Made by a program: the position numbers and the translations under genes. DNA of 64,000 bases from Paraglaciecola sp. L3A3 (GTDB taxonomy: Bacteria; Pseudomonadota; Gammaproteobacteria; Enterobacterales; Alteromonadaceae): the NCBI RefSeq assembly GCF_009796765.1, contig NZ_CP047023.1:3083501-3147500 (forward strand), read 5' to 3'. This document shows, in pieces, positions 1 through 64,000 of the stretch. Numbering within the stretch: position 1 is the stretch's first letter; the number at the start of each line of letters is the position of its first letter. The notes under the pieces are model-generated. The model was given only the letters and a program-made list of their open reading frames with translations. It ran no database searches and had not been told where the DNA came from.

Positions 1-576
1 CGTTATTTAGAATTTGCTGATAAAGAATTATGGGAAACCGTTAATTTATTGTGGGATGACAAAGATCACCTATTTTTTCGCGACACTCGCTTTTTTGACA
101 AGAGAGAGCCAAATGGTGAAAAAGTGATTTGGGCGAGAGGTGTGGGTTGGGTTGCGGCAGGATTAGCCCGTATTCTTGAGCACTTCCCTAAAGATCACCC
201 TAGCCGAGCTAAATACGAAGATATTTTTCGTAAGATGATGACTCGTTTAGCTGGGGCTCAGCAATCAGACGGCTTATGGCGTCCTTCAGTTTTAGATCCT
301 GACACTCAACCTTACAAAGAAACCAGTGGCACAGGTCTAATGGCTTTCGCTTTTGCATCAGGGATTAATCAAGGCATATTAGATAAAGAAACATTTATGC
401 CGGTAGTCAATAAAGCTTGGGCTGCACTAATAGATGCGGTTCAACCAAGTGGCAAATTAGGCTGGGTACAACAAATTGGTGATTCTCCAGATAATGTGTC
501 AGCTGAAGATACACAAATATATGCAACAGGTGCCTTTTTATTAACTGGTAGCGAGTTGTACAAATTAGCTAAATAA
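1..576 (+). CDS. GH105 unsaturated uronyl hydrolase (C-terminal part)
   Basis: The reading frame is open from the first base, so the gene begins upstream and only about 191 residues are visible. The sequence matches the C-terminal half of the alpha/alpha-barrel family GH105 (YteR/YesR type), with the motifs WARGVGWVAAG, QQSDGLWRPS and ETSGTGLMAFA. Enzymes of this family remove the 4,5-unsaturated uronic acid from the non-reducing end of oligosaccharides made by polysaccharide lyases. That fits the PL8-type lyase on the other strand nearby. The substrate (rhamnogalacturonan, ulvan or glycosaminoglycan-like) cannot be decided from this fragment. A strong hairpin terminator follows the stop codon. 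Confidence 0.85.
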   Translation, partial: RYLEFADKELWETVNLLWDDKDHLFFRDTRFFDKREPNGEKVIWARGVGWVAAGLARILEHFPKDHPSRAKYEDIFRKMMTRLAGAQQSDGLWRPSVLDPDTQPYKETSGTGLMAFAFASGINQGILDKETFMPVVNKAWAALIDAVQPSGKLGWVQQIGDSPDNVSAEDTQIYATGAFLLTGSELYKLAK

Positions 577-584
577 TTCCGCTA

Positions 585-616
585 AAAAAAAGCAGATACT
601 CAGTATCTGCTTTTCC
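585..616. terminator. Bidirectional rho-independent terminator
   Basis: A perfect 9-bp stem (591-599 with 603-611, three-base loop) has an A-run on the left and a short T-run on the right. It sits between the convergent GH105 gene and the oxidoreductase gene and can serve both strands. Confidence 0.8.
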
Positions 617-647
617 ATTTATGCAAAATCAATCCGTTAAAGACTTC

Positions 648-1775
648 CTATTTTTGCGGTGTAATTAAGTATTTCTCACCAGTAGCTTGTTTAGAATATG
701 CTTCTATTGAAGATATTTGTAGCACTTCAGTCAACGACACTTCATGTGTGTAGTGACTAGCAAATGTGCTGGTGATTTCATCTGCAACACGTTTACGCAT
801 TGCCATCACTGTTTCTGCGCCTAATTTGCCTAGAGCATTAAATAATAAGAAACCATTTACTGCCCAAGCAAAACCAAAATTACGATTTAAGGTAATAGGA
901 CCGCGGTTTAAGGCGCCATAAATATATACTTGTTTGAATATGTCTGAGCCATAAACACTATGCTCTTTCATATCGCGAGCCACAGCCACTTCCATACAAT
1001 TAAGAATGTCACTGGTTAATTGTCCGCCACCAATTGGATCAAAAGCAATCGTGGCACCGGTTTCAATAATCGCGGCGGTTAAGTCGGCAAGAAAAGTTTC
1101 ACTCGTTGAATTAACTACATATTTAGCGCCCATATCACGTAACAAGGTTTCTTGTTCTGGTTTACGTACGATGTTGATTAAATCTATGCCATCGGCAATA
1201 CAAATACGGTTTAACATTTGCCCCAGGTTAGAGGCCGCTGCTGCATGGATGATGGCTTTATGGCCTTCTGCACGCATAGTTTCAACCATAGCTAATGCAG
1301 TTAATGGGTTAACAAAAGAAGAGGCCCCCTCTTTAGCTGTAGTGCCTTCTTTTAACACTAAACAACTTTGTACATTGGCACAGTGATATTGGCGGTATGT
1401 CCCACCACCAATGACAGCAACTGTTTTACCCATTAATGCTTGGGCTGCAGGCGATGAGCCCGCTGCGACAACTGTGCCTGCCCCTTCGTTACCTACAGGC
1501 GTTGCTTTACCTACACGTGTTTTTAGTCCCGGCATAAACTTAGCAGCCACATCAGCGGTAATAACTGGGTTTTGTTCAGTACCAGTTTGTGTTGCTGTAC
1601 TCATATCGGCAGCACTGAACATGACACCCAAATCTGATGGGTTTAATGGCGCAGCTTCAATGCGAATAACTACTTCATCGGCACTAGGTTTTGGCATTTC
1701 AATGCTTTGCAAAGCTAGGGTTAGTTTATTGTCTTCAGTAATTGTTGATATCAGTTGAATATTTGACTCTTTCAT
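648..1775 (-). CDS. Zinc-free MDR-family quinone oxidoreductase-like protein
   Basis: This 375-residue protein has the medium-chain dehydrogenase/reductase layout. A GroES-like N-terminal half contains PLNPSDLG and a GNEGAG segment at the place of the zinc-binding GHE motif, so no catalytic zinc is expected. The C-terminal nucleotide-binding half contains HAAAASNLGQM. Relatives reduce quinones or enones with NADPH. The gene lies 86 bp downstream of a GST gene on the same strand, and a LysR gene diverges from both, so the three probably form one stress- or electrophile-response module. The substrate is unknown. Confidence 0.75.
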   Translation of the reverse strand: MKESNIQLISTITEDNKLTLALQSIEMPKPSADEVVIRIEAAPLNPSDLGVMFSAADMSTATQTGTEQNPVITADVAAKFMPGLKTRVGKATPVGNEGAGTVVAAGSSPAAQALMGKTVAVIGGGTYRQYHCANVQSCLVLKEGTTAKEGASSFVNPLTALAMVETMRAEGHKAIIHAAAASNLGQMLNRICIADGIDLINIVRKPEQETLLRDMGAKYVVNSTSETFLADLTAAIIETGATIAFDPIGGGQLTSDILNCMEVAVARDMKEHSVYGSDIFKQVYIYGALNRGPITLNRNFGFAWAVNGFLLFNALGKLGAETVMAMRKRVADEITSTFASHYTHEVSLTEVLQISSIEAYSKQATGEKYLITPQK

Positions 1776-1861
1776 AAGGTCTTACTCCTGTAAATGATTA
1801 AATGTTTCGACCAAGCTTTTTATTGTATTGGCCATACTTTGATTTTTGTTGAATAAATAGA

Positions 1862-2539
1862 CTATTTTAGCTGTGCAGCTTGGACCTGGGCTTTCACCTT
1901 CTGCATAAACTCAGGCATATTTGCCAAACGCTCTGCCTCTACTTTTTGCGCAATTGCTGATTGACTCATAGAATCATTCCACGCTTGCATGCCGGGTATA
2001 TCTGCTAGTACGTCCCAGTTAAGCTGCCTAGAGGCAAAAGTGTTAACGATAGTGTTTACGTAATACACATAGATATCAGCCATAGTAAATTGTTTACCGG
2101 CAATCCAAGGTGAAAACTGACACAAGCGATTTAACGCTGTTACTCCGCGGCTCAATACCTGACGTACTTCAGCTTTAACTGGCTCAGGAATGTCAGTGTC
2201 TGAAAATACATAGGGTATAAGTCGCCTACTTGGCAGTTCACAATAAAGCTCTGCTATTTTCATAATTTGCCGCACAGTTGCACGTTCCCCAGTATTTTCA
2301 GGATATAGCGGAGTCTCAGGATAAGTCTCTTCAATAAAGTCACAAATGACACTCGACTCTGAAAGATAAAGGCCTTCTTTAGTGGTAATAGCAGGTACTT
2401 TTCCTGCCGGGCTAATAGCCAGTAACTCATTACTCCCGCCATAAACAAGATGTTCTTTAAATGGCAGTTCTTTGTATAACAATACGTGTTTTACTAAGTT
2501 GTAATAATTGCTAGCGGCAAAACCGTGCAAAATAATCAT
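1862..2539 (-). CDS. Glutathione S-transferase family protein
   Basis: This 225-residue protein has a thioredoxin-like N-terminal GST domain (FAASNYYNLVKHVLL, then SPAGKVPAI and ESSVICDFIEE for glutathione binding) and an all-helical C-terminal domain ending about residue 205. It should be a cytosolic enzyme that conjugates or reduces electrophiles with glutathione. It is followed on the same strand by the MDR-family oxidoreductase and faces a divergent LysR regulator across a 199-bp gap, the classical layout of a LysR-controlled pair. The specific GST class is not clear. Confidence 0.85.
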   Translation of the reverse strand: MIILHGFAASNYYNLVKHVLLYKELPFKEHLVYGGSNELLAISPAGKVPAITTKEGLYLSESSVICDFIEETYPETPLYPENTGERATVRQIMKIAELYCELPSRRLIPYVFSDTDIPEPVKAEVRQVLSRGVTALNRLCQFSPWIAGKQFTMADIYVYYVNTIVNTFASRQLNWDVLADIPGMQAWNDSMSQSAIAQKVEAERLANMPEFMQKVKAQVQAAQLK

Positions 2540-2738
2540 AAATTAGTTTTCCATTAGTAAGATCAGGTTATGTTTAATAACTGTAAAAGTAATTAAGTGC
2601 CTGTATTTAAAGTAAAGCTATTATTACTGGTTTCAATCGACTTATATATGGGGTTAAATGGCAATCACTATTGCTTTTAAGACAACAATAAAGCAAAAAT
2701 AGGTCAGCCAATCAGCTATTTAATTAAGGGAGAGGTCA

Positions 2739-3650
2739 TTGGATCAACTACGCGCCATGCGTTATTTCAGTAAAGTCGTCGAGACTAGTAGCTTTACCAA
2801 AGCTGCCAGGGCCTTTAATGTGCCGCCCTCTTCCTTGTCAAGACGAGTGGCTGACTTAGAAAAGAGTTTGGGCGCAACCTTGCTAAAACGTTCGACCCGC
2901 ATAGTTAAACTCACTGAAGTGGGTCAAATTTATTACAAGGATGTACAACAAATATTAAATCAGTTGGAACAAAGCAATGAAACAGTGCGTAGTTACCAAA
3001 CCACACCAATGGGCCGTTTACGTATCAGTTCTATGGTCAGTTTTGGTGACAAGATACTGCTTCCACTGTTAGATGAATTTAGCGCCTTGTATCCTGAAAT
3101 TGTATTAGATGTCAGTTTAAGTGACGAATTATCAACACTTGGCCGTGACGATGTGGATATTGCTATCCGTGGTGGTTATGCACCAAATGAACGCGTGTTA
3201 GCCATAAAGTTAATGGACAATGGTTTTATCCCTGTGGCTTCCCCCAGTTATCTAGAGAAGTACGGGGTGCCTAATAATGCGCTGGAATTAAAGCAGCATA
3301 AAGGCCTTTATTTTAAAGCACCGTCAGGGCCTACACCTTGGTTATGCCAAATAAACGATCAATGGCATGATGTCTCAGGCCCAGCGGTAGCGATTTCAAA
3401 TAACGGGCCATGGCTAGCAAAAAAAGCCTGTAATGGTGAAGGTATTTTAATGTCGACTAGATGGGCGTTAGCTGAATATATTAAGTCCGGGCAGTTACAA
3501 GAACTTAAGTTTGAGCATGAGTTGGCAATCAATCAACATGCGAATATGGCCGTATATTTGTTGTATCAAAAACAGCGTTATTTAGTGCCCAAAGTCAAAG
3601 CAGCAGTAGACTTTTTAGTACAAAAAATAAAAGTAGCCAATGAAGGATAA
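2739..3650 (+). CDS. LysR-family transcriptional regulator
   Basis: This 303-residue protein has an N-terminal winged helix-turn-helix (residues 1-60, including SSFTKAARAFNVPPSSLSRRVADLEKS written here only in part as SSFTKAARAFNVPPS) and a LysR substrate-binding domain (about 90-290). The start is TTG, supported by a good ribosome binding site (AAGGGAGAGG) just upstream and by the conserved MDQLRAMRYF opening. It diverges from the GST and oxidoreductase genes, its likely targets. The inducer is unknown. A perfect 10-bp hairpin follows the stop codon. Confidence 0.9.
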   Translation: MDQLRAMRYFSKVVETSSFTKAARAFNVPPSSLSRRVADLEKSLGATLLKRSTRIVKLTEVGQIYYKDVQQILNQLEQSNETVRSYQTTPMGRLRISSMVSFGDKILLPLLDEFSALYPEIVLDVSLSDELSTLGRDDVDIAIRGGYAPNERVLAIKLMDNGFIPVASPSYLEKYGVPNNALELKQHKGLYFKAPSGPTPWLCQINDQWHDVSGPAVAISNNGPWLAKKACNGEGILMSTRWALAEYIKSGQLQELKFEHELAINQHANMAVYLLYQKQRYLVPKVKAAVDFLVQKIKVANEG

Positions 3651-3660
3651 TGGAAAACTG

Positions 3661-3686
3661 TGGCAGTAATCGACCTATTACTGCCA
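3661..3686. terminator. Hairpin after the LysR gene
   Basis: A perfect 10-bp inverted repeat (3661-3670 with 3677-3686, six-base loop) lies 10 bp after the lysR stop. No T-run follows, so it may protect the 3' end rather than terminate alone. Confidence 0.45.
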
Positions 3687-3895
3687 GCCGGGCTTGATTA
3701 TTGCTCCCAAATAGTTTCCATATTTAGCTTGAGCTAAAACAGGCTGTGTAATTAAAAATACTACTGTAGCTATAACGACTTTGTAGATTTTATTAATGTG
3801 AAGCTTTTTACTGATTGACAATAATTGAGTGGGTTTCAATATATTTACCTACCGCGGATGCATTGTGACTATCAAATACTGTTTCTATTGACAGA

Positions 3896-3922
3896 AACGC
3901 TACAGCAACAAGCTGTAGCGTT
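3896..3922 (-). terminator. Hairpin downstream of the sulfatase gene
   Basis: A perfect 10-bp stem (3896-3905 with 3913-3922, seven-base loop) lies 16 bp beyond the sulfatase stop on the minus strand. Between the two are nearly three copies of the 9-bp repeat TTAACTGAA (3921-3945), which run into the stop codon. There is no clear T-run, so its strength as a terminator is uncertain. Confidence 0.5.
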
Positions 3923-3938
3923 AACTGAATTAACTGAA

Positions 3939-5594
3939 TTAACTGTTAGGGTAAGTTATTAGTTGTGCATGTTTACCTTGCTCAGCCCAGCCGTCTTGAG
4001 CTTCGATAAGCCAATATCCCAGCTGCTCTTTTAGAAACTTATAGTCACTTGCGGGAATGTCACTCGGGTGGAGATTTTTCAACTGATATGGGTCGTTGAT
4101 GTTGTCGTATAACTCGGTTTCACCCGTTTTAATCACCACATAACTATAACGGTCTGTGCGTACCCCTTTACGGCTCATATTGAGGTATAAAGCCGAAGCA
4201 GGTTTTTGCTGGTATTGCCCTGTTTTAACACCGGTTGAATAGTCTCTACCAGATACGGTCGCCGGAATATTATCTGCGAGACCCATTAAAGACAGCAGGG
4301 TTGGCATAATATCCACAGTACTTAGCATCAAATCATCAATTCGGTGGGCAACATTTGGGGCTTTAAGGATAAATGGCACACGAAAACTTTCTTCATACAT
4401 ATAATTTTTTGCCATTAAACTTTGGCTGCCCATCATTTCACCATGATCAGTGGTATACACTATTATGGTGTTGTCAGCTTCTCCTGCGGCTTCCAGTGCT
4501 TGGAGTACTTTCGCTACTTGCTGATCGACAGCGGTAACATGAGAAAGGTAAATAGGGATAGCCGTTTCTGCCTTAGGGGTATTAGCCACCGCTCTAGGAT
4601 CACCATTCCAGGGCACAACACGACTTGATTTATCGGCTTTGACATTGTCTCTAACCAATAACTCATCTGCTGGTAATCCTTGGTAATACTGTTCATACAC
4701 AGAAGCCTTAGTGTCCCCTACATCAGAATATGGATTATGGGGTGGATTGGGTGCCCAAACGATACTAAATGGTTTGCTAGGATCACGTTCACCATTTTCG
4801 TTTTTAAGGTATTTAACGATCACATCAGCTTCAACATCTACCGAGAATTGATGAGGGTTATGAAAGTCACCATCTTTTTTACCTGCTACCAGATCAGGCT
4901 CAGATGAGTAGGCCTTATTATCATTGTGTACATCACCCACAGACTGAAACCAATACTCGTTGCCACGCCTTTCAACTCCAGGAGGAACATAGTTATCAAA
5001 AGGGTTAGGCACGAAACCACCTGGCGCCTCTTCAGTACCAACGTAATTGCCGTCTTTATCAAATACCTTCTTGATCCGTTGCCAATGTACTTTTCCTACA
5101 TAAGCCGTATCGTAACCCGCATCATTCAGTACATCGGTAAAAGTGGTGATATCTTGTCGTAATCCTTGAGTACGATTAACCTTAGTATTTAAGTCTTCCA
5201 CCCCATTTTGGCTTGGCCACATACCCGACATCAACATAGCCCGATGCGGACTACAAACCGGATGATTACTCACCACCTGTGTATAGATCACACTATCTTT
5301 AGCTAATTGGTCAATGGCTGGGGTATAAACAGGATCGCCTTTGGTTCTCAACACCTTGTCATAACCCGATTGGCTCCATAATCCCATTGAATAAAGACGT
5401 AATTGGTCAGGAAAAATATACAGCAAATTAGGCTTTTTGGTCACAGCAGTACTGGACACTAGATTTTCCGATTTCTCCTGGGTCTGCGGTGAATCTGTTG
5501 AGCATGCCCCCATGAGCAAAGTACTCAAAGATAACGCTAGGCTGATCCGGCATTTAGTCCAGCTAAGTTTGTTTAAAGTGGTAATGTTAATCAT
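3939..5594 (-). CDS. Family S1 sulfatase lipoprotein
   Basis: This 551-residue formylglycine-dependent sulfatase has a lipoprotein signal with lipobox LMGAC (Cys31), so it should be anchored in the cell envelope facing the periplasm. The core begins with PNLLYIFPDQLR (metal binding). Next is the modification site CSPHR with Cys114, which a formylglycine-generating enzyme or anaerobic maturase would convert. TTDHGEMMGS holds the later metal-binding Asp/His. It would remove sulfate esters from oligosaccharides released by the nearby lyase. It is 118 bp downstream of the DUF1961 gene on the same strand. The sulfate position and the S1 subfamily cannot be read by eye. Confidence 0.92.
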   Translation of the reverse strand: MINITTLNKLSWTKCRISLALSLSTLLMGACSTDSPQTQEKSENLVSSTAVTKKPNLLYIFPDQLRLYSMGLWSQSGYDKVLRTKGDPVYTPAIDQLAKDSVIYTQVVSNHPVCSPHRAMLMSGMWPSQNGVEDLNTKVNRTQGLRQDITTFTDVLNDAGYDTAYVGKVHWQRIKKVFDKDGNYVGTEEAPGGFVPNPFDNYVPPGVERRGNEYWFQSVGDVHNDNKAYSSEPDLVAGKKDGDFHNPHQFSVDVEADVIVKYLKNENGERDPSKPFSIVWAPNPPHNPYSDVGDTKASVYEQYYQGLPADELLVRDNVKADKSSRVVPWNGDPRAVANTPKAETAIPIYLSHVTAVDQQVAKVLQALEAAGEADNTIIVYTTDHGEMMGSQSLMAKNYMYEESFRVPFILKAPNVAHRIDDLMLSTVDIMPTLLSLMGLADNIPATVSGRDYSTGVKTGQYQQKPASALYLNMSRKGVRTDRYSYVVIKTGETELYDNINDPYQLKNLHPSDIPASDYKFLKEQLGYWLIEAQDGWAEQGKHAQLITYPNS

Positions 5595-5712
5595 TCGGTT
5601 TTCCTATCTGAAATACTACAACAATCAATTTTTGTTAATTTTAAAAAGCGCTAAAACATATTTAAGCTGCATGTTTATATTGAATTGCTCTGTGGGTTTT
5701 TAATGCTTAATT

Positions 5713-6546
5713 TTACTCTGCTAATTCACTTACACGAAAGTTTTTAAATAAAGAACTACGGGTATACATCAAACGAAGGCCTATACGCCCCTCTTCTACT
5801 GGAGGAAAACTTGCACCGTCAAAATCGAAAACTTTAGTTTGTTGAGGATTCTCCACATGAAAATAAACATCGGTGCCTTTTTTTATGTAGGTAATATGAT
5901 GGGGAACACCGGGCTTAAAAAAACCGCTTTTTGTATATTTAGGACCAAACCCTGTATTAGAAAAGCCATCTTTGTGTTCTGGCATATAACGACGAGATTT
6001 TAAATAATCAGCTGTCTCGTCATTATTATCCACCGCAAATGCCGCATAACTTAAATGATAAAGGTGCATGTTATTGATGTAATAACGCATCACAGGCACT
6101 TCGCGCAGTTTTGACCAAGCAAATATATCTTTTTTATAAGGTCCTACGTCTCTACCGGTCGCCTGAACATAGAGAATATTCACCCCACGGTCGTTGTTAT
6201 CTAAACGGATAAAGTCATATTCTATTTTGATGTCGCCATTAAAACTTTGTTTAGTCCATAAGGTCGCATGGTGGGCGTCATCTCGCCACTTAGGGCCAGC
6301 CGAAATAGTCATACCCTTAGCGCTATTTTCTACTTTAGCTTTTAGGCCGTCTAACACCCAATTATCTTGCCAAGCAGCAGTGCCTTTATCCTCAAAGGCT
6401 AACTGCCAATTCAATTTATTCATTGATTTGTATACTGCGTCAGCCTTTAATTGATCAGCGCTGACATTACTTGATGAAAGAACAGCAGCAGAAAATAACA
6501 AATGAGCCATTAAGATAATAAAACGGCTAGTGATAGATTTTTTCAT
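5713..6546 (-). CDS. Secreted DUF1961-family protein
   Basis: This 277-residue protein has a cleavable signal peptide (hydrophobic residues 9-25, likely cleavage near SNVSADQ). The rest resembles the DUF1961/YesU family, with a predicted concanavalin-like beta sandwich and motifs FEDKGTAAWQDNW, YDFIRLDNNDRGVNILYVQATG and the closing GRIGLRLMYTRSSLFKNFRV. In Bacillus subtilis, yesU sits in the rhamnogalacturonan cluster near a GH105 gene, a context much like this one. The biochemical role of the family is not established to my knowledge. It probably binds or acts on oligosaccharides in the periplasm and is likely co-transcribed with the sulfatase. Confidence 0.75.
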   Translation of the reverse strand: MKKSITSRFIILMAHLLFSAAVLSSSNVSADQLKADAVYKSMNKLNWQLAFEDKGTAAWQDNWVLDGLKAKVENSAKGMTISAGPKWRDDAHHATLWTKQSFNGDIKIEYDFIRLDNNDRGVNILYVQATGRDVGPYKKDIFAWSKLREVPVMRYYINNMHLYHLSYAAFAVDNNDETADYLKSRRYMPEHKDGFSNTGFGPKYTKSGFFKPGVPHHITYIKKGTDVYFHVENPQQTKVFDFDGASFPPVEEGRIGLRLMYTRSSLFKNFRVSELAE

Positions 6547-6976
6547 TAGGCCTCTTGGTTAAAATGCATATGTTTTTTAGCGATTTAGCTTAGGTTGAGG
6601 CTTTACTCTAAACAAGACGAAGACGCTTAGAGAAAATCCTCCACTTTAATCTCAAGCTTGTTTGCAAAACATACAAACCATCACTTATACGTTATCTTAT
6701 AAGTATACTTATTTTGTCATGCTACACAAACACTTGTTAGACATTTATTTAACTTTTTATTTACTTTTTGGGGCTATTTAGATGTGCAGCCTTACTAAAT
6801 ACTGTTAGAGAGTTTTTTGTTGATATGAGAAATGGAGGCAGAGCATTGATTGTAAAAAGGGATCAGGACAATCCAGAATACATAACTTGTGCGGCATCTG
6901 CTATAACCTGAACCACGTCAGTACTATAGAAATACCGCACAAATTACCAAAATCTTTAAGTAAAACTCAATAAGCC
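6547..6976. other. 430-bp intergenic region with inverted repeats
   Basis: I see no coding sequence in this gap between two genes of the same strand. It carries a 7-bp inverted repeat ACTTATA/TATAAGT (6683-6689 and 6698-6704) followed by a further ATACTTAT, which could be an operator or promoter region for the DUF1961-sulfatase unit. Nearer the beta-helix gene, an 8-bp repeat TTGTGCGG/CCGCACAA (6887-6894 and 6935-6942) has a 40-base loop. Both are suggestions only. Confidence 0.35.
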
Positions 6977-8173
6977 CTACTGCCCTTGAGGCTTGATGGC
7001 ATACAGAGTGTTATGTAATGGTGGCGTTTCAGAATAGGCTTCAATATGATATTTAACGGTAGTATAAACAACATTTGGATCCGCATATTTTGCGCCTGTA
7101 TTACGTAAATCGCTTACATTTTTAAACATTTTATTACCTTCTCCGGCAGCCAAATGCATACCAGAATTACCTGCAGCAAAAACGGCCCAACCATTATGAC
7201 TCCCTTTATGTCTATGCCACTCAGGAATACGGATCGTATTATTTTCAACCAAATTATGACCTAAATCACCTTGATGAAAATTAACATCCACTTCTAATTG
7301 ATTGTTATAAACCACCACATATTTTGCGCCCATTTCAATAGCAAGATGGCGTACACGTTTTATAGTGTTGCCGGTCACTAAAATATACTGGCCGCGCATA
7401 TCAAAATAAGCATTGCCGCGACCACCTTTGTTATAGGCTCGGTCTACAAAGTTATTACGAAAAGTTAAATGTTTTGTGTTTTTACCCGTTAAAATTGGAT
7501 CAGTACCGGCCTCTAGCAGTCGGCAATTATCAACCCATGAATCTGATGTAGTACCAGATAAGCTTATCAACCCCACATATAAGTCATCTCGGTCAACGTC
7601 ATTATTCATCACGCCTTGAACCCATTTGTCACTATAATCATCATTATCTTTTGGTTCTAAACCTGGTACCAAGTAAAACAAGGTTAAGTCTTCTATTCCC
7701 GCATTGTTAACATCATCTAATACTAAACCATAACGCTTTGACGCCCAGCCTTGCCATGTCTGACGAAAATTAATATTGATAATCACATCTTTAGGATCAC
7801 CCGTTTCGCCGCGCAGAATAATATTTGATTTTAAATACACAGGCTGATTAAGGGTATAAGCACCCGATTTTAAAATAATCACGCCACCGTTTTTTACTTG
7901 ATCAATAGCCCCTTGAATATTGTCTGTTCCCGGGTTAATTGTTTTTACAATAGGTGTTGTGTCTCGAAAAGGAATACCTCCTCTGACGCCTGCTTTTGCC
8001 CATTCAACCATATCAGGATATTTTGGATCGGCCTTAGCTTCATCAAACACCCAGCCCGGATCACCATATTCAAGATCGACTAACTGCTCAGTGGTTAAAC
8101 TTGAATGTTTTGCACAGCCCAGCAAAGTTAAATTAACGGCTAGTGCAAAAATAAATAATTTTGGAGCTCGCAT
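6977..8173 (-). CDS. Right-handed beta-helix lipoprotein, copy 1 (putative polysaccharide-active)
   Basis: This 398-residue protein has a lipoprotein signal (lipobox LLGC, Cys20) and then a pectate-lyase-like parallel beta-helix. The helix shows as recurring short strand-turn units: GVIILKSGAYTL, SNIILRGE, GIEDLTLFYL, KHLTFRNNFV, QYILVTGNTIKRV, KYVVVYNNQLEV, HNLVENNTIRI. It is about 84% identical by hand count to the gene immediately upstream, so the two are tandem duplicates. Beta-helix proteins in such loci are usually lyases, epimerases or hydrolases. I could not match it to a named PL or GH family, and no catalytic residues are assigned. Confidence 0.7.
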   Translation of the reverse strand: MRAPKLFIFALAVNLTLLGCAKHSSLTTEQLVDLEYGDPGWVFDEAKADPKYPDMVEWAKAGVRGGIPFRDTTPIVKTINPGTDNIQGAIDQVKNGGVIILKSGAYTLNQPVYLKSNIILRGETGDPKDVIININFRQTWQGWASKRYGLVLDDVNNAGIEDLTLFYLVPGLEPKDNDDYSDKWVQGVMNNDVDRDDLYVGLISLSGTTSDSWVDNCRLLEAGTDPILTGKNTKHLTFRNNFVDRAYNKGGRGNAYFDMRGQYILVTGNTIKRVRHLAIEMGAKYVVVYNNQLEVDVNFHQGDLGHNLVENNTIRIPEWHRHKGSHNGWAVFAAGNSGMHLAAGEGNKMFKNVSDLRNTGAKYADPNVVYTTVKYHIEAYSETPPLHNTLYAIKPQGQ

Positions 8174-8268
8174 CTGTTTTTATTCCTATTTATTTTTATG
8201 TTAATCATGACAAACAAGTGTTCATTAACAACACATTATTTGTGGTTAAAGTATTAATTTATATTGTA

Positions 8269-9465
8269 TTAATGTTGCTGTTTCTTAATGGCATAGAAAG
8301 TATTGTGAATAGGAGGCTCTGCAGAATAAGCGCCAATTTTATACTTCAATACTTTATAGACAATATTCGGGTCGGCATATTTAGCTCCCAATCCTCTTAA
8401 GTCAGTTATATTTTTATAGAGCATATTTTCATCACTTGCAGGTGAATGCTGACGAGAGTTACCCGTTGCAAAAACTTGCCAATTGTCATGTTTTGCATCT
8501 GCTCTATGCCACTCAGGTACCCTAATGGTATTATTCTCAACCAAGTTATGGCCTAAATCACCTTGATGAAAATTGACATCCACTTCTATGTGGTTGTTAT
8601 AAACCACCACATATTTTGCCCCCATCTCAATCGCAAGATGGCGTATACGTTTAATGGTATTACCCGTCACTAAAATATATTGCCCACGCATATCAAAATA
8701 AGCATTGCCGCGGCCACCTTTGTTGTAAGCTCGGTCCACAAAGTTATTACGAAAGGTTAAATGTTTAGTTGTTTTTTCGGTGAGTATTGGGTCAGTACCA
8801 GACTCCAAAAGTCGACAATTATCAACCCAAGAGTCAGATGTAGTGCCAGACACTTTGATTAACCCTACATACAGGTCATCTCGGTCCACATCATTATTCA
8901 TCACACCTTGAACCCACTTGTCGCTATAATTATTGTGGTCTTTGGGTTGTAAATTCGGTACTAGATAAAGCAGGGTGACATCTTCTATCCCAGCACTTTT
9001 AACATCATGCATGACTAAGCCATAACGCTTTGACGCCCACCCTTGCCATGTCTGACGAAAGTTAATATTGATAACCACATCTTTAGGATCACCTGTTTCG
9101 CCGCGCAGAATAATATTTGATTTTAAATACACAGGCTGATTCAGGGTATAAGTACCCGATTTTAAAATAATCACTCCGCCGTTTTTTACTTGATCAATAG
9201 CCCCTTGGATGTTGTCTGTTCCCGGGTTAATTGTTTTTACAATAGGTGTTGTGTCTCGAAAAGGAATACCGCCTCTGACGCCTGCTTTTGCCCATTCAAC
9301 CATATCAGGATATTTTGGATCGGCTTTAGTTTCATCAAACACCCACCCCGGATCACCATATTGCAGGTTAGCTACCTGATGTGTGGTTAAACTAGAATGT
9401 TTTGCACACCCCAGCAAAAACAAGTTAACTGCTAATGCAAAAATAAATAATTTTAGAGCTCGCAT
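8269..9465 (-). CDS. Right-handed beta-helix lipoprotein, copy 2 (putative polysaccharide-active)
   Basis: This is the upstream member of the tandem pair, also 398 residues with a lipobox Cys20. Residues about 60-290 are almost the same as in copy 1, including the NKGGRGNAYFDMRGQYILV stretch that is identical in both. The differences cluster just after the lipid anchor (residues 29-36) and in the last 100 residues. It lies 74 bp downstream of the PL8-type lyase and 95 bp upstream of copy 1, so the three are probably one transcript. Envelope location and a beta-helix fold are well supported; activity on polysaccharide is inferred from context. Confidence 0.7.
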   Translation of the reverse strand: MRALKLFIFALAVNLFLLGCAKHSSLTTHQVANLQYGDPGWVFDETKADPKYPDMVEWAKAGVRGGIPFRDTTPIVKTINPGTDNIQGAIDQVKNGGVIILKSGTYTLNQPVYLKSNIILRGETGDPKDVVININFRQTWQGWASKRYGLVMHDVKSAGIEDVTLLYLVPNLQPKDHNNYSDKWVQGVMNNDVDRDDLYVGLIKVSGTTSDSWVDNCRLLESGTDPILTEKTTKHLTFRNNFVDRAYNKGGRGNAYFDMRGQYILVTGNTIKRIRHLAIEMGAKYVVVYNNHIEVDVNFHQGDLGHNLVENNTIRVPEWHRADAKHDNWQVFATGNSRQHSPASDENMLYKNITDLRGLGAKYADPNIVYKVLKYKIGAYSAEPPIHNTFYAIKKQQH

Positions 9466-9539
9466 TTGTAGTTTTATCCTATCTATTTTTATGTCAGTAA
9501 TGAAAACTAAAAGTTCATCGCTTATGGAATACTAATTTT

Positions 9540-12500
9540 TTAACGTGTCACTTTCGACAACAATACTTCTGCTGTTAAGCCATCTTTACATTCAAACTCA
9601 ATAATAGTTTCAGTTTCACTAGCTTTGATAATTGTCGCTTTCTTACGTTCAACGGTTTCAATTTCTTTTACCTGTTGAGAAATTTTCCATTCGCCACTAA
9701 GTGTTAGCTGTACTTTACTGCTGCGACTTGGCCAAAAAAACCACTCGTGGTTATAGATAGACAGCTCAACTCGACTACCATCAGGCATTAAATCATCTTG
9801 CCCGTCATAGATATTTAAATCTGGATCGGCAACCGCTAGCTGTATGCCCTGACTCGTTTCTTTGACAATAAAAGTAGCTGGTCTATTCACCCTAGTTACC
9901 ACTGTTTTAGGTAATATCGTTTGGGCATCAAATACCGCGTAAGCCGTGGTAGACTTTTCAGGCGACTGAACAATATGGGCGCGCTTATCTTGTTGCAATA
10001 CTCGATAGGGATGCTGGTTATTCTTCTGTTGCATAGCTTTGGCAAAATCTTGCATATCAGCCGAGCTACTATTTGGCATAACCACATATTCATAATGTGC
10101 ATTATTCGGTTTTATGCCATGATCAAATAACAAGGTGGTAAAGTTTCCCTTAACTGCTTCGATATTTTTGTAATCAGGGTTAGTTTGCTCTGTACGTTGC
10201 ATCAGCAACTCACTGCCTTGTGGGATTTGTGGGATGTAATACCCCGTTTGGCGGCTATCCACCAACCACAAAGGTTCGCTGTCTGATATTTTATTTACAT
10301 AAGGAAAGGTTTTTTCATCCAGTTGATTAGACATAAATTGACTGCCACTTTTACTATCACCTTTATTAAAAGGATTCTGCAAAATTGTGGTTTCTACTGC
10401 ATGTTGTGCAATATCACTTTTGATATCTGAGCCTAAGGCAACAATAAAGTCTTCAAATAAAAAGTAAGATTTAATCCCAGTAAAACTCTGCAAACCAAAG
10501 ACATCATGACCTTTAAACGGAAAGGTAAAAACGGCGTTGCCTAGTGTAGATTCAGCTCCACCAACAAAAGCTTGATCAGAAAAAGGATATTCGCCTCCTT
10601 CGTCTTTTACTTGACCAGGGTGAGTTTGAATTTGTGCGTAAGGCACATTAACAGATGTGACTCCTGGCCAACGATGCCAGTCGTAACCAGCATGCCAAGT
10701 GGTTTTATTATCAGCTTGAGTACTATCTAAATGATTAGGGTAAGAAACATCCAAATAGCCATAACCAATAAATGTTGGGTAAGCAAACCAGCCCCAGCTC
10801 TCATATGGGTATACATACTTGCTGTGACCACGCACTGTCGCCATCCAGTTGTTATCGTCTCTAATGGTAGCTAACGCACTGTAGGGTAAAACTCGGCTAG
10901 GCGCATAATGATACTCACCAATATCCCCTGCTTGTTTAAGTTTATTCAGCCAATAATCATGAAAGGCATCATTCTTTTTATTGTTAGTGTAAAGCTCTTG
11001 GTACAAACCTGCCATTTCAGCATCAAATGTAGGTGCACTAAGCGCAATTAAAGCCGGTAAATCGTACATGTTGGCCGGAAATTCATAGTTAGTAAAACGA
11101 GTATTCGTAAATGCTCGCGCCCCAATATATTGTTTGCCGAATAAAGTATCAAACAAGGTATTGGTGATCTTTCTCATACGTCCAAATACTTCATCTTCTA
11201 CTGCAAAAGGAGTGTCTTTCAGTAAATACATTACCGCAGCAGCGGCTTTCACTGCTCGACCACCATAGCCTTGTGAATGTCCACCATGGTGAAACGTTAA
11301 GCCATCTGCTTTAAACACTTCATCAAGTGCCGGCGCATAAGCAGTAGTCACATTGGCAAAATACGAGGCGTAATGTTCAAGGTCCCGGACTTTTTCTGCT
11401 GAGTTTTCCATGGCCAGTGCCATATATAAACGAGGCAATAAGAAACCTTGGGTATCATCTGCATCAGCGGCTTTTCTGCCTTTAACGCCATAAACCACAT
11501 CTTCACTGTAAACTTGGCCAAAACCATAAAACCATTTCATGGTGGCTATGGCTTGCCCTAAACGATTATGACGAGCCAACACATCACGCATCAATAAAAA
11601 TGCCGGTGCTACTTCTCTAATTTCATAGGCATAGTGATGGATCCAGCCCAGTCCTGCACCTTCTGCAAAACCTTGATCAATACCGTAGTCGAATAAATCA
11701 ATAAACATTTTTTCTAGCTGCTCTTTATCCTTTGTAGATTTAGCTACTTGATATTGTTTAGCCATACTCAACAGTAAATTATTGAAGTCCCAACGCCATT
11801 CCATAACACTTGCATTAAGCTTTTTGCCTAAACCTGTTTCAACAAAATATTCTGGAAACAGGCTGGTTTTCACCAAAGGTTTACCGAATATCTGTTCGCC
11901 TTCTCGTTTAATTTCAAATTCATTAAACTTCTTGGTGATTGACGAAATAGACTTCTTGGACTGTGCTTCTCTCTCATAGTCAGGGAATATAAATTGCTCG
12001 GCCTTTGCAGTTAAGTTATTAACTTGTGCCAAACTATCTTTAGTTAAGGGTTTTAATTGAAATGTAGGTTTGTAACCATGAAACATCAGCATTTTATGAT
12101 CGTAGTTAGACACTAATCTTTCATGGGGATCAAGGTTGGGTAATTGAGGATTGGGGCCAACGGTTTTCGGATTAACTGGTACTGACAAACCGACTGTATC
12201 TAGATAAAAAGTACCGGCTCCAGTAGCCGGAGCTCTAATAGTCAAGGTATCCATATCTGGATGGGGTACACCTTGCATATCACCTCTGTCATAATTAACA
12301 GAAACAGTACGCCAACCAACAAAATCTAAATTAAAGTCAAACTCAACATCTACTTCTGCACCACGGCCAAATTCAAAACTTAACCTTTGGGTGGTCGCTT
12401 TATCATTATATATCCACATGAAGAAACCTCTTGGGGTCTCCAGCACTTCTTTAGATTCATATGAACTATGGCCATTTTTCAAATATTGAAATCGGCCAGT

Positions 12501-12785
12501 AGACGGGGCTTTAGATAAATCGATAGGCTTTCGATAACCGATAGGTGTATGTACAGTTATGCTGTCATTCCCTTGCCAGTTCCACTTTAAAGAATGAGTT
12601 CCGTGTTTCATTCGTTTATTGTCAAGACTGTAATTTTTTCCTGTGATCGACCAATAATCGGGGAGCCCTTGTTCGAAACTTTCCATCACCTTGATAGGGT
12701 ATTCTAGGGTTTCTGCACCGTGAGCGGTTGCCGTTACACCAACGGCTAACACTACCCCAGCCAGTCGTTTAAAAATATGTTTCAT
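9540..12785 (-). CDS. Secreted PL8-type (chondroitinase ABC-like) polysaccharide lyase
   Basis: This is a 1081-residue protein with a signal peptide (cleavage near TAHGAE). An N-terminal carbohydrate-binding-like beta sandwich (about 30-205) matches the lyase N-terminal domain of chondroitin ABC lyases. An alpha/alpha-toroid follows (about 240-620), then beta-sandwich domains. The segment FKADGLTFHHGGHSQGYGG puts His500 and Tyr507 where chondroitinase ABC I has its catalytic His501 and Tyr508. Such enzymes beta-eliminate at uronic acid linkages and leave unsaturated ends for GH105. No N-acetylhexosamine catabolic genes are nearby, so the substrate may be an algal or bacterial sulfated polyuronide rather than a glycosaminoglycan. 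Confidence 0.8.
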   Translation of the reverse strand: MKHIFKRLAGVVLAVGVTATAHGAETLEYPIKVMESFEQGLPDYWSITGKNYSLDNKRMKHGTHSLKWNWQGNDSITVHTPIGYRKPIDLSKAPSTGRFQYLKNGHSSYESKEVLETPRGFFMWIYNDKATTQRLSFEFGRGAEVDVEFDFNLDFVGWRTVSVNYDRGDMQGVPHPDMDTLTIRAPATGAGTFYLDTVGLSVPVNPKTVGPNPQLPNLDPHERLVSNYDHKMLMFHGYKPTFQLKPLTKDSLAQVNNLTAKAEQFIFPDYEREAQSKKSISSITKKFNEFEIKREGEQIFGKPLVKTSLFPEYFVETGLGKKLNASVMEWRWDFNNLLLSMAKQYQVAKSTKDKEQLEKMFIDLFDYGIDQGFAEGAGLGWIHHYAYEIREVAPAFLLMRDVLARHNRLGQAIATMKWFYGFGQVYSEDVVYGVKGRKAADADDTQGFLLPRLYMALAMENSAEKVRDLEHYASYFANVTTAYAPALDEVFKADGLTFHHGGHSQGYGGRAVKAAAAVMYLLKDTPFAVEDEVFGRMRKITNTLFDTLFGKQYIGARAFTNTRFTNYEFPANMYDLPALIALSAPTFDAEMAGLYQELYTNNKKNDAFHDYWLNKLKQAGDIGEYHYAPSRVLPYSALATIRDDNNWMATVRGHSKYVYPYESWGWFAYPTFIGYGYLDVSYPNHLDSTQADNKTTWHAGYDWHRWPGVTSVNVPYAQIQTHPGQVKDEGGEYPFSDQAFVGGAESTLGNAVFTFPFKGHDVFGLQSFTGIKSYFLFEDFIVALGSDIKSDIAQHAVETTILQNPFNKGDSKSGSQFMSNQLDEKTFPYVNKISDSEPLWLVDSRQTGYYIPQIPQGSELLMQRTEQTNPDYKNIEAVKGNFTTLLFDHGIKPNNAHYEYVVMPNSSSADMQDFAKAMQQKNNQHPYRVLQQDKRAHIVQSPEKSTTAYAVFDAQTILPKTVVTRVNRPATFIVKETSQGIQLAVADPDLNIYDGQDDLMPDGSRVELSIYNHEWFFWPSRSSKVQLTLSGEWKISQQVKEIETVERKKATIIKASETETIIEFECKDGLTAEVLLSKVTR

Positions 12786-13045
12786 TTGGATATCCCCCTG
12801 ATCTTAACACTTACCTTATATCACATATCAGACAAGATCTATTTTATGTTGTTGCTAAATATGTAATTTATTAGTTTTGCTTAAAAATAACGTTTAAATA
12901 TTTACTGTCTTGGAGGTAGGATTTTGTAATTGATAACCGCTTATTACGCACAAAACCCTACTGTATGTAGAACCCCTAAAGTATTATCGAGAGGCTCAAC
13001 TTATTAGCTTTCAGTACTATTCACTTATAATCAGTCAACTGGCTG

Positions 13046-13996
13046 CTATGCGCCTTGCAAAATATCATCGAAGTCTTGCAAAAACCCAGTGATCAGCAAC
13101 TCATCTTCCTCAGTTAAACTAAAACCGGGTTTACGACAATAATCATTAGCGATAATGCCTCGTTTATACAAAATAGTTTTCTCAACTTGAATAATACGTT
13201 CACAATGTTTCATCCAATGAGAAATATATTCAAACAGCTTGCTATGCAGTGCCTGCGCTTTAGTTACTTCACCTGCACACCACATATTATATATAGCGAC
13301 ATAAATTTCAGTGAAAGAACAACCAGGCATCACACCTTTTCCCCCCACTTTCAGCATGTCCAACATATATAAACCCGCATAGCCATTCAAAACGACAGCA
13401 TCAGGTTTAAGAGCTAATAGCTCCTTGGTATAATCAACAGGTGGATTACACTCAATCTTAAATACACAATTTGTATATTGCGCAGACATTGACTGCATTT
13501 CTTGTGGAGTAATAGGCAGCCCGGTTTCAGTTGGCGCGTATTGCACCAAAACCGGAATATCCACTGCAGCTAACACCGAACAAATATGCTCTTTAATCTG
13601 AGCATTATCAGGTTTCAAGAAAAATGGTGGCAATAACATTAAACAATCAGCACCTGATTGCTGATACATTTTGGCTTTTTTAACCGCAAGCTCTGTCGAG
13701 TGTTCGGTAACAGAGATACAGCGATAAATATTTGTATCAGCTAAAGTACTAATAAATATTTCAGTTAGTTGCTGTTTTTCTGCGTCATTTAGCTTATAAA
13801 ACTCACTGGCAATACCGAATAAAGTTACCCCATGACAAGCTGTTGTAGCCAAATGCTCAAGCATGCTTTTAAAACTGACTAAATCAATCTCACCTTGCTG
13901 ATTAAAAGGCATAGCGGCAATGGGGTTAATGCCAAACAAATCAGCTGGCTTTTTGACATTTGTCATTAAATTATCTTCTGCTAGGCTAGCGTTCAT
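13046..13996 (-). CDS. DapA-family (class I) aldolase/dehydratase for a sugar acid
   Basis: This 316-residue TIM-barrel protein is of the dihydrodipicolinate synthase/N-acetylneuraminate lyase superfamily. The GIASEF segment (61-66) is the pyruvate-binding loop. VQYAPTETG holds the catalytic Tyr153, and FKIECNPP holds Schiff-base Lys180. Members in sugar-acid operons cleave or dehydrate 2-keto-3-deoxy acids to pyruvate plus an aldehyde, or to a ketoglutarate semialdehyde. The start codon overlaps the stop of the upstream dehydratase by one base (TAATG), so translation is coupled. A second possible start lies 10 codons inside. Its exact substrate is open, and a true diaminopimelate role is unlikely in this setting. 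Confidence 0.8.
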   Translation of the reverse strand: MNASLAEDNLMTNVKKPADLFGINPIAAMPFNQQGEIDLVSFKSMLEHLATTACHGVTLFGIASEFYKLNDAEKQQLTEIFISTLADTNIYRCISVTEHSTELAVKKAKMYQQSGADCLMLLPPFFLKPDNAQIKEHICSVLAAVDIPVLVQYAPTETGLPITPQEMQSMSAQYTNCVFKIECNPPVDYTKELLALKPDAVVLNGYAGLYMLDMLKVGGKGVMPGCSFTEIYVAIYNMWCAGEVTKAQALHSKLFEYISHWMKHCERIIQVEKTILYKRGIIANDYCRKPGFSLTEEDELLITGFLQDFDDILQGA

Positions 13997-15693
13997 TAGG
14001 CTAATACCGCCCCTTCTGCTGCTGACGCTGCACGATCTCGATAAATATCTAAAAATCCTCTAGGTACTTCTTTTCTCAGAGGTTTCCATAACTTTTCACG
14101 TTCAGCTAGCGTTTCATCATCAACATGTAAAGTCAGTTCACGAGTCTCAATGTTAATACTAATTTTATCACCCGCTTCAATCAGCGCGATCATGCCGCAA
14201 TCGGCCGCTTCAGGTGATAAATGACCAACAAATAAGCCCCTATTTGAACCAGAGAATCGTCCGTCTGTGATCAAAGCACAATGATCAGATAAGCCCATAC
14301 CTTCTAAGTATTTCATTGGTTCATACATTTCAGGCATACCAGGTCCACCTTTTGGTCCTTCATAACGAAGCACTAATACACTACCCTTTTTTATATTTCC
14401 TTCCATGATGGCTTCAACCGCTTCATCTTCTGAATCAAAGGTCACTGCAGGACCACTAAATTCAAACATGTGAGCAGGTACTGCCGCAGGTTTAATTACC
14501 GCACCTAATTTAGCTAAATTACCGCGTAATATTGCCACCCCACCCTCTGAACTAAAAACATCAGACAATGGACGGATCACTTCACGTCGGCTTGAATCTG
14601 CTACTTTGGCTAATGTTTCTTCTTTAGTACCAACCACAGTCAATGCATTTAATTTAAGTAAAGGTCTTAATTCACGTTCTACCGCAGCAATACCGCCAGC
14701 TTCATGGAAATCAATCATGTCGTATTCTGAGGCAGGATAAATAGAAGCAATAGTCGGTATTTTTCGACTGATTTCATCAAAGGTTTGTAGAGATAATTTA
14801 CCTAGACCGGCTTCATAATGTAATGCTTGTAAATGCAGAATAGCATTAGTTGAACCGCCGGTAGCCACCAACAAACATATGGCGTTATAAATTGAATCAC
14901 TGTTAATTATTTGACGGGCAGTGATCCCTTGCTGCGTTAGTTCGACAATTCTTTCGCCAGTTTTGTAAGCAACGTCCATTCTTTGTGGTGAAACTGCAGG
15001 AACCGTTGCACTTTCAGGTAACATCATGCCTAAGGTCTCAGCCAAACAACACATAGTATTGGCTGTGCCGTACATAGTACAAGAGCCAGGACCTGGTTCA
15101 GCGATGTCTTCAATTTCACGAAATTCTTTATCGTCAATTAAGCCACGTTTTTTCCAACCTATAGCTTCAGAAACAATATTACCGTCCCAATGTTTGCCTT
15201 TATATTCAGCAGGATACATGGGGCCACCATTAACCATAATAGCCGGAATATCTAAACGAGCAGCGGCCATCAACATAGCAGGGACTATTTTGTCGCATGA
15301 ACCAGCTAAAACAATGGCATCAAAATTATGTGCCCGTGTCATGACTTCAATAGAGGCAGTGATCACCTCACGAGCAGCTAAAACAAAACGCATGCCTAAA
15401 TGACCGGCAGCAATACCGTCACATGGGGCAATAGTGCCAAAAGACATGGCCACCCCTCCGGCTGCTTCGATTCCTTTGATAACATTAGCCGTGACATCAT
15501 TCAAATTAACATGACCAGCCGTTGCATTGGTGTAACTATTGACCACAGCAATAACAGGCTTACGTAATTGTGAATCTGTGTGTCCCATTGATTTATATAA
15601 AGCGCGTTTTAATGCTCCGCTATCGCCTTTTAAAATGTCATTATGGTGAGATTGAGAGCCGCAACCGCCGCCACAAGAATTACAATTACTCAT
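13996..15693 (-). CDS. IlvD/Edd-family sugar-acid dehydratase
   Basis: This 565-residue Fe-S dehydratase is of the dihydroxyacid/6-phosphogluconate dehydratase family. Candidate cluster ligands are Cys in APCDGIA, AGSCDK and PGPGSCTMYGTANTMCC, and DGRFSGSNRG is the C-terminal signature. Next to dgoK and dgoA it most likely converts an aldonate (galactonate or similar) to its 2-keto-3-deoxy derivative rather than serving branched-chain amino acid synthesis. The N terminus is unusual: MSNCNSCGGGCGSQS contains three cysteines in CxxCxxxC spacing before the conserved core. It overlaps the DapA-family gene by one base. Confidence 0.85.
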   Translation of the reverse strand: MSNCNSCGGGCGSQSHHNDILKGDSGALKRALYKSMGHTDSQLRKPVIAVVNSYTNATAGHVNLNDVTANVIKGIEAAGGVAMSFGTIAPCDGIAAGHLGMRFVLAAREVITASIEVMTRAHNFDAIVLAGSCDKIVPAMLMAAARLDIPAIMVNGGPMYPAEYKGKHWDGNIVSEAIGWKKRGLIDDKEFREIEDIAEPGPGSCTMYGTANTMCCLAETLGMMLPESATVPAVSPQRMDVAYKTGERIVELTQQGITARQIINSDSIYNAICLLVATGGSTNAILHLQALHYEAGLGKLSLQTFDEISRKIPTIASIYPASEYDMIDFHEAGGIAAVERELRPLLKLNALTVVGTKEETLAKVADSSRREVIRPLSDVFSSEGGVAILRGNLAKLGAVIKPAAVPAHMFEFSGPAVTFDSEDEAVEAIMEGNIKKGSVLVLRYEGPKGGPGMPEMYEPMKYLEGMGLSDHCALITDGRFSGSNRGLFVGHLSPEAADCGMIALIEAGDKISINIETRELTLHVDDETLAEREKLWKPLRKEVPRGFLDIYRDRAASAAEGAVLA

Positions 15694-15794
15694 GATTTTT
15701 CCTTAGAAATGAAGTATCAAAATGATGGAGAGGCTGGCCGTTAATAGGCAGCTCACAGATATATATATGTTCGGATTTGTTGATAGAAAAATGG

Positions 15795-16559
15795 TTAATC
15801 ATCAGCCATCACTGTACTTCTACCGCCATCTATCACTATGGTGGTACCGGCAATAAACGAGGCTTTTTTACTGGCTAAAAATAAGCAAAGCTCAGCCACA
15901 TCTTGTGGTTTACCGATATGGCCTACTGGATGTTGTTCAATTGTTTTTTGCCGAATATGGTCAGGTTCAGGATGACTATCAAACCAAGCTTGATTACCTT
16001 CTGTATCAATAAAACCTGGGGCAATTCCTACGGTTCTAAAGTCTCTGCCCCAATCTAAGGTCATGCTTTGCACCAAACCGACTAAGGCATGTTTACTGAT
16101 ACTATATGGCGCACAACCCGGTAAACTATTAAAAGCGTGGTTAGATGTCATGACCAAAAAAGCGCCTTTGCTTGCCGTTAATGCATTGCGGCAAGCTTTA
16201 GCTAACCACCAATGAGATCTAAGATTAAGGTCAAAGTTTTGATTCCAATCGTCTAATGAACAATCCACCCCAGAAAACACATTTTTACCGGCATTAGAAA
16301 CCACTGCGTTTAACTGGCCAAATTCTTGTATTGTGTAGTCAACCAATAGTTCTATTTCTTCAAGGTTGCACATATTACATTGACGATAAAAATACTGATC
16401 TGGATAACGCGTTTCAAATGCTGAGTTATCAATTGCACTAGCAGGTCTTTGACCACAACCAACAACTAGATAGCCTTCTGCCAAAAAAGCTTCAGCGATA
16501 GCCAATCCAATACCTTGGCTGGTACCTGTAATTAAAGCAACGGCTCGTTCATGACTCAT
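15795..16559 (-). CDS. SDR-family sugar dehydrogenase (putative)
   Basis: This 254-residue classical short-chain dehydrogenase has the dinucleotide motif TGTSQGIG near residue 13, VSNAGKN, the active-site pair of Ser in MTSNHAF and YSISK, and the C-terminal GTTIVIDGGRS. In this operon (symporter upstream, dehydratase downstream) the simplest role is NAD(P)-dependent oxidation of an aldose to its aldonolactone, the first step of a De Ley-Doudoroff type route. No lactonase gene is visible nearby; lactones can open spontaneously. The sugar is not identified. Confidence 0.82.
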   Translation of the reverse strand: MSHERAVALITGTSQGIGLAIAEAFLAEGYLVVGCGQRPASAIDNSAFETRYPDQYFYRQCNMCNLEEIELLVDYTIQEFGQLNAVVSNAGKNVFSGVDCSLDDWNQNFDLNLRSHWWLAKACRNALTASKGAFLVMTSNHAFNSLPGCAPYSISKHALVGLVQSMTLDWGRDFRTVGIAPGFIDTEGNQAWFDSHPEPDHIRQKTIEQHPVGHIGKPQDVAELCLFLASKKASFIAGTTIVIDGGRSTVMADD

Positions 16560-16627
16560 TATGTTTCTATCCTCATTTTGATGGCTCTTTTAGCCATCAA
16601 CCTATTAATCTATTAATCTATTTTGTA

Positions 16628-18037
16628 TCAACTATTGACCGTAACAACCGGCCTGGGACTGGTGAGTAATTTATCCAGTACAATTCCTATGATTACTGTG
16701 GTCATAAAGCTGATCGCCATCAAATGAATATAATGTAATGGCGACCAAACAAAAGTGAAGACTGCGTAAACCACAGTCCCCATAAGCAAAGCAAATTTAA
16801 TAGCAGTAGGGTTAATATTCTTCATAGTCATAGCTAAAATAAACACCCCCAAAACAGGCATACTGTATAAACCATTGAATTGCTGAAGCATATTGATAAC
16901 ACTTTCTGCATTTTGAAAGATAGGCACCATGATCAGCCCAGAAATAGCTAAAATTAAAGAGGTAAGCATGCCTATTTTTTGAACATTGACGCCTTTATTA
17001 ATATAGTTTTGATGGATATCACATACATAAAGTGCGGCTGCTGAATTAATACAACTATTAAAAGACGATAATACAGCCCCAGCCATTACCGCAGCAAATG
17101 CACCAGAAAGCCAAGAAGGGAGAATATTTCCGACTAATGTTCCGTAAGCAGAATCCCCTATATCACCGTATAATTTGTATGAAATAAGGCCAGGCAACAC
17201 CACAATAACCGGCATGAATATTTTAGCCACAATTGCCATATACACGCCCTTTTGGGCTTCTTTAATATTCTTGGCTGCCAAAGCTCTTTGGGTGATAACC
17301 ATGTTAGTACAAAAATAGAAGATACAAATTAATGGCAAGCCAGTAAAAACAGTATCAAAGGGAATATAGGAATCTTGATCTCCAATCATAGTCATACGTT
17401 CAGCAGGTAAACCGGTTAAATCAAAATCAATGGCATATAAACCCAAAACGGTGACCAGTGTGCCCATAATAAGCAAACCAATACCATTATAAGTATCAGA
17501 TATAGCAATGGCTCTTAGGCCACCAAAGATAGCGTATGCAGCCCCAGCCATAGCAAATAGTATAGAAAGTACAATAATGGGTAAATCAAGGCCAAACATG
17601 GTCTTCATGAATAAAGAGCCAGTATACAAAATGGTCGGCAATAGAATGAAAACATAACCTAATAAAAACAGCACAGACACTATGGCTCTAACACTTTTAC
17701 TGTTGGTTTTTTTCTCTAATAATTCACTGGTGGTAAGACAATCGGTTTTGTAATAAATTGGAATAAATACATGGGCCAGAATAATAAGCCCAAATGCAGC
17801 GGCTAACTCCCACCAAGCCACAAGTAACATTTGTGGCCCATTCATACCGACAATTTGTTCAGCACTAATATTGGTCAAAACGATCGAGCCACCAATATAC
17901 ACCCAACTTAAACCACCATTGGCTAAAAAGTACTCTTTACTTGAATTGCCTCGTTCAAAACCCTTACACTTTTGATAAGTAATAAAAGCAACAGCAAGTG
18001 TTAAGGATACAAATACGCCTAACTGCATGATGTCCAT
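16628..18037 (-). CDS. Sodium:solute symporter (SSS family), sugar uptake
   Basis: This 469-residue inner-membrane protein has about 13 hydrophobic segments and SSS-family signatures: GGLSWVYIGGSIVLTNISAEQIVG near residue 41 (cited in part; GGLSWVYIGGS) and FGGLRAIAISDTYNGIGLL near residue 172. It should take up the monosaccharide or sugar acid released by the extracellular enzymes using the Na+ gradient, which is common in marine bacteria. It lies 58 bp after dgoA and 68 bp before the SDR gene on the same strand. CAATTG repeats flank the short gap with dgoA. Confidence 0.9.
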   Translation of the reverse strand: MDIMQLGVFVSLTLAVAFITYQKCKGFERGNSSKEYFLANGGLSWVYIGGSIVLTNISAEQIVGMNGPQMLLVAWWELAAAFGLIILAHVFIPIYYKTDCLTTSELLEKKTNSKSVRAIVSVLFLLGYVFILLPTILYTGSLFMKTMFGLDLPIIVLSILFAMAGAAYAIFGGLRAIAISDTYNGIGLLIMGTLVTVLGLYAIDFDLTGLPAERMTMIGDQDSYIPFDTVFTGLPLICIFYFCTNMVITQRALAAKNIKEAQKGVYMAIVAKIFMPVIVVLPGLISYKLYGDIGDSAYGTLVGNILPSWLSGAFAAVMAGAVLSSFNSCINSAAALYVCDIHQNYINKGVNVQKIGMLTSLILAISGLIMVPIFQNAESVINMLQQFNGLYSMPVLGVFILAMTMKNINPTAIKFALLMGTVVYAVFTFVWSPLHYIHLMAISFMTTVIIGIVLDKLLTSPRPVVTVNS

Positions 18038-18095
18038 TTAGTTTTTCCTCTTACTCAATAAAATTCAATTGTGTTAAACAATTGAAGCAGCATTT

Positions 18096-18752
18096 TCACG
18101 CCATTTGCCCACAAGCACTTTGCCAAGCGGTAATATAGTTTTTAGCCGTTAAGGTTAATTGTTCGATAGTCATTCCAGGTCGATAAAGGCCCGATCCTAG
18201 ACCAAAGCCATTAGCACCTACGCTTATATATGTTTTCATTTGCTCGGTGTCAGCCGAAATACCACCTACTGGGATACACATAACATCAGCCGGTAACACT
18301 GCACGTAGTGCTTTGACAACAGATGGGGTTAACATTTCGCCAGGAAACAATTTGACAATTTCGGCGCCTGCTTCAATAGCACAGAAGGCTTCTGTTACTG
18401 TCATCGCACCAGGCATCACCACACAACCTGCGTTGACCGATTTTTTGATGATTGCCGGATTAGTATTAGGTGTAACTATAAGCCGAGCGCCTGTTTGCAA
18501 CACAGCGTCAAGTTGTTGCATGGTGGTAACCGTACCCGCACCTATCCAAGCTTTTTCAGCAAAATAATCAACTAACTTGCTGATACTGACTAATGCGTCA
18601 GGGCTATTAAGGGGGACTTCGATAAACCTGTACCCTTGGTCAAATAATATTTGTGCAATAGAAAGTACTTCTTCAGGTTTAACACCTCGCAAGATCGCGA
18701 CTAAAGGTAATGATTTGAAAGTAGTTTGATAATTCGAGGTCTCTAGTTTCAT
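18096..18752 (-). CDS. dgoA: 2-dehydro-3-deoxy-6-phosphogalactonate aldolase
   Basis: This 218-residue class I aldolase belongs to the KDPG/KDPGal aldolase family. It has AILRG (18-22), Glu45 in FIEVPLNSPDAL, GAGTV (71-75) and the Schiff-base Lys134 in EIVKLFPGE. The EVPLNSP stretch is more typical of DgoA than of Eda. It splits 2-keto-3-deoxy-6-phosphogalactonate to pyruvate and glyceraldehyde 3-phosphate in the cytosol. Its start overlaps the dgoK stop by four bases (ATGA), which indicates translational coupling and supports the kinase-aldolase pairing. Confidence 0.9.
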   Translation of the reverse strand: MKLETSNYQTTFKSLPLVAILRGVKPEEVLSIAQILFDQGYRFIEVPLNSPDALVSISKLVDYFAEKAWIGAGTVTTMQQLDAVLQTGARLIVTPNTNPAIIKKSVNAGCVVMPGAMTVTEAFCAIEAGAEIVKLFPGEMLTPSVVKALRAVLPADVMCIPVGGISADTEQMKTYISVGANGFGLGSGLYRPGMTIEQLTLTAKNYITAWQSACGQMA

Positions 18753-19657
18753 GCTAGTTCCTTATGATACGTTTGAAAGACACTTTGCATACCTGCTAAA
18801 AAACACTGTTCGGCGTTAACGGCAATAGCAGTATATTCTAGTATTTTGAGAGCCTTAACATAGCGTTCAGCTAACTGAGTTTCTGCGACAATATAGACAG
18901 GACTTGTCAATTTTAAATCGGCTAATTCATTACCAATTAATATCCCTGAAAGATAAGAAAGCACTAAGTCTTGAGGAACTTTATTGAATAAAGCCTGGGT
19001 TCTTGCCATAAACAGAGCGTGGCTTAAAGTCATCGAATTGCCAGCCGTCACACCACTAGAAAAAACAGCTAAATCAACATCTTTAGTTTGACTAGGTAAA
19101 TTTTTGCCTAATATAGAGTGGGCCCTCAACAAAGCATAAAGTTCACCTGTCATATAAGTGTTAACACTGGTCAGTTGATTATTTTTCCAACTAACATGTT
19201 TACTATGAGTGCCTGGCAAAATGACATCAAATTGGTTCAATTTGAGCTTAGCGGCTAGGCCAAAAACTTGGACTTCTTCTCCACGCATTACATCTTCACG
19301 ATCATTGACATCTAGGTGGCAAACACCTGGAATAATCAGTACTTTATTTCCTCTGGACAAAGAAAAAATACTCTGGCCTTTAACTAGTTTCTGAATATTT
19401 AACGGAGTGTTTACATATGGCGCTTCTTTCCAACCATTTTTAGACCCCACCATACCGGCCATTAATATTGGCAGTTGCTTGTACTTAACCAACCAAGGTT
19501 GCAATAAATCAGTCAATACTTGTTCAAAACCTTCAGCGGCAACACTGAGAAAACCTTTGTCAGCATTAATTCTGTCAACAACTTCACCACTGGGACCAAT
19601 TAAACACGCTCTAAAGTTTGTTGTTCCCCAGTCAACAGAGATCCAATTAACAGCCAT
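18749..19657 (-). CDS. dgoK: 2-dehydro-3-deoxygalactonokinase
   Basis: This protein of about 302 residues is of the DgoK family. SVDWGTTNFRACLI is the N-terminal ATPase-fold phosphate loop, and PGTHSKHVSW and the central TGELYALLRAHSILG are typical of the family. It phosphorylates 2-keto-3-deoxygalactonate for DgoA. I chose the ATG at 19657 rather than the in-frame GTG six bases earlier because the AAGG Shine-Dalgarno sequence sits seven bases before the ATG and only one before the GTG. It is the first gene of the catabolic operon, with a near-consensus promoter and a GntR-type operator directly upstream. Confidence 0.9.
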   Translation of the reverse strand: MAVNWISVDWGTTNFRACLIGPSGEVVDRINADKGFLSVAAEGFEQVLTDLLQPWLVKYKQLPILMAGMVGSKNGWKEAPYVNTPLNIQKLVKGQSIFSLSRGNKVLIIPGVCHLDVNDREDVMRGEEVQVFGLAAKLKLNQFDVILPGTHSKHVSWKNNQLTSVNTYMTGELYALLRAHSILGKNLPSQTKDVDLAVFSSGVTAGNSMTLSHALFMARTQALFNKVPQDLVLSYLSGILIGNELADLKLTSPVYIVAETQLAERYVKALKILEYTAIAVNAEQCFLAGMQSVFQTYHKELA

Positions 19658-19687
19658 CCACACACCTTGTAATACTTAAAAATGAAA

Positions 19688-19700
19688 CTTGTAGTACAAG
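19688..19700. promoter_or_regulatory. Putative GntR (FadR-subfamily) operator for the dgoKA operon
   Basis: The 13-bp palindrome CTTGTAGTACAAG fits the TNGTNNNACNA consensus known for FadR-subfamily GntR regulators. It overlaps the end of the -10 hexamer and the predicted start of transcription, so a bound repressor would block initiation. The FadR-type regulator encoded about 250 bp away is the natural candidate. Confidence 0.65.
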
Positions 19701-19726
19701 ATAGATTTATCCTAAAAGAATGTCAA
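19698..19726 (-). promoter_or_regulatory. Sigma70 promoter of the dgoKA operon
   Basis: On the minus strand a perfect -35 TTGACA (19726-19721) is followed after 17 bp by -10 TATCTT (19703-19698). Transcription would begin near 19691, about 34 bases before the dgoK ATG. Confidence 0.75.
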
Positions 19727-19953
19727 TATTTAAAAGGCCAACTGTATTAACATTAGTTTTACCTGTTGATTTAAAAGGTTATTTATTTGTTAAAATTAAA
19801 GGTGCTGTAGACAAGAAATATAGCTGAAACTTTCAAAGAGAAATGATTTAAAACAGCATTCAATAGACAAATATTCTTAGTGAATAAGTCGATTGGGTGA
19901 ATCAATAAAGGGGAAAATTGAACTTAACTATCAGTTATATTTTAGATATGAGG

Positions 19954-20676
19954 TCAGCCAATATGGGAGATATAGTTAGGCTCAGCTTCTTGGTTTTTTC
20001 TAATAGCGTTTAAAACTATCACCCGAGTTTGCTCTCTTGCCGCATCAGGTTGACGTAACCGAATTGCCTCTAACAATTTAACATGTTCTGCTACTGCAGG
20101 TTTACTTTCTGGTAAATTTTTATCCATAGTATGACTGAAAGACAAAACCAAACCTTTAGACAATACATCACCAATAGCAATAATAAATGGATTATGTGAA
20201 GCGATTAATAACGCCCGATGAAATTTAATATCACCTTGATTAAACAAAGAACGATCACCTTGCTCAACCCCTTGCTGCATTTCATCACAAGCCTCTTCCA
20301 TCAGGAAAAGATCTTTAGCTGTAGCATTAAGTGCTGCTAGAGCTGATGTATTTGGTTCAAAAATAAGACGAGCAGCCATAAGATGTGACAGATCACTATG
20401 GTTCACTTTTATACTACTAAGCCAACCGAGAATATCATGATCGAGCCAGTTCCAAGTTTCACTAGCATTAACAAAACTGCCTTTTTTCGGAATAATAGTC
20501 ACCATTCTTTTAGCAGATAAAGCTTGCAGGGCACTGCGAACAGTAGTACGAGATAGCTTAAAATCTTTAGCCAACTCATTTTCACTGGGTAATAATGTGC
20601 TTTCAGGATACTCAGAACTCAGAATTTTTTTAGCTATAGTCTCGATTAAATTAGCGGTCGCTGTCTGGGGTGCCAT
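19954..20676 (-). CDS. GntR-family (FadR subfamily) regulator
   Basis: This 240-residue regulator has an N-terminal winged helix-turn-helix (about 8-75: LLPSENELAKDFKLSRTTVR then SALQALSAKRMV) and an all-helical FCD ligand-binding domain (about 95-225). The FCD domain contains the metal-ligand histidines typical of the group in KFHRALL and EHVKLLEAI. It probably represses the downstream sugar operon until the sugar acid or its keto-deoxy derivative appears. A palindrome TGTTGCAACA lies about 50 bp before its start and could serve autoregulation. The regulator lies directly upstream of dgoK on the same strand. Confidence 0.88.
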   Translation of the reverse strand: MAPQTATANLIETIAKKILSSEYPESTLLPSENELAKDFKLSRTTVRSALQALSAKRMVTIIPKKGSFVNASETWNWLDHDILGWLSSIKVNHSDLSHLMAARLIFEPNTSALAALNATAKDLFLMEEACDEMQQGVEQGDRSLFNQGDIKFHRALLIASHNPFIIAIGDVLSKGLVLSFSHTMDKNLPESKPAVAEHVKLLEAIRLRQPDAAREQTRVIVLNAIRKNQEAEPNYISHIG

Positions 20677-20838
20677 ATAAACTTATAAAAAATGATGAAA
20701 ATCAAGTAAGAAGGCTACCTTGATGTTGCAACAAGTTCAATACTTACGGCCACTTAGAGTAAAGAGTTGCCTGAATGTAAAAAGCTGAATATAAGTGTGT
20801 GTTGTCAACTACCTTACAATTAATGTGTCATAAATCGG

Positions 20839-20866
20839 CAAAAAAAAGGAGCATTTAAGCTCCTGA
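20839..20866 (-). terminator. Rho-independent terminator of the DUF2059 gene
   Basis: On the minus strand, the AGGAGC/GCTCCT stem with a six-base loop is followed by seven T residues. It lies just downstream of the DUF2059 stop codon. Confidence 0.85.
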
Positions 20867-20897
20867 TTTTATGGTAATTAATTTTATTAGTTACGAA

Positions 20898-21338
20898 TTA
20901 ATTCGCCTTTTCAGCTTTTAACTTAGCATGTTTCTGCATCACTTCTTGAAACACTCTTTGTCCCCATTGCTGACCAATTTGCATAGACTCTTGCATAATG
21001 GCCGGTTGTGAAGCCAATAATTTTTGTCCAGAAGGTGTTTTGTAAAAAGCTAAAATCGCTTGAATATCAACTTCTGATAAATTCTTTTGATACACAGGAA
21101 TAATGTTATTCATTAAATCCTTCATATCCATACTAACCATCACATCTTGCCAAAACTCTTCAGACGCTTCTGGGATCGCTTGTTTTAAAGCAGGTATCAT
21201 CTGGTTCATCATCATAGTGCCCATTTGTTCTGCACCAGAAATATTCATTAATTCTTTAACACTATCTTCTTTAGCTGGCTGAGCCTGAGATGCCAAAGAG
21301 CAAGTTAACAGCATAAGGCCTAACATGACTTTTTTCAT
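20898..21338 (-). CDS. Periplasmic DUF2059-family protein
   Basis: This protein of about 146 residues has a Sec signal peptide (MKKVMLGLMLLTCSLASQAQ) and a helical DUF2059 domain (KELMNISGAEQMGTMMM, then YQKNLSEVDIQAILAFYKTPSGQKLL). I place the start at 21338 because AGGA lies eight bases upstream and the signal peptide then begins at the first residue; a longer in-frame start 17 codons upstream gives an unlikely leader. The function of DUF2059 proteins is not known. It is a single gene with its own terminator. Confidence 0.82.
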   Translation of the reverse strand: MKKVMLGLMLLTCSLASQAQPAKEDSVKELMNISGAEQMGTMMMNQMIPALKQAIPEASEEFWQDVMVSMDMKDLMNNIIPVYQKNLSEVDIQAILAFYKTPSGQKLLASQPAIMQESMQIGQQWGQRVFQEVMQKHAKLKAEKAN

Positions 21339-21530
21339 TTTTATTCCTAAATCATTAAATTCTGTCGTTATTGTAAAGCAGAATGACATGAGTAGATAGA
21401 CACCAGAAAAAGCAGTAACTTCTATAAACCAACTCGTTCCCTTGACAGTTTCAAGTATTTGAGTTCGAAATACCGCAAAATAAATAGCCCACAGTCTTAG
21501 TTGGGTATATTAATTTGTTAAGGAAAGCAC

Positions 21531-21896
21531 CTACCATTTCAGAAACTGAATACTAAGAGGGTAAACCCATAATTGACCATCATTCGCTTTAATACTAGCA
21601 ACAATCGCAAAGACAAAATTAAGCAAGGCTAATATCAACAAGCCTATGATCCCTATAAATATAAAAACCAAAATTCCGCAAACTATAGAATATATAAATA
21701 AACTGATTAACCAATTGATCGTAGCTTTGCCGTGTTTATCAATTTCCTCATTTTGATCTTTATTCATTGCCCACATCACTATAGGTAGAATAAAACCTAG
21801 TCCTGGAATGATGATACTAGTCAATTGACTTAGATGAATCATCATACAATAGGTATTTAAAGGCATTCCCCAATACTCTTGTCGATTTTCAGTCAT
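21531..21896 (-). CDS. DUF4870 small membrane protein
   Basis: This protein of about 121 residues has three hydrophobic segments and a DUF4870 pattern (MMIHLSQLTSIIIPGLGFILP, cited in part as HLSQLTSIIIPGLGF; then KDQNEEIDKHGKATINWLIS). The start at 21896 is supported by a strong AAGGAGAG ribosome binding site. Upstream in-frame methionines lack one. The family is widespread in inner membranes without a defined role. The gene stands alone. Confidence 0.8.
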   Translation of the reverse strand: MTENRQEYWGMPLNTYCMMIHLSQLTSIIIPGLGFILPIVMWAMNKDQNEEIDKHGKATINWLISLFIYSIVCGILVFIFIGIIGLLILALLNFVFAIVASIKANDGQLWVYPLSIQFLKW

Positions 21897-22211
21897 ATTG
21901 CTCTCCTTGTAATAATTCAAATACATACCCGTTTGATTTTGATGGGCACACATAAAAGCGGTTTTAGCCGCCGCATTTTCTATTTTACTACTTTGCCTTG
22001 AACATCAAGTTTTTTCAATTTTATTGCGCTGTTTTAACCTAGCTAGAGTATGTCGTGATAGGCAGTTACACAAAATTAGTTACAGGCTCAAAAAAACCAG
22101 AAATATTGGTATGTAATCCGAATTTTAAAAGGCTTTAATCCGTTTGTACCTATCACTGTAATTGGCTATTTTAGACTGAGCATAAACCTTTCTATAATTT
22201 GAACTCTATAC

Positions 22212-23003
22212 TTAATCAAAGCCATTGATATAGAACTTCATATTTTTTACCACGTCATACTTTTGCATACTAACCTTGCTATTACTGGCGAAATAATCCG
22301 ATAAATATGTTGTATTTTCTCGAGATAACTTTATATCAAATTCACAAGCCTTAGATGTAAGCAAAACATCATCTTCAATCTTCACTTCGAATCGCATATT
22401 ACGTGCTAACTCCGCCAGTGGCACGTAGTAAGAGCCTGTATCTAGAGCCGTCCATGTTTCATTTTCATTATCGGTATCAAGCTCTAGATCTTCTTCTATT
22501 GCGAAACATTTAATATGTCCATCCACACTAACCTGCCCTTCTGGGTTAGCAGGGGACCAATTTAACTTAGGTGTTTCACCATCATAAAATGTGTCGCCAG
22601 CTTGTGGACTAGAAATTTGAAAACTAGCAGGTGCATCTATATCGAAACTAACACTTTCAAAACCGGTACGATTAAAAGAAAAATTGAAAACCCCTAACTC
22701 CCCTTCAGTTTGGATACTTGCTTCATAGTCAGTATCGATAATATCTTTGTCTTCAGAAAGCGCTTCAGGCGTACCATTAAAGCTAACCACTAAATGATCA
22801 CCATCGACTAAAATAATGCTATTACCTAGGGCGTGTTTTTCTCTAAACTCAGCATTAATTTTGATAAGTCCAGTGGGGGATTCTTCTGTCATTTTTATCG
22901 ATAAATATATATCTTGGTTATCTACCTCAGATGAATCGGTAGAACAAGCAGACAAAGCTATTGCCACTGGCAATATGGCCAAGATCTTTAGTAACTTAAA
23001 CAA
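22212..23003 (-). CDS. Putative lipoprotein of unknown function
   Basis: This is a 263-residue protein with a lipoprotein signal (lipobox ALSAC, Cys20). The rest is acidic and beta-rich, with a possible Ig-like segment (ASFQISSPQAGDTFYDGETPK cited in part: FQISSPQAGDTFYDGE). I do not recognise a family. The start appears to be TTG at 23003, with GGA nine bases upstream; the nearest upstream ATG runs into a stop after two codons. No conserved neighbours suggest a function. Confidence 0.65.
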   Translation of the reverse strand: MFKLLKILAILPVAIALSACSTDSSEVDNQDIYLSIKMTEESPTGLIKINAEFREKHALGNSIILVDGDHLVVSFNGTPEALSEDKDIIDTDYEASIQTEGELGVFNFSFNRTGFESVSFDIDAPASFQISSPQAGDTFYDGETPKLNWSPANPEGQVSVDGHIKCFAIEEDLELDTDNENETWTALDTGSYYVPLAELARNMRFEVKIEDDVLLTSKACEFDIKLSRENTTYLSDYFASNSKVSMQKYDVVKNMKFYINGFD

Positions 23004-23114
23004 TCTATATTTCCATTTGTTAATTTTAAAAAGTCTATAGCATCGAATTGAATTAATAGAATTGAGAATTCACGCTATGATTTAGTACGAATAATGCAAT
23101 CAAATGAATACTAA

Positions 23115-23211
23115 CCTAAAGGCAGTAACCCCTTTGACTTTATCAACTTAGCAGCTGCTAGGGACTGCTTTTAAACAGCCTCATGCAGCAACAGTCTGCT
23201 GCTCTTTTTTT
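23115..23211 (+). ncRNA. Candidate small RNA ending in an orphan terminator
   Basis: On the plus strand a hairpin GCAGCA/TGCTGC (23185-23190 with 23197-23202) is followed by a T-rich tail, yet no plus-strand gene lies upstream of it. Before it are further paired elements: GCAGT (23122-23126) with ACTGC (23164-23168), CCCT (23130-23133) with AGGG (23160-23163), TTGA/TCAA, and a self-complementary AGCAGCTGCT (23150-23159). The whole could fold into a compact structured RNA. A TATGAT lies at 23076-23081, but no matching -35 is obvious. The 5' end is therefore a guess. Confidence 0.35.
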
Positions 23212-23229
23212 ATTATGCTTTTCTTGCTG

Positions 23230-24306
23230 TTATTTCTTGGGGATTAACCTTAAATGCACTGTGACTTCTTCACGGTTATGGTACAAATGTTTAGCTTGCA
23301 GCTCATATTTTTTAATTTCATTAGCCAACATCACTTGTTGAATAATTTGCAAAGCCCCTTGTACCGATTCATAACGTTTTTTCATTGGTAACTTAAGATT
23401 AAACATAGCTTCTTTACAGCGTTCCTCGGCTACCCAGGTGGCCATTAATTTAGCCACACGTTGCGGTTGCTCGATCATGTCGCATACCAGCCAGTAGATG
23501 TTGTTCTTCTTTGGCTGAAATTTGAAACCATCCTCAGGACAATAAGTTACCTGCCCTGTTTCCATTAAGGCTTCGTCCATTGCACCATTATCGACAGCTT
23601 GTACAAACATACCTCTTTGTACTAATTGATAAGTCCAGCCACCAGGACATGCGCCTAAATCGACGGCATATAAACCACCTTGTAACCTAGTATCGTGCTC
23701 TTCTTTAGGGATGAACACTTGAAAGGCTTCATCTAATTTTAAGGTAGAACGGCTAGGCGCTGCATGAGGAAACTTCAAACGCAATATGCCTAATGGTAAA
23801 GGCGAATTATTATTACTAAATGAGTAACCCACATAAGCAGTGTCATTACTGGTAAAAAAGATATGTGCTACCGGTTTAGTGCTGTTTTCTTTAGCTGTTA
23901 ATTTATTACGTTTACGTAAAGCTTGTCTTAGAGGCACACTAATTTTGCGGCAAAACTTAGATAACTCTCTACCCTCTGTGGTATCAGCGTATTCGACTCT
24001 TAACTCGCCGCATAAAGGAAAACCATCAAAAGCAGCCAAAATAGGACTGACTCTATCGGCCACATCCATATTTTCAATCACAGCTTGGCAAGCAAACATT
24101 TGTCTTGCGAATACCAAACTATCAAAGGTTAATTTTTTAGCTAACAATTCTGCTTGTTCTGGCTGATAACAGTTAAATAACACGTAACCAGTATTATTTT
24201 TAGCTTGTGGATAACCGTAAACTTCTAGTGCACTGGCTTTATCTTGTACTTCATTGGCCACATCACTCTCAAAACCACTACGACAATATAATAATAAACC
24301 GGCCAT
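23230..24306 (-). CDS. rlmM: 23S rRNA 2'-O-ribose methyltransferase RlmM
   Basis: This 358-residue enzyme has an N-terminal THUMP-like domain and a C-terminal Rossmann methyltransferase domain. The SAM-binding segment is VDLGACPGGWTYQL, and the catalytic region includes WLVCDMIEQP and FNLKLPMKKRY. It 2'-O-methylates C2498 of 23S rRNA (E. coli numbering). Length is close to the E. coli enzyme (366). It overlaps by one base the upstream DUF423 gene, forming a two-gene unit. Confidence 0.95.
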   Translation of the reverse strand: MAGLLLYCRSGFESDVANEVQDKASALEVYGYPQAKNNTGYVLFNCYQPEQAELLAKKLTFDSLVFARQMFACQAVIENMDVADRVSPILAAFDGFPLCGELRVEYADTTEGRELSKFCRKISVPLRQALRKRNKLTAKENSTKPVAHIFFTSNDTAYVGYSFSNNNSPLPLGILRLKFPHAAPSRSTLKLDEAFQVFIPKEEHDTRLQGGLYAVDLGACPGGWTYQLVQRGMFVQAVDNGAMDEALMETGQVTYCPEDGFKFQPKKNNIYWLVCDMIEQPQRVAKLMATWVAEERCKEAMFNLKLPMKKRYESVQGALQIIQQVMLANEIKKYELQAKHLYHNREEVTVHLRLIPKK

Positions 24307-24680
24307 TAGTTACTCCCTTTAATTGTTGATACCAATAAAAGTGCCCAACCAGTAATAAAACATAACCCCCCTAAGGGTGTGATGGGACCAAACCATTTCA
24401 CTTGAGTGATAGCTAACATATATAAACTACCACTAAAAAACACTATGCCAGCCAGCATAAAACCGCCGCTCCATAACAATAAAGATTGTGGCATTTGACG
24501 ATGTAAAATGACTAATAGAATAATCGCCAGACTATGATACATCTGGTATTGCACACCTGTTTGAAAGGTATTCAACATACTTTCGGACAAAGTGTTTTTT
24601 AGACCGTGAGCGGCAAACGCTCCCAAAATAACGGATAACATGGCGCTTAATGCGGCAACACTTAATAATATTTTCATCAT
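24306..24680 (-). CDS. DUF423 (YgdD-type) membrane protein
   Basis: This 124-residue protein has four hydrophobic segments. The family signature LGAFAAHGLK lies near residues 20-29, followed by FQTGVQYQMYHSLA and the closing PLGGLCFITGWALL. It is an inner-membrane protein of unknown function. Coupling with rlmM (ygdE in E. coli) matches the E. coli ygdD-ygdE neighbourhood. Confidence 0.9.
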   Translation of the reverse strand: MMKILLSVAALSAMLSVILGAFAAHGLKNTLSESMLNTFQTGVQYQMYHSLAIILLVILHRQMPQSLLLWSGGFMLAGIVFFSGSLYMLAITQVKWFGPITPLGGLCFITGWALLLVSTIKGSN

Positions 24681-24801
24681 AGAACTGGGATCTTCATTTG
24701 ATAAATAAGGAAAAAATTGGCGGTATATTATAGCAAAACAACCGCCCTTGTTGGTTTGTTATCTGTAGTGGATACACTTCACTCGAGTTCAGTTGAGTCA
24801 A

Positions 24802-25452
24802 TCATAACTTAGTTTTTGTCACTTGAGATTTGATAAAGTCCTCAACTGCTTTCACCACTATGTTTAAATTCTGTTCAAGGGTATAACCCGAGGCTTTTCT
24901 TGGTTTAAAACTATGATCACCATCGACTAAATAACGGACACTTATCTGTTTTGACAAAGGATAGTTAACCACTTCTTCACGACTGCCAAACGTGTCTCGT
25001 TCACCCTGTAAAATCAGCATAGGTTTTGTGATGTCTGCAAGATGTTCGGTGCGTAATTTTTCTGTTTTAGCAGGAGGATGAAAGGGATAGCCCATACAAA
25101 TACAACCCTTGGCTTTAGACTCTTCAAGTAGCATACTGGCCATTCGCCCGCCCATTGATTTACCGCCAATAAATATGGGTAAATCAGTATCTAGTTCACT
25201 TAGTACTTGATTAAAATGCGCTAACAACTTGTCGGCTCTGTCTGGCGGCCGTCGTTTACCTAACTCTAGTGCTAACTGCATATAGGCAAAATTAAAGCGC
25301 ACAACATTAATATTTCTCATGGCTAGCTGTTCAGCCATATACTGCATAAACTCACTATCTTGGCCAGCCCCTGCACCATGAGCAAAAACAAACGTAGCAA
25401 TAGGGCTTGCTTTGTCCAAGGACAAGGCTGGATTAATTAAAGTTTTGATCAT
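24802..25452 (-). CDS. Alpha/beta-hydrolase, KANL3/Tex30-like
   Basis: This is a 216-residue cytosolic alpha/beta-hydrolase. The oxyanion region is FAHGAGAGQDSEFM, the nucleophile elbow GGKSMGGRM holds the catalytic Ser, the acid lies in LQGERDTFG, and the His is in DGDHSFKPRK. The pattern resembles the Tex30/KANL3-like family; the natural substrate is unknown. Its first 20 bases overlap the end of the upstream LysR gene, so the two are probably co-expressed. Confidence 0.82.
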   Translation of the reverse strand: MIKTLINPALSLDKASPIATFVFAHGAGAGQDSEFMQYMAEQLAMRNINVVRFNFAYMQLALELGKRRPPDRADKLLAHFNQVLSELDTDLPIFIGGKSMGGRMASMLLEESKAKGCICMGYPFHPPAKTEKLRTEHLADITKPMLILQGERDTFGSREEVVNYPLSKQISVRYLVDGDHSFKPRKASGYTLEQNLNIVVKAVEDFIKSQVTKTKL

Positions 25453-26341
25453 TTTGTTCTTTTTCTACTTCGGTTAATAACCAATCTCGGAAAGCAGTGA
25501 TCTTCCCCAAATCGGCTTGTGATTGATGGCACACCAAATAATAAGCATCTTTAGTGATAAGTTTTTCTTCAAACGGACAAATCAAACGACCGGCTTCTAT
25601 TTCACCTCGAGTTAAAACACTATGACCAAGCGCGATACCTTGACCTAATGCCGCAGCTTGTTGTACCAACATTGAATGACTAAAAATCGGCCCATGATTA
25701 ACATTAACGCCCAGTACATTAAAATGCCTGATCCACTCTTGCCATGCCTCACGGGTCGAGTCGTGTAATAAAGTATGTTTACCCAGGTCATCTAAATGTT
25801 TTAAAGGTAAGTCACCTTGAAACAACATAGGTGAACATACGGGTGCTAAATATTCGGTGTGTAATTTATCAGCCACTAAACCCGGCCATTTTCCCCGTCC
25901 ATAATAAATAGCGACATCTACGTCATCCACTAAAAAACCTTCATTACCGTTTACAGCTTGAATACGCACATCTATATCTGGGTTCAATAAGCTAAATTGA
26001 TTAAGTCTTGGCACTAACCATTGAATGGCAAAACTAGTTTGTAAAGCCACGGTAATTGCGCCTTTTTCGCCCTTCACTAACAAACGTTCAGTTGCTTCAT
26101 TGAGGGATTTAAAAATATCTTTCAAATCGAGGTAATAACTCTGGCCTTCTTCAGTCAAAAACAAGGCACGTTTTTTTCTAATAAAAAGTTTCATGGATAA
26201 AAACTCTTCGAGGGCTTTTATTTGGTGACTGACTGCGGCTTGGGTCACAAATAATTCATCAGCTGCACGGGTGAAACTTAAGTGCCTAGCGGCGACTTCA
26301 AAAGCTTTCAAGGCATTTAACGGGGGTAATCGACGATTCAT
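25433..26341 (-). CDS. LysR-family regulator, GcvA-like
   Basis: This 302-residue protein opens with MNRRLPPLNALKAFEVAARH and the HTH segment LSFTRAADELFVTQAAVSHQ, close to the GcvA/AmpR branch of LysR proteins. The effector domain covers about 90-295. In E. coli GcvA controls glycine cleavage, but no gcv genes are near, so the target is unknown. It overlaps the downstream hydrolase gene by 20 bases. Confidence 0.88.
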   Translation of the reverse strand: MNRRLPPLNALKAFEVAARHLSFTRAADELFVTQAAVSHQIKALEEFLSMKLFIRKKRALFLTEEGQSYYLDLKDIFKSLNEATERLLVKGEKGAITVALQTSFAIQWLVPRLNQFSLLNPDIDVRIQAVNGNEGFLVDDVDVAIYYGRGKWPGLVADKLHTEYLAPVCSPMLFQGDLPLKHLDDLGKHTLLHDSTREAWQEWIRHFNVLGVNVNHGPIFSHSMLVQQAAALGQGIALGHSVLTRGEIEAGRLICPFEEKLITKDAYYLVCHQSQADLGKITAFRDWLLTEVEKEQNDQNFN

Positions 26342-26560
26342 GCTTATATGTATCTATGACTATATATAAGTGCTTATTAAAGCATTAGTTTTTCTAATGC
26401 ACAACCACAAAAAAAGTCATTTTATCTAGCATAAAATACTAGCTACAATTCGAGCCGTGGTAGAAATAATCGTTTTAAAACAATAATTAACACCACTTAG
26501 CAGATTAACAAAAAAATACATTTATATAAATTTAACATTACTAAACTTAAGGTTAACAAT

Positions 26561-26872
26561 ATGAAAACATTATTTACAAAAAGTACTATCGCAGCCATCA
26601 CTCTGGTTACTGCTTTATTTTCTCAAACAATTAACGCCAAAATTGCTAAGCCAGCTGAAGCGCCTGTTGAGAACAAGGTTGAATTTGACTTATTAACTGA
26701 ATTCAACAGCGTAATCGCGACTATGTTAGGTGATGTAGAAAAACCTGCTATCCAAAAGACTATTGCCAAACAACTAAATGCAGATACAGTGCAATTTAAA
26801 GCAGATGAACTAGTTCAAGAAGTTGATAAAACACTACCTAAATTCAAATTTAAAGTCGTGATAAAAGACTAA
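26561..26872 (+). CDS. Small secreted protein of unknown function
   Basis: This is a 103-residue protein with a clear Sec signal peptide (residues 1-26, cleavage near INAKIA). The mature part is a short, lysine- and glutamate-rich helical chain (FDLLTEFNSVIATMLGDVEK). I recognise no domain. It stands alone between divergent units, and a long imperfect inverted repeat follows it. Confidence 0.6.
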   Translation: MKTLFTKSTIAAITLVTALFSQTINAKIAKPAEAPVENKVEFDLLTEFNSVIATMLGDVEKPAIQKTIAKQLNADTVQFKADELVQEVDKTLPKFKFKVVIKD

Positions 26873-26911
26873 ATATTACATTTTGTTTATCTGCCTGTTA
26901 ACAACCTCTTA

Positions 26912-26979
26912 GTAAGTTAGACGCTGTGTGGCCGCAATATTATTCATTTAATATATGCCAGTCACACAGCACAACTTAC
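26912..26979. other. Long imperfect inverted repeat
   Basis: GTAAGTT (26912-26918) pairs with AACTTAC (26973-26979) and GCTGTGTG (26923-26930) with CACACAGC (26963-26970), around a 32-base centre. It lies between the small secreted gene and the end of kdsA. No T-run follows on either side, so it is not a standard terminator. Confidence 0.4.
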
Positions 26980-27024
26980 CACCCATTCCCTAGGTTCATA
27001 CTTTTAAACATTTTTTATTTACTG

Positions 27025-27888
<864 letters not shown>

Positions 27889-28131
27889 CTACTTTGGGTT
27901 GTTAATTAAGTGAAGCATATCAAGCCCATCCCTTGGTGCATATCTGAAAAGTGGACCAACAACTTAAACTGTTACAATTTGACTAATATAAATAGTAACA
28001 AATCTGCATATTTTCAGGCATAAAAGTAGCGATTACACTAAATAACCCGTAAAATGCGCGGTTCGATTTTGCTGTATAAAATGTTATTTATACAGATGCT
28101 GAAATGATTGAAAAAGGTTAGTAAAATCCGC

Positions 28132-29568
28132 ATGACAAAAAAGCTATTTATTAAAACTTGGGGTTGCCAAATGAACGAGTATGACTCGGAAAAAATGGCA
28201 AACCTATTAGACTCTACTCACGGTTATGAGGCTACAGAAACAGCTGAAGAAGCGGATGTTATCTTGCTAAACACTTGTTCAATTCGTGAAAAAGCCCAAG
28301 AAAAAGTATTCCATCAATTAGGTCGTTGGAAAAATCTTAAAAAAGACAAACCAGGCTTGATTATTGGTGTAGGTGGATGTGTCGCTTCACAAGAAGGTGA
28401 CACTATTCGTAAACGCGCGCCTTTTGTCGATATGGTATTTGGTCCACAAACATTGCATCGTTTACCCGAAATGATTAATCAAATCAAAGGCGGCAGTAAA
28501 TCAGTTATTGATATCAGCTTTCCTGAGATTGAAAAGTTTGACCGTTTACCCGAACCTAAAGCTGATGGACCTACGGCCTTTGTTTCTATTATGGAAGGCT
28601 GTTCAAAATATTGTACTTTCTGTGTGGTGCCATATACCCGTGGAGAAGAAGTCAGTCGCCCAGTGGATGATGTGTTACTAGAAATAGCCCAACTTGCCGA
28701 ACAAGGTGTTCGTGAAGTGAATCTGTTAGGGCAAAACGTTAACGCATTTAGAGGCAATAATTTTGATGGCACAGTGTGTACTTTTGCCGAGTTGTTGGAA
28801 TTAGTCGCCTCTATTAATGGTATTGACCGAATTCGTTATACAACGTCTCATCCAGTAGAATTTACTGATGATATTATCGATGCTTATGCCACTATTCCTG
28901 AATTAGTCGATCACTTACATCTACCTGTACAATCTGGTGCTGACCGAATTCTTAATATGATGAAGCGCGGCCATACGGCTATTGAGTATAAATCTAAGAT
29001 CCGCAAATTAAGAAAAATTCGTCCGAATTTAAGTATGTCTTCAGATTTTATCATTGGTTTCCCTGGTGAGACAGATGACGACTTTGAAGCCACAATGGAC
29101 TTAATTCAAGCGATGGATTTTGATCTTAGTTTTAGCTTTATTTACAGCGCACGTCCCGGTACACCTGCAGCTGATTTACCAGACGATGTCACTGAAGATA
29201 CCAAAAAATTACGTTTAAGTTTGTTACAACAGCGCATTAACCAACAAGCATTACGTATTGCTCGTAACATGTTAGACACTGAACAACGTATTTTGGTTGA
29301 AGGCCCATCCAAGAAAAACCCTATGGAATTATCAGGTCGTACTGAAAATAACCGTGTGGTCAATTTTGAAGGCACACCAGATATGATTGGTCACTTTGTT
29401 GATATCAAAATCACCGAAGTCTTTGCTAATTCATTACGGGGTAATGTTGTCAGAACAGAAGCTGAAATGGCCCTACGGAATGACTTATCTCCAGAAGCTA
29501 TTTTAGCAAAAAATAATGCAACAACAGATGATTTGGGTGTAGCCACCTTTTCGCCAGCACAATTATAG
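28132..29568 (+). CDS. miaB: tRNA-2-methylthio-N6-dimethylallyladenosine synthase
   Basis: This protein of about 478 residues is a radical-SAM methylthiotransferase. The N-terminal UPF0004 domain carries cluster cysteines in [22 protein letters not shown] and GGCVAS. The radical-SAM motif is CSKYCTFC, and a C-terminal TRAM domain follows. It methylthiolates i6A37 in tRNAs reading UNN codons. I chose the ATG at 28132, which gives the family-typical [15 protein letters not shown] start; a TTG eight codons earlier is possible. First gene of the conserved miaB-ybeZ-ybeY-corC-lnt operon. Confidence 0.97.
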
Positions 29569-29606
29569 ACCTATAAATTTAGCTAATTACCAAAAGAGAA
29601 ATTTCA

Positions 29607-30650
29607 TTGAGTAAACTTGTTAGTAACGAATTAGTATTAGAACCATCAGATCACAAACGTTTAGCCTGTTTATGTGGCCCCTTAGATGACAATGTTAAAC
29701 AAATTGAACGTCGATTAGGGGTTGAAATTACTTATAGAAATAATGAATTTAAGATTGTTGGTCCATCTCTACAAGTTACCAGTGCAACTGAACTGTTAAA
29801 ACTTCTATATGTTGAAACTCAACCTATACGTGGTCAATTACCCGATTTAGATTCAGAAAAAGTACATTTAGCCATTCAAGAATCTAAAAGTTTGGAACAG
29901 CCACAAAGCAAATCCTATGGCAAAGAACTACAGATCAAAACCAAACGCGGTGTGATTAAACCTCGCAATCCTAATCAAAATGATTATGTCAGTAATGTAT
30001 TTACCCATGATATTAGTTTTGGTGTAGGTCCTGCAGGAACCGGTAAAACTTATTTGGCCGTGGCTTGTGCAGTTGAGGCATTAGAGCGTCAAGATGTCAG
30101 ACGTATTTTGTTAACTCGTCCTGCTGTCGAAGCAGGTGAAAAGTTGGGGTTTTTACCTGGCGATTTATCGCAAAAAGTGGATCCTTACCTGCGCCCACTT
30201 TACGACGCTTTATTTGAAATGTTAGGTTTTGAAAAAGTTGAAAAACTGATCGAGCGAAACGTTATTGAAGTTGCACCATTAGCTTACATGCGTGGCCGTA
30301 CATTAAATGATGCGTTTATCATTCTTGATGAAAGCCAAAATACTACAGTGGAACAAATGAAAATGTTCCTCACTCGTATTGGTTTTAATTCGCAAGCTGT
30401 CATAACTGGCGATATTACCCAAGTAGATTTGCCTAGAGGTGTGCGCTCTGGCTTAAGACATGCCATTGATGTATTAAATGGTGTGGAAGACATTTCATTT
30501 AATTTTTTCAGCGCTGAAGACGTAGTAAGACACCCTGTTGTGGCACGAATTGTTATGGCTTATGAAGCCCATGAAAAACAACGTGAAATCGAAAGGCTTG
30601 AGAAAAAAGCACAGCAAGAAGCTTTAACTAATCAAACCCAAACAAATTAG
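29607..30650 (+). CDS. ybeZ: PhoH-family ATPase YbeZ
   Basis: This 347-residue protein has an N-terminal KH-like region and a PhoH ATPase domain with Walker A GPAGTGKT (near 140) and Walker B AFIILDES. Most of the central part matches E. coli YbeZ word for word (LTRPAVEAGEKLGFLPGDLS). It works with YbeY in RNA processing and ribosome maturation. The start is TTG with AGAGAA upstream. It is 38 bp after miaB and 12 bp before ybeY. Confidence 0.95.
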   Translation: MSKLVSNELVLEPSDHKRLACLCGPLDDNVKQIERRLGVEITYRNNEFKIVGPSLQVTSATELLKLLYVETQPIRGQLPDLDSEKVHLAIQESKSLEQPQSKSYGKELQIKTKRGVIKPRNPNQNDYVSNVFTHDISFGVGPAGTGKTYLAVACAVEALERQDVRRILLTRPAVEAGEKLGFLPGDLSQKVDPYLRPLYDALFEMLGFEKVEKLIERNVIEVAPLAYMRGRTLNDAFIILDESQNTTVEQMKMFLTRIGFNSQAVITGDITQVDLPRGVRSGLRHAIDVLNGVEDISFNFFSAEDVVRHPVVARIVMAYEAHEKQREIERLEKKAQQEALTNQTQTN

Positions 30651-30662
30651 AATTTATCGATT

Positions 30663-31166
30663 ATGACAGCTTTACTCGATATACAACTGGCCACTGAAGA
30701 TAATAATATTCCTAGTGAAGAAAATTTTCAGTTATGGACAAACACTGTCTTATCTCAATTAAATCTACAAAACAAAGAAATCACCATACGTATTGTAGAT
30801 GAAGATGAAATACGTCAACTTAACCATCAATATCGAGGAAAGGACAAAACAACCAATGTTTTGTCCTTTCCTTTCGAAATACCAGAGCTTTTTGTAGCCG
30901 AGGGAATGGCTTTAAAAGACAATGCAGCAGATCAACAAGTCATCAATTTATTAGGTGATTTGATCATTTGCACCCAAGTTGTCGCCCAAGAAGCTGAAAA
31001 ACAAGGCAAACAGAACTTAGATCATTGGGCCCATATGATAGTGCATGGAACCTTGCATTTATTGGGATATGATCACATAGAAGATGACGAAGCTGATGCA
31101 ATGGAAACATTAGAAATTAGCATTTTACAGAAATTAGCCATTGACGATCCCTATCAAAATCATTAA
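30663..31166 (+). CDS. ybeY: Endoribonuclease YbeY
   Basis: This is a 167-residue metal-dependent RNase. The zinc motif [11 protein letters not shown] (H-x3-H-x5-H) and the preceding [10 protein letters not shown] are diagnostic. It takes part in 16S rRNA 3'-end maturation and late ribosome quality control. It follows ybeZ by 12 bp, the conserved pairing. Confidence 0.96.
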
Positions 31167-31228
31167 TGATGCACATTCGAATCAACTAAAATTAATTTTT
31201 AGTTAACTTAACCGAAAAATACGAGACC

Positions 31229-32089
31229 ATGAGCGAAGATAATCCCCCGTCTACAAGCGGTTCTGCCAATAAAAGTTGGATTGGAAAAATAGTCCAATCT
31301 TTTACGGGAGAACCGACAAGTAAAGAAGAATTAGTTGACGTCATCGCAGATGCACAAGAAAGAGAAGTCATTAACACTGAAACACGTGAAATGATGGAAG
31401 GTGTGATGGAAGTCAGCGAAATGCGTGTAAGGGATATAATGATCCCTAGAGCACAAATGAGAACCATAGAAATAGACCAAACTGTAGAAGAATTTCTACC
31501 CACTATTCTTGAATCCGCTCACTCCCGTTTTCCTGTGATCAATGAAGACAAAGATCATATAGAAGGGATTTTACTGGCAAAAGACTTACTTGAGTATGCT
31601 TTTCTTCCAGGTAATGAATTCGAACTAAAAAATATTCTGCGCCCAGCTGTGATAGTTCCAGAAAGTAAACGAGTAGACGTATTATTAAAAGAGTTTCGGC
31701 AAAAACGTTATCACATGGCTATTGTCGTGGATGAATATGGCGGAGTATCAGGCCTTGTCACGATCGAGGACATATTAGAATTAATCGTTGGCGAAATCGA
31801 AGACGAGCATGATGTGGAAGACGATGAAAATGACGGCATCAGACCTCTAAATAAACATACCTATTCAGTTAAAGCTCTTACTACATTAGAAGATTTTAAT
31901 AAGTTTTTTGAAACTACTTTTGATGTAGATGAAGCTGATACTATAGGTGGGATCGTGCTTAAAGCTTTTGGCCACATGCCTCAGCGAGATGAAGAAGTAG
32001 ACATTGAAGGTATTAACTTCAAAGTTACTAATTCAGATAAAAGGCGATTAGTACAACTTAAAATTACCTTACCTGATATCGATGACTAA
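31229..32089 (+). CDS. corC: CorC/YbeX CBS-domain protein
   Basis: This 286-residue cytosolic protein contains two CBS domains (about 70-190, with [11 protein letters not shown] and [19 protein letters not shown] cited in part as [14 protein letters not shown]) and a C-terminal CorC/HlyC domain (about 200-283). It is linked to magnesium/cobalt efflux and, as YbeX, to ribosome maintenance. Position between ybeY and lnt is the standard order. Confidence 0.95.
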
Positions 32090-32131
32090 CCAGTCCCCTC
32101 CAATCTGCAACTATTGAGTAATCATCGAGAA

Positions 32132-33661
32132 ATGAAAACCTTGCCCACTAATTTAAAGTGTTTATTGGCTTGTATTTCAGGTGCTTTACTCACCTTTGCT
32201 TATGCCCCCTTTTCATTTTGGTTTGTATTATTTCTCTGCTTACCATTTTTTATCTATCTATTAGCAAATACCGAAAAGAAACACGCTTTTAAACTCGGAT
32301 TTTGCTTTGGTTTAGGTTGGTTTGGAGCTGGTATTAGTTGGGTGCATGTAAGTATTGCTGATTTTGGTGGTATCCCGTTAATTGCCTCACTTGGTTTAAT
32401 GTTATTACTTAGTGCTTATTTAGCCCTCTACCCTGCATTAGCCTGTTTTGTTTTGCATCGTTATTTTAAGCAAAATTATTGGCCTTTAGCCTTTCCCTTT
32501 ATTTGGTTAGTAGTTGAATGGTTAAGAAGTGTATTATTTACTGGTTTTCCATGGTTATCTTTAGGTTACTCACAAATATCCAGCCCTCTAAGTGGCTGGC
32601 TACCCGTAATAGGTGAATTTGGTACTACAGGCTTAATTATTCTTATTTCAAGCGCTTGGGCATTAACTATAAGAGATAAAAAATGGCTACATAGCTTAGC
32701 CTTAACCTTAGTGATATTTGTTAGCGGATATAGTCTAAATCAATATCAATGGGCAATCCCATCAGGTAAAGAAGCCCAAATTGCTATGGTGCAAGGTAAC
32801 ATTCAACAAGAATTGCGATGGGCCCCGGAGCATGATCAGCCGACTATGGACAAATATCGGAATATGACGGATGCTCTATGGTTAAAAAATGACGTGGTCA
32901 TTTGGCCTGAAGCAGCCGTACCCCAATTAGAGACGGTAGCTAAGAAGTATTTATTAGCACTGGATATTGTGGCGGCTGAAACTCAAACTGGCTTAATAAC
33001 AGGAATAGTGGACTACAATTTTAAAACCCGAGAGGCATACAACTACTTAATTGGTTTAGGTTTAAAAGAAGCTAACTCTGAAAAGTCGACTGAAACTAAG
33101 GGCCAGTATTTTTATAATCACAGTAATAGATTTGCTAAACATCATTTATTACCCATTGGTGAGTTTATACCATTTGAAAACTGGCTTAGAACTGTAGCCC
33201 CTATTTTTGATTTACCAATGTCATCATTCAGTCGTGGCGATTATCAACAAAGTAATATTAAAGCGAACGGGTTTAACTTTGCACCAGCAATTTGTTTTGA
33301 AATAGCCTTTCCAGAGCAAATATCATCGAACTTATATTTCAATACTGATTTTATTATTACCGTAAGTAACGACGCCTGGTTTGGCGCGTCACATGGGCCA
33401 GCTCAACATTTAGAAATAGCTCAAGTGCGAGCGAAAGAGTTTGCTTTACCTGTTTTACGAGCGACCAATAATGGCATTACTGCCTTTATCAACCATAAGG
33501 GTGAAATACAAAGCCGTTTACCACAATTTGAAGCCGCGGCCTTAAGTGACTCGATTCAACTAGTCCAGGGTAATACACCTTTTAGAAATTTCGCTAATTG
33601 GCCAGCCTGGATAGTGAGTTTCACACTGTTTTGTTTAGCTATGCTGCGCCGAAAAAAATAA
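32132..33661 (+). CDS. lnt: Apolipoprotein N-acyltransferase
   Basis: This protein of about 509 residues has N-terminal membrane spans (six to seven hydrophobic segments) and a periplasmic nitrilase-type domain. The catalytic set is Glu in VVIWPEAAVP, a Lys after it and Cys in PAICFEIAFPEQ. It adds the third acyl chain to lipoproteins in the inner membrane, as needed for the several lipoproteins in this window. The start is uncertain: ATG at 32132 or an in-frame TTG at 32114; neither has a strong ribosome binding site. It is the last gene of the operon, before a clear terminator. Confidence 0.93.
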   Translation: MKTLPTNLKCLLACISGALLTFAYAPFSFWFVLFLCLPFFIYLLANTEKKHAFKLGFCFGLGWFGAGISWVHVSIADFGGIPLIASLGLMLLLSAYLALYPALACFVLHRYFKQNYWPLAFPFIWLVVEWLRSVLFTGFPWLSLGYSQISSPLSGWLPVIGEFGTTGLIILISSAWALTIRDKKWLHSLALTLVIFVSGYSLNQYQWAIPSGKEAQIAMVQGNIQQELRWAPEHDQPTMDKYRNMTDALWLKNDVVIWPEAAVPQLETVAKKYLLALDIVAAETQTGLITGIVDYNFKTREAYNYLIGLGLKEANSEKSTETKGQYFYNHSNRFAKHHLLPIGEFIPFENWLRTVAPIFDLPMSSFSRGDYQQSNIKANGFNFAPAICFEIAFPEQISSNLYFNTDFIITVSNDAWFGASHGPAQHLEIAQVRAKEFALPVLRATNNGITAFINHKGEIQSRLPQFEAAALSDSIQLVQGNTPFRNFANWPAWIVSFTLFCLAMLRRKK

Positions 33662-33673
33662 ATTAAAGACAAT

Positions 33674-33698
33674 AAAAAAGAGGCTTAAGCCTCTTTTT
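33674..33698. terminator. Bidirectional terminator after lnt
   Basis: The stem GAGGC-TTAA-GCCTC (33680-33693) is flanked by an A-run on the left and a T-run on the right, extending to a 10-bp palindromic arm. It serves the convergent lnt and greA genes. Confidence 0.9.
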
Positions 33699-33775
33699 AA
33701 TTTTTCATGCTGTTAGTTGTGATACCAACTCCAATAAATAAATGTACGCTCAGTGTTAATTTAATGGAGTGAGGA

Positions 33776-34252
33776 TTAAATATACTCAACTGCACAAATT
33801 TCATATTCGATTGCACCTTTAGGTGTTTGAATAACCACAACGTCATCGATAGACTTACCAATTAAACCACGAGCTATGGGTGAACCAACAGAAATTAAGT
33901 TATTTTTAATATCTGCTTCATCTTCACCTACTATCCGATAAGTTGTTTCTTGGTCAGTATCTAAATTTAAAATAGTCACTGTAGTACCAAAAATAACTTT
34001 TCCATTGTTAGTCATTTTTGTTACGTCGATAATTTGTATGTTCGACAATTTGCCTTCAATGTCTTGAATACGCCCTTCACAAAAGCTCTGTTGTTCACGA
34101 GCAGCATGATATTCAGCATTTTCTTTTAGATCGCCATGTTCTCTAGCTTCAGCAATCGACTTAACAATTTCAGGTCTTTTAACTGATTTTAAATGATTCA
34201 GTTCAGCACGTAGCAGTTCTGCACCCTTTGCTGTCATTGGATATTGAGTCAT
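33776..34252 (-). CDS. greA: Transcription elongation factor GreA
   Basis: This 158-residue protein has an N-terminal coiled coil with the acidic tip region [16 protein letters not shown] and a C-terminal FKBP-like domain ending VEYI. It rescues backtracked RNA polymerase by stimulating transcript cleavage. It follows carB on the same strand after a 119-bp leader that contains a 9-bp hairpin. Confidence 0.97.
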
Positions 34253-34284
34253 CTATCAACACTCTCTTATTTTTTCTTATTTAA

Positions 34285-34310
34285 CACCTATCTTAATAAC
34301 TAGATAGGTG
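34285..34310. other. Hairpin in the carB-greA gap
   Basis: CACCTATCT (34285-34293) pairs with AGATAGGTG (34302-34310), loop eight bases. It lies 33 bases before greA in its direction. No T-run follows on the minus strand, so it may be a leader structure rather than a terminator. Confidence 0.4.
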
Positions 34311-34371
34311 CTAAATAATTTATTTCAACTGCTAGCTAAATCCAAATATCAATTTAGCCACAATATGAATA

Positions 34372-37300
34372 TTAGTGAATACGCTTATGTAAATCCTGTA
34401 CTGAAGTCACGCGAGCTCTATCATCTGCTTCATTAGCATTTACCGTCGCAAATGCTGAATTCATAGTAGTGGTATAAGCCACTTTATTCAGCAAGGCTTC
34501 TTTACGAATATAAACAGAATCATCAATGGCTTGACGACCCTCAGTGGTGTTGACTATATAGTTGTATTCACCATTTTTAATGGCATCAACAATATTCGGA
34601 CGTCCTTCACTTAATTTATTGACGATACTACAAGGTACACCTGCATCGTTTAACACAATTGCCGTACCACTTGTCGCTTCTAAGGAGAAACCTTTAGCGA
34701 CCATAGCTTGACCTAATTCGATCACACGATTTTTGTCATTTAAACGAACAGACAACAATGCCTTTCCCCCGACAGGGATAGGTTGGCTAGCACCTAAATT
34801 AGCTTTAGCGTAAGCCTCTTCGAAAGAATCACCCACTCCCATCACTTCACCTGTTGAACGCATTTCAGGACCAAGCAATGGATCAACACCCTGGAATTTA
34901 GCAAAAGGTAACACTACTTCTTTCACTGAATAGAAAGGTGGAATAATTTCTTTAGTGACCCCTTGTGAAGCTAAAGACTGACCGGCCATAGCTCTAGCAC
35001 CAATCTTAGCCACTGCCATACCTGTCGCTTTTGAAACAAAAGGTACAGTTCTAGCAGCACGTGGATTAACTTCAATTAAATAAACTTCATTGTCTTTTAC
35101 CGCAAACTGGGTATTCATTAAACCAACTACGCCCAATTCTAACGCCATAGCTTTCACTTGTTCGCGCATCACATCTTGAATGTCTTTACTTAATGAATAC
35201 GGGGGTAACGAGCATGCTGAGTCACCTGAATGCACCCCTGCTTGTTCAATGTGCTCCATTATCCCAGCAATGACCACTTCTTCGCCGTCACAAATGGCAT
35301 CCACGTCTACTTCAATCGCGTCATCTAAGAATCTGTCTAGTAATACAGGAGAGTCATTCGACACTTTAACCGCATTTGTAAGGTAACGTTTAAGATCTTT
35401 CAGGTCATAAACAATTTCCATCGCTCGGCCACCTAATACATAAGAAGGGCGAACAACGAGAGGGAAACCAATTCCACCGGCTGCTTCAAGGGCTTCTTCC
35501 ATATTGCTAACAGTGGCATTCGCTGGTTGTTTAAGATTTAACTTGTTAACCATTTTTTGGAAACGTTCACGATCTTCAGCTTTATCAATGGCATCTGGTG
35601 TTGTACCGATAATAGGTACGCCAGCTGCTTCAAGAGCACGAGCAAGTTTAAGTGGAGTTTGCCCACCATATTGCACAATAACACCCTTAGGCTTTTCGAT
35701 ACGTACAATTTCAAGCACATCTTCTAAGGTGACAGACTCAAAATATAATCGGTCAGAAGTATCATAATCAGTAGAAACCGTCTCAGGGTTACAGTTAACC
35801 ATAATGGTTTCATAACCATCTTCGCGCATAGCCAAAGCCGCATGCACACAACAATAATCAAATTCAATACCTTGGCCTATACGGTTTGGTCCGCCGCCTA
35901 GGATCATGATTTTGTCTCTGTCACTTGGATTAGCTTCACATTCTTCATCATAAGTTGAATACATATAAGCTGTATCAGACGAGAATTCTGCAGCACAAGT
36001 ATCGACACGCTTATACACAGGATGGATGTCAAAACCACGGCGAATTTCACGCACATCAGCTTCATCCACACCGGTTAATTCTGCAATGCGAGAATCAGCA
36101 AAACCTTTGCGCTTAAGAGTTGTCATTAAGTCTTGGTCAATGGATTGTAAACCCGCTTCCGCAATTTGCGTTTCAAGTTGAATTAATTCTTCAATTTGCA
36201 CTAAATACCAACGGTCTATGTTGGTTAAAGTGAAAATTTCATCCACTGACATTCCCATTCGCATAGCATCGGCTATATACCAAATACGCTCTGCACCTGG
36301 TTCACGCAATTCACGGACAATAATATTTTTAGCTTCTGGATCATTGATATCAATAATTGAATCAAGGCCATTCACACCCACTTCAAGTCCACGTAAAGCT
36401 TTTTGTAGTGACTCTTGTTGGTTACGGCCAATCGCCATCACTTCACCAACAGATTTCATTTGTGTGGTTAAACGATCGTTTGCACCAGCAAATTTTTCAA
36501 AGTTAAAACGAGGGATCTTAGTGACAACATAATCGATAGTGGGTTCAAATGATGCTGGTGTTAAGCCACCAGTAATATCATTTGCTAGCTCATCTAAGGT
36601 ATAACCGACAGCTAATTTTGCGGCAACTTTTGCAATTGGGAAACCTGTCGCTTTAGAAGCCAAAGCTGAAGAACGAGACACCCTTGGGTTCATCTCGATA
36701 ATCACTAAACGACCAGTTTTAGGGTCTACCCCAAATTGTACGTTAGAACCACCTGTCTCAACACCAATCTCACGTAATACGGCAATCGCGGCATTACGCA
36801 TGATTTGGAATTCTTTATCGGTAAGAGTTTGGGCCGGTGCAACCGTAATTGAATCACCGGTATGCACACCCATAGGGTCAAAGTTTTCAATGGTACAAAC
36901 AATTATACAGTTATCAGCCTTATCTCTGACCACTTCCATTTCATATTCTTTCCAACCAATTAAAGATTCATCAATCAATAATTCACTGGTTGGAGATAAA
37001 TCTAAACCACGACGGCAGATTTCTTCAAATTCTTGTTTGTTGTACGCAATACCGCCACCTGAACCACCCATAGTAAATGAAGGGCGTATTATACAAGGGA
37101 AACCAATACGAGTACTTACGTCAAATGCTTCTTCCATAGTATGAGCGATTTCAGCATTAGGACATTCTAAACCAATAGATTTCATGGCTTTATCAAAACG
37201 CTCACGATCTTCCGCTTTATCGATTGCGTCAGCTGTGGCACCAATCATTTCTACGCCAAACTCTTTTAATACGCCATGTTTTTCTAAATCTAAGGCGCAA

Positions 37301-37590
37301 TTGAGAGCGGTTTGTCCGCCCATAGTAGGAAGTACAGCATCAGGTCGTTCTTTTTCAATGATTTTTTTAACCACTTCCCAATGAATTGGCTCGATGTAAG
37401 TTGCATCTGCCATTTCTGGATCGGTCATTATGGTAGCAGGATTCGAGTTAACTAAAATAACTCGGTAGCCTTCTTCCCGAAGTGCTTTACAGGCTTGAGC
37501 GCCTGAATAATCGAATTCACAGGCTTGACCAATAACAATTGGGCCTGCGCCTAGGATCAAGATGCTTTTTATGTCGGTACGTTTTGGCAT
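34372..37590 (-). CDS. carB: Carbamoyl-phosphate synthase large subunit
   Basis: This 1072-residue protein consists of two homologous ATP-grasp halves (about 1-400 and 550-935), an oligomerisation region between them and a C-terminal MGS-like allosteric domain (about 936-1072). The opening [21 protein letters not shown] and the second-half [20 protein letters not shown] are family hallmarks. It makes carbamoyl phosphate from ammonia delivered by CarA, bicarbonate and two ATP, for arginine and pyrimidines. It is 58 bp downstream of carA. Confidence 0.98.
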
Positions 37591-37648
37591 AGTATTGTTT
37601 ACTCTAAACTCTTTTAATATCTATTACTGTCATCTAACAAGGTAACTA

Positions 37649-38806
37649 TTAGTTAGCCGCTTTCATCAAATCAATAAAGTGATCGAACAATGGCGCAGCA
37701 TCATGTGGCCCTGGGCTAGCTTCTGGGTGACCTTGAAAACTAAATGCAGGCTTGTCTGTACGATGAATTCCCTGTAACGATTTATCGAACAAAGAAATAT
37801 GAGTCACTTCTAAATTAGCAGGCAGAGAACTTTCATCAACCGCAAAACCATGGTTTTGACTAGTAATCATTACACGATTACCTTTGATATCTTTCACTGG
37901 ATGATTAGCACCATGATGACCAAACTTCATTTTTATAGTGTTGGCACCACTGGCCAGAGCCAATAGTTGATGGCCAAGACAAATGCCAAAAATAGGAATA
38001 TCAGTTTCTAAAATTTGTTTAATCGCTGCGATAGCGTAATCACATGGTTCAGGATCTCCAGGACCATTGGATAAAAACACACCATCAGGCTTTAATGCCA
38101 GTACTTCAGCAGCAGAGGTTTTAGCAGGCACAACAGTTAATCGACAACCACGGTCCACTAACATACGTAGAATATTGTGTTTCGCACCAAAATCATAAGC
38201 AACGACATGAAAAGGCATATTTTCTGGTGAATTATCTGCTGAAGAGCGGTATCCAGTACCTAATTCCCAGCTTCCACCAGTCCAATCGTAGGCTGCATCA
38301 CAAGTGACGTCTTTCGCTAGGTCCATACCTTTAAGACCGGCAAACTCTTTGGCAGCCTTTAATGCTTCAGCTTCATTTTGGACAATCTCGTCGGCTGTAT
38401 TACAAGTAATAATACAACCATTCTGCGCGCCTTTATCTCGTAAAATACGGGTTAAACGACGAGTATCAATATTAGCAATGGCTAGGATGTTATTTTCTTG
38501 CAAGTACTCAGAAAGATTTTTCTCACTACGGAAATTACTCACAATCAAAGGTAAATCTCGAATAACTAATCCTTTAGCCCATATTTTGTTTGATTCACAA
38601 TCTTCTTGGTTAACACCGGTGTTGCCAATGTGAGGATAAGTTAGCGTAACGATTTGCTGTGCATAAGATGGGTCAGTCAAGATTTCTTGATAGCCTGTCA
38701 TTGAAGTATTAAACACTACTTCACCAACAGATTTACCAGAAGCACCAATCGCAGTACCTCTAAAGATAGAGCCATCTTCAAGTACTAAAAGGGCAGTATT
38801 AGCCAA
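37649..38806 (-). CDS. carA: Carbamoyl-phosphate synthase small subunit
   Basis: This 385-residue protein has an N-terminal CarA domain and a C-terminal class I glutamine amidotransferase domain with the nucleophile in [11 protein letters not shown] and the His/Glu pair in [10 protein letters not shown]. It hydrolyses glutamine and channels ammonia to CarB. The start is TTG at 38806, with a strong TGGAGG site upstream; E. coli carA is also known for a UUG start. It is upstream of carB and downstream of dapB, as in enterics. Confidence 0.97.
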
Positions 38807-39082
38807 ATCAACCTCCAGGTTAGTTAAATTAAAAAGTTTAACCTAAAGAGCCATGCTTAATTATAAAAACACCACTCTAAAGAAATTTTATGCAACACAT
38901 TGATTCACATAAAAATTTTAGTCAATTTGCTTATGAAAAATAGTGAAATAAGGACTACCCCACTGAAATTTGGCAAATTCGCAATATTATACATATAAGG
39001 GTGGAACACGTCCAACCCCAATTACAAAAAATGCATAAATAAGCGCTTAACACGTATTTTTAGTCATAAGCGCCAAAAACAG

Positions 39083-39895
<813 letters not shown>

Positions 39896-39993
39896 TTACT
39901 TTAAAAAGAAGACTTCAATTAAGCTAATTGTGCCTTAATTATTGATTTGATGCAGCACAGCTATAGTTATATATAACCTTATGTGGGAATAAG

Positions 39994-40247
39994 TAACCTG
40001 AATACTGGATAAGCCGAACCTCTCGATAACGCTATTTTTGTGCCTAGCTGCGTTGGGCTGCCTAGCCGCGTTGGATGAGAGTCTAGCAATAACACGTTAT
40101 TACGTACGACAATCCGCCTTGCTATACACAAAAGTTTCGTTACCGAGTAAGCATTCAGGTGAGGTGATTTGGGTAAACGTTATTAAGCTATTGAATTGTA
40201 ATGATAAATTAAAATTAGACGATACTGCTTATCCAGAACTCAGGTTA
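39994..40247 (+). mobile_element. MITE-like inverted-repeat element, copy 1
   Basis: A 254-bp element begins TAACCTGAATACTGGATAAG and ends with the near-inverse TTATCCAGAACTCAGGTTA. The bases outside are AG on both sides, a possible 2-bp target duplication. It fills most of the 520-bp gap between dapB and the bPH2 genes. It contains no transposase; the short reading frame inside is not gene-like. Three more copies occur at 45335, 49767 and 50407. Confidence 0.75.
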
Positions 40248-40407
40248 AGTAAGTTTGAAAACACTAGGCTGTCTTTAAAGGCCAAATAAGTTGCACATAA
40301 AACAGGCACATCTTGATGGTTATTTCTTTACATATTTCAGCGGAATTATGTGTAGCTTGTTAAATTTGCGTTAAACTGCTGGCACAAAACAAGACGACTA
40401 AATAACA

Positions 40408-40950
40408 ATGATAAAAGAAGATTTTAGCAACCAAACAATCAATTGTGATCTTATCCCGCAAATAGAGGTATTAGAGCAAACATGTCTTTCTGACAAATAC
40501 GTACGTATCAACTTAGCTATTCACGCTGTCGTAATATGCACAATTTTAATTATTGGCTGTTGTTTGTATATACAACCATATATTGATTTACCTGAAGGTT
40601 TGCTCACAGCATTACCCTATATTACATTAGGGGTATTGGTTTTAGGCGTTTTATTAGGTTATTACAACTACCAAGCTGATTTACACAAACGTTATGCATT
40701 AAGAGAATTAGATTTACATTATTCAAGTGGTTTGTTTTTTAGAAAAACAGTGAGTCAGCCTATAACTCGAATTCAACACATTGAACTAAAACGTGGCCCC
40801 ATAGAACGCAAAACAGATTTAGCCAGTTTACAGGTATTTAGCGCAGGAGGTGCAATGCACACCTTTGAAATACCAGGTTTACCTTTGACAACAGCCCAAC
40901 AACTACGTCAATTTATTTTAGAGCACAAAGACGTCGCTAAAAATGGATAA
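40408..40950 (+). CDS. PH-domain (bPH2, YdbS-like) membrane protein
   Basis: This 180-residue protein has two transmembrane segments (about 35-55 and 64-84) followed by one bacterial PH domain of the YdbS/YdbT type (RYALRELDLHYSSGLFFRK, then PITRIQHIELKRGPIERK). It overlaps the next gene by eight bases, and the pair matches the common ydbS-ydbT arrangement. The function is not settled; homologues are linked to membrane homeostasis and resistance phenotypes. Confidence 0.85.
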   Translation: MIKEDFSNQTINCDLIPQIEVLEQTCLSDKYVRINLAIHAVVICTILIIGCCLYIQPYIDLPEGLLTALPYITLGVLVLGVLLGYYNYQADLHKRYALRELDLHYSSGLFFRKTVSQPITRIQHIELKRGPIERKTDLASLQVFSAGGAMHTFEIPGLPLTTAQQLRQFILEHKDVAKNG

Positions 40951-42553
40951 TAAAACGCCAGCTAATGAGTTAATCAATAACTCAACAAATAAAGATACAG
41001 TTGCCGAAGAACAAATTTCATTACATAAATGGCAACGTTTATCACCTATCGCAATTCTATATTTCGCCGCCAGCAGTGTTAAACAAATATTTAGTAATGC
41101 ACTTTATCTGATCCCTGTGTTAGCCATTAATTATAAAAGTATTTTGCAAAACCCTTTAATTTGGTTACCTGCTGTGGCTGTCGTTTTAGGGATATTGTTG
41201 TTATTCGCGATATTAAATTACAAGGTATATAGATTTAGATTATCGGCTAGTAATATTGAAATACGCTCTGGGGTGATAAATAAGAAACATCTCAACCTGC
41301 CCTTCGAACGTGTACAAAATGTCAAGCTTGAACAACCCGTCTATTTTCGTTTAACGGGCCATGTGTGTTTACAATTAGATACCGCTGGCTCAGCAAAAAA
41401 TGAAGCCAAACTTATTGCTCTTGATATCGCGTTTGCTGAGCAACTAAAAACTCATATTCTAGATTACGCACAAAATGTAGATCCAACAGTAAATTTATCC
41501 GATAAGGTGGAGGGGAAAGCCAACTCTCAATCAACAGCCGAAATATGTATAAATAGTAGAAGTTTGTCAGATCTAATTATTCATGGCATCACCAGCAATC
41601 GAATTTGGATCTTTTTAGGCGCCTTAGCTCCTTTTTACGATAAGATCATACGCTCTGTAAGTGAGAGCTTAGAGAATATAGGCATTGATTTAAGCACACT
41701 TTTTAACTTGCAAACCCACTCTATAATAGAAGTGACGCTTTATGCGTTGAGTATTACTATATTAATTATGTTACTTCTGGTCAGCCTTTCCGTTATAGGC
41801 TCAATTATCAGTTTTTACGGCTACACCTTAAATAAAATAGACGACCGATATATTAGACGCAGCGGCCTACTGACTAAACACGAAGTCAGTATGCGTTTGA
41901 GCCGTTTACAAATGATTGTACAAAAGCAAGACTGGTTAGATGTCCTGTTGAAACGAATTAATTTAACCTTTGAACAAAATAACTCTATTCAAACAAATAA
42001 TGTAAATTCAGCCACAAACAACAAAATTATAGTGCCCTCTATTAAACCCAATGAGTGCCAAGAGTTAATTGATGATGTTTATCCTGCAAACAATCTAGCC
42101 GCACTTATAAAACAGCAAAAATTTTGTCCAATTAGTCGACGTTTTATATTTAGAAATATAGCTTTTATTTGTTTGCCCATTTGGCTATTAGTCTGTGTAT
42201 TTGTTTTAGTTAATAATAATTGGCCACTGGCTGCCATTATTACAATCGTCTTTCTGATGGTGTGTGGTTTAGTTTTTTTACGTTGGAAACGCTGGGGCAT
42301 AGCGACAGATGAAAACTATGTTTATATTCGTAAAGGTTTATTAGGTGTCGATTATTTCTGTTTCCCATTATTTAAAATCCAACAAACACAATTTATGCAA
42401 AGTCTATTGATGAAAAAAAGAAAATTAGCTTCAATCAAGTTTGTTTTGGCTTCTGGTGCATTAAAAATTCCTTTAATAGAAGAATCATTCGCCTATAGAT
42501 TAATAAATGAGTGTCTATTTAAGGTTGAATCAAGTAAAAAGTCTTGGATGTGA
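40943..42553 (+). CDS. PH-domain (bPH2, YdbT-like) membrane protein
   Basis: This 536-residue inner-membrane protein has three bPH2 units, each following a pair of hydrophobic segments. The unit sites are RLSASNIEIRSGVINKKHLN near 95, DDRYIRRSGLLTKHEVSMRL near 300 and TDENYVYIRKGLLGVDYFC near 455. The repeated pattern is visible by eye. It is co-translated with the YdbS-like partner (8-base overlap). Its role is unknown. Confidence 0.85.
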   Translation: MDNKTPANELINNSTNKDTVAEEQISLHKWQRLSPIAILYFAASSVKQIFSNALYLIPVLAINYKSILQNPLIWLPAVAVVLGILLLFAILNYKVYRFRLSASNIEIRSGVINKKHLNLPFERVQNVKLEQPVYFRLTGHVCLQLDTAGSAKNEAKLIALDIAFAEQLKTHILDYAQNVDPTVNLSDKVEGKANSQSTAEICINSRSLSDLIIHGITSNRIWIFLGALAPFYDKIIRSVSESLENIGIDLSTLFNLQTHSIIEVTLYALSITILIMLLLVSLSVIGSIISFYGYTLNKIDDRYIRRSGLLTKHEVSMRLSRLQMIVQKQDWLDVLLKRINLTFEQNNSIQTNNVNSATNNKIIVPSIKPNECQELIDDVYPANNLAALIKQQKFCPISRRFIFRNIAFICLPIWLLVCVFVLVNNNWPLAAIITIVFLMVCGLVFLRWKRWGIATDENYVYIRKGLLGVDYFCFPLFKIQQTQFMQSLLMKKRKLASIKFVLASGALKIPLIEESFAYRLINECLFKVESSKKSWM

Positions 42554-42642
42554 AATAAGTTTTTATAAAAAATAAAGCGTATAAATCGATTAAATCGCCA
42601 TTTTTTGCTTAAATGACCAGCAAGATGTTTAGATACTGAGCA

Positions 42643-42670
42643 AACAGTTTTTTTAATTAAAAAAACTGTT
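42643..42670. repeat. 28-bp perfect palindrome before the tRNA promoter
   Basis: The left 14 bases AACAGTTTTTTTAA are mirrored exactly by the right 14. The final TT is also the first two bases of the -35 hexamer of the tRNA promoter. It could terminate the bPH2 operon on either strand (A- and T-rich stem) and supply an A/T-rich upstream element to the promoter. Confidence 0.7.
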
Positions 42671-42697
42671 GACGACTAAATACTAGATCAGCATAAT
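42669..42697 (+). promoter_or_regulatory. tRNA operon promoter with GC-rich discriminator
   Basis: TTGACG (42669-42674), a 17-bp spacer and CATAAT (42692-42697) are followed by ACGCGCC. A GC-rich discriminator of this kind is typical of stringently controlled stable-RNA promoters. The first tRNA begins 32 bases downstream. Confidence 0.85.
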
Positions 42698-42729
42698 ACG
42701 CGCCACTTCGGTAACGGAGTAAAACAAAT

Positions 42730-42806
42730 GGCTACATAGCTCAGCTGGTTAGAGCACATCACTCATAATGATGGGGTCCCAGGTTCAAATCCCGGTGTAG
42801 CCACCA
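42730..42806 (+). tRNA. tRNA-Met (CAT), elongator
   Basis: A complete 77-nt cloverleaf with encoded CCA. The acceptor arms GGCTACA/TGTAGCC pair, and the anticodon loop is CTCATAA. It is close to the E. coli elongator tRNA-Met and lacks the initiator-type unpaired first base. Confidence 0.96.
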
Positions 42807-42834
42807 CTTTGTTTTAACGAACAAAGTTATGTAT

Positions 42835-42919
42835 GCGGGAGTGGTGGAATTGGTAGACACGCTGGATTTAGGTTCCAGTGCTTCACGGCGTGAGAGTTCG
42901 AGTCTCTCCTTCCGCACCA
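42835..42919 (+). tRNA. tRNA-Leu (TAG)
   Basis: An 85-nt class II tRNA with a long variable arm (GTGCTTCACGGCGTG region) and encoded CCA. The anticodon loop TTTAGGT gives anticodon TAG, reading CUA/CUG-type leucine codons. Confidence 0.95.
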
Positions 42920-42923
42920 TTGT

Positions 42924-42998
42924 TGGGGTATAGCCAAGTGGTAAGGCAGCGGGTTTTGATCCCGCCATTCGTTGGTTCAAGTCCAGCTACCCCAGCCA
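42924..42998 (+). tRNA. tRNA-Gln (TTG), copy 1
   Basis: A 75-nt tRNA with TGGGGTA/TACCCCA acceptor arms and anticodon loop TTTTGAT, giving anticodon TTG. It ends in GCCA and lies four bases after tRNA-Leu in the same transcript. Confidence 0.96.
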
Positions 42999-43076
42999 TT
43001 ATTTTTTAGTAAATTGTTTAATTGACAATTTATTATATAAATAAACGGCTGTTTATTTATAGTACACCTGTTTTAT

Positions 43077-43151
43077 TGGGGTATAGCCAAGTGGTAAGGC
43101 AGCGGGTTTTGATCCCGCCATTCGTTGGTTCAAGTCCAGCTACCCCAGCCA
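43077..43151 (+). tRNA. tRNA-Gln (TTG), copy 2
   Basis: Sequence identical to copy 1 over its 75 bases. Its 3' half plus the terminator that follows is the probable parent of the 82-bp tandem array downstream. Confidence 0.96.
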
Positions 43152-43161
43152 AACACCAATT

Positions 43162-43188
43162 AAGCCTGCTTTTACAGCAGGCTTTTTT
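43162..43188 (+). terminator. Terminator of the tRNA operon
   Basis: A 9-bp stem (43162-43170 with 43176-43184) followed by a T-run lies 10 bases after the second tRNA-Gln. The same arrangement, with an altered stem, recurs in each repeat unit downstream. Confidence 0.88.
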
Positions 43189-43804
43189 GATCACGGCATC
43201 TATACGTTGGTTCAAATCCAGCTATCCTAACCCATCAGCAAATTAACCCAGCTTTATAATAAGCTTTTTTGATCACGGCATCTATACGTTGGTTCAAATC
43301 CAGCTATCCTAACCCATCAGCAAATTAACCCAGCTTTATAACAAGCTTTTTTGATCCCGGCATCTATGCGTTGGTTCAAATCCAACTATCCTAACCCATC
43401 AGCAAATTAACCCAGCTTTATAACAAGCTTTTTTGATCCCGGCATCTATGCGTTGGTTCAAATCCAACTATCCTAACCCATCAGCAAATTAACCCAGCTT
43501 TATAACAAGCTTTTTTGATCCCGGCATCTATGCCTTGGTTCAAATCCAACTATCCTAACCCATCAGCAAATTAACCCAGCTTTATAACATGCTTTTTTGA
43601 TCCCGGCATCTATGCGTTGGTTCAAATCCAACTATCCTAACCCATCAGCAAATTAACCCAGCTTTATAACAAGCTTTTTTGATCCCGGCATCTATACGTT
43701 GGTTCAAATCCAGCTATCCTAACCCATCAGCAAATTAACCCAGCTTTATAACAAGCTTTTTTGATCCCAGCATCAATGCGTTGGTTCAATTCCAACTATC
43801 CCAG
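43189..43804 (+). repeat. Tandem array of eight 82-bp units derived from tRNA-Gln 3' half
   Basis: Units begin at 43189, 43271, 43353, 43435, 43517, 43599, 43681 and 43763, exactly 82 bp apart; the last is cut at about 42 bases. Each starts with GATCCCGGCATC (the anticodon-stem side of tRNA-Gln). Each then carries GTTGGTTCAAATCCAAC, a well-paired T-arm, then a degraded acceptor end and a terminator-like hairpin AGCTT/AAGCT with a T-run. The 5' half of the tRNA, including the anticodon, is absent, so no functional tRNA is encoded. This array fills most of the 763-bp gap before the AGCS gene; 43805-43914 shows only the ribosome binding site of that gene. Confidence 0.92.
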
Positions 43805-43914
43805 CGATAAACGAAAAAATCCATTTATGGATAGCACTAGACATAAAAGCCTGAAAACGGCAGACTTCTTATACTCAACATCATCAACACCACCATATAA
43901 TCATAGGATTTATT

Positions 43915-45327
43915 TTGATCAATGAAATCGTAGCGTTTATTAATAACGTACTCTGGGGCAACGGCCAAATTCTGATTTATATGTTGTTAATTGCAGGTGT
44001 GTGGTTTTCATCTAAATTAGGCTTTATTCAAATCCGCCACTTTAGACATATGTTTTCAGTGATGAAAGGCAGTACTAAAAGTGATAAAGCAGGTATAAGT
44101 TCATTTCAAGCCTTATGTACTAGTTTATCTGCCAGAGTGGGCACAGGAAACTTAGCAGGCGTAGCTGTGGCCATATCACTCGGTGGCTCAGGGGCAATAT
44201 TTTGGATGTGGGTGATTGCCATTTTAGGTATGGCAACGGGCTTTGCAGAAAGTGTCTTAGGTCAATTATATAAAGTCAAAGATGCGAACGGTGAATATAG
44301 AGGTGGCCCAGCCTATTATATCCAGCAAGGTTTAAATAAACGCTGGTTAGCTGTGATATTTTCGCTATTTTTATTCTTAGGTTATGGTTTCATTTTTAGT
44401 GCAGTACAAGCCAACACAATAACTGATGCACTAAATCACGCATACGAGATCCCTACCCTTTACTCAGGTTTAGTCATAATATTATTAGCTGGCTTGATTG
44501 TTATTGGAGGCTTACGCGCCATTGCTAAGTTTGCCGAATGGGTTGTGCCTTTCATGGCTGTTACCTATGTATTAGTCACAGTGGTGATCACTATTCTAAA
44601 CGCAGACTTAGTGCCTGCTATGTTATGGGATATAATTTCCTCTGCATTCGGTTTAAATGAAGCCGGTGCCGGTGCCATAGGTGCTGCATTTAAACACGGC
44701 GTACAAAGGGGGTTATATTCTAACGAAGCAGGCTCAGGCAGTGTGCCTCATGCAGCTGCTAGTGCCACTCCAAATCCCAATCATCCAGTATCCCAAGGTT
44801 ATGTACAAATGTTAGGCGTTTTTATCGACACTATGATTTTGTGTACTTGTTCTGCTGTAGTCATCCTACTAGCTGGTGGTTCAAGTAGTGAACAAATGGA
44901 AGGTATTCGCTTAACTCAAGATGCAATGAGCTCACATTTAGGCACAGGAGGCGCCGACTTTGTAGCAGCAGCCATTAGCTTATTTGCATTTACTTCAGTG
45001 GTAGCTAACTACGCCTACGGCGAAAGTAACTTACATATGTTTAAATTGGACAATAAAGTCGGTAGAACCTGTTATACAGCCGGTTATTTAATGATGATCC
45101 TTTGGGGGTCAATGGCTGCGCTACCTGAAGTATGGGCAGCGGCAGATATGGCTTTAGGCCTAATGACAGTGATCAATATAATAGCCCTAGTTTTGATGAC
45201 TCCCACTATAGTGTCTATCAGTAAAGATTATTTCAAAAAGCGTGATAATGGCGAGGAAATTAGTTATCAAACGGGTGATTGTGAAATACAGGGTAAATCA
45301 GAAGATGGCATTTGGGATAATAAATAA
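43915..45327 (+). CDS. Sodium:alanine/glycine symporter (AGCS family)
   Basis: This 470-residue inner-membrane protein has about ten hydrophobic segments and AGCS signatures: SLSARVGTGNLAGVAVAISL (near 70), GGPAYYIQQGL, and LYSNEAGSGSVPHAAA. It imports alanine or glycine with Na+. The start is TTG at 43915 with AGGA eight bases upstream, giving MINEIVAFINNVLWG, typical of the family. It is a single gene, followed eight bases later by a MITE copy. Confidence 0.94.
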   Translation: MINEIVAFINNVLWGNGQILIYMLLIAGVWFSSKLGFIQIRHFRHMFSVMKGSTKSDKAGISSFQALCTSLSARVGTGNLAGVAVAISLGGSGAIFWMWVIAILGMATGFAESVLGQLYKVKDANGEYRGGPAYYIQQGLNKRWLAVIFSLFLFLGYGFIFSAVQANTITDALNHAYEIPTLYSGLVIILLAGLIVIGGLRAIAKFAEWVVPFMAVTYVLVTVVITILNADLVPAMLWDIISSAFGLNEAGAGAIGAAFKHGVQRGLYSNEAGSGSVPHAAASATPNPNHPVSQGYVQMLGVFIDTMILCTCSAVVILLAGGSSSEQMEGIRLTQDAMSSHLGTGGADFVAAAISLFAFTSVVANYAYGESNLHMFKLDNKVGRTCYTAGYLMMILWGSMAALPEVWAAADMALGLMTVINIIALVLMTPTIVSISKDYFKKRDNGEEISYQTGDCEIQGKSEDGIWDNK

Positions 45328-45334
45328 AACTAAA

Positions 45335-45589
45335 TAACCTGTAGACTGGATAAGCCGAACCTCTCGATAACGCTCTTTTTGTGCCTAGCGGCGTTGGGCT
45401 TCCTAGCCGCGATGGAGGAGAGTCTAGCAATAACACGTTATTACGTACGACAATCCGCCTTGCCATACACGAAAAATTTCGTCACCGAGTAAGAATTTAG
45501 GTGAGGTGATTTGGGAAAATGTTATTAAGCTATTGAATGTTAATGATAAATTTAGCTTAAACGATACTTCTTATCCAGAACTCAGGTTA
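45335..45589 (+). mobile_element. MITE-like inverted-repeat element, copy 2
   Basis: A 255-bp element in the same orientation as copy 1, beginning TAACCTGTAGACTGGATAAG and ending TTATCCAGAACTCAGGTTA, flanked by AA on both sides. It sits between the AGCS stop and the end of the YkgJ gene. The internal core GCAATAACACGTTATTACG is the same as in copy 1. Confidence 0.78.
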
Positions 45590-45596
45590 AATAAAG

Positions 45597-45992
45597 TTAA
45601 TCAAAACTAGGTCGGCTGTCCTTCAATATCTTATCTAAATCTGCTTGAGCTTTCACCGGTTCAAGTAGGTCTTCCTGCTCTAACATTTCACATTCGTCAT
45701 TAATCATTTGTTTAACCGTAACAGGATAAAACCTACAATCTTCGGGACGATCATGATAGATATCACAAGTATAAAAAATATTGCCTGTTTCTGTACTAGT
45801 AGAGCCACGTAAGAATGGACATAGGTCTAATAGTTTTCCACTATTAGGTGAAAACCAAATTAAGCCCCCTTTTACATATTCAGCAATATCTGGACGAAAC
45901 AACTGCCACATATCCATATCGCTGTCAGATGCAGAAAGGTCGCCATGACTATATTTAATGCAACACTTTCCACACTGAGTACATTCTTTCAT
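45597..45992 (-). CDS. YkgJ-family cysteine-cluster protein
   Basis: This 131-residue protein has the N-terminal CTQCGKCC motif, further Cys at LCPFL, TCDIY and DCRFYP, and a metal-binding (zinc or Fe-S) character typical of the YkgJ/UPF0153 family. The function is not defined. It ends seven bases from a MITE end and lies on the same strand as the YlqF-type GTPase upstream (57 bp). Confidence 0.85.
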   Translation of the reverse strand: MKECTQCGKCCIKYSHGDLSASDSDMDMWQLFRPDIAEYVKGGLIWFSPNSGKLLDLCPFLRGSTSTETGNIFYTCDIYHDRPEDCRFYPVTVKQMINDECEMLEQEDLLEPVKAQADLDKILKDSRPSFD

Positions 45993-46049
45993 ATTTGGCT
46001 AGAACTCATTTTAACTACCTTAAACCTGAACTTCACTGCCCAAGAAGGG

Positions 46050-47066
46050 TTATTTAGAACGAGAGCGATTTTCTTTTTTCATCCGGGCAGATTGTGCAGC
46101 ACGATCTGATTGGCGCTTTTCTTTACGATCTTTTTTGTCTGGGGTTAACGAGCCTGTTTTGAAACTCTGTTTACGTTTTACTTTATCTGCTTCTTTTTTG
46201 GCAGCAATTTTTTCCATCTCAACTTCTTCTTGCTGCACCATATCTGGAGTTTCTAGACTGATACGCCCTAACTTGCCCGATCTGAGTTCATTAATTAATA
46301 CTTCACAAATTTTATGTAAGTTAACTCTACCACCCGCCATTAAGGCACCACGACTACCTGCCGCAACTTCTAAAAACTCTATTTCAGTCGTTGGGATATG
46401 TTCTAGTTTAAAACGATCTTTTAATAGTTCTGGGTAAGCCTTAATTAAATAATCTGCGGCATAAAAACCTACATCATCATATTCCATTGCCGTATCTTTA
46501 ATCGCTCCAGTCGCCGCTAATCGATAACCACTGTTAGGGTTTTCGACTTTTGGCCACAAAATACCTGGGGTATCAAACAAGGTAATGCCATTACCTAAAT
46601 TAATACGTTGTTGATTTTTAGTCACCGCAGCTTCATTACCCGTTTTAGCAATCACGCGATCAGCTAAAATGTTAATTAGGGTAGATTTCCCTACGTTTGG
46701 AATACCGACTATCATGGTATTAATAGTTTTTACGCTAGCGTCTTTTTCAGGCAACATTTTACGACATAAGTCGATGATCTGTTTCATTTTGGCAGGTTGT
46801 TCAGTGGTGGCTGCGAACGTCTTTACTGATCTTTCACGCTCTAAATATTCTTGCCACATTGCGGTGATTTCGGGATCAGCTAGATCCGTTTTACTCAAGA
46901 CTTTAATACAAGGTTTATCACCTCGCATTTGAGCGATCGCTGGATTTTCACTTGAATAAGGAATACGTGCATCTAACACTTCAATCAATAAATCAACTTG
47001 AGGCAAAACTTGTTTAATTTCTTTTTGGGCTTTATGCATATGCCCTGGGTACCAATGAACTGCCAT
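46050..47066 (-). CDS. ylqF: Circularly permuted ribosome-assembly GTPase (YlqF/RbgA type)
   Basis: This 338-residue GTPase has motifs in permuted order: G4 LSKTDLAD (near 58), then G1 GIPNVGKSTLIN (near 122) and G3 FDTPGILWP. The start MAVHWYPGHMHKA is the YlqF hallmark. In Bacillus RbgA matures the 50S subunit. The C-terminal tail (about 285-338) is strongly basic (KKDRKEKRQSDRAAQSARMK), longer than usual and probably RNA-binding. Confidence 0.93.
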   Translation of the reverse strand: MAVHWYPGHMHKAQKEIKQVLPQVDLLIEVLDARIPYSSENPAIAQMRGDKPCIKVLSKTDLADPEITAMWQEYLERERSVKTFAATTEQPAKMKQIIDLCRKMLPEKDASVKTINTMIVGIPNVGKSTLINILADRVIAKTGNEAAVTKNQQRINLGNGITLFDTPGILWPKVENPNSGYRLAATGAIKDTAMEYDDVGFYAADYLIKAYPELLKDRFKLEHIPTTEIEFLEVAAGSRGALMAGGRVNLHKICEVLINELRSGKLGRISLETPDMVQQEEVEMEKIAAKKEADKVKRKQSFKTGSLTPDKKDRKEKRQSDRAAQSARMKKENRSRSK

Positions 47067-47143
47067 TTTTTCGCCTTTCGTATTTTAAATATCATTATCC
47101 GATAAATCGGATAAAACTGAATAATAGTATTATACCTATGCCT

Positions 47144-47320
47144 TTAGCCTGTGTAATGCATGATGAGTTGAATAACAACTGAAATCACTAATAAGGGTAA
47201 GATCCAACGACCAAACTTACTCATTTGTTGATTGGACAAATTAAAATTAGCTCGCTCAATTAATGGCACTAGTACCACTAGAGCAATAAATAATACACCT
47301 AAGATAAGCAATACCGTCAT
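47144..47320 (-). CDS. Small two-span membrane protein coupled to ubiF
   Basis: A 58-residue protein, MTVLLILGVLFIALVVLVPL at its start, with two hydrophobic segments (about 2-20 and 39-54) joined by a polar loop. Its ATG overlaps the ubiF stop codon by one base (TAATG), which supports real, coupled translation. I do not recognise a family. The position suggests a link to quinone or membrane metabolism, but this is only inferred from coupling. Confidence 0.6.
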   Translation of the reverse strand: MTVLLILGVLFIALVVLVPLIERANFNLSNQQMSKFGRWILPLLVISVVIQLIMHYTG

Positions 47321-48507
47321 TACACTAATCCCATAGCATACTTTAATGCTTGTTTTTTTAGCGGGCCTGAACTGTTAGCTAATTTTAAACCTAAATTTCT
47401 GAGTAATGATAAAGGAGTATTATCGTTGCTAAAAATGGCATAAAGGCTATCCATAGCTGTCATCATAATTAAATTATCCGTGCGACGATCTTTCTCGTAG
47501 GCATTTAACCAGAGCTGTCGATTAGTATCCGTTAATGCCTGTGAACGGCCATGCACTCTAACACAGCTTGCTAATTGGGTAAGCAACGACCCAACATCCT
47601 TAAAACCTAAATTCACTCCCTGCCCAGCTAATGGGTTGATAGTATGCGCCGCATCTCCGATCAACACACTGTTATGTTTATAATATTGATTAGCGTGCAT
47701 TCTAGTTAGACCAAAACTGGCTGTTGATAACACCTCAAAATCTACTAATTCGTCAGGAAAAACCTGAATGATTTGTTGTTTAAGTTTTTCATTTGATAAG
47801 GTTTTTAACCACTTAATATTTTTCACACTGTTATACCAAACTAACGAACCATATCCGTCATACAAGGGTAAAAAAGCCAGAGGACCATTAGCGGTAAATT
47901 GTTGCCAAGTGATATCTTGACTAGCAATATCCGTTTTAATAGTAATGCCTAATGCCTGTTGCGCATATTGCCATCCTTGCACACCAATATTACTTGCCTG
48001 TCGAACCTTAGAATTACCACCATCAGCTCCGATGATAATTTTGCTATCGATCTGTTGACCATCAGCAAGTATCAACTGAGTTTGACCTTTAGGGTTAATT
48101 GATACTAAAGGTTGATTCCAAAAACAACGGATATTACCCACCTCAGCTATAGCTTGGTGTAGTCCTAATTGAATAATTCGGTTCTCAACAATATGGCCTA
48201 AATGACTGGTGCCTACTGAGTGACAATCAAAATCAGTGCGACAAGTACTTTTATTCCATACTGATAAACGTTTGTATTCACACAGCCTCATTTTCTCGAT
48301 AAAAGACCATGCACCAAGATCCGTGAGTAATTTTTCTGAAGTTAAACTAATAGCAGAGACTCGCATGTCTGGAGCTTGAGAAGCAGAAAAATCAGCAGGT
48401 TTGTTCGTTTCGATTAAGGCAACATCAAAACCCATCGCTCCCAATCCTAAGGCAATAGCCGAACCTACCATTCCTCCACCTACTACACAAAAATCAAACA
48501 AACTCAT
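47320..48507 (-). CDS. ubiF: 2-octaprenyl-3-methyl-6-methoxy-1,4-benzoquinol hydroxylase
   Basis: This 395-residue flavoprotein monooxygenase is of the UbiH/UbiF/UbiI family. The FAD loop is VVGGGMVGSAIALGLG, with a central IIGADGGNSKVRQ and the late GDAAHTINPLAGQGVNLG. WQQFTANGPLAFLPL and the ending LKKQALKYAMGLV are closest to E. coli UbiF. It adds a ring hydroxyl in ubiquinone synthesis at the inner membrane. Followed by the coupled 58-residue membrane protein. Confidence 0.9.
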   Translation of the reverse strand: MSLFDFCVVGGGMVGSAIALGLGAMGFDVALIETNKPADFSASQAPDMRVSAISLTSEKLLTDLGAWSFIEKMRLCEYKRLSVWNKSTCRTDFDCHSVGTSHLGHIVENRIIQLGLHQAIAEVGNIRCFWNQPLVSINPKGQTQLILADGQQIDSKIIIGADGGNSKVRQASNIGVQGWQYAQQALGITIKTDIASQDITWQQFTANGPLAFLPLYDGYGSLVWYNSVKNIKWLKTLSNEKLKQQIIQVFPDELVDFEVLSTASFGLTRMHANQYYKHNSVLIGDAAHTINPLAGQGVNLGFKDVGSLLTQLASCVRVHGRSQALTDTNRQLWLNAYEKDRRTDNLIMMTAMDSLYAIFSNDNTPLSLLRNLGLKLANSSGPLKKQALKYAMGLV

Positions 48508-48550
48508 TTCCTTCTTGGTACAAATTCAAATATTAGAAATAATTGAAAAC

Positions 48551-49480
48551 CTAACGGCTAGCCTTGCCTAATGAAGTGATTGCAGAGCCCATAACCACAA
48601 TCGCCCCACCAATATAGGCCCACTTATCTAGTTCGCTGGCAACAAAATGCTGTGGCATGAATTCTACTGCAAAATACATACTGATAAAGGTAAAAACCGG
48701 CGCCAAAGTAATTATCGCCCCGACTTTCGATGCTTGCCAAATACTTAAAGCCTCAGTAAAAGCACCGTAGCCCACTATAGTATTGAGACAACAAAAAATT
48801 AATGCGAATACATGCACTGCATCAAGACCAGACAAAAGCTGGACGTTAACAAATGGCAGTAACATAAGCATACCAATCAAATAAATATATAGAGTTAATT
48901 GTTTAGCTGAAAAAGATTTTAATAATGACTTTTGCATTAAAGCATAACCAGCCCAAGCAACAGCTGAGAAAACAATAATTAACACACCCAGAGTGTATTC
49001 ATTTAAAGCTAAAAACAATGTGGCTAATCTATCATTAAAAAATAAAATTAAACCTAAAAGCAATAAACAAGCCCCAACACACTCTAAGCGACTAAATCGT
49101 TCAGAGAAGAAGATAATGCTACCCAACATCAATAAAAATGGCGCAAGCTGCATAATAACTAATGCTGATTCAGGATTTAAATACTCTAAACCTTGAACAT
49201 ATGACACATAATTAGCCACTAATAAAAAACTGACTAAAATTAACCAGCCACCTTTACGACTTTTAATTACAGCTAATTGAGGTAGGGAGCGGCTTTTATA
49301 CAGAACTATAAAAACAAAAACACCCGCGACTAGAAATCGATACCAAGTGATAGTCACAGCATCCATGACTTCTAAACTCAATTTTAAAAATATGGGAAGT
49401 ACACCCCACAACAAAGCAGTCAACAAAGATAAGGCAAATCCATACCAATGTTTATTAGGATCCAAATCAGTTTTACGCAC
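48551..49480 (-). CDS. EamA/DMT-family transporter
   Basis: This 309-residue inner-membrane protein has ten hydrophobic segments in two EamA repeats (about 13-145 and 165-300), including LLTALLWGVLPIFLK and ITLAPVFTFISMYFA. Such proteins export amino acids or metabolites. The substrate is unknown. It lies 44 bp upstream of ubiF on the same strand and may share its transcript. Confidence 0.88.
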   Translation of the reverse strand: MRKTDLDPNKHWYGFALSLLTALLWGVLPIFLKLSLEVMDAVTITWYRFLVAGVFVFIVLYKSRSLPQLAVIKSRKGGWLILVSFLLVANYVSYVQGLEYLNPESALVIMQLAPFLLMLGSIIFFSERFSRLECVGACLLLLGLILFFNDRLATLFLALNEYTLGVLIIVFSAVAWAGYALMQKSLLKSFSAKQLTLYIYLIGMLMLLPFVNVQLLSGLDAVHVFALIFCCLNTIVGYGAFTEALSIWQASKVGAIITLAPVFTFISMYFAVEFMPQHFVASELDKWAYIGGAIVVMGSAITSLGKASR

Positions 49481-49766
49481 AAGACCTTCAGAAAAATATA
49501 TAAAAATTGAATTTGCAAAGTGACATCAAGAATACAGCAAAAAAGCAGATTGGGGCAGCGTGATACAGACTAAACAGCATGGTTCTGATAAAAAACATTA
49601 CATAACCTAAGCCCAGTTTAAAGAGATGGTAGAAACCCAGCCATTGTTTATTTTAATCTTACCTGCTACTAATACTTAACATCCCCTCTGTTCAGTTGCC
49701 TTTATTTTATAAGCTAAAGTAGAATGAAATTCCGTTGACTTATACCATTCTAGCTAAATTAGTAGT
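49481..49766. other. Intergenic region upstream of the EamA gene
   Basis: This 286-bp stretch between the EamA start and MITE copy 3 holds no convincing gene, repeat or terminator. It presumably carries the promoter of the EamA-ubiF unit. Confidence 0.4.
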
Positions 49767-50001
49767 TAACCTGAGTTCTGGATAAGAAGTATCGTCCAAT
49801 CTTAATTTATTATTAAAATTCAATAACTTAATAACATTCACCCAATTCACCTCACATGAATGCTTACTCGGTGACGAAATTTTTTCGTGTATAGTAAGGC
49901 GGATTATCGTACGTAATAACGTGTTATTGCTAGACAATCCAACGCCGCTAGGCACAAAAAGAGCGTTATCGAGAGGTTCGGCTTATCCAGTATTCAGGTT
50001 A
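49767..50001 (-). mobile_element. MITE-like inverted-repeat element, copy 3 (inverted)
   Basis: A 235-bp element in the opposite orientation to copies 1 and 2, beginning TAACCTGAGTTCTGGATAAG and ending CTTATCCAGTATTCAGGTTA, flanked by GT on both sides. It is about 20 bp shorter because part of the CTAGCCGCG segment is missing. It ends 108 bp upstream of the DUF2007 gene. Confidence 0.78.
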
Positions 50002-50109
50002 GTTACTCAGAATGCGACCAATTATTTAACTAGATTGGTATTAGCACTGGTTTATGTATACTTGGCTAAGACTATATTTCTAGTCTTAGCGTGTTTAAAG
50101 GAATAATTT

Positions 50110-50406
50110 ATGAGACAAATATATACTAATGAAAATCGCCTATTAGCAATAAATTCAAAAAATGTACTAGAAAACGCAGGAATAGAAGTCGAAATTAGGA
50201 ACGGGCATACATCAGGAAGTGCTATTCCTGGACATCAGGTTTGGCTTGAACTCTGGGTAGATGACAAAGACTATACAAACGCCTCAGAACTACTCCAATC
50301 TTTCGATACAACCCAAGATAAAAAATGGATATGCTCTAAATGTTCTGAACAGAATGCAGAATCATTTGAGGTTTGCTGGAGTTGTCAAAACGAAAACATA
50401 GAATAA
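50110..50406 (+). CDS. DUF2007 protein with C-terminal RanBP2-type zinc finger
   Basis: This 98-residue protein has two parts. Residues 1-68 match the DUF2007 (putative signal-transducing) ferredoxin-like domain: RLLAINSKNVLENAGIEVEI and a VWLELWVDDKDY segment. Residues 71-98 form a small zinc ribbon with Cys75, Cys78, Cys89 and Cys92 (WxCxxC-x10-CxxC), like RanBP2 fingers. The start has no strong ribosome binding site (AAAGGAATAATTT upstream is adequate). It lies between two MITE copies in opposite orientation. Confidence 0.82.
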   Translation: MRQIYTNENRLLAINSKNVLENAGIEVEIRNGHTSGSAIPGHQVWLELWVDDKDYTNASELLQSFDTTQDKKWICSKCSEQNAESFEVCWSCQNENIE

Positions 50407-50637
50407 TCACCAGAGTTCCGGTTAAGCCGAGTCTGTGAATAACCTTCTTTTTTGCCTAGCGGTGCTGCATTGACTAACCATAGCCCGCTGTAGGGTAACA
50501 ACACTCGCCTTACTATCCACGAAAATTTCATCATCAAGTAAGAAGTGATACAAATTAAAATGAATGTATATTTTTAACCTTTGGATTTAAATATAATATT
50601 AAATTTACACGACACTTATTAACTCGAGCTCAGGTAA
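50407..50637 (+). mobile_element. MITE-like inverted-repeat element, copy 4 (degenerate)
   Basis: This starts directly after the DUF2007 stop codon with TCACCAGAGTTCCGGTTAAG and ends AACTCGAGCTCAGGTAA, clear but decayed forms of the element ends. Inside, TTGCCTAGCGG, CCTTACTATCCACGAAAA and TTTCATCATCAAGTAAGAA still align with the other copies. The rest of the gap to 50800 shows nothing but a short TAACGA/TCGTTA repeat. Confidence 0.65.
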
Positions 50638-50800
50638 TAAACGTCTAATTTGCTCAGAATTAGTGTATTGTTTATGGCTGAAAAATAACGACTAACTCGT
50701 TAATATATAATCACTGACAAGAATATGTTTCTCTAACCTTAAACCAGTACAACTCATTGTGAACTTGGTTTCCCTATTTAATAAGTGCCTTAGTTAATTT

Positions 50801-51760
50801 ATGCATTCGACTATTTTCATCCTATTATTGTTAATTATCCTTATCACAGGTTGCGACACAGGTAATTCTAAACAAAGATCAGGTGGGCAGTATAAACATC
50901 TAGTCGAAAAATCAGCAGACGAGTTAAGTTACGATGAGCTCTATAACCGAACGTTAACTTTGTGGGAAGTCCCCTTTGAACAAAGGCGGCTCAAAACATC
51001 AGCCGGTGAAGCACATATTATCATTGCTGGCCCAAGCCAAGCTCCTCCCTTAGTTCTATTACACGGAATGAATGCAAGTTCGACCATGTGGTATCCAAAT
51101 ATAAAGGCACTATCAAAAGACTACCGTGTCTATGCTATTGATTATATCTGGGATTCAGGAAAGTCTAGTCCAAGCCAAGAGCTGAACTCAGTTGAACAAG
51201 CAGTTAATTGGCACTTTGAAGTATTTGACCAATTAAAACTAGCGAAGATTATACTGGTTGGCGCTTCACAAGGGGGCTGGTTAGCCACACAGCTAGTAGC
51301 AACAGATAAGTCTAGGTTTTCTCATTTAGCATTATTAAGTCCCGCTCAAACTTTCACTTGGATTAGTCCAAGTTTTGATATGTTTTCAAATTTACTATTT
51401 ATGACAAGCCCTAATAAAAAAGATTTACCCGATATTCTAAGTACAATGTCTAACAATTTAGAGAAGCTAGATCAACTTTATATAGACCAGTATTTTAGGG
51501 CAATAAAGAATGCATCTTTTCCGTCATTAGCACGGCATATGCAGCCTTTTTCAGATGAAGAAATAGCTAAGATTAATATCCCAGTGCTACTTCTCATTGG
51601 CGATAAGGACATCATCAATGATAAGGATAGTATCGAAACGGCAAACAAACACTTACCTAATGTGACGACAAAGATTATTAAAGATGCTGGACATTTTTTG
51701 AGTGTTGATCAAGCTAAAATCACTAACCAAAAGATTATTAACTTTATTAATAGTCATTGA
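50801..51760 (+). CDS. Alpha/beta-hydrolase lipoprotein
   Basis: This 319-residue protein has a lipoprotein signal (LITGC, Cys18). An alpha/beta-hydrolase domain follows, with the oxyanion segment LLHGMNASSTMWYPN, the nucleophile in VGASQGGW, the acid in LIGDKDIIND and the His in DAGHFLS. It should act in the periplasm on an ester or similar bond; the substrate is unknown. It is a single gene. Confidence 0.85.
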   Translation: MHSTIFILLLLIILITGCDTGNSKQRSGGQYKHLVEKSADELSYDELYNRTLTLWEVPFEQRRLKTSAGEAHIIIAGPSQAPPLVLLHGMNASSTMWYPNIKALSKDYRVYAIDYIWDSGKSSPSQELNSVEQAVNWHFEVFDQLKLAKIILVGASQGGWLATQLVATDKSRFSHLALLSPAQTFTWISPSFDMFSNLLFMTSPNKKDLPDILSTMSNNLEKLDQLYIDQYFRAIKNASFPSLARHMQPFSDEEIAKINIPVLLLIGDKDIINDKDSIETANKHLPNVTTKIIKDAGHFLSVDQAKITNQKIINFINSH

Positions 51761-51822
51761 TGCTATGAGTCTTTTTTATCATGCTTTCAGTCAACTAATT
51801 GTTTTAAATTTCCAAAACAGAA

Positions 51823-52641
51823 TTAGAGTTTTATCATTGTTTTAACTCTATCTCTATGACTTCTACTGACCTTTAATTCTTCGCCATTAGTTAAAATCAG
51901 ATGGTACTCGCCACTGATATGACTCACCAATTTTTGTACGTAATTTATGTTCACTATGGCCGAACGATGAATACGCACAAACTTTTTAGGATCTAAGTCT
52001 TTCTCTAACTCTTTCATAGTACGACGCATTATGTGAGTTTGCTCGGCAGCATGCACACACATATAATCACCAGCGGCATCAATCCACTGCACATCTTTGA
52101 CTGCAACTCGAGTCACCTCAGAGCCATCTTTAATCGCCAAAACGTCAGGAAACACCTGACTTTCAATATTTTCTCCACTCGCCAGTTTACGTAAAATATC
52201 TTCGCAATCATCGCCAGTCAAACCCGCCACTAGTTGCACTAACTTTTCATTCTGTCCGCTTTTTTCTTTGATGGCCAACGTCATACAGGCTTTATTAATC
52301 GCCTCATTTAATCTGTCATCATCAACCGGTTTTAATAAGTAATCTAAAGCGTGTATCTCAAACGCTTTAATTGCATAAGAATCGTAAGCAGTAACAAAGA
52401 CAATTAATGGAATAGATTGTTGTAACTCTCTTAACCGATTAATAACTTGAAAACCATTTAAGCCAGGCATTTGTATATCTAAAAAAATTAAATCAGGTTT
52501 AACTTTAGGGATAAGATCAATGGCCTCATTGCCATTTTTACATTCACCGACTAATTCAATATTGTCATATTCAGATAAACGTATAGACAAGCCCTTTCGT
52601 GCTAAAGGCTCATCATCCACTATCAATGTATTAATTTTCAA
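51823..52641 (-). CDS. LytTR-family response regulator
   Basis: This 272-residue protein has an N-terminal receiver domain with acidic pocket DDE (9-11), phospho-acceptor Asp55 in LIFLDIQMPG and Lys in YLLKPVDDD, and a C-terminal LytTR DNA-binding domain (about 165-270). It overlaps the upstream kinase gene by 11 bases, so the two are made together. The target is not apparent; nearby genes include the PilZ and lipoprotein hydrolase genes. Confidence 0.93.
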   Translation of the reverse strand: MKINTLIVDDEPLARKGLSIRLSEYDNIELVGECKNGNEAIDLIPKVKPDLIFLDIQMPGLNGFQVINRLRELQQSIPLIVFVTAYDSYAIKAFEIHALDYLLKPVDDDRLNEAINKACMTLAIKEKSGQNEKLVQLVAGLTGDDCEDILRKLASGENIESQVFPDVLAIKDGSEVTRVAVKDVQWIDAAGDYMCVHAAEQTHIMRRTMKELEKDLDPKKFVRIHRSAIVNINYVQKLVSHISGEYHLILTNGEELKVSRSHRDRVKTMIKL

Positions 52642-53734
52642 TTATGCTCTCGCTTATTTCGTAAGGTATACGAATATTAATTTTGATCCCGGTTGGCATG
52701 TTATGACAAATTACAAACGAATAATCATCTTTATACAAGGCTTCAAGACGATCTTTAATATTGACTAACCCCACTCCTCCACCAGGTCTAGTGGGCAATT
52801 GACCATTATTTATCTCTGCGCCAGGACCATTATCAGTCACTACTAACATTAAATCCCCAGCAAAAGATTTAGCTGAGATATGGATCTCTCCATCTCCTTG
52901 CATTTTAGAAATGGCATATTTAATCGAGTTTTCTATAAGTGGTTGTAGAATTAAACTTGGTACTAATGCCTTAGAACTGTCTTCTTCTATGTCCCAAATC
53001 ACAGTTAACCTTTCCTCAAACCTGACTTTTTCAATCTGCAGATATAATTTTAAGGCCTGTATTTCTTGCATTAAAGGCACTTTTCTAATGGGATCTTTAT
53101 CTAGAGAATAACGTAAAAAGTCGCTCAGTCTATTCACCATAGCCCCAGCTGTTTTATTGTCTTTCATCAAGATAAGTGTAGAAATAGCATTCAGTGTATT
53201 AAACAAAAAATGAGGATTAAGTTGATAACGCAACATTTTAATATGCGCTTGATGGGCCATAGAAGAAGCCTTTAACACATTTTGTTTTTCCTTAAGCAAC
53301 ATCTGATAATTTTTGATGCCAAAATATGCTCCTGTCCAACAGCCAATCATAATAATAGAGTTCACTGTGTTGGAGAAATACATATACCAGTCTTCAGGGC
53401 GATAACCTTTTTTATAAATCTCCCAATAATTGATGTTTTTAATCAAGGCCCAAAATAGAGCTGTTATGTATAAACTAATAGCCACCAGCAACAACATTTG
53501 CATAGGCTTAAGAGTTAACGCTTTGCGATAAATATAACGAAGAGGAATTGTTAACAACCAACCCGCATAGGCATTCAACGCAATCACAAAGACCCAAATA
53601 TTACGCATATCGTGTAAAAAAGAACCTATATAATAGATAATTGCAAAACCAGCCCAACCTGCAGTATGCAAAGTCCAAAATAGTCTTTCTCGACTATCAA
53701 CCAGCTTTTCCCATTGCGGCACGTATATCCCCAA
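52631..53734 (-). CDS. LytS/YehU-type sensor histidine kinase
   Basis: This 367-residue inner-membrane kinase has four hydrophobic segments in the first 150 residues. A His-kinase domain follows with phospho-acceptor His in LRYQLNPHFLFNTLNAIS, then an ATPase domain with LQPLIENSIKYAIS and DNGPG. No large extracellular sensor is present, so the signal is probably sensed in or at the membrane. It precedes and overlaps the LytTR regulator. Confidence 0.92.
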   Translation of the reverse strand: MGIYVPQWEKLVDSRERLFWTLHTAGWAGFAIIYYIGSFLHDMRNIWVFVIALNAYAGWLLTIPLRYIYRKALTLKPMQMLLLVAISLYITALFWALIKNINYWEIYKKGYRPEDWYMYFSNTVNSIIMIGCWTGAYFGIKNYQMLLKEKQNVLKASSMAHQAHIKMLRYQLNPHFLFNTLNAISTLILMKDNKTAGAMVNRLSDFLRYSLDKDPIRKVPLMQEIQALKLYLQIEKVRFEERLTVIWDIEEDSSKALVPSLILQPLIENSIKYAISKMQGDGEIHISAKSFAGDLMLVVTDNGPGAEINNGQLPTRPGGGVGLVNIKDRLEALYKDDYSFVICHNMPTGIKINIRIPYEISESIIEN

Positions 53735-53896
53735 ATTACAAAAAATTAAACACGGATTGTACTAAATTAACAAGTAACACGTTTGAGCTTGGTCTTAACT
53801 AAATACCATTTTATCGCAAGTGTTATAGGGAATATCTGCTTGAACCAAGCAAAGCTGCTAATTGCTCAGTGAAAGAAAAATTATTAATGATTGCTC

Positions 53897-54358
53897 TTAA
53901 TAATTAATGTTTAACCTTTTCAACCAATGTACCCACCACCATGCAGGTCCCACTAGTAAAAACTGTATATCTTTTAGAAAACTTGGTTTTTTACCTTCAA
54001 TATGGTGTCCGACAAACTGTAAGATCCACATAATAACAAACAAAGCTAAGCTAAATTGCCAGACTGATATATTCAGCATCACTAATAGTTTGATGCAGAA
54101 AAAAGAAATAATAGTCAAAAACGTCATTGCCGCACCAATAGGCCCCGACAATTTAAAGTAATAATATAAAACAGGGATAACACAGACATGTGCCCAAGAG
54201 ACACTAAAATAATCTAACAAACTGGGAGTAGGAATTGACCATAACAAAGCTAAAGTGACAAAATAAATTGCCGGCACAGCTACTGCGTGAATATAAATAT
54301 TCGACCTATTTTGATGACTCTCGCCATATTCCCTAAGTAATCTATCTATTTGTCGCAT
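53897..54358 (-). CDS. DUF962 (Mpo1-like) membrane protein
   Basis: This 153-residue protein has four hydrophobic segments. The pattern RLLREYGESHQNRSNIYIH at the start and WILQFVGHHIEGKKPSFLKD late match DUF962, whose yeast member Mpo1 is an Fe2+ dioxygenase of 2-hydroxy fatty acids that uses conserved His residues. His in SHQNRSNIYIH and FVGHHIEG are kept here. The bacterial substrate is unknown. Confidence 0.85.
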   Translation of the reverse strand: MRQIDRLLREYGESHQNRSNIYIHAVAVPAIYFVTLALLWSIPTPSLLDYFSVSWAHVCVIPVLYYYFKLSGPIGAAMTFLTIISFFCIKLLVMLNISVWQFSLALFVIMWILQFVGHHIEGKKPSFLKDIQFLLVGPAWWWVHWLKRLNINY

Positions 54359-54449
54359 ATTAATCTCAAATAATTCCCATTAACTTTAATCTAACAATTA
54401 GGCAGTCAAGCATCAATCAAAACTAACACTAATTTATCAATAACTAAAA

Positions 54450-55136
54450 CTAATCAGCCACCACCATGATTTCTTTTAATAATTGTTTCACTTCTGATTC
54501 TTCAGTGGCGAACTTAATCCCATAAAACCTTGAAACTTCATCAACTTTAGTACTTTGAATGGTTCCAACTAATTGATTCACATTATTTGTTGAAGCTAAA
54601 AAATGCATTTTAATTGTTTGATATAATTCTGGTTTATTTTCTAACACTTTTTTATCGATACTGATACGGCAGCCATTCTTAGAAATATCAACCACCACAC
54701 ATTTACATAATATTTCACCTGTTGCTACATCTTCTAGTTTTACTGCAATACTTGTCTGAGCCCTAGGCTCTGCTCGCAGATCATGACTTTGAATAGCCAC
54801 TGGGAAAGACGTAAAGATTAAATCTGTTGGTGTTGTAGCAACTAATAAAACTTTCACTTTAAACGCAATAATTTCACCAGTATCATCTTCAAGAATATAT
54901 CTAACAATCATGTTCATATCTTTAAAGATGGATTCTTTTAACCTGCCCCATTTATTTTCATCTGGAAATTTAATGATAAGGCAGCGTTTACCGTCCATGC
55001 CGACAAATTCACTGCGCACACGTTTTATACCGTTATTAGTTGTAATCTGTAAGTCCACAGGGCGGCCTGGACGCATAGATTTTATTTTTCTAACGTCTGC
55101 ATTCGTTAATCCTACTTTTTCGTGCAAAATTGCCAT
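54450..55136 (-). CDS. PilZ-domain c-di-GMP binding protein
   Basis: This 228-residue protein has an N-terminal YcgR-like domain (about 20-115) and a C-terminal PilZ domain. The c-di-GMP motifs are RAEPR (121-125) and DISKNG (150-155). It probably links cyclic-di-GMP to motility or envelope behaviour. It is a single gene divergent from the M61 peptidase. Confidence 0.92.
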   Translation of the reverse strand: MAILHEKVGLTNADVRKIKSMRPGRPVDLQITTNNGIKRVRSEFVGMDGKRCLIIKFPDENKWGRLKESIFKDMNMIVRYILEDDTGEIIAFKVKVLLVATTPTDLIFTSFPVAIQSHDLRAEPRAQTSIAVKLEDVATGEILCKCVVVDISKNGCRISIDKKVLENKPELYQTIKMHFLASTNNVNQLVGTIQSTKVDEVSRFYGIKFATEESEVKQLLKEIMVVAD

Positions 55137-55274
55137 TTACCTAGTGTTCCCAGAAATTATTGTTTTTATTACCCATGGAGGGTAAATAAACTTTATAAAA
55201 ACAACAACCTAAGAATTAAATTATGTAATTATTAGGTCAACTAAAACTTTTTAAAAATAACAAGAGAATAATCT

Positions 55275-57071
55275 ATGCATAAACCACAGTCACACATCCA
55301 CTATCAAGTGAAAGTACTCTCAATTGCAGGACATATTCTCCAAGTTAAATTAACTATAGATAAGCCTGAAAAATCAGGACAAATACTCTCTTTACCCGCT
55401 TGGATCCCAGGTAGTTACATGATCCGAGACTTTGCCAAAAATATTATCACACTTAATGCAGAAGATGATTATGGGCAACAAATAATCATTAATAAACTAG
55501 ATAAACAAAGCTGGCAACTAGCGTCCTGCCCCACAAGAATACATGTTTATTATCAGGTTTATGCTTTCGATTTATCTGTCAGAGGTGCCTACGTCAATGA
55601 CGAATATGCTTTTTTTAATGGTACCAATATGTTTTTAGCTGTTGAAGGCCAAACGGATCAACCATCTTCCATAGAACTCATTAAACCAGAAGATAATGCA
55701 CTAGGCCACTGGCAAGTTGCCACAACTATGCCATCTACCCAGCCTTTATCCCATTCATTTGGAGAATATTGGGCGAAAAATTATGATGAACTCATTGACC
55801 ATCCCGTATTATTGGGTGAGTTTAATACCATCAAATTTAATACATCTGGGGTAGAATTTGAACTTATTTTAGCTGGCGGTCATCAAGCAGATACTCAACG
55901 TTTAAAACAAGATCTAACTAAAGTCTGTAAGCATCAAATTGGATTCTTTAATGACAATCCGCCCATTACACATTATCAATTTATTACCCTGTTAACTGAT
56001 AATGCTTTTGGTGGCTTAGAACATATAAGTTCGACAGCCTTAATGTTTAGTCGTAAAGATTTACCCAGTCCTTATCAAAAACAAAAAATGACTGATGGAT
56101 ACCAATTATTTCTCAGCCTGTGTAGTCATGAGTTTCTTCATACCTGGCATGTGAAACGAATTAAACCAGAGGCTTTATTTGCGGCAACATTAGATAGCGA
56201 AAAATATACCGAACAATTATGGATTTACGAAGGTTTTACCAGTTATTACGACGATTTATCTCTATTACGCTCTGGTTTAGTCACAGAGGCTGAATACTTA
56301 AAAGTAATGGCGAAAAATCTCACTCGTTTAGTCCGTAACCAAGGTCGGCTTAAACAAAGTATTACCGAATCTAGCTTTGATGCTTGGACCAAGTTTTATA
56401 AACAAGACGAAGGGGCCATTAATAATATTGTCAGTTATTACAATAAAGGTGCAGTGCTCGCTATGTGTTTGGATTTGAGCATTCGCTTAGGCAGTGATCA
56501 AAAATCTAGCTTAGATGATGTTATGCGCTATTTGTGGCAGGCTCATGGCAAAACTAATATCCCCACTAACAACCAGGTCATAGATAAAATATTAAAAGAA
56601 CAACTGGGGCTCGATCTCAGTGAGTTTTTGTCTTCGGCTTTATATTCTACTGCTGAATTACCTTTCGAAAACCTATTAAATAAGTACGGAGTAAAAGTCA
56701 ATTACAGCGCTAAAGCCAGTATTGATGATAAAGGGGGGGACACTAACAGCGAACCTTTCTTATTTGATTTTGGCGCCCAAGTCACTGATAAAGAAGTAGG
56801 TGTTGTCATTAATCAAGTGACCGAACACAGCAGTGCTTATAAAGCTGGACTACAAGTAGGTGATGTACTGATTGCACTGAATAATTGGCAAGTTAGTAAA
56901 ACAGAGATAAAACATATTCTAAATAACTTAAGAGTAGAACAAACTGTAGAGTTAATCGTATTAAGAGATAAGAAAGTGAAAAAACTGATATTTACAGTCA
57001 ACCCCGTGATAACAGATTCAATTTCGTTAAAAATCTTTGACCAAGAGTTAGCTTCGAGTTGGTTAAAATAA
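55275..57071 (+). CDS. M61-family glycyl aminopeptidase with PDZ domain
   Basis: This 598-residue metallopeptidase has an N-terminal beta domain, the catalytic HEFLHTWHVKR with zinc ligands His285 and His289 and general base Glu286, and the third ligand in WIYEGFTSYYDDL. A PDZ domain closes the protein (about 505-585: VGVVINQVTEHSSAYKAG). No signal peptide is visible, so it is probably cytosolic. Family members remove N-terminal glycine or small residues. Confidence 0.93.
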   Translation: MHKPQSHIHYQVKVLSIAGHILQVKLTIDKPEKSGQILSLPAWIPGSYMIRDFAKNIITLNAEDDYGQQIIINKLDKQSWQLASCPTRIHVYYQVYAFDLSVRGAYVNDEYAFFNGTNMFLAVEGQTDQPSSIELIKPEDNALGHWQVATTMPSTQPLSHSFGEYWAKNYDELIDHPVLLGEFNTIKFNTSGVEFELILAGGHQADTQRLKQDLTKVCKHQIGFFNDNPPITHYQFITLLTDNAFGGLEHISSTALMFSRKDLPSPYQKQKMTDGYQLFLSLCSHEFLHTWHVKRIKPEALFAATLDSEKYTEQLWIYEGFTSYYDDLSLLRSGLVTEAEYLKVMAKNLTRLVRNQGRLKQSITESSFDAWTKFYKQDEGAINNIVSYYNKGAVLAMCLDLSIRLGSDQKSSLDDVMRYLWQAHGKTNIPTNNQVIDKILKEQLGLDLSEFLSSALYSTAELPFENLLNKYGVKVNYSAKASIDDKGGDTNSEPFLFDFGAQVTDKEVGVVINQVTEHSSAYKAGLQVGDVLIALNNWQVSKTEIKHILNNLRVEQTVELIVLRDKKVKKLIFTVNPVITDSISLKIFDQELASSWLK

Positions 57072-57098
57072 TGCTAGATGCTAGATGCTAGATGCTAG
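57071..57098 (+). repeat. Short tandem repeat ATGCTAG x4
   Basis: Four copies of a 7-bp unit start on the last base of the M61 stop codon. This is a likely slippage product of no clear function. Confidence 0.8.
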
Positions 57099-57151
57099 AA
57101 AAGTTAAAAGCTTAACTTATTATATCCAACCTTATTATTTTCATCGCGCAT

Positions 57152-57186
57152 AAAAAAATGGCTAAGGTTTTCACCTTAGCCATTTA
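57152..57186. terminator. Bidirectional terminator between M61 and the aldehyde dehydrogenase
   Basis: A 13-bp perfect stem (57156-57168 with 57173-57185) with a four-base loop has an A-run before it and T-rich sequence after it on each strand. It serves both convergent genes. Confidence 0.92.
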
Positions 57187-57209
57187 AATCATTGGTTACT
57201 CAATAAAAC

Positions 57210-58658
57210 TTACGCTTCGTTGATATAAACCGTTTTCTTCTCTAGGTATTGCTCAAGACCGAATTTACCGTCTTCGCCACCAAAACCACTTTGTTTCCAA
57301 CCATTATGGAAACCTTGGTGTTGCTCACCCATACCACGGTTTACATAGACTTCACCGACTTCTAATTCGTTGATTGCTTTATTAATATCAAAGAAGTTTT
57401 CAGTGAAAATATAGGCACTAAGACCATAGATACTGTCATTACAGTATTCAATGGCTTGATCCATATCTTTAACTTTAACGATAGGTAGTACAGGGCCAAA
57501 GGTTTCTTCATGTACAGCAATATTATCTTGCGCTACATCAACCAATAATGTGGGTTCATACCAACAACCGCCTTCAAAACCTGCTACCGAAGCAACTTTA
57601 CCACCAGTAGCTAGAGTCGCACCTTGTTTGAGGCTTTCTTGAACTATGTGATCTATGTTATCAATTTCACGTTGGTTACACTTAGGGCCCATTTGAGTTT
57701 CTGGGTTCATTGGGTCACCCACTTTAAGGGCTTCAACCGCTGGTACAAACTTAGCCATGAATTTTTCATATACACTTTCTTGCACGTATAAACGCTCAAC
57801 ACACGTACACACTTGTCCACAGTTAGCAAAACGTCCCCATAGAGCACCTTCAACTGCTTTATCTAAGTCAGCATCTGCCATAACCACCATAGGTGCTTTA
57901 CCACCTAGCTCCAGCATGACAGGGGTCATGTACTCAGCTGAAGTTTTATAAATCTGCTTACCTGCCGCAGTAGAGCCTGTCATGGTAATCATTTTAGTAA
58001 TTGGACTTTCACACAAGGCTTGGCCCACTACTGAGCCAGAACCGTTAATGACGTTCAACACGCCAGCAGGAATACCAGCTTCGTTAGCGATCCGACCTAA
58101 TTCAGTCGTCGCTAATGGAGTTTCTTGTGTGGGTTTTAGCACAATAGAGTTACCTGTGATCAACGCAGGACCAATCTTACGACCGGCCAGAGCTAAAGGG
58201 AAATTCCATGCAGTAATACCGACTACAACACCACGCGGCACCTTATGAATATAAATTTTTTCATCTAGATTATCTGAAGGAAGAATATCCCCTTCAATGG
58301 TTAACGCATTGTCACAAGCATAATCAATAAAAGTCGCAGTAACGTCTACTTCCATCTGTGCCACTGATAATAATTTACCTTGTTCTGCTACTAACATAGG
58401 CGCAAGAATATCTTTATTTTCGCGAATTTTATTGGCGAAATTACGTAATATATTCTGGCGAGTACGAGCGGTTAGCTTAGCCCATTTCTTTTGACCTGCA
58501 TCTGCAGTTTCAAGGGCATATTGTGCATCTTCAGCACAACCTTTAGGGATTTCACCAATTTTTTTGCCCGTAGAAGGGCTTAATATTTCAATGATGCCTT
58601 CGGCTTTAGAGGCAATATATTCACCATTGATGAAATTTACATTATTTTGAAAGTTCAT
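57210..58658 (-). CDS. NAD(P)-dependent aldehyde dehydrogenase (AldA-like; putative 3,6-anhydro-L-galactose dehydrogenase)
   Basis: This 482-residue ALDH has the [19 protein letters not shown] segment, catalytic Glu in MLELGGKAP and catalytic Cys in [16 protein letters not shown]. Overall it resembles E. coli AldA (lactaldehyde dehydrogenase). In the agar pathway of marine bacteria an ALDH oxidises 3,6-anhydro-L-galactose to 3,6-anhydro-L-galactonate, and the three neighbours fit the later steps, so this role is likely. A hairpin followed by T residues lies between this gene and the upstream SDR gene. Confidence 0.78.
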
Positions 58659-58676
58659 AGATAATTTCCTATAACA

Positions 58677-58711
58677 AAAATCCGACTAACCGTTAGGCGA
58701 TTAATCGGATT
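58677..58711 (-). terminator. Intercistronic hairpin with T-run inside the sugar operon
   Basis: On the minus strand AATCCGA pairs with TCGGATT (58711-58705 with 58685-58679), and TTTTTGTT follows. It lies between the SDR stop and the ALDH start and could lower read-through into the last gene. Confidence 0.6.
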
Positions 58712-58739
58712 AATTAACTTTTTCAGTATCGATAGTAAA

Positions 58740-59513
58740 CTATCGACCCATCCAGCCACCGTCTACCAACAAGATAGCGCCATTCACATAACTTGCTGCT
58801 TCTGAAGCCAAGAAAACAGCTGGACCTTTAAAGTCTTCAGGATTTCCCCAGCGACCTTGTGGAATACGCCCTAAGATGGCAGCATTACGCTCAGCATCTG
58901 CACGAAGTGCTTCCGTGTTATCTGTATCGATATAGCCAGGTGCAATCGCATTAACATTAACGCCTTTACCAGCCCACTCGTTCGACAATGCCATCACTAG
59001 TTGACCAATTGCGCCTTTACTTGCCGCATAACCAGGAACGGTAATACCACCTTGGAAAGTTAACAATGAAGCGGTAAAGATAATTTTTCCTTCACCACGG
59101 TTAACCATTTCTTTACCAATTTCACGGCTAAGAATAAATTGAGAGTTCAAGTTAACATCAATTACTTTATCCCATAAATCATCGCCATGCTCAGCAGCAG
59201 GGGCACGTAGGATGGTGCCTGCATTGTTAATTAAGATATCAATTTTTGGGAAGTCCGCTTTAACTTCTTTGATGAAAGCATATAAAGCATCACGATCACC
59301 GAAGTCACATTGGTAAGCTTTAAAGTTTTTGCCTAGAGCTTTTACTTCTTTTTCAACATCAGAGCCTTCAAGCTCTAAACTAGCAGATACACCAATAATG
59401 TCGGCGCCTGCTTCAGCTAAACCTAAAGCAATACCTTTACCAATGCCACGTTTACAACCGGTAACTAAAGCAACTTTGCCTTCTAAACTAAATTTTTCAA
59501 ACATCTTATTCAT
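58740..59513 (-). CDS. KduD-type short-chain dehydrogenase
   Basis: This 257-residue classical SDR has TGCKRGIGKGIALGL, NNAGTILRAPA, YAASKGAIGQLVMALSNEWA (cited in part: YAASKGAIGQL) and the closing LLVDGGWMGR, the hallmark of KduD (2-deoxy-D-gluconate 3-dehydrogenase). KduD-like enzymes reduce 2,5-diketo-3-deoxygluconate to 2-keto-3-deoxygluconate. In the anhydro-L-galactose pathway the same chemistry follows oxidation of 2-keto-3-deoxy-L-galactonate. It could also finish degradation of unsaturated uronates released by the GH105 enzyme. It is 27 bp after the Zn-alcohol dehydrogenase. Confidence 0.85.
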   Translation of the reverse strand: MNKMFEKFSLEGKVALVTGCKRGIGKGIALGLAEAGADIIGVSASLELEGSDVEKEVKALGKNFKAYQCDFGDRDALYAFIKEVKADFPKIDILINNAGTILRAPAAEHGDDLWDKVIDVNLNSQFILSREIGKEMVNRGEGKIIFTASLLTFQGGITVPGYAASKGAIGQLVMALSNEWAGKGVNVNAIAPGYIDTDNTEALRADAERNAAILGRIPQGRWGNPEDFKGPAVFLASEAASYVNGAILLVDGGWMGR

Positions 59514-59540
59514 TTCTAAAATCCTGTGTCTAAAATCAAA

Positions 59541-60563
59541 CTATTCTGCGTTACATTCAACCAATGCTTTCATGCCTTCAGGATTCCCATCCATGCTAGC
59601 AAATGCAGTTCCAATATCAGCTAACGGACTGACTGAGCTAATAAATGGTTTAAGATCAATTTGACCTGATGCAATTAATTCAATTGCCCAATCAAAATCT
59701 TCTGCTTCGTATACACGCGCACCAAGTAGTTCTAATTCTTTCCAGAAGAATTGGAACAAGTCAATTTCAGGTTTAGTGCTATGAATTGCCACCATAACGA
59801 TACGGCCGCGACGACCAGCGACTTGAGTCATAGCATCAATCGCAGGTTTTACACCAGACACTTCAAATACTACGTCTGCGCCTTTAGTACCTGTCCACTC
59901 ATCTACAAAAGCAGCTAGGTCTTGTTCGATAGGGTTAATTGATTTAACACCTAGTTCGTCGGCAAATGCACGACGGCTTTCGTTAGGTTCAGAAACCAAT
60001 ACTTCAGCACCTACACTTTTTGCTACAGCGGCAACAAGTTGACCAATTGGGCCACCACCTAGTACTACCACTTTTTCACCTGCTTTCAAGCGTGAACGAC
60101 GCACATCGTGACAAGCAACAGATAAAGGCTCAACTAGTGCACCTTGTTTAAGGTCAACGGTTGCAGGTAATTTATGTAAAGTACGTGCTTTTACAGTCCA
60201 ACTTGATTGGAAAGCCCCAGGAGTATCAATGCCCATAAATTTAAGGTTTTGACAAATATGCGTTAAACCAGCATTACAAGTAGGACATTCACCACACCAA
60301 TCAAGAGGACGAACAACTACTTTTTCGCCAACAGTGAAACCGGTCACACCGGCACCAATTTCAGCTACAACGCCTGAAATTTCATGGCCGATAGTTTGTG
60401 GAATAGACACACGTTGATCCATTACGCCATGATAAATGTGCATATCTGTACCACAGATACCTACATAACCCACGTTCAAACGAACCTCACCCGCTTCTGG
60501 AGCGATAGACGTTCCTTCGACCACTGAGAATGATTTGTTACCTATATATTGAGCAGCTTGCAT
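59541..60563 (-). CDS. Zinc-dependent alcohol dehydrogenase (putative 2-keto-3-deoxy-L-galactonate 5-dehydrogenase)
   Basis: This 340-residue medium-chain dehydrogenase has catalytic-zinc ligands in GICGTD and IGHEISG, structural-zinc cysteines in CGECPTCNAGLTHIC, and the Rossmann loop VLGGGPIGQLVAAVA. It resembles sorbitol/threonine dehydrogenase-like enzymes that oxidise sugar-acid hydroxyls. By operon position it would oxidise C5 of 2-keto-3-deoxy-L-galactonate to give the diketo acid that the KduD-type SDR then reduces. Gaps to both neighbours are below 30 bp. Confidence 0.8.
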   Translation of the reverse strand: MQAAQYIGNKSFSVVEGTSIAPEAGEVRLNVGYVGICGTDMHIYHGVMDQRVSIPQTIGHEISGVVAEIGAGVTGFTVGEKVVVRPLDWCGECPTCNAGLTHICQNLKFMGIDTPGAFQSSWTVKARTLHKLPATVDLKQGALVEPLSVACHDVRRSRLKAGEKVVVLGGGPIGQLVAAVAKSVGAEVLVSEPNESRRAFADELGVKSINPIEQDLAAFVDEWTGTKGADVVFEVSGVKPAIDAMTQVAGRRGRIVMVAIHSTKPEIDLFQFFWKELELLGARVYEAEDFDWAIELIASGQIDLKPFISSVSPLADIGTAFASMDGNPEGMKALVECNAE

Positions 60564-60574
60564 AATTTTTTACC

Positions 60575-61681
60575 TTAAGATTTCATGACTAAATGGGGTG
60601 CTAACAACGCATCATCAAACACTACCCCAGTACCGGGCACATCTGGAGCTACTGCATAGCCATTATTATCGAGTTGTAACGGATGATGGGTGTATTCATC
60701 AATTGGAAAAGAGTGTACTTCTAAATAAGCGGAGTGAGCTTGAGACGCTAACAAAGACACATGTAATTCATGCATGCCATGACTACATAAAGGAAGACCA
60801 TGTTTGGCTCCTAATTTAGCGACCTGTAAAAAGCCAGTAATGCCACCTATATTAGACGCATCAGGCTGTAAAAAGCCTAATTTAGCTTGGGCGACTGCGT
60901 ATTCAAATTCATGAAAAGTATGTAAGTTTTCTCCCATAGCTAACGGAATATTAATAGCGTCTGATATTTCAGCAAAACCGAGATAATCATCAGGAATGGT
61001 TGGTTCTTCGAACCAAGTAATATCATATTCTTCAATAGCCTTGCCAAAGCGAATTGCATCTTGCACTGATAAAGAATAATTAGCGTCAACCATGAATACA
61101 CGGTCTGGACCTATTACCTTTCTAACGGCAGCCACACGGCTCACATCTTCTAAATAATCATCTTTGCCGACTTTAATTTTAACGGCTTCAAATCCGCGGT
61201 CTAAATATCCTTGAATATTATTAAGTAGTTTTTGTTCGGTAAAGTTAAGATCGATACCACCAGCATAACAGTTGGTTTTATTACTGGCGCCGCCTGCAAC
61301 TTTCCATAGTGGTTGGCCAAGGCGTTTACACTTGATGTCCCATAAAGCAATATCTACAGCAGAGATAGCAAAACTTAAAATGCCACCACGCCCTACATAG
61401 TGATATTCCCACTGTAATTTATCCCAGATAAGATCTATCTCTGATGCGTCTTTACCGGTTAATAGTGGGCGCATCTCGTCATGTAATAAAGAGTAAATTG
61501 CACGACCACCTTTCCCTCCGGTATAGGTATAACCTACGCCTTGGGTACCATCTTCACAGGTCACACGACAAAGCACTAATTCAAAATGAGTGTGGTCGCC
61601 ATGTTTAGCATCAGATAACACCTCTGAAAGAGGTATGTTGTATAATTCAATATCAATTGAAGTGATTTTATTTTTATTCAT
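60575..61681 (-). CDS. Enolase-superfamily enzyme, 3,6-anhydro-L-galactonate cycloisomerase-like
   Basis: This 368-residue mandelate racemase/enolase superfamily protein has the KIKVG base, metal ligands in MVDANYS, WFEEPT and MGENLHT, and a C-terminal SHGMHEL His. The opening [14 protein letters not shown] and YTYTGGKGG closely resemble, as I remember it, the Vibrio sp. EJY3 3,6-anhydro-L-galactonate cycloisomerase, which opens the anhydro ring to 2-keto-3-deoxy-L-galactonate. The three genes after it supply the other steps of that route. Other sugar-acid dehydratases of the superfamily remain possible. It is the first gene of the operon. Confidence 0.78.
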
Positions 61682-61709
61682 TCCAGACTAAACCAATTAA
61701 TTACAGTTT

Positions 61710-61721
61710 ATTGTTAACAAT
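61710..61721. promoter_or_regulatory. Candidate operator of the second sugar operon
   Basis: The perfect 12-bp palindrome ATTGTTAACAAT lies 28 bases before the start of the cycloisomerase gene, a normal place for a repressor site. No regulator gene for this operon is in the window. The rest of the gap to 61955 is A/T-rich without other clear signals. Confidence 0.4.
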
Positions 61722-61955
61722 TTACAGCAACTAAGTGTGGTTTGTAAAGGTAATAATTGATAGAAATACCTGAAAACAATAAAAAAAGAGTTATTACAAA
61801 TAAAAACGAACTAGTTACCGAATTTGACTAAATTGATTTTCCAATAAACCAAGGATGAGAGATCAATTACAAATATTATTACACACCTTACATCATGAAT
61901 AAACATTATATTTTACATATGCAAAACTATTTGATTCATGATTTACATTATTCAA

Positions 61956-63014
61956 TCATAAATGCTTAATACTATGTAAAAAATCATTGTTTTGGCACAT
62001 AATTTGAAACACATCTGCAAGCTGATTGCTTTTACCAATAACCTCTTGCCAATAACTAATTCGCTGTGTAGACGGCATTGTTTCAAAATCTTTTCTATCC
62101 GGAATTTTATGAAATGGCAGATTATAAATAAATTCATCAGAAGGCACTAACATGACTACGTTGTCGTAACTACTGCTATGGGCTAAACGATTCTTTAAAG
62201 ATTTATCAAACCAACCTGGAATAACTTTAGAATAAAAATGGGGATATAGAATCAAACCATCACTAGGACCAAAGGACAGATCGAAATGATAATCTATGAG
62301 CCCCCCATCTCTATATACCCCTTTAGAGGCACCAGCAATATTTTTCACCCCATTTATAATAATTGGAATTGAGCCAGAAGCCATTAAAGCGTCTTTTAAA
62401 TTATTTTGCTTTAATGACACTGTAGTACAGCCCATTTGATAAGGATCATTAATTTCTAAGTGACTATTAGGGCTAGAGAAAATATATCTTTGATAGAAAT
62501 GAGATAAATATTTACGATTAAAAAAATTAGCCCCAGCACTCATTGCTAAGCCCGTCATTTGCAAACTTTTAGAGGAAAATTTTGTGAGCCCTTTGCATTT
62601 AGCCACAACAAAGTGCGCTTTTACTATTTTATTCTTTAGGATCTGTTGTGCTCCATCATCACCCAAAACAAATTCTAACAGAGCGTTACCTTTTTCTGTT
62701 ATTTCTTTAGAATTGGGTCTGTCAGAATAAACAGTATGAGAGTATCTATCTGCTAGCCTATTAATCGCAGCAAGAGGATCATCTTGAGCAAAACATGCCA
62801 TACGAAAAGCACCAGCAGAAGAACCAATAGCCTGAATCGGTTTGTGCCTATTGGCAAAAAACTCAGCAAAAATAAAACGATCAAGACCCGCTAATATAAA
62901 CCATTTAGGCCCTCCAGAAGCCCCTAAAATATAATCAAACAAATCAGCACTAAACCCCTGTTGTTGAATCCTTTTAAAAGCCTTTTTTCCTGCATAAATA
63001 TCTAACACTGACAT
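61956..63014 (-). CDS. Patatin-like phospholipase
   Basis: This 352-residue protein has a patatin fold: oxyanion loop GASGGPKW (31-38), nucleophile elbow GSSAG with Ser66, and the dyad Asp in YRDGGLIDYHF. It should hydrolyse acyl esters of lipids; no signal peptide is evident. It lies 274 bp upstream of the sugar operon on the same strand and is probably separate. Confidence 0.85.
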   Translation of the reverse strand: MSVLDIYAGKKAFKRIQQQGFSADLFDYILGASGGPKWFILAGLDRFIFAEFFANRHKPIQAIGSSAGAFRMACFAQDDPLAAINRLADRYSHTVYSDRPNSKEITEKGNALLEFVLGDDGAQQILKNKIVKAHFVVAKCKGLTKFSSKSLQMTGLAMSAGANFFNRKYLSHFYQRYIFSSPNSHLEINDPYQMGCTTVSLKQNNLKDALMASGSIPIIINGVKNIAGASKGVYRDGGLIDYHFDLSFGPSDGLILYPHFYSKVIPGWFDKSLKNRLAHSSSYDNVVMLVPSDEFIYNLPFHKIPDRKDFETMPSTQRISYWQEVIGKSNQLADVFQIMCQNNDFLHSIKHL

Positions 63015-63156
63015 TACTCATTTTCATTATGCGCATAAAACAAGCTAATTAGCCGGAATTGATCCACATTGGGGGGAATAGTGCATTTTCCGAACAGCAT
63101 AACTTTATCCTTATATATCAATAAATTAAGACACATATAAACAGTACTCAACAGAG

Positions 63157-63179
63157 TTATCCACAGATATGGTGGATAA
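63157..63179. promoter_or_regulatory. Inverted DnaA-box-like pair
   Basis: TTATCCACA (63157-63165) is a consensus DnaA box. An inverted near-copy GGTGGATAA (63171-63179) follows after five bases, giving a palindrome with 8-bp arms. It lies about 100 bases before the EIIA-like gene and could bind DnaA or form a hairpin. Confidence 0.4.
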
Positions 63180-63277
63180 ACTCACTATTTCACTGATCTT
63201 GTTCAGTATTTCTGTTTTATACCTAAGTTGTATTAAGGTTATACTGACTAAATAGACAGATACAAGAATAATTATAC

Positions 63278-63784
63278 ATGGCGACATTAGCTAAATTAGT
63301 AGAGATTGAGAACATACCTCAACATACCAAGGCATTATCTATTCGAAGTCCAATCAGTGGTACAGTTATGACTTTAGATACAGTACCTAATGCACTATTT
63401 CAAGAAAGACTGTTTGGTGAAGGTATAGCCATCAATCCCTCTGGATATCAAGTCATAGCGCCTTTTAATGGTTCGGTTTTGTCTTTTACAACATTAGCTA
63501 ATCAACTTAGAATTAAAGCTCAAAATGGCTTACAACTACAAATTCAACTGGGCATAGATTCTCATCTTATGATGGCAGAAGGTTTTAAACGAACAGTAAA
63601 AACCGGTGATACCTTTAAACAAGGTGATATATTAGCTGAGTTCTCATTAGTCAAAATGAAACAACAATTATCCAGTGTGTTGTGCCCTATTACAGTTATC
63701 AACAGTGACAAAGTAAAAGGTATACAAGGACACTATTATTCAGTCATCGCAGGAGAGGATAGTATTCTAACGGTTTATATTTAA
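63278..63784 (+). CDS. Degenerate glucose-type PTS EIIA domain protein
   Basis: This 168-residue protein matches the EIIA-Glc (Crr) family in length and layout: SPISGTVMTLDTVPNALF, GEGIAINPSGYQVIAPFNGS, LGIDS, EGFKRTVKTGDTFKQGD and a late CPITVINSD. However, both active-site histidines of the family are missing. The region aligned with the NHAFSI of E. coli Crr reads ANQLRI (Asn/Gln at 75-76), and the phospho-acceptor position in VHFGID reads QIQLGID (Gln90). It therefore probably cannot carry phosphate and may act as a regulatory or binding protein. A TATACT at 63240-63245 may be its -10. Confidence 0.85.
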   Translation: MATLAKLVEIENIPQHTKALSIRSPISGTVMTLDTVPNALFQERLFGEGIAINPSGYQVIAPFNGSVLSFTTLANQLRIKAQNGLQLQIQLGIDSHLMMAEGFKRTVKTGDTFKQGDILAEFSLVKMKQQLSSVLCPITVINSDKVKGIQGHYYSVIAGEDSILTVYI

Positions 63785-63808
63785 TTTCGAAAAAATACAG
63801 CCCTAACC

Positions 63809-63838
63809 TTTACCTGAACAGCCCTTTCTCGTTATAGT
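63809..63838 (+). promoter_or_regulatory. Putative promoter of the ArsC/Spx-family gene
   Basis: TTTACC (63809-63814) and TATAGT (63833-63838) are 18 bp apart, about 34 bases before the next start codon. Confidence 0.5.
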
Positions 63839-63871
63839 CCGCGACAAATTGATTTATATAAACGGAATGAC

Positions 63872-64000
63872 ATGACTACCCTGTATGGCATTAAAAACTG
63901 CGATAGTATTAAAAAAGCCAAAACTTGGTTAACCAATAATAATATAGAATTTACTTATCATGACTACCGACAAGATGGTTTAGATATTGCGTGGTTAACA
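63872..64000 (+). CDS. ArsC/Spx-family protein (YffB type), N-terminal part
   Basis: The frame starts at ATG with GGA eight bases upstream and stays open to the window end (43 residues). [20 protein letters not shown] has the single-cysteine KNCDS motif of the YffB branch of the ArsC thioredoxin-fold family. In many gammaproteobacteria this gene precedes dap genes. The exact function is not known; YffB is thought to be a glutathione-dependent thiol protein. Confidence 0.85.

Follow-up and report, generated by a model that had tools for sequence, protein, structure and literature searches.

Tandem copies of a tRNA-Gln 3' half behind a tRNA operon of Paraglaciecola, probably an amplified pseudogene

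tRNA-linked repeats and the array behind tRNA-Gln

The closest known kind of repeat to the one described here is the tRNA-linked repeat (TLR) of Escherichia coli. An excerpt of PMC8144298, from which our account of this family is taken, counts 22 TLRs at ten loci (citing Rudd 1999), names as their hallmark 18-19 bp copied from the 3' end of the RNA gene lying upstream, and places the tyrT repeats among them. It gives the function of the family as not known, an early claim concerning tyrT having been withdrawn, and why each TLR closes with the adjacent tRNA's 3' end reproduced exactly is, as far as the excerpt goes, unsettled. Three rRNA-linked members are transcribed between two terminators; the RNAs rrA, rrB and rrF lie between the rRNA terminators T1 and T2, with binding to Hfq and CsrA reported, and recognition by RNase E has been proposed for the rRNA-linked members (same excerpt of PMC8144298). 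In E. coli K-12 we found the tyrT repeats to be 178 bp long, in 3.1 copies, each ending in the 3' end of tRNA-Tyr, which bears out the parallel drawn in the original prediction, an earlier reading of the present DNA made from its letters.

The DNA analysed is a 64,000-nucleotide stretch of the genome of Paraglaciecola sp. L3A3 (the window), in which a tandem array follows the second of two tRNA-Gln(UUG) genes (Table 1). The array is confirmed as real: TRF returned a single array at 43123-43801 (period 82, 8.3 copies, 94% matches, 0% indels, score 1153), and the T-arm motif of the second tRNA-Gln is followed by eight further occurrences at exact 82-bp steps, the number and spacing that had been predicted. 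In its own genome (a single contig of 5,308,776 bases) the array is present once; elsewhere it gave only short matches at tRNA-Gln genes, a further one of which lies at 3049148.

Each unit starts with an anticodon loop fused to a terminator T-run and ends in a tRNA 3' end, the order being hairpin-bearing spacer, TTTTTTGATC, CGGCATCTATGC, T-arm and 3' strand of the acceptor. The TTTTGATC of the UUG anticodon loop abuts the T-run directly, and the 49-nt core exceeds the corresponding 45 nt of the tRNA by four extra nucleotides between the anticodon loop and the T-arm. This agrees with the predicted origin from a tRNA-Gln 3' half plus its terminator; the further claim that the units lack the anticodon half is right for the 5' half, which is absent, and wrong for the 3' part of the anticodon loop, the retained TTTTGATC. 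ARAGORN and Rfam found no full tRNA fold in the units, Rfam reported the tRNAs alone at gathering score, and Rfam gave no RtT match in 43000-43900 at E values up to 5. CCAAC replaces CCAGC in five of the eight units (3, 4, 5, 6 and 8), turning a G-U into an A-U pair as had been noted; unit 5 additionally loses its first T-stem pair (CTTGG). Over the last 19 nt unit 8 comes nearest to the tRNA end, again as predicted, with four mismatches against five or six in the other units, and over 28 positions the units show four to seven differences from their own live tRNA. The seven inner spacers are near-identical, with a weak hairpin common to all, and the edge unit 8 is divergent.

Terminator-like hairpins had been predicted for every unit. 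The first, which precedes all units, is indeed a strong terminator; the stems of the seven that follow are weak, at -1.2 to -4.1 kcal/mol, and none of these is in the output of the terminator scan, so that all units of the window lie downstream of a strong terminator. Elsewhere in the window there is a perfect 7-bp tandem repeat, ATGCTAG, in 4.1 copies at 57071-57099.

Table 1. Features of the tRNA operon and of the array behind it, in window positions
Feature	Position	Strand	Basis or remark
Promoter-like site TTGACG-17-CATAAT, upstream of the tRNA operon	42669..42697	+	Consensus scan, 10/12; frequency no higher than in regional shuffles
tRNA-Met(CAU)	42730..42806	+	ARAGORN, Rfam
tRNA-Leu(UAG)	42835..42919	+	ARAGORN, Rfam
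tRNA-Gln(UUG), first copy	42924..42998	+	ARAGORN, Rfam
tRNA-Gln(UUG), second copy; 3' half of the type from which the units derive	43077..43151	+	ARAGORN, Rfam
Strong terminator before every unit	43162..43190	+	Terminator scan; hairpin 43162-43184, 9-bp stem plus T-run, about -13.4 kcal/mol
Unit 1 core: TTTTGATC, extra variable-region nt, T-arm, acceptor 3' strand	43185..43233	+	
First of seven inter-unit spacers, weak (decayed) terminator hairpin	43234..43266	+	
Unit 2 core	43267..43315	+	
Unit 3 core	43349..43397	+	
Unit 4 core	43431..43479	+	
Unit 5 core, first T-stem pair broken	43513..43561	+	
Unit 6 core	43595..43643	+	
Unit 7 core	43677..43725	+	
Unit 8 core, divergent edge unit	43759..43807	+	

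Like TLRs, as the excerpt portrays them, the repeats stand directly behind an RNA gene, here in a tRNA operon, and end in a copy of that RNA's 3' end; TLRs number one to five per locus and have no settled function. The two differ in that the repeated piece here is an entire 3' half, taken from the anticodon loop on, with a period of about 80 bp, against only 18-19 bp in E. coli, and in that the window units are imperfect at the tRNA end (4-6 mismatches in 19), none of the eight being identical over its last 18-19 bp. As the array resembles TLRs in anatomy but fails the strict hallmark, we leave it outside the family; several congener arrays would pass. The tyrT/tyrV repeats with rttR (RtT) are likewise tandem, lie downstream of a tRNA and each end in a tRNA 3' end, whereas their 178-bp unit, 3.1 copies and sequence set them apart. 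With rrA, rrB and rrF, as described in the same excerpt, the array shares an inter-terminator sequence holding a 3'-end copy of the upstream RNA; those members, however, are reported as transcribed, whereas transcription of the window array is conjectural.

Distribution in Paraglaciecola and in other genera

We examined the tRNA-Gln loci of 22 Paraglaciecola genomes. Two loci are relevant. One lies before prs, the other before the ORF next to the window array, which looks like a sodium:alanine/glycine-type symporter; both gene names are assigned from the protein letters. Units or remnants were present at one or both loci in 11 genomes (G000, G001, G003, G009 as a remnant, G011, G014, G016, G017, G019, G020 in decayed form, and G021), and copy number, earlier put forward as worth comparing among relatives, ranges from 0 to 8 units per locus. 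In a midpoint-rooted tree of 600 bp of prs a single clade of 12 (support 100/98) takes in all 11 carriers, and units were seen in none of the ten genomes of the sister clade. In G013, which belongs to the carrier clade, no unit was seen; absence in this genome and in G004 is incomplete because their contigs break at a tRNA-Gln. Successive copies lie 76-83 bp apart in 33 cases and 114-115 bp apart in G017b and G019d, whose units contain a full terminator further upstream. The last 19 nt are identical to the usual tRNA-Gln end in 17 of 33 congener units among those listed, and 21 of the 41 units outside G020 have 0-2 differences in 28. The prs-linked tRNA-Gln of G001 (L044:297-342) looks aberrant, with a short variable loop, a GCTGG T-stem and a CCATCC end.

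A covariance-model search of the 22 congeners (150 candidates scored per genome) gave no convincing copy outside the tRNA-Gln loci among the matches listed. A mobile unit was considered and rejected, the remaining listed matches in these genomes all having E > 0.001. The array had also been proposed as a possible integration hot spot, and gene order lends this no support: the next ORF of the window is symporter-like, and in G013 (L229, G013:C33), which is without that ORF here, tRNA and terminator are followed by the genes that lie beyond it in the window, with no integrase.

The locus before prs has decayed in G020 (L228, G020:C97:8600-10900). ARAGORN found no tRNA within 2.3 kb before prs; a wreck of tRNA-Gln stands there with three units downstream, wreck and units alike showing 7-9 mismatches in 28 to the tRNA-Gln 3' end of a congener, and two tRNA-Gln genes are retained about 5 kb away on the same contig (L024). 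Such decay would also follow if a function required a live, transcribed operon. The window units, 4-7 of 28 off a live tRNA, come near to these values; having a live tRNA beside it is thus not enough to hold every array close to the tRNA sequence. T-arm decay in other genomes, which the original prediction held to speak for an inert repeat expansion, is seen in G020, in G001 and in the G009 remnant, and it also affects some array edges: in Ferrimonas sediminicola the T-stem is mispaired in three of four end units.

The arrangement recurs in other genera. F. sediminicola carries four units with intact terminators downstream of its last tRNA-Gln, and the unit pattern matches 6 of the 14 genomes of Ferrimonas (genus g54, taken as that of F. 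sediminicola from unit letters and spacing in G470); in G468 of this genus the stretch before the unit consists of N, which hides any neighbouring tRNA-Gln. In family f25 at least 5 of the 75 genomes scanned have units (G374, G442, G410, G059 and G301, three of them found through the scan pattern), G301 with three pseudo-tRNA-Gln units 115-116 bp apart (L166:1498-1780). Junctions at a terminator T-run recur in both groups. In the window's own family the scan pattern, which is blind to the other Paraglaciecola unit type, matched 2 of 395 genomes, both Paraglaciecola.

Order-wide, the pattern GCTTTTTTGATCNCGGCATC with two mismatches allowed matched 92 of 394 genomes; among 50 loci taken from these matches (L101-L150, some overlapping), only those of G000, G374, G421, G404 and G059 adjoin a tRNA-Gln. 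CGGCAT stands at the equivalent place in tRNA-Gln of f6 g20 and in E. coli glnX, so that sharing GGCATC means less than was first thought, and the matches of this type in f6 (48 of 152 genomes, the places in G040 coinciding with full tRNA-Gln matches) are, judged by their letters, mostly true tRNAs. The R2 model, run on the 394 genomes, scores true tRNA-Gln nearly as high as units and is therefore unsuited to counting them. Plasmid and phage searches gave no place with 80% query coverage, the 40 matches listed covering 10-13% at the tRNA end of the query, and the exact unit pattern had no match in a collection of genome contigs from which our own genome was perhaps excluded. With the unit model, E. 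coli K-12 yielded tRNA-Gln genes only and no unit downstream of glnX. That gene adjoins ubiF, and the window has at 47320-48507 an ORF that we take to be ubiF-like, so that the two are probably the same locus. No account of arrays of this sort outside E. coli was found in the open-licence literature among the matches listed.

Pairing and divergence of the units

The original prediction read preserved T-arm pairing as a sign of function. Our T-stem alignment held 30 of the 41 genus units, leaving out the window's eight, two of G003 and one broken unit of G021. Nine distinct changes were counted, four of which (44%) keep pairing against 20-40% expected, which does not uphold that reading; nine changes are too few for a bias towards kept pairing to be distinguished. 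The covariation check proposed with it divides by level. Within the genus 92% of cells are paired against 91.9% in shuffles of the 30 units, and no covariation beyond shuffles was detected; across genera 89.6% are paired against 74.1%, which is expected if the units of each genus resemble their own tRNA.

The unit diverges more than the spacer in all three pairs compared (10.0 v 3.3%, 26.5 v 16.1% and 18.4 v 9.4%), two of the pairs setting side by side the final units that precede one shared gene in two species and the third picked by spacer likeness and hence biased. Within arrays, 33 of 65 pairs have spacers less than 75% identical (mean 0.60; shuffled 0.45), and the cores of these 33 are 0.87-0.88 identical, in tRNA-like and tRNA-unlike parts alike. 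Cores that stay alike despite differing spacers point to homogenisation among units too, or to constraint: the likeness would be explained by units recombining with each other and with the tRNA; selection on interior units could conceivably also produce it. One T-loop letter tracks the host tRNA, being A in 13 of 13 units of A-hosts (eight of them the window's) and G in 22 of 28 units of G-hosts, rows that are not independent of each other; this points towards recombination with the tRNA.

An extra hairpin in the interval between anticodon loop and T-arm has 11 double-changed cells at two pairs, a level reached by 2 of 500 shuffles, but a control slid by +3 is 95% paired and has an equal covariation score. 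Across genera, with differing letters, pairing of the hairpin reaches 79.8%, compared with 52.8% in shuffles that take no account of relatedness. A long hairpin joining spacer and tRNA half, suggested by RNAfold for single units of several genomes, was rejected: it is 71.5% paired on 30 units, and 304 of 500 shuffles were as high. It exceeds its slid versions (16.8-51.1%), and its covariation score was reached by 29 of 500 shuffles. RNAalifold gave no consensus structure on 34 units.

Origin of the array and competing explanations

The array probably arose by tandem amplification of a tRNA-Gln pseudogene together with homogenisation, most likely with no dedicated function. A degenerate extra copy of tRNA-Gln, reduced to its 3' half, would have come to lie behind the operon terminator, and pseudogene and terminator would then have been amplified in tandem via slippage or unequal recombination. 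The likely slippage point is the unit boundary, at which the terminator T-run joins the UUG anticodon loop at its TTTT. tRNA-Lys(UUU), which has the same TTTT loop, was predicted to show such junctions and did so in 0 of 394 genomes, which counts against this account of the slippage. Interior units may recombine with each other and with live tRNA-Gln genes and so stay alike, gene conversion being the presumed homogenising force, and edge units and an array beside a dead tRNA would drift. The near-identity of the seven inner spacers, their weak hairpin included, would mean that amplification came after the decay of that hairpin. The T-stem changes, the divergence of units beyond that of spacers, the decay in G020 and the units elsewhere with 0-2 mismatches suggest decay without function, and from these we infer that function is absent; the case for a function of the array is weak.

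It is conceivable, if doubtful, that leaky terminators let transcription run on through the units and that processing at the tRNA-like 3' ends then gives small RNAs, as reported for rrA, rrB and rrF of E. coli. Ferrimonas and f25 do show the terminator-unit-terminator layout again, cores of one array stay alike despite differing spacers, the extra hairpin has both-side changes at two pairs and more pairing across genera than its shuffles, and RNAs of the rrA/rrB/rrF type are reported to bind Hfq and CsrA (excerpt of PMC8144298). Yet a strong terminator precedes all window units, pairing-preserving changes are not clearly in excess in the T-stem, the compared unit/spacer pairs reveal no constraint on the unit, and the support from the extra hairpin is reduced by its slid control, which scores equally, and by shuffles that ignore relatedness. 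Unlikely, in our estimate, is that the interior units form a fast-evolving family of read-through sRNAs, composed of the tRNA-Gln 3' half and a variable-arm-like hairpin, kept tRNA-like for tRNA-processing enzymes and lost with the parent tRNA; if this were true, such enzymes would cut or bind the sRNA-like units via their host-like T-arm and 3' end.

Repeated terminators could also secure the termination of a strong tRNA operon, with the tRNA half as a hitch-hiker, and hairpins of about -11 to -12 kcal/mol are indeed repeated in F. sediminicola and G374. We hold this to be quite improbable, as hairpins after the first have little stability in the window and in G003 (-1.1 to -4.1), and the 36 nt before the T-run in the other congeners fold at 0 to -6.8 in the listed units, with the single exception of G019d (-11.6). 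The stretch from anticodon loop to 3' end is one known placement of attachment sites in tRNA genes, and the units span it as relics of integrative elements using the tRNA-Gln 3' half would; the 76-83 bp spacing in 33 short steps leaves elements no room, no integrase-like ORF is seen by eye beside the array, and G013 has conserved next genes, so that such an origin appears very improbable indeed. Short tandem repeats are liable to mis-counting in assembly, but an artefact is scarcely credible in a single-contig genome with non-identical units and with arrays in the genomes of other species.

The genus offers a natural series, from a live tRNA with near-exact units through drifting units to a dead tRNA with decayed units, and this series lets the origin of the TLR hallmark be tested, recombination with the tRNA gene against function.

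Partial tRNA copies also occur in other forms. Photobacterium phosphoreum has tRNA clusters with pseudogenes. In F. sediminicola an additional pseudo-tRNA-Gln lies between two tRNA-Gln genes (L089:2538-2618), its anticodon arm paired and its loop reading TTTTAAT (anticodon-like UUA), not TTTTGAT. The G301 units retain a piece of the 5' half (GCAGCGGG) and are perhaps an intermediate form. The same operon of F. sediminicola contains, by eye, an apparent pseudo-tRNA-Met (L089:2045-2121) that has lost its 5' part and kept its 3' half, so the pattern may extend beyond tRNA-Gln.
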